From a bacterium (GTDB taxonomy: Bacteria; Oederibacteriota; JAAXVQ01; JAUVAV01), in contig JAIORK010000045.1 of NCBI GenBank assembly GCA_021108215.1, positions 128,594 to 161,448 of the forward strand: a DNA stretch of 32,855 bases, in the 5' to 3' direction. Positions 1 to 32,855 of this stretch are shown here, one piece after another. The notes beneath the pieces are model-generated. The model was not told the origin of the DNA, searched no databases, and worked only from the letters and a program-made list of their open reading frames with translations. The translations under genes were made by a program, and so were the position numbers. Position 1 is the stretch's first letter. Every line of letters starts with the position of its first letter.

Positions 1-227
1 TGAAAGCGCTTGCCCTCTTTATAATTTTCAAACCATAATTGCTCACCCTGAAGTTCCGCTTTACTCAAAAACCCGTCTTCATTCACATCTGTTGATTCAA
101 AACGTTCCATGGTGTAGAGCTTGTTATTGTAAATTTTTTCCGCTTCATTTACCGTAGCAGCTCCCGCCAGAACAACTTGCTGGCTGACGAACAAAGCTAC
201 CAGACCAACTCCAAGTAATTTTTTCAT
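1..227 (-). CDS. Secreted EF-hand protein (3' end outside window)
   Basis: Only the first 75 codons are visible; the C-terminus runs off the left edge. The product begins MKKLLGVGLVALFVSQQVVL, a signal peptide ending near a 'LAGAA' cleavage-like site. Residues 46-57 read DVNEDGFLSKAE, a textbook EF-hand loop with acidic or Asn ligands at 1, 3 and 5, Gly at 6 and Glu at 12, so calcium binding outside the cytoplasm is likely. A strong ribosome site (GAGAGGTGG) lies just before the ATG at 227. The gene is last of the visible ECF sigma operon, 69 nt after the outer-membrane protein gene. Seen: signal peptide and EF loop. Inferred: a periplasmic or surface calcium-binding role. A second EF-hand is common in such small proteins but would lie outside the window. 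Confidence 0.75.
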   Translation of the reverse strand, partial: MKKLLGVGLVALFVSQQVVLAGAATVNEAEKIYNNKLYTMERFESTDVNEDGFLSKAELQGEQLWFENYKEGKRF

Positions 228-296
228 TTCATCCACCTCTCTTTAGTTTGTTTTTAGCATGCTTATAACCAGTAACACCACTTTCTTAAAAAAGTT

Positions 297-1097
297 TCAA
301 AAATTATACCGGATTTCCATTCCCACCAGCATATCCCAATCTGAGGTTAGTTGCGAATTCACTGACAGGTCCCACTTTTCAAACAAATTTTTCATCCACA
401 TGAATTGACAGGTACTCATGAATCCTTGGCTATAGGTCTTCACACTTTCATATCGCAACTGATAAAATCCCCAATGCTTCCCGTCAAAACCCACCGACAT
501 ACCCACTTGATAGACAATAAAATCACTATACAAAGAATTCATAAATTCACGATCTTCTAATAAAAACCCATATTGCTCAATAATATCTTGACTCAATTCC
601 AAACTGTATCGATAGTAGCGACCATCAATCGTGAACACCCAGTCGCTGCCCGCTTCCGCTGTCAGGTTTAGCATGGGCTCCCATTGCTTAATATCCGTAC
701 CTTCCGCTTGAAAGGCTTTTTTTATAAGAGTTCTGCTCAGACCACCGCTTATTCCGAATGCGCCGTCATCCCATAATAATAATTGTTGATGCCCCATCCC
801 AATAGCCAGAGATGATTCATTTTCCAATATAAAATAATCAATCCAGCCCTGCCAACCAACCCAGTGATGAAAATTCAGAACAAATTGCCCGCCCTTGGGC
901 TTGAAATTTGTCCCGCTATAGTAAGCGCCTTCCAAAGACCAGTGTTCCGTAATATCCCAACCCAGTGAGGTTTTAAGCATAAAATCGCTGCCTTTTGTCC
1001 ATTGGATGTTTTCCGAAAAATAATGCGCTCTGACAGGATGCACGAACAAAAACAGAAGCACCCCAGCCGTCATCCATCCCCACCCACGCCGGTTCAC
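297..1097 (-). CDS. Putative outer-membrane beta-barrel protein
   Basis: The 266-residue product has a signal peptide (hydrophobic GVLLFLFVHPVRA, residues 12-24) and then alternating polar/aromatic stretches rich in Trp and Tyr. It ends in MEIRYNF; a C-terminal Phe with alternating hydrophobic residues is the usual signature of outer-membrane barrels. I do not recognise a named family. The start is GTG, overlapping the stop of the DUF3106 gene as GTGA, so translation is probably coupled; no strong ribosome site precedes it. As fifth gene of the sigma/anti-sigma operon it may be part of an envelope-stress or cation response. Seen: signal peptide, aromatic pattern, terminal Phe. Inferred: barrel fold and location. 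Confidence 0.65.
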   Translation of the reverse strand: MNRRGWGWMTAGVLLFLFVHPVRAHYFSENIQWTKGSDFMLKTSLGWDITEHWSLEGAYYSGTNFKPKGGQFVLNFHHWVGWQGWIDYFILENESSLAIGMGHQQLLLWDDGAFGISGGLSRTLIKKAFQAEGTDIKQWEPMLNLTAEAGSDWVFTIDGRYYRYSLELSQDIIEQYGFLLEDREFMNSLYSDFIVYQVGMSVGFDGKHWGFYQLRYESVKTYSQGFMSTCQFMWMKNLFEKWDLSVNSQLTSDWDMLVGMEIRYNF

Positions 1098-1606
1098 CGT
1101 TTGAGCCTCTGCTTAAGTTTTCTTCGCTGCGCCGGTGATAAACGACGCCATTTTTTTAATTGACGAAGCTTTTTCTTACGCTCTTGCGGAGAAAGGTTTT
1201 GAAATCGTTTGAAATTTTTCCGAATCATCTGTTTTTTATTTTCCGGGAGCTTTTTCCAGACTTCCCATTTACGCTTCAGCTGTTTTCTTTCGTCCACGCT
1301 GTGTTTTTGATATTTTTTAAATGCCCGGCGTAATTGTTTTTTTTCTTCCGCCGGCAATCGGTTAAACCAGTTTAATTTCCGCTTCAACTGTTTACGCTTT
1401 TGAGGCGGCATTTTTTTCCAGGCCCGGAAGCGCTCTCTTAACTGCTGTTTTTGTCCAGGCGTCAGTGACTCCCACTTCGCCAAATTAGTATCTACGACTT
1501 TCTCTCCCTTGACCTCCGGCTGGGTGCCGGCCAAACCGTAACCTGGCACCAGAAATGCCAGTATCAAAATAACAGCGAACAGTATTTTAATGTCCGGACG
1601 CATCAT
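1094..1606 (-). CDS. DUF3106-type basic helical-repeat periplasmic protein
   Basis: The 170-residue product starts with a signal peptide (MMRPDIKILFAVILILAF...). About 125 residues of extremely Lys/Arg-rich repeats follow, each on the pattern (L)-x-P-x-x-[KR]-x-x-L-[KR]-x-x-[FLW]-x-x-[WFY]. Seven units occur and the middle ones are exactly 18 residues long, which is five alpha-helical turns. This is the style of DUF3106 proteins, often found next to ECF sigma genes. A longer reading frame exists to 1666, but the ribosome site AGAGGAGGGT at 1611-1620 points to the ATG at 1606 (or the adjacent ATG at 1603). That start overlaps the end of the acidic-protein gene by 20 nt. Function is unknown; the protein may bind an anionic partner such as the acidic protein encoded just upstream. 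Confidence 0.75.
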   Translation of the reverse strand: MMRPDIKILFAVILILAFLVPGYGLAGTQPEVKGEKVVDTNLAKWESLTPGQKQQLRERFRAWKKMPPQKRKQLKRKLNWFNRLPAEEKKQLRRAFKKYQKHSVDERKQLKRKWEVWKKLPENKKQMIRKNFKRFQNLSPQERKKKLRQLKKWRRLSPAQRRKLKQRLKR

Positions 1607-1904
1607 GCTCACCCTCCTCTTCGGCGGCATCGGCCGCCCCTTCTTCGCCATCCTCATCAGCATCATTTAATTCGTCGGTATTTTCCAGTAACACAATTTC
1701 CTGGTAAAACGCCAACTCGGTATTCATTGCCTGCTCGTCTTCGCTGGCAATTGATTCCAACAATTCCAATAATTGATAAAATTCAAGATCAGCAATAAGT
1801 TCTTGATCATCATGGTTAGGCGCGGAAAATGCGTTTACACTCACCGCGCCTTGCACTTGCAGTAAAAACGTCATTACCATCACCAGCCATGACAGTTTCT
1901 TCAT
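1587..1904 (-). CDS. Small secreted acidic protein of the ECF operon
   Basis: This 105-residue protein begins MKKLSWLVMVMTFLLQVQGA, a signal peptide. The mature part is strongly acidic, with two similar segments (DLEFYQLLELLESI and ELAFYQEIVLLENT) and an Asp/Glu/Ala-rich tail ending in HDASGH. The start at 1904 is chosen because it lies one base after the anti-sigma stop (TGATATG) and begins a signal peptide; longer in-frame starts would run back through the anti-sigma gene. The repeated 'LEFYQLLELLE' phrase resembles the periplasmic tail of the anti-sigma factor (LEKLELVENLELFEHW). It may therefore compete for, or be sensed by, the same partner; this is inference. I do not recognise a named family. 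Confidence 0.65.
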   Translation of the reverse strand: MKKLSWLVMVMTFLLQVQGAVSVNAFSAPNHDDQELIADLEFYQLLELLESIASEDEQAMNTELAFYQEIVLLENTDELNDADEDGEEGAADAAEEEGEHDASGH

Positions 1905-1905
1905 A

Positions 1906-2382
1906 TCAGCCTTCCTCTGAACCCTGCATTTGCTCAATATCATCCCAGTGCTCAAATAATTCCAGATTTTCAACCAGTTCAAGTTTCTCCAAAAAACCGG
2001 CTTCTTCAACCACCGCCAAATCATATAATGCCGCTCCACTACCGGGTATTTGTGATGTTTGAAAAGCAACGAACCCCGCCACCAGCAGCATGGCAGCAGC
2101 ACCTATAACAGCCAATGGCTGCCAATTCAACCTCCACCGCATTTGCGACCACCAAGACACAGTTTCCGCCTCAATCCGGGCTTTCAACCGGGCTTCAAAT
2201 CCCAAACCCGGTTCCGGTGCCTGCCAATTATCAAACAAACCATTCATTTTGGTGGTCTGTCCAACTTCATTCCTGCAATGAGGACACTGGGTCAAATGAT
2301 AAGCAAATTCAAACATCGATTTTTCCGGCAGCTGATTTTGCAGATATTCTTTTATATTTTCCCGGCATAATCTGCAATCCAT
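1906..2382 (-). CDS. Anti-sigma factor, zinc-binding, single-pass membrane
   Basis: The 158-residue product has an N-terminal cytoplasmic domain with MDCRLCRENI and HLTQCPHC, matching the H-x3-C-x2-C core of zinc-associated anti-sigma domains. A transmembrane helix follows at about residues 91-107 (PLAVIGAAAMLLVAGFVAF region). The C-terminal segment, predicted periplasmic, is leucine/glutamate-rich. The gene starts 4 nt after the ECF sigma stop, so the pair is cotranscribed. It should hold the sigma factor inactive at the membrane until an envelope signal arrives, as known for ZAS-family anti-sigmas. The signal is not visible in the sequence, but the secreted downstream gene products are candidates. 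Confidence 0.85.
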   Translation of the reverse strand: MDCRLCRENIKEYLQNQLPEKSMFEFAYHLTQCPHCRNEVGQTTKMNGLFDNWQAPEPGLGFEARLKARIEAETVSWWSQMRWRLNWQPLAVIGAAAMLLVAGFVAFQTSQIPGSGAALYDLAVVEEAGFLEKLELVENLELFEHWDDIEQMQGSEEG

Positions 2383-2386
2383 GTCA

Positions 2387-2992
2387 TCACCACGCTTTCT
2401 CCCAATCCAGATAACCCTTTAATTTTATCCGGCATTTTGCTTTTGCACGAAACAACAGCGACTTGACTGCGGGCACACTTTTATTCACAATTTCGGCAAT
2501 CTCCGCCATGGATTTGTCCTCCCAATGATCTAAAATGAGAGCCATCCGTTCATCCGCACTCAACTCGCCAATCACTTTTCTGACCATCTGATTGGCCTCG
2601 TCTTGCTCAACGCGATCACTTGCCAACACCGCTTTTTGATCCGGCAAATGGTTGCTAAGCGAATCACCCGCTTCATTCAAGGATTTATCCATACTCGTTG
2701 TTGCGTGACGTTTGCGATATCGAATCATATTCAAGCAAACATGATTCAATATGGTAAATAACCAGGAGGAAAACTTATTTCCCGGTTTATAGCGCATTTT
2801 CGCTTTATACATCTTTACAAATGTCTCTTGCGCAGCATCTTCCGCATCTTCCTTATTCTGCAAAAAGCGATAAGCAATAGCCATCACTGATCGTCTATAC
2901 GCCTGAACCAATTTATCAAAAGCCTGCAGGTCACCCGCCTGAAAAGCCAGCATCCATTGTACATGCTCATCTTTTTGTGTCATTTTCTCCAT
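2387..2992 (-). CDS. RNA polymerase sigma factor, ECF subfamily
   Basis: The 201-residue product has sigma region 2 (AFDKLVQAYRRSVMAIAYRFLQNKEDAEDAAQETFVKMY region, residues 24-63) with the DAEDAAQETF core-binding motif, and region 4 (residues 143-186, ending in an HTH around MAEIAEIVNKSVPAVKSLLFRAK). No region 1 or 3 is present, as expected for ECF (RpoE-like) factors. The start at 2992 is preceded by a weak GGGG site; an internal ATG at 2983 is possible. The gene heads an operon with its anti-sigma factor and at least four envelope genes, which are its likely targets together with itself. Confidence 0.93.
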   Translation of the reverse strand: MEKMTQKDEHVQWMLAFQAGDLQAFDKLVQAYRRSVMAIAYRFLQNKEDAEDAAQETFVKMYKAKMRYKPGNKFSSWLFTILNHVCLNMIRYRKRHATTSMDKSLNEAGDSLSNHLPDQKAVLASDRVEQDEANQMVRKVIGELSADERMALILDHWEDKSMAEIAEIVNKSVPAVKSLLFRAKAKCRIKLKGYLDWEKAW

Positions 2993-3029
2993 AATAAATA
3001 ACCCCGGTAGTGCATAAAAGTTTCACGTT

Positions 3030-3059
3030 TTTTTAGTCATTTTCGTTCACGCTTGTCAA
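3030..3059 (-). promoter_or_regulatory. Possible promoter of the ECF sigma operon
   Basis: On the minus strand TTGACA (3054-3059) is followed after 18 nt by TAAAAA (3030-3035), about 38 nt before the sigma start. The -35 is perfect for a housekeeping promoter and the -10 matches 4 of 6. An overlapping TGAAC...CGTGA pair could instead be an ECF-type promoter read by the encoded sigma itself; I cannot separate the two by eye. Confidence 0.3.
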
Positions 3060-3088
3060 AATCAGTAAAGTAAGTACGCTGTAAAATC

Positions 3089-3224
3089 ACGCGATGTGCT
3101 TATTTTTTTAAGGAAATTTGATACTGTGTCCAAATGCCAGAGCCGGTCATGCCGATAAAGTCTTTGCATACGCTCATGAATACTTGGGGTGCGTTATTTC
3201 ATTAAAAAAATAAGCACATCGCGT
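3089..3224. repeat. 136-bp inverted-repeat element (MITE- or REP-like)
   Basis: Arms 3089-3111 (begins ACGCGATGTGCTTA, then a T run) and 3202-3224 are perfect 23-bp inverted repeats around a 90-nt centre, and similarity continues imperfectly a few bases on each side. The centre has no convincing reading frame. It fills most of the 271-nt gap between EndoQ and the sigma gene. It may be a miniature mobile element or a REP-type palindromic unit; no transposase gene is in the window. Confidence 0.65.
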
Positions 3225-3263
3225 AATTCAACAATAGGGGGCGAGTTATGCAACAAGAACTCA

Positions 3264-4589
3264 TCATTTCCCGCTGAAATGGATCAAAGGCAATTGCAGA
3301 TCGTCCGTTTTGGATTCCGGAGACTCTTCGAACAGTTTAATACGCCCATATTCACCATCATATCCGGCAATAGCCCGGACCTCGCCTCGCCGCATTCGCA
3401 TAATAGCCTCACAAACACGTGCGTCCGAAAGGTCACGCAATTGGTCTTCGGGCATAAACATTAAAACATAAAGTTCATTACTGCCGCCTGCCACCATCCG
3501 GTCCCATACCGCCTGAACACCTTTGGTCGCCCGGCCCTTGCCTTTGGCTTCGCCGATAATTTCATCCAGCGGAACCAAATGCACACTGGGAACGGCATTG
3601 GGACGTACATATCCTTCCGCCCGGTCCGCCAGCATCTCCACCCGTGACGCGACGCCATGCGTGAGTGGTTTGCGGCAAATAGGACATATCCCGTTGAGTT
3701 CTACATAGTCCTCCGGGGATACCGATTGTTTGCATTTACTGTGTCCGGGCCAATGATACTTTCCTTCTTCCGGAAAAAATTCCACTGTAAATTTAAATCG
3801 CTGATGATCATTTTTCAACAGTGTTTCCCGCAAGCCTGTCCAGGTCAACGGTCCGGAAAAGGCATTGCACTCCCTGCCAATCCGCGCGGGTGAATGTGCA
3901 TCCGAATTGGAAATGATGGCAAAACGGTCCAGTTGAGAAAGACGCCAATTCATTTCCGGGTCGGATGAAAGCCCGGTCTCAATCGCAGCAATAAAATCCA
4001 GTTCTTCCTCGAAACAAGCTTCCAGGGTATCAAATCCCGATTTTTCACCCAAGACGGAAAACCAGGGTGTCCAGATGTGGGCCGGAACCATCAGGGTATC
4101 GGGATCAATCTCCCGGACAATCTTGCAGAGATTTTTAGCGCTAAAACCGAATATGGGTCTGCCATCGGAAGCAACATTGCCGCGACTTGCCAAAGCACGA
4201 TTAATTTCGGCAACGGATTCAAATGTTCGGGCGATCATCACCATATGAACGCGACGGCCTTTCCCGTCCTGTTTATACATGTGCGATGTCTCGGCTGTCG
4301 GCACAAATAAAACGCTGTCATCCTGACCCTTGACGCGGTAAAAACCGCTGGGGTCCGGTTCCAGACTTTTTTTCAATTCATTGAAATATTCGGGATGCGT
4401 AAAATCTCCCGTACCGAGCAGCTGAATCCCTTTTCGCCGTCCCCAGTAATGGAGTGTTGATACTTCCATCTGTTTGGATGTGGCTCGGGAATATTTTGAA
4501 TGAATATGCAAATCGGCAAAACTCAAATCCCGGGGACTTATTTGCAGATCCGCCACACATCCGGGACGACTTTTTTTTATGTCCGCCAT
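3264..4589 (-). CDS. Endonuclease Q-like PHP-domain nuclease
   Basis: The 441-residue product has an N-terminal PHP domain: FADLHIHSKYSRATSKQM (metal ligands H28 and H30), GTGDFTHPEYF, and SNSDAHSPARIGREC. A zinc-finger-like segment with CPICRKPLTHGVASRV and ADRAEGY follows. This arrangement is that of EndoQ (family TIGR00375). EndoQ was described in Thermococcales and some bacteria such as Bacillus pumilus, and nicks DNA 5' to deaminated bases (uracil, hypoxanthine, xanthine) and abasic sites. Length matches the family (about 400-440). It is the last gene of the operon that starts with the O-antigen ligase, 28 nt after the preceding gene; the ribosome site is weak. Family assignment is firm; activity here is inferred. 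Confidence 0.88.
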   Translation of the reverse strand: MADIKKSRPGCVADLQISPRDLSFADLHIHSKYSRATSKQMEVSTLHYWGRRKGIQLLGTGDFTHPEYFNELKKSLEPDPSGFYRVKGQDDSVLFVPTAETSHMYKQDGKGRRVHMVMIARTFESVAEINRALASRGNVASDGRPIFGFSAKNLCKIVREIDPDTLMVPAHIWTPWFSVLGEKSGFDTLEACFEEELDFIAAIETGLSSDPEMNWRLSQLDRFAIISNSDAHSPARIGRECNAFSGPLTWTGLRETLLKNDHQRFKFTVEFFPEEGKYHWPGHSKCKQSVSPEDYVELNGICPICRKPLTHGVASRVEMLADRAEGYVRPNAVPSVHLVPLDEIIGEAKGKGRATKGVQAVWDRMVAGGSNELYVLMFMPEDQLRDLSDARVCEAIMRMRRGEVRAIAGYDGEYGRIKLFEESPESKTDDLQLPLIHFSGK

Positions 4590-4617
4590 TTTTCCGCCTT
4601 GATTGGTTTGATAAAAA

Positions 4618-5175
4618 TTATTCCCAGGAACTTACTATCTCACAGTGAGGGTCGCCTTTTTTCCGGTGCTTAACAATATCGGACTTTACATTTTTTCCAC
4701 CGGAAAGCTCCAGGGTGCGTTTGACCCATCCCAGCACGGAGAGATTATGTTCATCCGCGTACATTTCGACATCCAGCAGGATCATCCGAACCTGCTTAGT
4801 CCCTTCTTTTTCCGCGGTAAGGGTGCCGTTTTCAAAGTACTGATTCCACACTTTGGTGGCACGCATAATAATAAAATCAGGCGAGCCTACTTTATAAAAA
4901 AATTTATATACGCCTTTTAACGAGTGTTCGGCGGAGTATTTCCCAAATTGTGGAATCATGGTAAAATCTCCACTGCCAAAAACTTTGTCCATGGCCCGGT
5001 TGATCTCAATATAATATTCAAACGGATACCACATCCCAACGTAAATGTTTTTCCGGATATCCGCCTGAAACACCGGACTCAGCTGAGTCAGTATCCGCTC
5101 TTTTTGTTCCGGGGTGCCTTGCTCATCAATATACTTAAGCCGCGGGATTAATGCGGTTCCTTTAACACGGGCCAC
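4618..5175 (-). CDS. DUF2378/TIGR02265-like protein of unknown function
   Basis: The 185-residue soluble protein starts VARVKGTALIPRLKYIDEQG and ends with CEIVSSWE. The layout (leading [RV]-x-G, central NRAMDKVFGSGDF, late 'Y.DEHN...GW', closing Cys-x(5)-Trp) resembles the DUF2378 (TIGR02265) proteins of Myxococcota and related V4R-like small-molecule domains; I am only moderately sure. The start is taken as the GTG at 5175 because GGAGGAGG sits 5-6 nt before it. The upstream ATG at 5190 overlaps that ribosome site (ATGGAGGAGG) and would have none of its own. Cotranscribed with the membrane protein before it and EndoQ after it. Confidence 0.6.
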   Translation of the reverse strand: MARVKGTALIPRLKYIDEQGTPEQKERILTQLSPVFQADIRKNIYVGMWYPFEYYIEINRAMDKVFGSGDFTMIPQFGKYSAEHSLKGVYKFFYKVGSPDFIIMRATKVWNQYFENGTLTAEKEGTKQVRMILLDVEMYADEHNLSVLGWVKRTLELSGGKNVKSDIVKHRKKGDPHCEIVSSWE

Positions 5176-5230
5176 GGGTTCCTCCTCCATACCGGTTTGT
5201 TTAAAAAACTCGGATTATTATAGCAAAAAT

Positions 5231-5659
5231 TCATTTTCTAACTATCTCTTTTTCCTGATGATTGTAAATCTCTTTAAACCAGATGGTAACCGCCTTTCCA
5301 ATCCAAAAAAAACCCACCCCCGCATAGGCAAAAAGAACGATCCCACTCGAAATACGGGAAATCTGTAAAGCCGCCGGATTTGATACTTCGCGAAAGAAAA
5401 AATCCTTTACCACCGGCATCAGCCACCAAGACCAGATCAGCAACCACGTCCAACCGCCGCCGAGAAAAAGATAAAACCGGCGCAGCGTTTTTTCCGGATT
5501 GGCCGGCATTTGATTGGTTCCCAACAGGACCAGCATGGCCTGCTCATGTTCCCGGAGCCATTTGGGAAAACCGGAACGTAAAGCCGCCCAAGCCATCACA
5601 GCTAAAAAAACCCATAAAAGAATGCTGGCACTATAATAAAGTATTTTTCCTAACTCCAT
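5231..5659 (-). CDS. Small three-helix membrane protein, unknown function
   Basis: The 142-residue product has three hydrophobic segments: about residues 8-27 (YSASILLWVFLAVMAWAAL), 65-83 (LFLGGGWTWLLIWSWWLMP) and 106-125 (SGIVLFAYAGVGFFWIGKAV). Linkers between them are charged and the tail is basic (EIYNHQEKEIVRK). I recognise no family. A good ribosome site (GAGGGAAGCC) precedes the ATG. It lies 12 nt after the radical SAM gene and 55 nt before the DUF2378-like gene, so it is part of the same operon. Confidence 0.7.
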   Translation of the reverse strand: MELGKILYYSASILLWVFLAVMAWAALRSGFPKWLREHEQAMLVLLGTNQMPANPEKTLRRFYLFLGGGWTWLLIWSWWLMPVVKDFFFREVSNPAALQISRISSGIVLFAYAGVGFFWIGKAVTIWFKEIYNHQEKEIVRK

Positions 5660-5671
5660 GGCTTCCCTCTT

Positions 5672-6649
5672 TCAAAAAATCCCCGGCACAACACGCTGAC
5701 ACTGCGTACACCGGCCGGCATGCACCGAGCTCTTTTCCACCTGATATCCCTGACGGGAAATCAGTATTTCCCCGCAATCCGGGCAATAGGTGGAATCATC
5801 GGTTGCACTCAGATTGCCCAAATAAACCCACTTAAGTTTTTCACGCGCAATCTCCCTGGCTGCCAACAGTTTTTCCGGATCGGTCGGCGATTCCTCTGAG
5901 CGATACTGCGGAAAATACCGGGTTAAATGAAGCGGCAACTCGGGGGATACATCCGCAATCCATGCCACCAATTCACGCACCTGATCCATGGCGTCATTCT
6001 CGCCGGTCACCATCAAATGGGTCAGTTCAACATGACTTTTTTCAGCTGCGCGTCGGATGGTCGCCAAAACCGGCGCCAGCGTAGCGCAACACCTTCTTTT
6101 ATAAAAACCGTCCTGCATTGATTTGATATCGATATTCCATGCGTCTATCACTTCCAACAAATCATTGAGCGGGCCGGATGCAACATAACCGTTGGTAACC
6201 ACGACATTGATAAGCCCCTTTTCCCTGACAATGCGGGCACACGCCAGTATAAACTCCGAATTAATCAAAGGCTCATTATAGGTATACGCAACACCACAAG
6301 CACCCATTTGTATCGCTTGTTCGGCGACCTGAAGGGGCGCCATGGCGTTCATGGAAGGAACTTTTTGCGAGATCGGCCAGTTTTGACAAAAATCACATTT
6401 CAAATTACAGCCGGCTGATCCAATAGAATAAATTTTCTTACCCGGTTTAACATGAAAAAAAGGTTTTTTCTCAATCGGATCCATACTGGATGCGGAAATT
6501 TTCCCATACGCGATTGCCCAAAGAATGCCGTCTTGCACTTGGCGGATGCCGCAGCGCCCCACTTTCCCTTCCGGTATCACGCATTGATGGGGACACAAGC
6601 GACATTGAACGGCATTTCCCTGTTTTTCCCAATAGGCTGCCCGGTGCAT
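5672..6649 (-). CDS. amrS: AmmeMemoRadiSam-type radical SAM enzyme
   Basis: The 325-residue product opens with a Cys-rich segment (CRLCPHQCVIPEGKVGRCG). The radical SAM cluster motif C-x3-C-x2-C follows in GCNLKCDFCQNW, about residues 80-91, then the 'AYTYNEPLI' region and 'WNIDIKSM'. The C-terminus carries a second Cys set, CPDCGEIL and CTQCQ, likely a zinc site. This matches the radical SAM enzyme of the AmmeMemoRadiSam grouping, related to glycyl-radical-enzyme activases; its substrate is not established. The usual AMMECR1 and Memo partners are not fused to it and not adjacent. The start at 6649 has GGAGAGG upstream. Confidence 0.9.
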   Translation of the reverse strand: MHRAAYWEKQGNAVQCRLCPHQCVIPEGKVGRCGIRQVQDGILWAIAYGKISASSMDPIEKKPFFHVKPGKKIYSIGSAGCNLKCDFCQNWPISQKVPSMNAMAPLQVAEQAIQMGACGVAYTYNEPLINSEFILACARIVREKGLINVVVTNGYVASGPLNDLLEVIDAWNIDIKSMQDGFYKRRCCATLAPVLATIRRAAEKSHVELTHLMVTGENDAMDQVRELVAWIADVSPELPLHLTRYFPQYRSEESPTDPEKLLAAREIAREKLKWVYLGNLSATDDSTYCPDCGEILISRQGYQVEKSSVHAGRCTQCQRVVPGIF

Positions 6650-6704
6650 ACTACGGCCTCTCCATCACTGTCATCACCCGGAACATCTCCCGGTGTAAGG
6701 GTGC

Positions 6705-7169
6705 CTACTTGGGCGGTTCTTTTCCCAGCAGGGATTTTACCTCTTCCATAAAAGCATTGATATCTTTAAACTGCCGGTAGACCGAAGCAAAACGTACATA
6801 AGCAACGTCATCCAGTTCCGCTAATTTCCGCATCACCAGATCACCGACTTCGGTTGCCTGAATCTCCTTTTCCATCCGGTTCTGAACATTTTTTTCAATC
6901 TCATCCACTGCCTGCTCCAACATCTCCATGGAAACAGGCCGCTTTTCACATGCTTTTCGCATACCGGACACAATCTTAAAACGATCAAACGGTTCCCGCC
7001 GATTGTCCTTCTTGACAATCATGGGCAAAATATCCTCAACTTGCTCATACGTGGTAAAACGCTTTCCACACTGCAAACACTCCCGGCGCCGCCGAATCGC
7101 CAATCCATTCTTACTGGTGCGGGAATCCACAACTTTGTCCTCTTGAAAACTACAAAAGGGACATTTCAT
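6705..7169 (-). CDS. nrdR: Transcriptional repressor NrdR
   Basis: The 154-residue product matches NrdR end to end. It has an N-terminal zinc ribbon (MKCPFCSF...ECLQCGKRFTTYE, Cys pairs at 3/6 and 32/35). An ATP-cone follows from about residue 49 (MIVKKDNRREPFDRFKIV through VMRKLAELDDVAYVRFASVYRQF). NrdR binds NrdR boxes and represses ribonucleotide reductase genes according to dATP/ATP; no ribonucleotide reductase gene is in the window. The ATG overlaps the O-antigen ligase stop as ATGA, with a G-rich ribosome site inside the ligase gene. nrdR often lies next to glyA and dCMP deaminase genes, which here are on the far side of the restriction island. Confidence 0.96.
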   Translation of the reverse strand: MKCPFCSFQEDKVVDSRTSKNGLAIRRRRECLQCGKRFTTYEQVEDILPMIVKKDNRREPFDRFKIVSGMRKACEKRPVSMEMLEQAVDEIEKNVQNRMEKEIQATEVGDLVMRKLAELDDVAYVRFASVYRQFKDINAFMEEVKSLLGKEPPK

Positions 7170-9457
7170 GGTTTGGCCCCCCTCTCTAAAATTTTGATCT
7201 TACGCTTTAACTCCTCTACCCGGGGATAATTCGGTGCCTGCTGAATGATGTAACGGTACTCCCCGGCTGCTTCACGACCCATTCCGCGTTGTTCCAGAAT
7301 CAACGCCTTATTCAAACGTGCTTCCAAATACTGCGGTTTGATCTTCAATGCCTTGTCAAAAGCCTCAATTGATGCTTCCAGCATCCCTTTGCGCGCCCGA
7401 ACAATTCCCAAATTGCTCCACGTGGAAGAATGGGTATTGACATCACCCCGCCAATTTTTTTCAGAAGCTGCTGTGAAATGCTGGTAAGCAGCTTCCTGGT
7501 TTTGCTGCATTAAAGCAACATAACCTTTGTAAGAATACGGAATGGCAAAATCAGGAAAAATCTTAATCAAACGGTCAACAATGGTCTCGGCTTCCACCCA
7601 CCGCTTCTGCGAAAGATACACCGAGGCCAGATCAAGTGCAAAATAGACATTATAGGGATCCAATTCGCTGGCTTTGCGAGTAGCAGCCTCGGCATCTTTG
7701 AGTTTTTCTTTGTTTACAAAATCACCCCAGTATTTATACACCCGGCCCAGGTTATTATAATCATAACCATTGAGAGGATTCATTCCCATGGTATGTTTAT
7801 GAATTTTCGCTGCTTTTTCCAACAGCGGCTCTTTTTCCGTTGCCCGCTTGGCAGCCTCTTCATAAGCAATCCCATATTTGACCCAATAAATTTCCCGATG
7901 GGGATTGATGGCCGCCGCCCGACCCAACTCTGCTATGGCTTGCTGGGGATAACCCCGGGCAAGATAAATAATACCCCGTTTAAAGTAGACATCAGCCGAC
8001 CAAAGCCTAAGTGAAAACATCATAAGCAGCAAAATCAAACAACCGCTGCCTAAAAAAGCCATCCATCGATTGAGCGGCAATTGGGAAAGTGAGAATTCCG
8101 TTTCCCCGGCTTGGGCAGGACCGGCAATCACTGTCTGACGCGGCAGGACGGTTCCCAGGGCTAAAAGAAACCAAAATAAGGAACCATATCCAATCACCGT
8201 GAAATTAAACTGGTTTTGGACAATAAAACCAAGCTGAGCAATACCAATGGCAGCTGTCACATGCCGCCGGTACGGCGGCAATGTCTTCAATTGTTTCCAG
8301 AGCACCGCATAAAACGCCACCAACAGCCACAGCCAGGCGCCCAATCCAAGAAATCCGGTGGTCGCGCCAATCTGGAGGAAAAAATTATGCGCTTTTTCAG
8401 GTGTCCCGTTCCATTCCAGCCGCCAATATTCAGCCAGACGGTATTTGGGAAATGTAATCTGAAATGTATCCAGACCGCTTCCGATAATGGGTTTGTCCCG
8501 CATCATCTGGAGCGCACTTCGCCAGATATACAGACGCGGTGTTATTTTTATACTTTTCATATCCATAGTGGCAATCGTGCGGGTCACTGTCGTTGAAATA
8601 TTAGAGCGGACATACGGTGAAAAAAGGGTTAAACCGGCCAGTACTGCCAGCACCAGCAGCCAGCGTTTATTTCTTGTCCATAATGCTTCGCTGATATTGC
8701 CTGCGCGCGACATCTTTTTGATGTCCCAGAAAACATAGGCGGCGAGCACGACAGCCTCTGCTACCAGAGCATAAAAAGCGCCCCGGCTTTTCGTAAAAAA
8801 AATGGCAAGCCCAATAATCACGATGATAAGCAGGAGCACGCGCTTCCAGGTCACCTGCTTGACTGCTAAAAAAAGCATCATGGCAATCGGAAGCACCATC
8901 AATAAGTAAGCTGCCAGAAAATTAGGGTTTCCCAGAGAACCAAAAAGCCGGGATGCTGTATAGGTGTGGGGATTCCATTTGATAAAATCAATCCCGAAAT
9001 TCTGTGCAACCCCATAACCGCCTGCCAATAAACCAGCCGCAACGATCACTGCCAGAAATTTATTGATATCCTTCAAATGACGGACATACTGATTTACCAA
9101 AAAGAAAAGCAGCCCATATCCTGCGATAGTCAGAATACCTTCAAAATCTTCGTAAACCCCGAAAACACTGGTTACAAAATTATTCGTCCACAGGGTGGAA
9201 AGTAGTGAAGAAATGCCGATCAACGCAATCGGCGGCCATAAAGCCGAAGACCGAATAGTCTCCTTGCCGAGCAGAAGCACTTTGGTTAAATAGGCCAACG
9301 ACGCCATCAGCAGAAAAATCCGGAAAGCGGTTAATTTATTAAACTCAAAAACATCGTGTGTCTTGGTATAAAAAACCAACGGAACCACCAACAGCATGGC
9401 CATCAGCGAGAGCAGAATGCCTTGATTACATATCAATCGGAGTCGTTCTTTGGTCAT
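7166..9457 (-). CDS. O-antigen ligase-family (Wzy_C) membrane protein with TPR tail
   Basis: The 763-residue product has about ten hydrophobic helices in residues 10-460, then tetratricopeptide repeats (about residues 490-740) and a short basic end. Wzy_C/WaaL landmarks are SRLFGSLGNPNFLAAYLLM and WNGTPEKAHNFFLQIG, with the conserved HN before a helix. Such proteins ligate or polymerise polysaccharide on the periplasmic face of the inner membrane; those with TPR tails may instead be O-glycosyltransferases, and the two cannot be told apart here. The ATG at 9457 is preferred over the TTG at 9460 because GGAG lies at better spacing. First gene of the operon left of the island; wecA and wecB on the other side supply a plausible shared pathway. 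Confidence 0.85.
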   Translation of the reverse strand: MTKERLRLICNQGILLSLMAMLLVVPLVFYTKTHDVFEFNKLTAFRIFLLMASLAYLTKVLLLGKETIRSSALWPPIALIGISSLLSTLWTNNFVTSVFGVYEDFEGILTIAGYGLLFFLVNQYVRHLKDINKFLAVIVAAGLLAGGYGVAQNFGIDFIKWNPHTYTASRLFGSLGNPNFLAAYLLMVLPIAMMLFLAVKQVTWKRVLLLIIVIIGLAIFFTKSRGAFYALVAEAVVLAAYVFWDIKKMSRAGNISEALWTRNKRWLLVLAVLAGLTLFSPYVRSNISTTVTRTIATMDMKSIKITPRLYIWRSALQMMRDKPIIGSGLDTFQITFPKYRLAEYWRLEWNGTPEKAHNFFLQIGATTGFLGLGAWLWLLVAFYAVLWKQLKTLPPYRRHVTAAIGIAQLGFIVQNQFNFTVIGYGSLFWFLLALGTVLPRQTVIAGPAQAGETEFSLSQLPLNRWMAFLGSGCLILLLMMFSLRLWSADVYFKRGIIYLARGYPQQAIAELGRAAAINPHREIYWVKYGIAYEEAAKRATEKEPLLEKAAKIHKHTMGMNPLNGYDYNNLGRVYKYWGDFVNKEKLKDAEAATRKASELDPYNVYFALDLASVYLSQKRWVEAETIVDRLIKIFPDFAIPYSYKGYVALMQQNQEAAYQHFTAASEKNWRGDVNTHSSTWSNLGIVRARKGMLEASIEAFDKALKIKPQYLEARLNKALILEQRGMGREAAGEYRYIIQQAPNYPRVEELKRKIKILERGAKP

Positions 9458-9469
9458 CAATCACTCCAC

Positions 9470-9516
9470 AATATCTGGTATATGGCAATTGCCACCCCTA
9501 CTTTATACCAGATATT
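9470..9516. repeat. 13-bp inverted repeat in the leader of the O-antigen ligase gene
   Basis: Arms AATATCTGGTATA (9470-9482) and its complement (9504-9516) flank 21 nt that include GGCAATTGCC, itself a palindrome. It lies directly upstream of the ligase ribosome site, at the left edge of the restriction island. It could be an operator, an RNA hairpin covering the leader, or an insertion scar. Confidence 0.5.
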
Positions 9517-9580
9517 ATCTTGAATCGAAATGTTTTTCTTGGATTTGTGTGAAATAAAGGACATGAAAACAATATTTTGC

Positions 9581-9659
9581 GTAAAAGCAATCCCTTGTGG
9601 TTGCCCATGATTGGTTGTTGGTCCCTTGTTTTCAGGGTACCCACAAGGGGCACCCCTAC
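9581..9659. repeat. Dispersed repeat, copy A (CCCTTGTGGTTGCCC type)
   Basis: About 79 bp with imperfect inverted ends (left AATCCCTTGTGGTTGCCC, right GGGTACCCACAAGGGG then CACCCCTAC). It matches a second copy at 10805-10874, including the central TCCCTTGTTTTCAGGGTACCCACA. The left end is decayed (GTAAAAGC for GTAGGGGC). It lies in the 345-nt gap (9458-9802) left of the Bro-N gene. Confidence 0.7.
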
Positions 9660-9702
9660 AAATTCGCGGTAGTTCTATCCTTTTACCTGCATCATTCAAC
9701 TG

Positions 9703-9771
9703 CATATGACCATCTGCGGCAGTTGTTTCCATTTTGGAAACAGTTGCATTTTCCTACAATTCACCGCTTTC
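9703..9771 (-). pseudogene. 23-codon remnant of a RhuM-family gene
   Basis: Read on the minus strand from 9771 the frame gives ESGEL-stop-ENATVSKMETTAADGHM. The intact RhuM gene at 13370-14386 has ESGELDEKVVSSILEHTTQHG at the corresponding place, and 15 bases around 'caattcaccgctttc' are identical between the two loci. A stop interrupts the fragment, and nothing RhuM-like continues beyond the repeat elements on either side. It sits directly downstream of the intact Bro-N gene. I read it as the leftover of a second RhuM copy; the match is short, so this needs alignment. Confidence 0.5.
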
Positions 9772-9777
9772 GTAATA

Positions 9778-9807
9778 AGTAGGGAACGCAGATCTGCGTT
9801 CCCTACT
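9778..9807. repeat. Perfect 30-bp palindrome overlapping the Bro-N stop codon
   Basis: Each half reads AGTAGGGAACGCAGA and its complement. The TAG within the left end of its minus-strand reading is the stop codon of the Bro-N gene (9803-9805). There is no T tract, so it is not a standard terminator. It belongs with the other GTAG...CTAC palindromes in this window. Confidence 0.85.
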
Positions 9808-10627
9808 CTAATTCATCATTTCTCCCAAGATAATTCTGTTTCGAAACCACGCTTCTGCCCAGTTCTTTTTCCGTTGCTTTTCTGGCATTACCGGCAACTT
9901 TGCCACCACGTCTGGCAACATTTTTATTTCGTTTAAATGTAGCGGGTTTCTCTTTCTTGGAAATCTCTGTTGTAACGCGCTCGCCCAGCATATTAAAAAT
10001 AAGTTCCAGATCATCCATGTGGTCGCGCAAATTAGCTTTTGATTTTTCAGATAAATGCTTATGCGCCCTATATTCATCGGGCGTCATTCCAAAGGTTGCT
10101 TTGGATATTTCGGCCGTTAAGATGGCAAAGTCCTGCTGCTTTTCGATACCGCGCTCTTTCCATTCATCAGTCAAATTCTGCCGTATGGCAATGCCGCGAA
10201 GCCGCTTATCTATCCAATCCTTGGAATAACCCTTTTTCTCGTAAATCTCTTTCATACGTTGTTGGGCGAGTTCAGGATTCTCTATCTCCTGCACCCGTTC
10301 ATAGCCAACTTTTGCCAACCAGCGCTTAAACGGCTCGGCTTTGGGGGATGGAATAGACTGGATAATACGGAACATACCTTCGGTGTTGGCGCAGTCGGTT
10401 AAATATTTTTTGCTGTCAGAAGCTTCTAATTTCAGTTGTCTACAAATTGTAGACAACTGAAATCCGTCATCGTTTTTCACTCGGGCTTTCATTGCGTTCC
10501 AATAAACACGGGGTTTGTTACTAGCTGTTAGAACCTCCACCACATCCACCACCGAAAACCACCACTCATCGTTATGATAGGTCTTTCTAATCGCCTTTCC
10601 CTGAAACACCGCTAAACTATTAGACAT
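9803..10627 (-). CDS. Bro-N domain protein (phage antirepressor-like)
   Basis: The 274-residue product starts MSNSLAVFQGKAIRKTYHND and EWWFSVVDVVEVLTAS, the Bro-N fold typical of BRO/antirepressor proteins. The following part (FRIIQSIPSPKAEPFKRWLA, GYERVQEIENPELA) matches Bro-N proteins related to DinD. The C-terminal half is charged and ends in a basic 'NVARRGGKVAGNARKA' segment that may bind DNA. The start at 10627 is chosen by AGGAGG 10 nt upstream; a longer frame to 10669 has no ribosome site. The gene lies at the downstream end of the restriction island, separated from hsdR by repeats. Its leader is near-identical to the leader before a Bro-N fragment at 14383. A role in regulating the island is possible but not shown. 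Confidence 0.85.
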   Translation of the reverse strand: MSNSLAVFQGKAIRKTYHNDEWWFSVVDVVEVLTASNKPRVYWNAMKARVKNDDGFQLSTICRQLKLEASDSKKYLTDCANTEGMFRIIQSIPSPKAEPFKRWLAKVGYERVQEIENPELAQQRMKEIYEKKGYSKDWIDKRLRGIAIRQNLTDEWKERGIEKQQDFAILTAEISKATFGMTPDEYRAHKHLSEKSKANLRDHMDDLELIFNMLGERVTTEISKKEKPATFKRNKNVARRGGKVAGNARKATEKELGRSVVSKQNYLGRNDELE

Positions 10628-10643
10628 GTTATTTATTCCTCCT

Positions 10644-10688
10644 GTGTATAGAATGATGGTTCTACACACTTAGACCAACATTTTTCAA
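10644..10688 (-). promoter_or_regulatory. Dyad operator candidate and promoter of the Bro-N gene
   Basis: Arms GTGTATAGAA (10644-10653) and TTCTACACAC (10660-10669) form a 10-bp dyad with one mismatch, just upstream of the ribosome site. A minus-strand TTGAAA at 10683-10688 with TGTAGA 16 nt downstream is a possible promoter whose -10 lies in the dyad. The same dyad and -35 recur at 14504-14548, centred at the same distance from the start codon. Autoregulation by a repressor or Bro-N protein is an inference. Confidence 0.45.
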
Positions 10689-10713
10689 TTTCCTTGCAAA
10701 ATATTGCGTTTTT

Positions 10714-10794
10714 TTATGCATATGTCATCAGCTGCCTAGTACCAGCAATTTTCAAATCACTTTGGTTGTTAATGATTTTAATGCCCACCACCAT
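10714..10794 (-). other. Short ORF (26 codons) upstream of Bro-N, doubtful
   Basis: The frame reads MVVGIKIINNQSDLKIAGTR then QLMTYA and stops. Its 'KIAGTRQLMT' segment parallels 'KITGASYLIS' in the short ORF at 14600-14692, which sits in the same place before the other Bro-N leader. There is no good ribosome site. Probably part of the duplicated segment rather than an independent gene. Confidence 0.2.
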
Positions 10795-10804
10795 ATCACC
10801 CAGC

Positions 10805-10874
10805 GTAGGGGCAATCCCTTGTGGTTGCCCCATGATTGTTGATCCCTTGTTTTCAGGGTACCCACATGGGGTAC
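10805..10874. repeat. Dispersed repeat, copy B (GTAGGGGCAATCCCTTGTGG type)
   Basis: Begins GTAGGGGCAATCCCTTGTGG and ends TTTTCAGGGTACCCACATGG. It matches copy A at 9581-9659 over most of its length and keeps the intact left end; the right end has lost the CCCCTAC terminus. Located between the hsdR and Bro-N genes, next to a gene remnant. Confidence 0.7.
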
Positions 10875-10899
10875 ATTCGATTGTTGTGGATTCAATGAT

Positions 10900-10971
10900 T
10901 CAATGCACAATTTTCGTGAGCGAACCGAGTTTCAGCTTTTTATTAAGTTTTTCCGTAAAGTGGATAATCAT
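10900..10971 (-). pseudogene. N-terminal remnant resembling DUF6933 proteins
   Basis: A ribosome-site-like GGGGGATTTGAAAA precedes an ATG at 10971 that encodes MIIHFTEKLNKKLKLGSLTK and IVH, then a stop. 'MII..T.KL.KKLK' is how DUF6933 proteins begin; these are small proteins often found among accessory genes. Only 23 codons remain before the dispersed repeat at 10805-10874. The assignment rests on a short match from memory. Confidence 0.35.
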
Positions 10972-10993
10972 TTTTCAAATCCCCCGCCGGGAG

Positions 10994-11034
10994 TCTATAG
11001 ATGCGGTGGGTGAGCTTGTCGAACCCCCGATCAT
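10994..11034. repeat. 41-nt dispersed repeat overlapping the hsdR stop
   Basis: Contains GGTGGGTGAGCTTGTCGAAC and CCCCCG. It is identical at 38 of 41 positions to 12532-12572 inside hsdR. Its last bases (TCA at 11031-11033) supply the hsdR TGA stop codon. The core 'TTCGACAAGCTCACC' (minus strand) is a dispersed-repeat motif known from many bacterial genomes. Confidence 0.75.
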
Positions 11035-13367
11035 CTTGCATATAAATAGCGCTGAAAATCAATAAAAGTCTTCCGCATAGCATCCAGGCTGCCTAGTATT
11101 TCTTCTGCATCTGCCAGAGATTGATATTTCAATTCCAACAATCCCGGAAGTTTTTCTTGATCCAGCTCCTCCACACCTGTTTCAATATATTGATGAAGCA
11201 CAAACTCCAAAAATTCCTTTTGGCTACTATCGAGTCCATTGAAAATTTTTGTTTGCGCCTGAGCCACACGCATTTCTCTGGTGATGGGTTTCAAAGCAAA
11301 AGCCACATATTCCAGAACATCAAACAAATCACTTTTTTCAGCATCAATCACTTTTTGTAAATTTACTAATTCATCTTTACCATATCCAACAGCCGAGAGC
11401 TTTTCCAGAAATGCTTTACGTGTCAGCGGACTTGACCAAATTTTCCGTAATTCCGCCTCATTTTTTATATACTCAGGTAATTTTCCATACAACATTTCCA
11501 AAAATTCTTCCGTTGAAATTGGTTTCCCCTCTGCACTCCAAAATAATGTCGCAATCATATGTTGAATTTCTCTTGTTTTCCCGTCACTTAATTTTATTTT
11601 TATCTTTTCATGTTGTTCCCTGTGATTCGTCAAATACTCGGGACTATCTTTTTCGTTGGTTGCATTTGGTCTTTTCGGATCTACGATTGTATAGTCCAAA
11701 GGATCTTCCGGTTCGCCATCCCACTCCGGATCAGAACAATGATGATAGGCATTCACAAAATCATAAATCGTAAAATAGTCTTTCCCGTCAAACAGACGCG
11801 TTCCCCGTCCAACAATTTGTTTGAACTCAATTATCGTATTCACCGACCGCAACAGTACAATATTCCGGATATTCCGGGCATCAACCCCGGTTGATAATTT
11901 TTGCGATGTTGTCAATATCGTCGGAATCGTTTTTTCATTATCCTGAAAATCCCTTAAATGCTGTTCACCCAATTCCCCGTCATTTGCAGTCACCCTTTGA
12001 CAATACTGCGGATCACCACTTGGATTATATTGATTCACAAAATCACGAATCAGCGCAGCATGCGACTGGTTCGCACAAAAAATAATGGTTTTCTCATTCT
12101 GTTTAATTTCAGACAGAACAATCCTGACCCGTTCCCCTTCACGTTCTTTTATTTCAATAATTTTATTAAATTCAGGTTCCTGATAAATCTTGCCGGATTC
12201 AACTTCTCCTTCAATAACCGTGTCATCAGATGTATAGATGTATTCATCCATCGTTGTCTGAACGCGTTTTACTCTAAACGGTGTTAAAAAACCGTCATTG
12301 ATCCCTTCCTTCAGCGAATAGATATACACCGGATCACCAAAATACTTATAGGTGTCCACATTATCCCGTCTTTTTGGCGTGGCTGTCAGACCCAGTTGAA
12401 CAGCAGGTGAAAAATAATCCAGAATAGCCCGCCAGTTGCTTTCATCATTGGCACCGCCGCGATGGCACTCATCAACAATGATGAAATCAAAATAATCATC
12501 CGGATATTGACCGAAATATCCTTCGACGAAATCTGTAGATGTGGTGGGTGAGCTTGTCGAACCCCCGCTCATAAATGTCTGAAAAATAGTAAAAAAAATG
12601 CTGCCATTGGTAGGAACGCGTCCCTGTCTGCTGATTTCACTTGGTTTGATCCGGACCAACGCGTCTTCAGGAAATGCACTGAACGCGTTGAAGGCCTGAT
12701 TCGCTAAAATATTTCTGTCTGCCAAAAACAATACGCGCGGTCGTCTTGATCCATCCCGCTTTAAATTCCAGCGTGTATGAAAAAGCTTCCACGCAATCTG
12801 AAAAGCAATAAAAGTCTTCCCGGTTCCGGTTGCCAGGGTCAAGAGAATACGATCTTTGCCGGCTGCTACTGCTTTCAATGCCTTATTAACAGCAATTTCC
12901 TGATAAAACCGGAGCGGTTTTGTCCCGCCAATATCCTCAAAAGGAATTTGATCGAACTTGTCTTCCCACTTATTTCCCACTTCAAAAACTCTGTTCCACA
13001 ATTCATCTGGTGTGGGAAAACTATCTGCCAGGCCTTCTTCAGCAGTATCCATATTGATTTGATATATTTCTTTGCCATTGGCAGCATAGGTATAGCGCAA
13101 ATGCAATTTATCCGCATAGTTTTTTGCCTGCGCGACACCTTCCCCAACTTCCAGTTCATCACTTTTGGCTTCAATCACCGCGAGCTTACGATTTTTATAA
13201 ACCAGAATATAATCAGCAATAAGCGGCTTACGCGGCGCATTGTTGATATTGATCTTACCGACAGTAATATGAAATTCGCGCAGAACTTTTGTGCCTTCAA
13301 CAACACCCCAGCCCTTTTCTTTTAATGCCGGGTCAATGAGTTCCGCCCTGGTCTCGGCTTCGTTCAT
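11031..13367 (-). CDS. hsdR: Type I restriction enzyme R subunit (EcoEI-like)
   Basis: The 778-residue product has an N-terminal PD-(D/E)XK nuclease (D52, then E66-A-K68 in LAVIEAKSDE). A superfamily 2 motor follows: Walker A ATGTGKT at 179-185, DECHRGG at 299-305, LTATPKR after it, and QIVGRGTRLFDGK as motif VI. The C-terminal part matches the EcoEI R family. With HsdM and HsdS it should translocate unmethylated DNA and cut it at a distance. Residues 267-280 (MSGGSTSSPTTSTDF) lie in a loop before DECH and are encoded by a dispersed repeat. The ATG has GGAAGG 6 nt upstream and follows the RhuM stop by 2 nt. Fold and motifs are intact. Confidence 0.95.
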   Translation of the reverse strand: MNEAETRAELIDPALKEKGWGVVEGTKVLREFHITVGKININNAPRKPLIADYILVYKNRKLAVIEAKSDELEVGEGVAQAKNYADKLHLRYTYAANGKEIYQINMDTAEEGLADSFPTPDELWNRVFEVGNKWEDKFDQIPFEDIGGTKPLRFYQEIAVNKALKAVAAGKDRILLTLATGTGKTFIAFQIAWKLFHTRWNLKRDGSRRPRVLFLADRNILANQAFNAFSAFPEDALVRIKPSEISRQGRVPTNGSIFFTIFQTFMSGGSTSSPTTSTDFVEGYFGQYPDDYFDFIIVDECHRGGANDESNWRAILDYFSPAVQLGLTATPKRRDNVDTYKYFGDPVYIYSLKEGINDGFLTPFRVKRVQTTMDEYIYTSDDTVIEGEVESGKIYQEPEFNKIIEIKEREGERVRIVLSEIKQNEKTIIFCANQSHAALIRDFVNQYNPSGDPQYCQRVTANDGELGEQHLRDFQDNEKTIPTILTTSQKLSTGVDARNIRNIVLLRSVNTIIEFKQIVGRGTRLFDGKDYFTIYDFVNAYHHCSDPEWDGEPEDPLDYTIVDPKRPNATNEKDSPEYLTNHREQHEKIKIKLSDGKTREIQHMIATLFWSAEGKPISTEEFLEMLYGKLPEYIKNEAELRKIWSSPLTRKAFLEKLSAVGYGKDELVNLQKVIDAEKSDLFDVLEYVAFALKPITREMRVAQAQTKIFNGLDSSQKEFLEFVLHQYIETGVEELDQEKLPGLLELKYQSLADAEEILGSLDAMRKTFIDFQRYLYAR
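12532..12572. repeat. 41-nt dispersed repeat inside hsdR, in frame
   Basis: 38 of 41 positions match 10994-11034. On the minus strand it encodes part of a Gly/Ser/Thr/Pro loop (SGGSTSSPTTST) in HsdR between the helicase motif Ia-Ib region and DECH. The reading frame stays open, so the enzyme may tolerate it. Confidence 0.75.
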
Positions 13368-13369
13368 AA

Positions 13370-14386
13370 TTATCCTTCCAAACGTTTTATTTCCTTATCA
13401 AAATCGGAAATATAGTCTTTATCTTGCTTCTTACGGTAACTTTCATATTCCTGTTCAGCCTTGAGTTTGGCTTCCAAGGCACTTACTTTGCCATTATCTT
13501 TTAGAATGGGATAATTAGAAAGCTCTAAAAACTTATGTAAAAAAGAGGTCCATTCTTCCATTTTGGTTACTAATTGTTTCTCTGCCCTGGTTTCCGCCAA
13601 ATCAAGATAAGCAGAAATAATACGATTTAATTCCCTGATATGCGCTTCACCAAGATAATTCTTGGCAACCATTGTATCTGACTTCAAAACCATACCATCA
13701 GGAGCTTGTTTCCAGTTGGTCAGTCCCATATAAATTTTCTCCGCATCAGCAGAGTCATAGATGATTTCAGCAGCTGTTTTTCCGGTAATAGCCCAATGCA
13801 ATTTATTTTGTACTGTTGCAAAAAAATCTTTGGTAACAGGTGCATTATTATCATAATCTACTGAAAGCGCATAAATATCCGTAATTTTCTGGTAAAATCT
13901 GCGCTCACTTGCCCTGATTTCACGAATACGCTCTAAAAGCTCGTCAAAATAATCCCTGCCAGGCTGTTTACCACGCTTGAGCCGCTCATCATCCATGGCA
14001 AAACCCTTGATAATATATTCTTTCAGGACTTTGGTTGCCCAAATCCGGAACTGCGTTGCCTGATAGCTATTCACGCGGTATCCAACGGCAATAATGGCAT
14101 CGAGATTATAATACTTAACTGGTTGTTTCTGAGTTTTTCCTTCAATGGCACCATGTTGAGTGGTATGTTCCAAAATGGAACTTACCACTTTCTCGTCCAA
14201 TTCACCGCTTTCAAATATTTTTTTTAAGTGTTTTGTAATAGCCGGACGATTAACACCAAACAACTCACCCATCTTTTTTTGAGATAACCAGAAAGTCTCA
14301 TCCTGATAAATAACCTCAATGTGAATCTTACCTTTGGGTGTTGAATATAAAATCATGTCAGATGTTGATTGGCCGTCGTGATTCAT
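13370..14386 (-). CDS. RhuM-family protein
   Basis: The 338-residue product has the N-terminal winged-helix-like part (FWLSQKKMGELFGVNRPAITKHLKKIF, residues 31-57), then ESGELDEK, YYNLDAIIAVGYRVNSYQATQFRIWATKVLKEYIIKGF, and a helical C-terminal half. This is the virulence RhuM family, common inside type I restriction loci and accessory islands; its biochemical role is not established. The length is normal. The ATG overlaps the stop of the Bro-N fragment (ATGA) and has GGAG 7 nt upstream. hsdR follows by 2 nt, so it is cotranscribed within the restriction locus. Confidence 0.88.
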   Translation of the reverse strand: MNHDGQSTSDMILYSTPKGKIHIEVIYQDETFWLSQKKMGELFGVNRPAITKHLKKIFESGELDEKVVSSILEHTTQHGAIEGKTQKQPVKYYNLDAIIAVGYRVNSYQATQFRIWATKVLKEYIIKGFAMDDERLKRGKQPGRDYFDELLERIREIRASERRFYQKITDIYALSVDYDNNAPVTKDFFATVQNKLHWAITGKTAAEIIYDSADAEKIYMGLTNWKQAPDGMVLKSDTMVAKNYLGEAHIRELNRIISAYLDLAETRAEKQLVTKMEEWTSFLHKFLELSNYPILKDNGKVSALEAKLKAEQEYESYRKKQDKDYISDFDKEIKRLEG

Positions 14387-14487
14387 ACCAGTTCTCCATT
14401 TATATCAACCGGTGAATATAAGTACCCTTTGCTATGCCAGCTTCTTCGGATTTCTTTTTCCTGAAAAATTGCTAAATTTTTAGACAT
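14383..14487 (-). pseudogene. Truncated Bro-N gene (34 codons), now coupled to RhuM
   Basis: A leader almost identical to that of the intact Bro-N gene (AGGAGGAATAA, then a few bases, then ATG) begins a frame reading MSKNLAIFQEKEIRRSWHSK then GYLYSPVDINGELV and a stop. The intact protein begins MSNSLAVFQGKAIRKTYHND then EWWFSVVDVV. The fragment therefore covers only the start of the Bro-N domain. Its TGA overlaps the RhuM ATG, so it may now work as a translated leader for RhuM. Confidence 0.7.
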
Positions 14488-14503
14488 GTTACTTATTCCT
14501 CCT

Positions 14504-14548
14504 GTGTATAGAATAATCACGCTATACACTTAGACCGATATTTTTCAA
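14504..14548 (-). promoter_or_regulatory. Dyad operator candidate and promoter of Bro-N fragment and RhuM
   Basis: Arms GTGTATAG (14504-14511) and CTATACAC (14522-14529) are a perfect 8-bp dyad. On the minus strand TTGAAA (14543-14548) and TATAGC (14521-14526, spacing 16) form a possible promoter, with the -10 in the dyad. Position and centre equal those of the copy at 10644-10688. This would start a transcript for RhuM and hsdR separate from hsdM and hsdS. Confidence 0.5.
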
Positions 14549-14599
14549 TTTTCTTGTAAAAATTATAATTTAACCTTCAACAATGCAGAAAAAAATATT

Positions 14600-14692
14600 T
14601 TATTTTCCTATTGAAATCAAGTAACTGGCACCAGTAATTTTCTTTGCTTTGGAATATGGTAGTTTGTTGGAATGGGGTATTGATTTATTCAT
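14600..14692 (-). other. Short ORF (30 codons) coupled to the GHKL gene stop, doubtful
   Basis: The ATG overlaps the TGA of the GHKL gene (ATGA), and the frame reads MNKSIPHSNKLPYSKAKKIT then GASYLISIGK. Part of it parallels the short ORF at 10714-10794. It could be a tiny coupled gene or a by-product of the duplicated segment. I recognise no family. Confidence 0.25.
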
Positions 14693-16815
14693 TTGACTTC
14701 CAACTTATCTATAAATATTTTATTACGCTGTTTTGCTCGTTCAAGTAATGTTGAATATTTTATTATTTCTGTATATAATGCTCCATCTTTTTTCCCGAAT
14801 TTACCCTTCAATCGTTTATAAGGACGATAAAGATAGTTGAAATTAGACGCGAACAAAAAATCACTATCATTATCATTGACATCATCAACATCTATATTTT
14901 CACCTATCAAGTACCCATAAAAAGATATAAAGTTATGCTCTTTTTTCGAAAGATTATTAATTAGACTTGCATATCTATTTATCTGATTGATATGATCCGA
15001 AACATTAACTTCCGGTGATTTGAATTCTAATATAATACATTTACCTTCCGCAGGAAATAAAAGAATATCCGGCCTCTTCAAGTTTGCGTCGCCTTTCTGC
15101 TTTAAACGGTATGCCTCTTCTTCTTCTGTCAAATTATCTTTAAGTAATTTATTTTTATCAATAAAAACATCTTCTATTTTTTTATCTGACGTTCCTTGAA
15201 AATAAATAAATTCTTCATTTATTACCCACAAATCGCTTTTTTCTGGGTCATCGGTACTTTGTTGAAAAATAAGATTATGTAATAATTTTTCATCTACATT
15301 TCGCGCTTCTTTTTTCTGGTTTTCCATTTCACGGTTTAATATTTTGTCAAACAATTCAAGAACTAGTTTTCGGCGTGCTACATAACGTGTCAAAGACGTA
15401 CGATTTTGCTGTGGTATTTCTTTAACAAGTTCTGAAATTATTTTATTGAAATTTTCTTCATAGTTTTTCTCGTCCAATGCAAGCGTATTAAGAGTATCCA
15501 TTTGTTTCTTTATTTTCGCATCATTTTGGGCCGCTATTTCACTATCTGCTTTGTACACTTTTTTAAGTATATCAGCATCGGTATCATGCAAATCACACGT
15601 TATGGTATTTAATGTTGTATCATTCAGCAAGAACATTGATTTTAATTTATCTAGTTTTGCGTTTTGATCTTCCTTGTTTTTTCGTATCTCAGGATATACT
15701 GCTTCGATTTTTTTATTCGCTATATCTTCAATTGTTTCTGACAAAATTTCTTCTTTTTCAAATAAACTAGGATCGGCATATTTCTTCTTAAATTCCTTAG
15801 TAGTCGTAATATTAAAATCCCCTCTTGACGCGCCATCCGATTCATCAAAATATTTTCCAGATATAAAAAATAAATAGCGTTTATTTTCAATTGTATCCTT
15901 TTTGGCAAGACACGTTATTTCAATTTCTTTATTTTCAACGACTTCTGATTTAATTACTAATTTAATTGAATTTTCACTCAACTCATTTTTTTGAATTTCA
16001 ATAGCATGCAATGTCAATGCTTCTGTTTTTTCACTATTTATAATTTCTTTCCCATCTGATGACATTTTCGAATAATTAATTACAATTTGTTCCTCTTTAT
16101 TAAACTCTGGAATATCAGATGAAGTAATTGTTTGTGCCTCTTCTGATTTCAATTCACCATCAACATACTGCTCAATTTTTAGCAACGAAATATCATTCCG
16201 CCGAATACAAAACCATGGCAAATAATGTTTAAGCAAGGCCTCCTTCAGCTTATTTGTCGTTAGTTCATCATATTCTTTCTTCTCGGTTTCATTTAATAAT
16301 TCTTTTAATTTAAGAATCGTTTTAGATTCGCTAGAATCGGCATCCTTTGTAGCAAACTGATAAATAATAGCATTATTTTTTAAATATTCCTCTGACTTGG
16401 ATAGATAAAATTTCCGTTCTTTATATTTCCCATCATCATTTTTAAAAATACTATAATATTCTGATTTCCCGAAAAGATGTAGGAGCTGAACCCGTCCAGC
16501 TCCTCTGTTTTTCATCCCCTTCCGGTCATCACCCCAGGTTTTAAAACGTTTATAATTTTCATCAGTGAATCCGATACCATTATCTTCAATTTCAATATAA
16601 TCAAATTCAAGCATGCCCCCAACCAGTATTTTTCGATGAAATAATCGAATAATAATCTTCGGAGTATCAACAGCTTCATTTTCACGAAATAATGATTCCA
16701 GAGAATTCGTAAACCCTTCATAAATGGGTTTGAATTTTGTTTCGGCTTTTTTAATACTCTTAATAGCCCTTTCATACCAAATATCCAAACCTTTAATAAA
16801 GCCTGTGTCTACCAT
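14689..16815 (-). CDS. GHKL ATPase fused to PD-(D/E)XK-like nuclease, in a type I RM locus
   Basis: The 708-residue product begins with a Bergerat ATPase fold: N box YEGFTNSLES (E33, N37), G1 box IEIEDNGIGF (D78, G80, G82) and G2 region GMKNRGAGRVQLLHLFG (residues 100-116). A long charged, partly coiled middle follows. The C-terminal domain has RPDILLFPAEGKCIILEFKS, with D583 and E597-x-K599 in PD-(D/E)XK spacing, then a helix with DHINQINRYASL. Related MutL/MORC-like GHL ATPases have been described in restriction-modification operons, but a defined activity for this architecture is not known to me. The start at 16815 is preferred because a GAGGGGGG ribosome site sits about 9 nt upstream; it lies 1 nt after the hsdS stop. 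The gene looks clearly more A+T-rich than the flanking housekeeping genes. Confidence 0.8.
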   Translation of the reverse strand: MVDTGFIKGLDIWYERAIKSIKKAETKFKPIYEGFTNSLESLFRENEAVDTPKIIIRLFHRKILVGGMLEFDYIEIEDNGIGFTDENYKRFKTWGDDRKGMKNRGAGRVQLLHLFGKSEYYSIFKNDDGKYKERKFYLSKSEEYLKNNAIIYQFATKDADSSESKTILKLKELLNETEKKEYDELTTNKLKEALLKHYLPWFCIRRNDISLLKIEQYVDGELKSEEAQTITSSDIPEFNKEEQIVINYSKMSSDGKEIINSEKTEALTLHAIEIQKNELSENSIKLVIKSEVVENKEIEITCLAKKDTIENKRYLFFISGKYFDESDGASRGDFNITTTKEFKKKYADPSLFEKEEILSETIEDIANKKIEAVYPEIRKNKEDQNAKLDKLKSMFLLNDTTLNTITCDLHDTDADILKKVYKADSEIAAQNDAKIKKQMDTLNTLALDEKNYEENFNKIISELVKEIPQQNRTSLTRYVARRKLVLELFDKILNREMENQKKEARNVDEKLLHNLIFQQSTDDPEKSDLWVINEEFIYFQGTSDKKIEDVFIDKNKLLKDNLTEEEEAYRLKQKGDANLKRPDILLFPAEGKCIILEFKSPEVNVSDHINQINRYASLINNLSKKEHNFISFYGYLIGENIDVDDVNDNDSDFLFASNFNYLYRPYKRLKGKFGKKDGALYTEIIKYSTLLERAKQRNKIFIDKLEVK

Positions 16816-16816
16816 T

Positions 16817-18025
16817 TTATAATCCCCCCTCAAATGCTTTTTGCAAAACCGACTGCTTTAATTCTTCAAGTCCGGATATTTTTTGTTGATAGATGGATTC
16901 AAGACGCTTGGTTTCGGCAGAGAGTGCGTTGAGCTTGGCAACGATGCGTTTTTGTTCAGTGAGAGACCGTGGGTAATAAATGATATATTCCTCGAGTTGA
17001 TTTTTAGTAAGCGCTTGTCTGGTAGCGCCTGCTTTTTCACCTATAGTTAATAAACGATCTTTATGTACTTTTGATATTAATATGTACCACAATAATTTTG
17101 ATTCCATTACACCTTGCTTCAATCTAATTATTGATACATGTTGATTCACTCTTGCCGGCAAAACATCATCAGGGACAATTGTGCAACGGCAAATAGAAGC
17201 ACCTGTTATATTCAGAAGAACATCACCCGATTCAACTATAACATTTGAAAGTTTATCTGCTTGGGCTTGGTTAATAAATGCTAGTTTTTTATAGGCAAAC
17301 CCATTATCATAAACATTTAAGCTCCGAATCAGTGATAGACCTTCCGCTTTGTATTCGTTTTTTCCACCACGAGGCGTAGCACCACTACCTATTTTGTTTG
17401 TTATCGTCTCAAGCTTTTTCTCTTCCCAATCTTTCCCCGGACTGGCAAAGATATTCTGCAAATAAGAATCAAACAATTCCTTGGCGTTTTTGAGATTTTT
17501 CTCAGCATTTTCTTTGGCTTTATCAATAGCAGTAAAAGCTTTGTCGAGGGTTTTTACGATGCGTTTTTGTTCGGGGAGCGGGGGGATGGGGATTGCGAGT
17601 GATTTAATAAAAGGAAGCTTCACTCCTTTTACTGTTGCCCCTGTTCCTTCTTCTTCAATTTTATATGAAATACTTTTAAACCATTGAAATAAGTATTTCG
17701 CAGATATTTTTTCTGCTGTTTTAGGTACAATCCCTCTTAAATCCTGGTTTATTGCGGTATCATTTTCTATCCAACATATTTTCCCCAAACCTACCCTAGT
17801 GGCAATAATTACATTCCCTTTCGGAATGATGTTCGTCGAGCTTTTTTTAATAGCTTCTCTTGTGATTTTGTGTTCAGTATCTTTAATGCACTCTAATTTC
17901 ATATCTCGAACGGTAGCCCAAGGGATTTCACCATTATAAAATTTACTGTTAGCTTTGGATGGAGTGCCACCGCCAATAATATCACACACTTCCCCCAATC
18001 TCTTCTCTTCCCACCCCTTTTTCAT
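16817..18025 (-). CDS. hsdS: Type I restriction specificity subunit
   Basis: The 402-residue product has two target-recognition domains, each starting with a similar phrase (GWEEKRLGEVCDIIGGGTP at the start and DWEEKKLETITNKIGSGATP near residue 204) and each ending in LPEQKRIV or LTEQKRIVAKL followed by a coiled helix. This two-half layout is standard for HsdS, which fixes the DNA sequence recognised by the M and R subunits; the two halves bind the two parts of a split target. The ATG overlaps the hsdM stop by 4 nt (ATGA). The target sequence cannot be read from the protein. Confidence 0.95.
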   Translation of the reverse strand: MKKGWEEKRLGEVCDIIGGGTPSKANSKFYNGEIPWATVRDMKLECIKDTEHKITREAIKKSSTNIIPKGNVIIATRVGLGKICWIENDTAINQDLRGIVPKTAEKISAKYLFQWFKSISYKIEEEGTGATVKGVKLPFIKSLAIPIPPLPEQKRIVKTLDKAFTAIDKAKENAEKNLKNAKELFDSYLQNIFASPGKDWEEKKLETITNKIGSGATPRGGKNEYKAEGLSLIRSLNVYDNGFAYKKLAFINQAQADKLSNVIVESGDVLLNITGASICRCTIVPDDVLPARVNQHVSIIRLKQGVMESKLLWYILISKVHKDRLLTIGEKAGATRQALTKNQLEEYIIYYPRSLTEQKRIVAKLNALSAETKRLESIYQQKISGLEELKQSVLQKAFEGGL

Positions 18026-19476
18026 ACCAATTCCCTTATGCCTTTAAGAATCTCAGCGTTTTCTTTATCAAGGGCTTTTATCTCAGCTAATATCTCTTTA
18101 GGATTTCTTAAAACTGTTTCATCTTTCTTATTAGGGTTTTTGACTGAAAGGTCGCAGGTTTCTTCATTCACATCAGCGATGTTCACTGTCCATGAATTGT
18201 CTGAGTCTTTCCTGGCCTTTTGCAGTTTTACAAATTCTGCCAAATCCTTTTCATTGAGTGGGTTGGTTTTGCCCAGGTTGCGATCGAGATTGAGTTGATA
18301 GAACCAGGTCTTTTTTGTTTTTTTACCTTTCTCAAAAAAGAGCACCACTGTTTTGACGCCAGCACCGGTGAAGGTTCCTCCCGGCAAATCAAGTACTGTA
18401 TGCAAATTACAGCTCTGGAGTAGTTCTTTGCGTAGTGAGATAGAGGCATTGTCTGTATTGGATAAAAAGGTGTTTTTGATAACCACACCAGCCCTGCCCC
18501 CGGCCTTTAGCTTTTTGATAAAATGCTGAAGAAAAAGAAAAGCTGTTTCCCCGGTTTTGATGGTGAAGTTCTGCTGGACTTCCTGCCGCTCTTTTCCACC
18601 AAATGGCGGATTGGCGAGAATGATATCAAAGCGGTCTTTTTCCTGTATATCCATGATATTTTCAGCCAGTGTATTGGTATGGACAATATTCGGCGCTTCT
18701 ATGCCGTGGAGTATCATATTCATGATTCCAATAATATAAGCCAGTGACTTCTTTTCTTTTCCGTAAAAGGTGCTTTTTTGCAATGTTTTATTATCTTTGG
18801 TTGTCAATTTTTCGGTATTCTTCAAATATTCAAACGCTTCCACCAAAAAGCCTGCCGAACCAACTGCACCATCATAAATTTTATTCCCGATCTCAGGTGC
18901 CACGACTTTGACAATGGTTTTAATCAGCGGCCGAGGCGTGTAATATTCACCGCCATTGCGGCCGGCATTGCCCATATTTTTAATTTTATCTTCATAAAGA
19001 TGGGACATCTCATGCTTTTCTTTGTGAGTTCTGAATTTTAGTTCATCAACCCGGTTGATCACTTCCCGCAGATTATAACCACTCTGGACACGATTTTTCA
19101 ATTCACTGAATATCTCACCGATTTTGTATTCAATGGTATTCGGGCTTTCAGCACTGGTTTTGAACTTTTTCAAATAAGGAAAAAGTTTGTGATCCACAAA
19201 ATCGCGCAAATCATCACCGGTCAGCGCTTTGTGATGATCAAGCTTGCCTTCTTTATTTTTTGGCGCTGCCCAAACTGCCCATTTAAATTTATTGTCTATT
19301 ATTTGTGTATGATGGTGTCCTGATAAGGCTGCGGCTGCTTTCTTATCTTTTTCCAAATCATCCAGATATTTGAGGAACAATATCCATGAGGTCTGTTCCA
19401 CATAATCCAGTTCACTGCTGCACCCGGCATCTTTGTGTAATATATCGTCTATATTTTTAAATACCTGTTCAAACAT
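18022..19476 (-). CDS. hsdM: Type I restriction methyltransferase subunit
   Basis: The 484-residue product has the HsdM N-terminal helical domain (residues 1-140) and GGEYYTPRPLI (175-185) before the methyltransferase domain. SAM-binding motif I is DGAVGSAGF (202-210) and catalytic motif IV is NPPF (289-292), as in N6-adenine methyltransferases. It should methylate adenine at the HsdS-defined site, protecting host DNA. The ATG has AAGGAAG 6 nt upstream, and that site begins right after the wecB stop, leaving only 12 nt between the genes. First gene of the island; no separate promoter is evident. Confidence 0.96.
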   Translation of the reverse strand: MFEQVFKNIDDILHKDAGCSSELDYVEQTSWILFLKYLDDLEKDKKAAAALSGHHHTQIIDNKFKWAVWAAPKNKEGKLDHHKALTGDDLRDFVDHKLFPYLKKFKTSAESPNTIEYKIGEIFSELKNRVQSGYNLREVINRVDELKFRTHKEKHEMSHLYEDKIKNMGNAGRNGGEYYTPRPLIKTIVKVVAPEIGNKIYDGAVGSAGFLVEAFEYLKNTEKLTTKDNKTLQKSTFYGKEKKSLAYIIGIMNMILHGIEAPNIVHTNTLAENIMDIQEKDRFDIILANPPFGGKERQEVQQNFTIKTGETAFLFLQHFIKKLKAGGRAGVVIKNTFLSNTDNASISLRKELLQSCNLHTVLDLPGGTFTGAGVKTVVLFFEKGKKTKKTWFYQLNLDRNLGKTNPLNEKDLAEFVKLQKARKDSDNSWTVNIADVNEETCDLSVKNPNKKDETVLRNPKEILAEIKALDKENAEILKGIRELV

Positions 19477-19488
19477 GAGTAACTTCCT

Positions 19489-20667
19489 TTAATTCGATAT
19501 TTTTAAACCTAAATAATCCCTGGGCCGGGTTTTCTTATGCTTGAAATGCCACAAAAGAACATCGACAATCCGGGCTGCGGCCCGGCCGTCGCCGAAAGGA
19601 CAACTGAGCTTGGCTTTCCCGCGCACTTTTTCCCGCAACCGGGCCGAGACTTCCCGGACAATCGTGTCCTCATCCAAAGCGATCAACCTGGCACCGGCTT
19701 TCAGCGCCTCAGGCCGCTCGGTTTTTTTACGCAGAATCAATGCCGGAACACCCAATGCCGGTGCTTCTTCCTGGATCCCGCCGGAATCAGTCAAAACCAA
19801 TTCAGCATGGCGCAGGAAGTTGATAAACGCCGGATAGTCCATGGGAGTGATACGTTTTAAATTGGCAGGGGCTTTGCCCAGCAACTGATTAACGGTTTTG
19901 CGAACCATTGGATTGGGATGCACGGGAAAAACAAAAATCACGTCAGGGAAAAAATGTGCCAGTCTAAAAAGCGCTCTGCAAATTGCCTGCAGCGGTTTCC
20001 CGAAATTTTCCCGGCGGTGGGCGGTGACTAAAACAATACGTTTTAATGCCGGATCAAACCCCATCCCCTGACTGGTAAAATCGAAATCCGCTTGCAAGAC
20101 TGAGCGCATGGCATCCACCACCGGATTGCCGGTAATAAAGATCTGCGATTTCGAAATACCCTCGGCGAGAAGATTTTCATAGCTGTTCCGGGTGGCTGCA
20201 AAATGCCATTGCGCCATTGTGGTCACCATACGGCGGTTAATCTCTTCGGGAAAAGGATTGCGCGGATCAAAGGTCCGCAATCCGGCCTCCACATGCCCGA
20301 CCGGTATCTGGAGATAAAAGGCCGCCAATGCGGCGGACAGCGTGGTGGTGGTGTCTCCCTGCACCAGCACGGCATCCGGTTTTATTTTTTTAAACAGGGT
20401 TTCACATCCCACCAGCGCCTGGGCATTGAGCCCTGCCAGGGTCTGATTATGCCGCATGAGGTCCAAATCCACCTGGGGTGTGAGCGAAAAAGTCTCTAAA
20501 ACCTGGTCCAGCATCTCACGGTGCTGGGCTGTGACCGTCACCGTCGTACGAAAAACATCCGGAACTGCTTGCAAGGCATGCACCACCGGTGCCATTTTAA
20601 TGGCTTCAGGTCGCGTTCCAAAAACACAGGCAATGTGTTTTTTATGAGTAGCTTTCTTTATAGCCAA
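19489..20667 (-). CDS. wecB: UDP-N-acetylglucosamine 2-epimerase
   Basis: The 392-residue product matches the non-hydrolysing epimerase: FGTRPEAIKMAPVVHAL near the start, VQGDTTTTLSAALAAFY and HVEAGLRTFDPRNPFPEE in the middle, and TDSGGIQEEAPALGVP late. It interconverts UDP-GlcNAc and UDP-ManNAc for surface polysaccharide. The only start that keeps the FGTRPE motif in frame appears to be a TTG at 20667, ten bases inside the wecA-like gene end. A rare start and a weak ribosome site suggest coupled, low-level translation. The next gene downstream is hsdM. Confidence 0.93.
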   Translation of the reverse strand: MAIKKATHKKHIACVFGTRPEAIKMAPVVHALQAVPDVFRTTVTVTAQHREMLDQVLETFSLTPQVDLDLMRHNQTLAGLNAQALVGCETLFKKIKPDAVLVQGDTTTTLSAALAAFYLQIPVGHVEAGLRTFDPRNPFPEEINRRMVTTMAQWHFAATRNSYENLLAEGISKSQIFITGNPVVDAMRSVLQADFDFTSQGMGFDPALKRIVLVTAHRRENFGKPLQAICRALFRLAHFFPDVIFVFPVHPNPMVRKTVNQLLGKAPANLKRITPMDYPAFINFLRHAELVLTDSGGIQEEAPALGVPALILRKKTERPEALKAGARLIALDEDTIVREVSARLREKVRGKAKLSCPFGDGRAAARIVDVLLWHFKHKKTRPRDYLGLKISN

Positions 20668-21668
20668 ACGATCACCAAACCGATCACACAGAAAATAATA
20701 ACAATCATATTAATAAATGCGACTGCCGAGGAATTGGTAAATCCCCGTTCCATCAATAAATGATGTAAATGCCGGTTATCCGCCTTGGAGATGGGTTCCC
20801 CCCGCTGCCAGCGCCGGATCACAACCTGGACTATATCAAAAATAGGCCAGCCCAATACCAACAGCACAAACAACGGCGTCCAGGCTGAGGCTGACCGGAT
20901 TAAAATCAGCAAAGCGGAAAATGCCAAAGAAAATCCCAGCAGGTTTGAACCTGCATCACCTAAAAAAATCCTGGCGGGAAAATGATTGAATTTAAAAAAT
21001 CCCGAGGCGCTGCCCGCTACCGCCGCACCAATCACAGCCGCGAGCAAATAGTGATGGCGTACCATCATGTCCCCGGTTTTTGTCATCAGAATCAGTGCGC
21101 CGCCGGCCAAAGCCAGTCCGGAGATCACCGCCTGACTGGAAGCCAACCCGTCTAATCCATCGATAAAATTAAATGCATTGGTAAAAAAAACCATCCAGAG
21201 AATGGAAAAAGCGACACCGACGCCGGGCCATACGATTGCCCGGGTATCCAGAAAAGGAATGACAATTTCAATAAAATGAAATCCAACCATGACCACCAGC
21301 GTCGCAGCAACAATTTGTGCCAGCAGCTTTACTTTGGGTGGAAGGGGAAAACGATCATCAATCAACCCGATGGTCAGCAACAATGCTCCGGCGGAAAAAA
21401 GAAACGGCATCCGGCTTCCAAAAAAGCCTTCCCGATAGGTTAACATAACCTCGCCGCCGGAAGTGACTTGCAAGGCAATCCAAATCGCGATAAAAAGCGA
21501 AAGAAAAATTGCCAGTCCGCCCCATAAGGGAATCAGACGGCGGTGCCGTTTACGGTTGCGGTCAGGTTTATCAATAACCTGCAATTGTTCCGCCAACCGG
21601 CGAACCGGCGGAGTCACAAGAAAAGAAAGGATACCGGCAATCAATAATGCCACAAGACTTGGGATCAT
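20658..21668 (-). CDS. wecA: Undecaprenyl-phosphate GlcNAc-1-phosphate transferase family (WecA/TagO-like)
   Basis: The 336-residue product has about ten transmembrane segments and the MraY/WecA family motifs: FFTNAFNFIDGLDGLASS (magnesium and catalytic Asp), FLGDAGSNLLGFSLA, and the late loop KADNRHLHHLLMERG. It transfers a sugar-1-phosphate to undecaprenyl phosphate at the inner membrane, starting O-antigen or similar glycans. The choice of sugar is inferred from the wecB neighbour. The start at 21668 has GGGAG 7 nt upstream, after a 73-nt gap carrying palindromes. Confidence 0.9.
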   Translation of the reverse strand: MIPSLVALLIAGILSFLVTPPVRRLAEQLQVIDKPDRNRKRHRRLIPLWGGLAIFLSLFIAIWIALQVTSGGEVMLTYREGFFGSRMPFLFSAGALLLTIGLIDDRFPLPPKVKLLAQIVAATLVVMVGFHFIEIVIPFLDTRAIVWPGVGVAFSILWMVFFTNAFNFIDGLDGLASSQAVISGLALAGGALILMTKTGDMMVRHHYLLAAVIGAAVAGSASGFFKFNHFPARIFLGDAGSNLLGFSLAFSALLILIRSASAWTPLFVLLVLGWPIFDIVQVVIRRWQRGEPISKADNRHLHHLLMERGFTNSSAVAFINMIVIIFCVIGLVIVWL

Positions 21669-21691
21669 TCAGGTCTCCCGGGATATACCCT

Positions 21692-21739
21692 GTAGAGACG
21701 TTGCAATGCAACGTCTCTACGATATTGCAACGTCTCTAC
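21692..21739. repeat. GTAGAGACGTTGCA palindrome plus extra half copy
   Basis: At 21692-21720 two 14-nt arms (GTAGAGACGTTGCA and complement) flank one base. A third arm lies at 21725-21739. This fills the gap between the dCMP deaminase stop and the wecA start without breaking their order. Nearly the same unit is familiar as a dispersed repeat in cyanobacteria and other phyla. Confidence 0.85.
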
Positions 21740-21741
21740 GG

Positions 21742-22224
21742 TTATTTGGCTTTGAACCGCACCAGTTCAATCCCTGCCTCTTCCAGCATCTCAAGCGAAA
21801 GGGCATCAGGATAGGAGCCTTCATACTTGATCGTACGAATGCCTGCATTGATCAACATTTTGCTGCAGATAATACAAGGTTGGGTTGTGCAATAAAGTGT
21901 CGCGCCTTCAATCGATGTTCCATGAATCGCCGCCTGAATAATCGCGTTTTGTTCCCCATGCAATCCACGGCAAATCTCGTGCCGCTCCCCTGAAGGAATT
22001 TTTAATTTCTCGCGCAAACAGCCTGTTTCCCGGCAATGGCGCACACCGCGCGGCGGCCCATTGTAACCGGTCGCGATGATGTGCTTATCTTTGACCAAAA
22101 TCGCGCCCACAGCACGGCGCAGGCAAGTCGCGCGTTTGGCAACGGTCTTTGTGATTTCCATAAAGTAATCATCCCAAGGAAGCCGTCCATCCTTTTCCGG
22201 TTGTCCGGTGATGACATCGCTCAT
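21742..22224 (-). CDS. dCMP deaminase (ComEB-like)
   Basis: The 160-residue product has the zinc-dependent cytidine/deoxycytidylate deaminase signature: H-x-E in [13 protein letters not shown] and PCIIC in [12 protein letters not shown], with the [12 protein letters not shown] substrate loop. It converts dCMP to dUMP, feeding thymidylate synthesis. The ATG overlaps the glyA stop as ATGA. The association glyA, dCMP deaminase and nrdR is common in other bacteria; here the first two are together, with nrdR beyond the island. Confidence 0.93.
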
Positions 22225-23504
22225 GAGGCAACCTGTATCGGAAAGCGATTACACAGTTCCCTGACTTTTTCACGAATCGTTTTCAAATCTTCGGCATCGC
22301 CACTGCCGCGAACCACGTCGTCAATATACCCGGCGATCATTTGCATCTCAATTTCTTTCATGCCCTGCGATGTTATCGCCGGCACACCCAACCGTATCCC
22401 CGAGGTAACCCGTGGTCCCAAAGGATCATTAGGTATTCCGTTTTTATTGGCTACGATACCGGCATCTTCCAGTCGCTGGGCAACCTCGGCACCGGTCTTA
22501 TTTTCTTTTCTCAAATCCACAAGGATCAGATGATTATCCGTACCGCCTGTGATCAATTGAAAACCGCGTTCCAGCATCGCTTCACTCAGGACTTTGGCAT
22601 TGCTTATAATTTGTTTGGTATATACTTTAAATTCCGGTTGCAACGCTTCATGAAACGCAACTGCCTTGGCAGCCACGACATGCATCAAGGGTCCGCCTTG
22701 AATCCCGGGGAAAATACTGGCATCCACTTTCTTGGCATATGCCTGTTTGCAAAGAATAAATCCACCTCTGGGTCCGCGCAAGGTCTTATGGTTGGTCGAT
22801 GTAATCACATCCGCATAGGCGACCGGGCTGGGATGAACACCGCCTGCCACCAAACCTGCGATGTGCGCAATGTCCACCAGCAAATAAGCTCCCACCTCAT
22901 CACAAATATTCCGGAATGCGGCAAAATCAATCAGCCGCGGATAAGCGGATGCGCCGGCAATAATCAGCCGGGGCTTTATCTGCTTGGCTTGGCTGCGCAA
23001 CGCATCATAATCAATCCGGTGGGTCTCCGGATGTACTTTATAAGAAAAACCCTGATAAATTTTTCCGGAAAAATTAAATTTTGCCCCATGGGTCAAGTGA
23101 CCCCCGTCCGCCAAATCCATTCCCAACACCTTATCGCCGGGCTGTAATAATGCCATATACGCCGCCATATTGGCGGTCGACCCGGAGTGGGCCTGTACGT
23201 TGGCATGGTCGACTTGAAAAAGTTCTTTGACCCGGTCAATCGCCAATTGCTCCACTGCATCGGAAGGCCCGCAGCCTTGGTAATAACGCGCTTGAGGATA
23301 ACCTTCTGCATATTTGTTGGTAAACAAACTTCCCTGGGCCTCCAAAACCGCCCGGGACGAAAAATTTTCCGATGCAATCATCTGGAGACGGGTGGTCTCC
23401 CGTTCAATTTCAGATGTCAGAACGGAAAAAACATCGGGATCAATTTCAGCTAGTGATTTCAATGGTTTAACCTCTTCAAGCGGATTGGGTTTCAATTTTT
23501 GCAT
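22221..23504 (-). CDS. glyA: Serine hydroxymethyltransferase
   Basis: The 427-residue product has the standard SHMT landmarks: LIASENFSS-like [52 protein letters not shown], and the PLP lysine segment [17 protein letters not shown]. It makes glycine and 5,10-methylene-tetrahydrofolate from serine. A longer frame reaches 23555, but the ATG at 23504 gives the family's usual start ([11 protein letters not shown]). It overlaps the end of rpiB by 29 nt. Confidence 0.97.
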
Positions 23505-23943
23505 AGCGATTCTCAATTTCTGTAATTTTGTCCAGACGACGCTGATGGCGGTCACCGGAAAACCGTGCTTTGAGCCAGGCTTGGGTCATGGCCAACGCCA
23601 TATCCTTACCAAACACCCGTCCCGGCAGGACAAGGATATTGGCATTGTTGTGCTCCCGGGCATATTGTGCAACATAGGTATTGTACGCCAGTGCGGCCCG
23701 GATGCCGGGGACCTTGTTTGCGGCAATTGACATTCCGATACCGGTACCGCAGATTAGAATACCCAATGCCGCAGCATCCTTGGCCACGCGTTCGGAAACC
23801 TTCACGCCAACATCCGGATAATCACAGGATTCTTCCGTAGATGTGCCAAAATCCTCAACTTGCTCACCGACAGCCAGCAAAAGTTTTTTCAGCTTTTCTT
23901 TCAGCTCATAACCGGCATGATCACTTCCTATAATCAACGTCAT
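23476..23943 (-). CDS. rpiB: Ribose-5-phosphate isomerase B
   Basis: The 155-residue product has the RpiB/LacA-LacB features: IIGSDHAGYELKEKL at the start, DYPDVG, the CGTGIGMSIAANK catalytic-Cys loop and ALAYNTYVAQYAREHNNANIL. It interconverts ribose-5-phosphate and ribulose-5-phosphate. A strong ribosome site (GGAGGGTGAATA) precedes the ATG. Pairing with a small phosphatase upstream and glyA downstream repeats an order seen in Bacillus (ywlE, ywlF, glyA). Confidence 0.95.
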   Translation of the reverse strand: MTLIIGSDHAGYELKEKLKKLLLAVGEQVEDFGTSTEESCDYPDVGVKVSERVAKDAAALGILICGTGIGMSIAANKVPGIRAALAYNTYVAQYAREHNNANILVLPGRVFGKDMALAMTQAWLKARFSGDRHQRRLDKITEIENRYAKIETQSA

Positions 23944-23970
23944 TATTCACCCTCCGTTTTTGTATTCCAA

Positions 23971-24438
23971 TTATTTAAATTTCCCCAATAGCGTCGTCTT
24001 GGCCGACAAAATCAATTCTTCAATTTGCCGGGCAATTTCCCGGTACTGGTCCGGTGTCCCGCCAATCGGGTCCGCCACATCCAAACCCCCGGTTCCGTGT
24101 GCCAGTTCACCCAATGTCATAATCTTTTGCTTGTATTCCGGAAAATGTTCCCGCAACCAAGCGGCATGCTGCCGGGTCATGGCAATCACCTGACAGGCCT
24201 CTGCCATGAACTCACGGCTAATCATACGCGCCGTATGTCTGCTTATATCCGCACCCCGCTCAGACGCTGCGGCGACTGCCTCAGGTGTTGCCGGTGCACC
24301 GGAAAAAACCTGGATTCCTGCAGAGATAATACAAAAATCCGGGAATTGTTGAAAGTGTTTTTTCAGAAATCCTTCCGCCATCGGACTTCGGCAGGTGTTG
24401 CCTGTACAAACTGCGATAATTGTCCGGGGTTGCGTCAT
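23971..24438 (-). CDS. Low-molecular-weight protein phosphatase (YwlE-like)
   Basis: The 155-residue product carries the P-loop C-x5-R-S as VCTGNTCRSPMAEGF near the start and the general-acid region VADPIGGTPDQYREIARQIEE near the end. Family members dephosphorylate tyrosine; YwlE-type proteins dephosphorylate arginine, and those carry a Thr after the Cys-Thr-Gly-Asn loop as seen here. The rpiB and glyA context favours the YwlE type. The start is 1 nt after the cyclase stop. Confidence 0.9.
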   Translation of the reverse strand: MTQPRTIIAVCTGNTCRSPMAEGFLKKHFQQFPDFCIISAGIQVFSGAPATPEAVAAASERGADISRHTARMISREFMAEACQVIAMTRQHAAWLREHFPEYKQKIMTLGELAHGTGGLDVADPIGGTPDQYREIARQIEELILSAKTTLLGKFK

Positions 24439-24439
24439 A

Positions 24440-25981
24440 TCAGGTTTTCAGGGATTTCACACTATAGACTAAAATTTTCTCCTTTTTACCTTTGACCGCA
24501 ATCGGAGATAGTTTGTCAGCAACAATCTCATCCTGTACCAATAAATACGTTGCTTCCGAGATCAAAACACTGCCGCCTTCGGCAACAGATTCCAACCGGG
24601 CCGCCATATTGACCGCATCACCAATCACGGTATAATCCATTTTCTGTGAAGAACCCATATTACCCGAAACCACATCACCGGTATTAATCCCGATGCCGAC
24701 TGTGACGGTTTTTTCCCCGGCCATTTTTCTGGCTTGGTTCAACTCCTGAACAGCATGCTGAATTTCCAGACCGCTTTTTACCGCCCGCAAGGCATCACCT
24801 TTTTTTGCAAGTGGAATACCGAAAACCGCCATCACGCAATCACCGATAAATTTATCCAGCATCCCGCCGTATCTCAATAAAATTTCGGTCTGTACCGAGA
24901 GATAGACATTGATGACCGAAACAACATCTTCCGGTTCCATGGTTTCCGACATGGAAGTAAACCCGCGAATATCGGAAAAAAACATAGTTGCATTTTTACG
25001 CGCACCACCCAGCGCCAGACTCCCCGGATCTTTGATGACCTCTTCCATCACCTGACTGGAAACATAGGTTGAAAAAGCGCCTTTAATAACTTCCTTCTCA
25101 CGCAAGGAGGCCGCCATCTCATTGAAGGCCGATGTCAAATCCCCCAGCTCGTCTTTACGCGTCACCTTAATTTCCTGATTCAGATCACCCTCCGCAATCG
25201 CGAGCACACCACCCACCAAAATCTTGACCGGCCGGGTCAAATACTGCGCCAAAATAATCGCAACCATAGCGCCCAAGCAGAGGATAAAAACCGATGCGAT
25301 TCCCAGTTTCACGGCAGCCTGCCTCACCGTCAAGTCAACCAGCTTTCGAGACATGCCGAGATGCACCACACCGATCTGCTTATCCCCCACCAACGGTTTT
25401 CTCACAATAACCGGGACCGCAATATCAAAAAGTTTTTCACCGTTTTCAGCCTGGTAAGCTTGTACCAGAATGGATTGGCCATTATAAGGGGCCACACCCT
25501 TAGGCGGCACATATTTTTTCTGAAACATTTTGATATCATTGTGAGCAATAATCATACCGTCTTTATTGACAATAAAAGCCGCCACCACACCGGCATTGCT
25601 GATGAGCTCCTCATACGTTTTCGGATGATTGCCCAGCACATCATGAACCAGCGAATCCAGTGTCGCCTGCAAATCAATTTCATTATATTCTTTGCTGCCG
25701 GTCTCCGGCATAATCTCGTGCACCAATGCGGCACAATTCAATTCATCCAGTACAGTCTCACCGGCCGAAGACGCCAGACTCCCGGCAATGGTTGCTCCGC
25801 GTTTCACCACCTCGTCCTGCAACGATTTCTGCTGCTGCCGGTATGTCAGCCAGGTTGTCATAGCCATAATTGTTACAATCGTTAAAATTACAAAAAAAGT
25901 AAACTGAATCATCAAAGGAATCCGAATACCTTTTTTAGAAGCTTTTTTAGCTTGAAGTAATTTGTCTTCCTCTTTTACCAC
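24440..25981 (-). CDS. Membrane class III adenylate/guanylate cyclase with Cache-like sensor and HAMP
   Basis: The 513-residue product has TM helices at about 25-44 and 226-246, a periplasmic sensor between them, HAMP (about 246-300), and a class III cyclase domain. Catalytic residues are all present: metal Asp in FFSDIRGFT (D337) and FIGDCVMAVFG (D381), base-selecting K377 and D449 (KMDYTVIGD), and transition-state N458 and R462 (NMAARLE). Lys and Asp at the base positions favour ATP, so cAMP is the likely product. The start is GTG at 25981 with GGGGAG upstream. Its sensor part resembles that of the HD-GYP protein encoded 14 nt upstream. Confidence 0.92.
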   Translation of the reverse strand: MVKEEDKLLQAKKASKKGIRIPLMIQFTFFVILTIVTIMAMTTWLTYRQQQKSLQDEVVKRGATIAGSLASSAGETVLDELNCAALVHEIMPETGSKEYNEIDLQATLDSLVHDVLGNHPKTYEELISNAGVVAAFIVNKDGMIIAHNDIKMFQKKYVPPKGVAPYNGQSILVQAYQAENGEKLFDIAVPVIVRKPLVGDKQIGVVHLGMSRKLVDLTVRQAAVKLGIASVFILCLGAMVAIILAQYLTRPVKILVGGVLAIAEGDLNQEIKVTRKDELGDLTSAFNEMAASLREKEVIKGAFSTYVSSQVMEEVIKDPGSLALGGARKNATMFFSDIRGFTSMSETMEPEDVVSVINVYLSVQTEILLRYGGMLDKFIGDCVMAVFGIPLAKKGDALRAVKSGLEIQHAVQELNQARKMAGEKTVTVGIGINTGDVVSGNMGSSQKMDYTVIGDAVNMAARLESVAEGGSVLISEATYLLVQDEIVADKLSPIAVKGKKEKILVYSVKSLKT

Positions 25982-25995
25982 TTGCTCAATCTCCC

Positions 25996-27267
25996 CTATT
26001 GTTTACTTAAAGATTCAACGAAAGCTTCCACAACCTCAGGATCGAATTGGGTCCCCGCGCCTTTTTTTATTTCTTCAACCGCCTGCTCGTGGCTGATCGC
26101 CTCGCGATGTTTTTGCGCCGAAGTCATTGCGTCATAAGCATCTGCGGCAGCAAGAATTCTCGCGCCCAGCGGGATGTCCTTGCCCTTAATGCCGGTCGGA
26201 TAACCGGTGCCGTCAAACCGTTCATGATGGTGCAATACCAATGAAACGGTCCCCCGAAGTGCCTGAACTTGATCCAGAATTTCAGCGCCCGCTTGAGGAT
26301 GATGTTTTAATTTGTCGTATTCTTCATTACTCAGCTTTCCGGTATTGTCCAAAATAACATCCGGCACCGCGATATGTCCCAAATTTTGGACCTGCGCCGC
26401 CAAACGGATATTCTCGACCTCTTCCGGCGGCAGATTAATCAATTGCGCACAATTAGCCGCCAGCTCGGCGACCCTTTGGTCATGACCACCGGCAAAGGGA
26501 TCCCGCGACTCCAATGCCTTGGCCATGGCTCGCAACATGCCAATATACATTTCTTTCAAACGATCCGTCATTTCATTAAACGACTGTCCTAAAATCGCCA
26601 GTTCATCTTGCCCTTTAAGATTAATTTTATAGTTCAGGTTGCCTTCCCCAATCGCCTTGGCACCCCGAACAAGTTCCCCAAAAGGTTTTAGCATGAAATT
26701 AACGACAAAAATCGCAATAATCACACCAATGATCAGCAACCCGGCAGCAATGGAAAGTGATTCCCGAAAAGCCTGCATCACATATTTATCAATGGATTTT
26801 TGAGACATCGCGATATGAACAGCGCCAATACGCACACCGTTGCGCAAATTAATGGGAATCGCCAGGTCAATAACGGACTCTTTTTTATCATTCCGATAGG
26901 GTTGAATCAAAATCTCCTCATTGGTCAAAGGTCTAACCCCGGGAGGTTCCAAATAGGATTTACCTATCATTTCAATATTGCTATGTGCCAAAACCCGGCT
27001 TTTTTCATCAAGAATCATGGCATAGACAATACCTTCATTTTTCATGGTGCTGCTGACAAACGTGGCTAAAGAAAGATTATCCTTGCTGATAAGAGAATCC
27101 GTGCTGATAATACCTAAATTTCTTGCAATGGTGGCGCCCCGGCGGGTCATTTCCCGCATAAGAACATCGCGTTCCTGTTGTGTAAAAAAGTAGGAGGACC
27201 CAAAAACGGTAACAGTGACCAACAAAACGGTCATTATAATGAACTTTAATTTTAACCCCGCCCGCAT
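25996..27267 (-). CDS. Membrane HD-GYP-family receptor with degenerate HD pair
   Basis: The 423-residue product has a TM helix at 8-27, a Cache-like sensor, a second TM at 170-190, HAMP (about 190-240) and an HD-GYP domain (245-420). H262, KHHP (321-324), HHH (346-348), GTGYP (353-357) and ADAYDAMTS are kept. The pair that names the family is lost: AALLHDIGK is replaced by AAQVQNLGH, so Q294-N295 stand for His-Asp and H298 for Lys. HD-GYP proteins normally cleave c-di-GMP; this one is probably inactive or altered, perhaps a binding or regulatory module. The start has AAGGAG 6 nt upstream. First gene of the operon. Confidence 0.9.
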   Translation of the reverse strand: MRAGLKLKFIIMTVLLVTVTVFGSSYFFTQQERDVLMREMTRRGATIARNLGIISTDSLISKDNLSLATFVSSTMKNEGIVYAMILDEKSRVLAHSNIEMIGKSYLEPPGVRPLTNEEILIQPYRNDKKESVIDLAIPINLRNGVRIGAVHIAMSQKSIDKYVMQAFRESLSIAAGLLIIGVIIAIFVVNFMLKPFGELVRGAKAIGEGNLNYKINLKGQDELAILGQSFNEMTDRLKEMYIGMLRAMAKALESRDPFAGGHDQRVAELAANCAQLINLPPEEVENIRLAAQVQNLGHIAVPDVILDNTGKLSNEEYDKLKHHPQAGAEILDQVQALRGTVSLVLHHHERFDGTGYPTGIKGKDIPLGARILAAADAYDAMTSAQKHREAISHEQAVEEIKKGAGTQFDPEVVEAFVESLSKQ

Positions 27268-27321
27268 TCGTGCTCCTTTTATTGCAAAAAATAACTGGAT
27301 TTTTAAAATAAAAAAAAATTG

Positions 27322-27395
27322 AACGCCTAAATAACCGTTTTTTCAACGCTTTATTAATGAGGGTCAGTTTATCAATTAAAATTAGGCGTTGTCAA
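27322..27395 (-). promoter_or_regulatory. Promoter candidate of the HD-GYP operon with inverted repeat
   Basis: On the minus strand TTGACA (27390-27395) and GATAAA (27368-27373), spaced 16 nt, lie about 100 nt before the HD-GYP start. Inverted arms AACGCCTAA (27322-27330) and TTAGGCGTT (27382-27390) bracket the -10, so a repressor or a leader hairpin is possible. The rest of the 295-nt divergent gap (27268-27562) is A+T-rich; I see no clear plus-strand promoter. Confidence 0.4.
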
Positions 27396-27562
27396 GCAAA
27401 AACCCGGACATGCTCTGCCTCTGATAATATATAAGAAAATCCTTTAAACTTTTAACAAAATCATTTAAAATTTAGGTAAAATTGCCGAAGAGGAACCTAG
27501 CGGCCTGGATGTTTTAGGATCATGGCCATAATACTAATTGCGGAGCGCAAACAACTAAAAAA

Positions 27563-29230
27563 ATGACAAAATTCCTCACTTTACGACAACCCTTGACGCC
27601 CTACTGCTTACTTGCCTTGACTGCCATCGGCTTGCTTTTTTCCGGTTGCAAACCGGGTGCGCCTGTTGGCAACAATACGTTGACTGCCGTACCCACCCCG
27701 CTACCCTTTGTCGATACAATCCTTTTTACATCCGGCGGGTATTGCTTCCAGACCACACTGGCAGGCGACAGCTATGAGAAAATTCCTGCTATGGGTAAAA
27801 ATGTTTGGTTTCCTGCCGTATCGCCTGCACAGCAGCAGGTTGCTTTTTGGTCCACCGCATCCGGCTTCAACGAAATCTGGCTTTATACGCTGCAAGAAAA
27901 ACAGGCGAAGCAGCTTACTTTCTTCAATGAAAAAACAACCCAAGCAGATCTGCCCAATTACTCGATTCACAATGCACCGACTTGGTCGGCTGACAGTACA
28001 CAAATTATTTTCTCTTACCTCGGAAAAATATGGAAAATCGATACTTCCGGGTTTAATTTAGAAACCCTGATTGCCGAAGGTGCCAACTATTCCCCAACCC
28101 TTTCGCCTGACGGGACCCTGCTCGCTTTTATTGCCAAACAAAACCAGAGCCGGTCACTTTTCATCCGAATGCTGGCAACCGGGGATGAATGGGAGGTAAC
28201 CAAATTCCCTTCCACCCATCAGGTGGATAGTCCGGCTTGGTCTCCCCATGGCATGTACCTGGCTTTTACGGTTTCCCTTTTTGAAAAAGTTAATGTCTGG
28301 TCTGTTCGTAAAGACGGTGCTGAATTAACCCGACTCACACGCGATGGTCTGAGCAACTCTCCCGCATGGTCACCGGACGGAGACAAACTCGCATTTTCTT
28401 CCGGCCGTCAAGACCCCTATCACTGGCAACTATGGGCCATGAACCAGGACGGGACCGGACAATTTTCCATAACCAGCAAAGGTGGTTTTTCCCCGGTCTG
28501 GCTCAGACGTGCGCGGAATGATTTCATCCCCATCAGCACAGCCGCCCTGCCAACTGCCCTACCAACACCTGAAAAGCACCCAACACCCGTGCCACCGCCA
28601 ACAGAAATTCCCGCCGCCAAAAAACCCACCCTGGCGCCGACGCCACGCCCAACCAGCAAGCCGACACCGGAGCCAACCCAGGCCTTGAAACCGGAGCCGG
28701 AAGCAGATTATGAAGTGGTTGAGCTCATTGAAGTGGAAGAAGGCCAAGCGCCCCCGGTCAGCGAAGATGAAGATTATGAATATGTCATGGTGGATGAAGA
28801 CGAATACGCCAAATATGAAGAATATGCCGATGCGGATGAAGCTATTCTGCCTGAAAAGGCGTTAGCAGAAACAGACGGCACTCTCGATGAAAATAAAATA
28901 ATCTTTACGCCACAGATTGAATTCTATTTTGCCAAAGACATGATCAAACCCGTCTCCTTGCCTGCATTACATACTCTGGCAAAAAAATTATCAAACTACC
29001 CTGAAGCCTCGCTGGTGGTCAAAGGTTATATGCGCGGCTCCGGTTTGTTCAAAAAAACACTACCGATTCTTAAAACACTCGCCCGTGCGCGCGCCAATAG
29101 TATCCTGCGCCATTTGATTGTTAATGAAAAAATCCCGCAGATCAATGTCAATGCCCTGGGAGAAGGCGACCCGCTTCCGAATATTGGTCACACTGAAAAC
29201 AAAGCCATCCTGATTATTGAAGTACGGTAA
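27563..29230 (+). CDS. Lipoprotein with TolB-like propeller and OmpA-like C-terminus
   Basis: The 555-residue product has a signal peptide with lipobox LFSGC (Cys29), so it is likely anchored in a membrane facing the periplasm. Residues about 50-315 hold repeated TolB/PD40 propeller blades (ISP-like phrases: PTWSADSTQIIFSY, PTLSPDGTLLAFIA, PAWSPDGDKLAFSS). A Pro/Thr linker (340-385) and an acidic Glu/Asp/Tyr stretch follow, then an OmpA-like domain from about 450 (IEFYFAKDMIKP...ARARANSILRHLI...NALGEGDPLPN). The usual peptidoglycan-binding 'HTD' is replaced by YMR, so wall binding may be weakened. The only plus-strand gene I support; the ribosome site is weak (GGAG 16 nt upstream). Confidence 0.82.
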   Translation: MTKFLTLRQPLTPYCLLALTAIGLLFSGCKPGAPVGNNTLTAVPTPLPFVDTILFTSGGYCFQTTLAGDSYEKIPAMGKNVWFPAVSPAQQQVAFWSTASGFNEIWLYTLQEKQAKQLTFFNEKTTQADLPNYSIHNAPTWSADSTQIIFSYLGKIWKIDTSGFNLETLIAEGANYSPTLSPDGTLLAFIAKQNQSRSLFIRMLATGDEWEVTKFPSTHQVDSPAWSPHGMYLAFTVSLFEKVNVWSVRKDGAELTRLTRDGLSNSPAWSPDGDKLAFSSGRQDPYHWQLWAMNQDGTGQFSITSKGGFSPVWLRRARNDFIPISTAALPTALPTPEKHPTPVPPPTEIPAAKKPTLAPTPRPTSKPTPEPTQALKPEPEADYEVVELIEVEEGQAPPVSEDEDYEYVMVDEDEYAKYEEYADADEAILPEKALAETDGTLDENKIIFTPQIEFYFAKDMIKPVSLPALHTLAKKLSNYPEASLVVKGYMRGSGLFKKTLPILKTLARARANSILRHLIVNEKIPQINVNALGEGDPLPNIGHTENKAILIIEVR

Positions 29231-29312
29231 TTTCCCTGATTTAATTTTCCAAAAAACAAAATAGCTTTTCCCGGATGAATGGATACCGTTTTGGTTTTAT
29301 ACGGATTGTATT

Positions 29313-31280
29313 TCACCAATTGGTGGGCATTGCCTTGCGGGCTTTTTCCTTTTTTTCGCAACGGTTTTTCAGCTGCGTCAGTGGAGGATATACTTTCTCC
29401 GCCGCCTTGATCGCAGCACGATATTTTTTTTGTTTCATCAATGACTTAATGCGGGATAATTCCTGTTTGTGCTTCCGCATATTTCCAGGAAAATATTTTT
29501 CCCCATTGAGTTTATCAATATCCAGCATAAGTTTCACTACCCGGCCATACGCCCCACGGGCACGTTTTTTCATTTTCCGAATCTGCTCACTGTCGGCTGT
29601 CGTCTTCGGACTGACGGCTTTCTTCCCGGCTTTAACCGGTATTTTAGCCGTCTGCTTTTTTCCCGATGATACCGGTGCCTTGGCAAGCGATTTCCTGGCT
29701 ATTTTCTTTTTTCGTGCCTTGGCCCGTTCCAGCCGCGTTGCACGCAAAGCCAGTCCGCCCAATTCTTTGCTGATTGCCTGAGCCAATATAATCGTTTTTT
29801 CATTCCGCTTCCGTTTGAGCTTCCGGCCTGCTTCCGTCAACTGTTTGGTCAGACGGGCAATAACTTCGGAAAAATTCTTCATGATTTTGGTATTCTTTTT
29901 AGCGGCCGTTAAATCATTGGACGCAGCCCGAAAAACACGAACAGCCTTTTCTCTGGTCAACGCCTGTGCCTCAAGTTTCGCTTGTTTTTCTTTTTTCTTT
30001 TGGAGTTGCTGTTGGCGCTTGGACATTTGCCGGATCTTATTTTCAACGTTTTCCAACAATGCAGGGACTTGATCTTTTTCAGGGCTTAACTTCATCGCTT
30101 TCCTATAAGCGACTGCTGCATTCAAATAGCTTTCATTTGCTTCAAAAGCCAACCCGCGTTCGATGTAGTAACGAGATTCCGAATCGCGTTTCATGTCTTC
30201 CCGAAGTCCCTGAATATCCGCCGCCAGCTCCTCATCCTCGGAAAATATCTCTGCCGCTTCTTCCCAAAAAACGAGCGCTTTTTCTCTTTCGCCCTCTTCC
30301 TGCGCTTTTTTCCCTTTCCGGATCAGTTCCTCGGCCCGGCGCTCGGTACCATCTTCAAAACCGGAACCGAACAATACCGAAATATTAAACTGGTGGGTTG
30401 CGCCACCTGCCAGCGATCCTATCGGCACCACAAAAGCATAATCAAGTTGACCAGTCCATACAATCTGCTCAAAACGAAAAGACAACCCGGCTGACAGTTC
30501 GCTCATATCCTGATCCCCGATGCCGATGCCGGCACGGGTTCCCAGCAGGCCATCAAACCACCACGCTTCGCCGCCGCCGGAAATCCGGTAGTGGGACTCT
30601 TTGAGCATGCATTCCAGAGTCCCAAGATACTGTTCATATTGATACGCGCCGCCAAAGCGCAGGGTCACAGGTACGATGACATCGGTGTCCCCCAATGCCA
30701 TATTGGGTTGGTTGAGATTCGCAATCGAGAAGCCCAAATTAAAATCATCACTAAGATAAACCAAGCCGCCCAAATCAATACCAACGCCTTGCGAAGACGA
30801 CCCGTTGTCAAACAGCGGGTTTCCCGTCACCGCATCAGAATCCAGAAAATCCTGAAAAAACAGTTTCAAAGCCCCCCCGATTAAATAATTACTCTCATCA
30901 CCCAGGGGCAAGCCGTAACCAAGTGAAACAATATTTTCCTGATACAAACCCGCCAGACGACGCTGATACCATAAGACCCCCAAGGTACCGGCTTCACTCA
31001 GCGGTTGTAAATACGCAATCCGGTTATCCGTCAGAGACCCATCATCCAAGCCGGACAGCAAGCTGACATAATTAAATGCAACCACTGACGTATAAACTTG
31101 ACCCAATCCTGCCGGGTTATAAATCATCGTATCAGCATCATCGGCCACTGCACAAAAAGCCCCGCCCAACCCGGCAGGACGAGTACCCGGACGTTCAAGA
31201 TCAAAAACCGTCCAAGCCTGTGTGACAACCCCGAATACTGCGACCATCATGACGATTGCTGTAAAATAAGTCTTCCTCAT
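29313..31280 (-). CDS. PorV/PorQ-like outer-membrane barrel with TPR and basic coiled-coil tail
   Basis: The 655-residue product has a signal peptide. Residues about 28-310 have the PorV/PorQ (UPF0164/FadL-like) pattern: RPAGLGGAFCAVADDADTMIYNPAGLG, many Gly-aromatic strands, ISVLFGSGF. Residues 312-410 hold TPR-like helices (YYIERGLAFEANESYLNAAVAYRKAMKLSPE), followed by about 240 residues of Lys/Arg/Ala-rich coiled coil. PorV proteins serve type IX secretion by shuttling substrates at the outer membrane. The start is 2 nt after the previous gene's stop, so the two are coupled. The basic tail is unusual and unexplained. Confidence 0.8.
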   Translation of the reverse strand: MRKTYFTAIVMMVAVFGVVTQAWTVFDLERPGTRPAGLGGAFCAVADDADTMIYNPAGLGQVYTSVVAFNYVSLLSGLDDGSLTDNRIAYLQPLSEAGTLGVLWYQRRLAGLYQENIVSLGYGLPLGDESNYLIGGALKLFFQDFLDSDAVTGNPLFDNGSSSQGVGIDLGGLVYLSDDFNLGFSIANLNQPNMALGDTDVIVPVTLRFGGAYQYEQYLGTLECMLKESHYRISGGGEAWWFDGLLGTRAGIGIGDQDMSELSAGLSFRFEQIVWTGQLDYAFVVPIGSLAGGATHQFNISVLFGSGFEDGTERRAEELIRKGKKAQEEGEREKALVFWEEAAEIFSEDEELAADIQGLREDMKRDSESRYYIERGLAFEANESYLNAAVAYRKAMKLSPEKDQVPALLENVENKIRQMSKRQQQLQKKKEKQAKLEAQALTREKAVRVFRAASNDLTAAKKNTKIMKNFSEVIARLTKQLTEAGRKLKRKRNEKTIILAQAISKELGGLALRATRLERAKARKKKIARKSLAKAPVSSGKKQTAKIPVKAGKKAVSPKTTADSEQIRKMKKRARGAYGRVVKLMLDIDKLNGEKYFPGNMRKHKQELSRIKSLMKQKKYRAAIKAAEKVYPPLTQLKNRCEKKEKARKAMPTNW

Positions 31281-31282
31281 CT

Positions 31283-32527
31283 TTAGCGCACCAATACAAC
31301 CGCGCCGCGAAAAGCGCTGTCGCCTGCTTTAATTTGATAAATATAGATTCCTGACGGCAATGCATTGCCGCTTTCATCCTTGCCATCCCATTGAACCCGA
31401 TACCCAAAAAGCGTCTGCTGCGGCACAAGCTCAATCTGTTTTCTGCCATGGATCGTATACAGACCCACCGTGATATCCGAGGACGGTAATTGTGAACGAA
31501 AGGTAATCATTAATTCCCGGTTGATGGTGCTGTCCGGTGTAAATGTCTTGGAGACAACACTGACCTCGCCTAAATTTGCAGTATAGTCATCCGTCTCGGG
31601 TGAATGAGTTGATGTCGGCGATGGCGTTCCGGTGTTGGTGGCACTCACGACCGGACTGGGTGTTGCTGTCGCCGAAGGTAATCCCGGCACGGCCGTCTCG
31701 GTAATTGTCGGTGTACTTGTATTGGTTGATAGCGGCTCGGGTGTATCTATTTCAGTTGGCGTCACTGTATAGGTTGCGGTATCACCTGGCGTAGGTGTGG
31801 GTGTGACCGTCGGTGAAACGGTTATTGTTTCTGAAACCGTGGGACTCGGTGTAAAAGTCGGTGTATCACCGATCGTCGGCGTCGGCGATACGGTCGCTGT
31901 CTCAGTAATGGTCGGCGTTGATGTGGCGGTTTCTGAAATCGTTAAGCTTGGTGTTACTGTCGCTGTCTCGGTGCCGGTCAATGTCACTGTATAAGTCGGC
32001 GATTCTGTAGGTGACTCTACCGGCGTAGCGGTCAAGGTTTGTGTGCCCGTCTCCGTCACGGTCGGAGTGATGGTGTAGGTTGCTGATTCGGTCAAGGTGG
32101 GTGATTCGGTCGGCGTTAATGTATCAGTTGGAGTAATCGTATGCGTCGCTGATTCGGTCAAGGTGGGTGATTCGGTCGGCGTTAATGTATCAGTTGGAGT
32201 AATCGTATGCGTCGCTGATTCGGTCAAGGTGGGTGATTCGGTCGGCGTTAATGTATCAGTTGGAGTAATCGTATGCGTCGCTGATTCGGTCAAGGTGGGT
32301 GATTCGGTCGGCGTTAATGTATCAGTTGGAGTAATCGTATGCGTCGCTGATTCGGTCAAGGTGGGTGATTCGGTCGGCGTTAATGTATCAGTTGGAGTAA
32401 TCGTATGCGTCGCTGATTCGGTCAAGGTGGGTGTAAACGTCGGTGTCGCAGCAATGACCGGACTTGCCGATAAAAGCACTAGCGATAAAATTGCAATGAC
32501 TAAATATTCATATCTGGATAAACGCAT
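31283..32527 (-). CDS. Secreted Thr/Pro-repeat protein with FlgD/T9SS-like C-terminal domain
   Basis: The 414-residue product has a signal peptide (YLVIAILSLVLLSASPVIA). It continues with about 300 residues almost entirely Thr, Pro, Ser, Glu and Val, including five exact 22-residue repeats (LTESATHTITPTDTLTPTES plus PT). The last 90 residues form a FlgD_ig or T9SS type-A-like domain: VGLYTIHGRKQIELVPQQ, VQWDGKDESGNALPSGIYIYQ, and a basic end VVLVR. The Thr/Pro part is likely an extended, possibly O-glycosylated stalk. AGGTGG lies 4 nt before the ATG. Coupled to the PorV-like gene, which could serve its export. Confidence 0.8.
   Translation of the reverse strand: MRLSRYEYLVIAILSLVLLSASPVIAATPTFTPTLTESATHTITPTDTLTPTESPTLTESATHTITPTDTLTPTESPTLTESATHTITPTDTLTPTESPTLTESATHTITPTDTLTPTESPTLTESATHTITPTDTLTPTESPTLTESATYTITPTVTETGTQTLTATPVESPTESPTYTVTLTGTETATVTPSLTISETATSTPTITETATVSPTPTIGDTPTFTPSPTVSETITVSPTVTPTPTPGDTATYTVTPTEIDTPEPLSTNTSTPTITETAVPGLPSATATPSPVVSATNTGTPSPTSTHSPETDDYTANLGEVSVVSKTFTPDSTINRELMITFRSQLPSSDITVGLYTIHGRKQIELVPQQTLFGYRVQWDGKDESGNALPSGIYIYQIKAGDSAFRGAVVLVR
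32097..32426. repeat. Five tandem 66-bp units inside the Thr/Pro-repeat gene
   Basis: Units begin at 32097, 32163, 32229, 32295 and 32361 and look identical base for base, including third codon positions; partly similar sequence continues on the 32041 side. Each encodes 22 residues, so copy-number change would keep the frame. Confidence 0.95.
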
Positions 32528-32613
32528 ATTTCCACCTGTTTATAATTGTAAATATTTATTTTATATTTTTTTTCCTTAAATTTCAATGTTTTTTACATTT
32601 GCACAAAATATTA

Positions 32614-32730
32614 GTAGGGGCACATCCGGCATCCGCCCCGCATTCACCGGGCAGGTCGAACAGGCATAGGTCCGCGCAGCCTGGTACAAAATGATAAAAA
32701 AAGGGCGGACACATATGTGTCCGCCCCTAC
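32614..32730. repeat. 117-bp element with GTAGGGGC ends and inner palindrome
   Basis: The left end GTAGGGGC (32614-32621) and right end GCCCCTAC (32723-32730) are inverted. A 24-bp perfect palindrome (GGGCGGACACAT and complement) lies at 32703-32726. It holds no reading frame and lies in the 269-nt stretch 32528-32796, where I see no gene. Same class of ends as the repeats near 9581 and 10805. Confidence 0.7.
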
Positions 32731-32772
32731 CATCCGTGCCATGCACCCTACGTGGTGCGGGTCTGTTGATTC

Positions 32773-32800
32773 GTAGGGAATGGTCGCGACCATTCCCTAC
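32773..32800. repeat. Perfect 28-bp palindrome (GTAGGGAATGGTCG type)
   Basis: The arm GTAGGGAATGGTCG and its complement meet with no spacer. It has the same GTAGGGAA start as the palindrome at 9778-9807 but a different centre. It overlaps the stop of a possible partial gene that continues past the window. Confidence 0.85.
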
Positions 32801-32855
32801 TTACTAACGTGACTAATGTCACCAAGTCCTTCCGTGGCTTTTTGAGCAGCGTATC
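32797..32855 (-). CDS. Possible 3' end of a gene running off the right edge
   Basis: On the minus strand one frame entering from the edge reads YAAQKATEGLGDISHVSK and ends at a TAG supplied by the palindrome at 32773-32800. The composition looks protein-like and another frame stops at once, but a third frame stays open for longer, so only 19 codons of weak evidence exist. No family can be named. Confidence 0.3.
   Translation of the reverse strand, partial: YAAQKATEGLGDISHVSK

Follow-up and report, generated by a model that had tools for sequence, protein, structure and literature searches.

Directly behind hsdS, within an intact EcoAI-type restriction-modification operon, lies a gene for a 708-residue fusion of a GHKL ATPase and a PD-(D/E)xK nuclease, and its product is probably a phage-restriction enzyme of the paraMORC3 kind that works autonomously as one protein, the gene having been inserted so that it is translationally coupled to the operon. 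This explanation builds on what was observed of the domains, the active-site residues and the surrounding island, and on the finding that most relatives do not depend on hsd genes. A defence role for the protein itself we infer from the tested relative VcSduA, by architecture and residues. All positions are those of the window, that is, the whole stretch of 32,855 nt of contig JAIORK010000045.1 that was analysed.

The gene, the operon and the island

The gene had been placed at 14689-16815, 1 nt from the hsdS stop, by the sequence-only reading of this DNA. That position holds, and the strand is corrected to minus: over these positions stops crowd the plus strand, and the minus strand has an open frame of 708 codons, from an ATG at 16815 to a stop at 14689. 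The minus-strand order of genes is wecA, wecB, hsdM, hsdS, GHKL-nuclease, RhuM, EcoAI-type hsdR and Bro-N, with the following features.

18022-19476, minus strand: hsdM, type I methyltransferase, 484 aa (Pfam N6_Mtase, 1.4e-65)
16817-18025, minus strand: hsdS, type I specificity subunit, 402 aa, with two Methylase_S stretches (Pfam, 2.6e-42)
16824-16831, minus strand: ribosome-binding-site-like GAGGGGGG, within the 3' end of hsdS (sequence)
14689-16815, minus strand: GHKL ATPase - PD-(D/E)xK nuclease fusion, 708 aa, paraMORC3-like (ORF, conservation, AlphaFold2, Foldseek)
14404-14561, minus strand: remnant of an additional Bro-N gene start, located between the GHKL and RhuM genes (repeat, translation)
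13370-14386, minus strand: RhuM (Virulence_RhuM), PADLOC candidate PDC-S05 (Pfam, PADLOC)
11031-13367, minus strand: hsdR, EcoAI/FtnUII-type, complete (NCBIfam NF046051, 785 bits against a cut-off of 550; Pfam)
9803-10669, minus strand: Bro-N domain protein, PADLOC candidate PDC-S13 (Pfam, PADLOC)

The operon is compact: hsdM starts 12 nt beyond wecB and overlaps hsdS by 4 nt, and the ATG of the GHKL gene is 1 nt downstream of the hsdS stop at 16817. The element GAGGGGGG in the last hsdS codons would make a good, well-placed ribosome-binding site for the GHKL gene; a start at the TTG of 16833, which would overlap hsdS, is a less likely alternative. A promoter scan gave no excess over shuffled sequences (28 versus 28.8), and therefore no internal promoter is claimed. 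HsdR carries an HSDR_N nuclease match of its own, together with a Walker A motif (GTGKT) and DECH.

In base composition the GHKL gene stands apart from its neighbours, with a GC content of 30.6% (GC3 24%) against 38-41% for the three hsd genes (hsdM 40%, hsdS 38%); the flanking housekeeping genes on the wecB side have about 50%. This fall from about 50% through 40% and 38% to 31% suggests that the GHKL gene arrived separately from the hsd genes.

Because the wecB and O-antigen-ligase genes adjoin in the relative G005 (L142), with a gap of some 30 nt and without the 10-kb island, we take 9460-19489 to be an insertion in the window genome. At the same site G002 (L143) carries about 2.8 kb of other small genes, which by eye include a nucleotidyltransferase/HEPN-like pair and a DinD/Bro-like fragment. 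The wecB/O-antigen-ligase junction is thus a variable site, empty in G005 and occupied differently in the window and in G002.

The island also holds repeats. A 158-nt direct repeat (14404-14561 and 10544-10701, 75% identical) duplicates the start and leader of the Bro-N gene; the truncated copy runs for about 34 codons past its ATG, with a stop codon that overlaps the RhuM start. Two non-coding repeats (9579-9653 and 10803-10874, with stretches of 28 and 42 nt at 89-90% identity) lie about 1.2 kb apart, one on either side of Bro-N, and the repeats around Bro-N suggest a mobile or recombining cassette.

Architecture, active sites and known kinds

The 708-residue protein divides as follows.

16201-16776, minus strand: GHKL (Bergerat) ATPase domain, residues ~14-205 (conservation, model, Foldseek)
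16705-16719, minus strand: N box, E33-N37 (conservation)
16570-16584, minus strand: G1 box, D78-x-G-x-G82 (conservation)
16492-16503, minus strand: G2 box, G105-x-GR108 (conservation)
15841-16188, minus strand: transducer/S5-like region, residues ~210-325 (model strands, Foldseek alignments)
15316-15801, minus strand: helical linker/coiled coil, residues ~339-500 (long model helices H413-444 and H452-499)
14692-15303, minus strand: PD-(D/E)xK nuclease domain, residues ~505-708 (invariant residues, HSDR_N, Foldseek)
Nuclease residues, minus strand: E509, H513, D583 (15067-15069), E597 (15025-15027) and K599 (15019-15021) (conservation)

When 92 full-length relatives are aligned, no variation is seen at D78, G80, G82, G105, G107, R108, E509, H513 or D583, and conservation reaches at least 90% at E33, N37, E597 and K599; a conserved R331 directly follows the transducer/S5-like region. 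These residues make up the three boxes (N, G1 and G2) that mark a Bergerat ATPase and the E-H...D...ExK set that marks a PD-(D/E)xK nuclease. The motifs are common to more than 90 homologues from many phyla. Pfam HATPase_c matched 38 of 63 relatives, and Pfam HSDR_N gave a weak match to residues 497-663 of the window protein (E 3e-4, under the gathering cut-off). No family in PADLOC or NCBIfam matched the GHKL-nuclease protein.

The structure models agree with this division. For the full-length AlphaFold2 model (mean pLDDT 83.8) the best Foldseek match in the PDB was the ATPase module of SMCHD1 (E 6e-11), and others were the modules of PMS1/MutL, TRAP1, ParE/GyrB, MORC2 and topoisomerase VI; the alignments to the N-terminal modules of MutL, TRAP1, GyrB and SMCHD1 span some 350-470 columns and include the S5-like region. 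The C-terminal 212 residues, modelled separately (pLDDT 76.5), matched McrC (E 1.6e-3, probability 0.99), NucS/EndoMS, the BspD6I small subunit and other restriction enzymes. Three earlier proposals are borne out by these results, namely three Bergerat motifs, kinship with MutL and MORC, and a nuclease-like C-terminal domain of the D...ExK type, the last by structure prediction, with a weak profile match beside it. MutL, MORC2, SMCHD1 and TRAP1 share the GHKL and transducer fold with the window protein (E 6e-11 to 1e-7) but lack its C-terminal PD-(D/E)xK domain, and the identity is just 8-14%.

Is the fusion, as had been supposed, a new kind? It had already been described in 2008 as paraMORC3 by Iyer, Abhiman and Aravind (PMC2292703): a GHKL domain, an S5 domain and a C-terminal restriction-endonuclease-fold domain with E-D-ExK, encoded in restriction-modification systems or standalone, with a wide and sporadic spread, mainly in proteobacteria and bacteroidetes. 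The window protein has an N-terminal GHKL domain with intact ATP-binding motifs, an S5-type domain behind it by Foldseek, and a C-terminal domain with E509, D583, E597 and K599 whose fold is indicated by Foldseek and the weak HSDR_N match, so that by architecture we assign it to the paraMORC3 kind. The 2008 text as consulted (PMC2292703) describes no insertion into a type I (hsdMS) locus, which is where the window gene lies.

A single-gene GHKL-nuclease of this sort, VcSduA of V. cholerae, protects on its own against phages (Adams et al. 2025, PMC12137116). Either of the changes E27A and K557A abolishes its phage defence, so both active sites are needed, and infected cultures survive at every MOI tried, which indicates direct restriction (PMC12137116). 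Adams et al. tied VcSduA to paraMORC3 and placed it in Shedu type I-D owing to DUF4263 (PMC12137116). Both it and the window protein join GHKL and PD-(D/E)xK domains in one gene, and E27 and K557 are equivalent to E33 and K599; VcSduA, however, adjoins GrwAB without a type I locus, whereas the window gene lies in one. Because the family member L113 has its N-box Glu at 27 and its ExK Lys at 557, the very numbers of VcSduA, we judge from residue positions that VcSduA is very probably a member of this family too. L113 and L005 do not share a clade with the window protein. Since it forms a long branch, 22-29% identical to its relatives, function is transferred from VcSduA through architecture and residues, not close kinship.

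Should the protein then be called a Shedu? Pfam SduA_C (PF14082/DUF4263) matched 0 of 63 family members at E <= 0.01, though the same model does match a true Shedu neighbour in L005 (1.3e-25), and so the window protein is not filed as Shedu by sequence. An hhalign comparison of the nuclease-domain profile with that one L005 Shedu sequence found nothing. E. coli SduA (8ps5) was matched by the C-terminal domain at E 0.09, at rank 11, after McrC and NucS. Matches of single relatives to Tiamat TmtA, JukA and PD-Lambda-5 (E 0.004-0.007) were dismissed as GHKL cross-talk or chance.

The family and its gene neighbourhoods

Homologues were drawn from tblastn searches of plasmids, a profile-guided scan of GTDB genomes and viral contigs. 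The GTDB scan contributed the best 80 of 273 relatives, those closest to the query, and counts from it are not true frequencies. Among the viral contigs the profile-guided scan found 29 homologues and a search with the window protein alone found no matches; 50,697 phage records yielded no homologue, and a scan of E. coli with a relative as query gave no matches. Across 45 genomes of the window's phylum the window copy is the only full-length one, the other matches being short stretches within other large proteins.

In a tree of 95 family members the window protein groups with L002 and 25 others, mostly proteobacterial (n = 27, support 100), and the detailed placement of its long branch is unsure. 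Within this clade 1 of 27 members has hsdMS nearby, the window itself. In a separate clade, 10 of the 19 members have hsdM or hsdS no more than five genes away, against 8 of the 75 others (Fisher p = 2e-4); these counts rest on profiles built in this analysis, and with related sequences the p value is only indicative. A recurring hsdMS link, of the sort on which the sequence-only reading depended, is therefore found for the family as a whole, in another clade, and in the window's own clade it is confined to the window.

Across the whole family sample hsdM and hsdS are the commonest recurrent neighbours. The GHKL gene adjoins hsdS on the same strand in the window, L009, L074, L080 and L084, and lies one gene away from it in L005 and L051. 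In the planctomycete L080 the order is hsdM-hsdS-GHKL-hsdR, and the GHKL gene overlaps each of its two hsd neighbours by 4 nt; L074, from a Rhodocyclaceae genome, has hsdM-RhuM-hsdS-GHKL-hsdR, and L084 has hsdS-GHKL. L005, L009, L074, L080 and L084 all belong to the 19-member clade. Most family members have no hsd genes nearby, many lying among other mobile or defence genes, and the hsd-linked clade also holds plasmid members that stand alone. L012 and L058 lie beside Eco57I-like enzymes.

In the type I loci of two Vibrionaceae plasmids (L005:1743-11950 and L009:3119-11950) an SMC/AAA ATPase gene separates hsdR from hsdM, and the GHKL-nuclease comes after hsdS. The two form a natural insertion pair, since in L005 a Shedu gene has been added at the exact junction of hsdS and the GHKL gene. 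A type III mod-res pair followed by the GHKL-nuclease, with gaps of 14-58 nt, recurs as a cassette in L043:3238-11986, L050:958-11983 and L121; the annotation of L050 also places an HKD-Snf2 helicase upstream. On a Pseudoalteromonas piscicida plasmid (L002:9956-13707), the gene of the window protein's nearest relative (28-29% identity) overlaps by 4 nt that of a DRT4-like defence reverse transcriptase, possibly as a GHKL-nuclease and RT pair.

Independence or partnership with the type I enzyme

Does the ATPase-nuclease work with the type I enzyme in whose operon it sits? The sequence-only reading had suggested that HsdMS, RhuM, Bro-N and the GHKL protein may form one composite system. As a second type I effector, the GHKL-nuclease would be recruited by HsdM2S to unmethylated sites, beside HsdR or in its place, and the same-strand adjacency to hsdS in five loci, the near adjacency in two more, the 4-nt overlaps of L080 and the enrichment of hsdMS in the 19-member clade would all fit. 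We nevertheless find such a composite quite unlikely, and the system with RhuM and Bro-N unsupported: the window's own well-supported clade has no second hsd-linked member, the family is attached also to type III operons (L043, L050, L121) and to the Eco57I-like enzymes, most members are standalone, plasmid members stand alone even within the hsd-linked clade, and the window's HsdR is complete. In a particular form of this idea, to which we give very little credence, HsdM2S would target a nuclease that is ATP-clamped and does not translocate; the GHKL protein would dock at HsdS-bound unmethylated DNA and cut there, so that one specificity subunit served two effectors. Were that true, type I restriction would include a branch with a MutL-like effector, gained independently at least two times.

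Alternatively, the ATPase-nuclease might modulate the type I enzyme, for instance as a MutL-like follow-up nuclease that recognises the DNA ends or translocation products left by HsdR and continues their degradation. The MutL/MORC kinship accords with this proposal, as do the suggestion by Iyer et al. of DNA looping and cooperation with restriction-modification helicases and nucleases (PMC2292703) and the recurrence of SFII helicase-bearing restriction subunits, of types I and III, as neighbours; but standalone members are many, VcSduA is active solo (PMC12137116), and neither a conserved interface nor a fusion was seen, and we judge modulation unlikely. Could the gene simply be a decaying passenger, acquired horizontally and without a present role in defence? 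It is AT-rich and divergent and lies near gene remnants and repeats, with the Bro-N remnant adjoining. That it should be decaying is nonetheless very improbable, given a frame open for 708 codons in which no catalytic motif is damaged, and a good ribosome-binding site that couples the gene to hsdS.

We therefore prefer an independent restriction module, because the tested relative works alone, most members stand alone, the gene's composition is unlike that of the hsd genes, and HsdR is complete. In such a module the GHKL dimer, on binding ATP, would clamp shut on foreign DNA or a phage-made structure, and this closure would license cutting by the paired C-terminal nuclease domains. HsdMS-HsdR would work separately, on unmethylated DNA, so that two lines of DNA restriction, independent of each other, would be stacked in the locus. 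The coupling to hsdS may do no more than ensure expression. Against independence one may set the standing of hsdM and hsdS as commonest recurrent neighbours, the L080 overlaps, which could mean joint function, and the low identity across which function is carried over from VcSduA by architecture; since the other clade shows this arrangement repeatedly and with overlaps, some cooperation with the type I enzyme is conceivable.

Independent systems nested in type I loci have precedents. TgvAB is embedded between hsdS and hsdR (PMC12409362), and DarTG2 lies between the same genes in the RptR island (PMC12255303). The operon position is that of the window's GHKL gene, but the proteins differ: TgvAB is GmrSD-like, and DarTG2 is a DNA ADP-ribosylating toxin-antitoxin. 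The nested position of the GHKL gene is one instance of a recurring pattern.

What does this mean for the family? Single-gene defence of the paraMORC3/VcSduA-like sort would extend to a deep, divergent branch, and such genes entered type I operons directly behind hsdS at least two times independently. If the nested systems cooperate, this locus would serve to test why defence modules come to be nested in restriction-modification operons; if they do not, it would be one more case of guilt by embedding.
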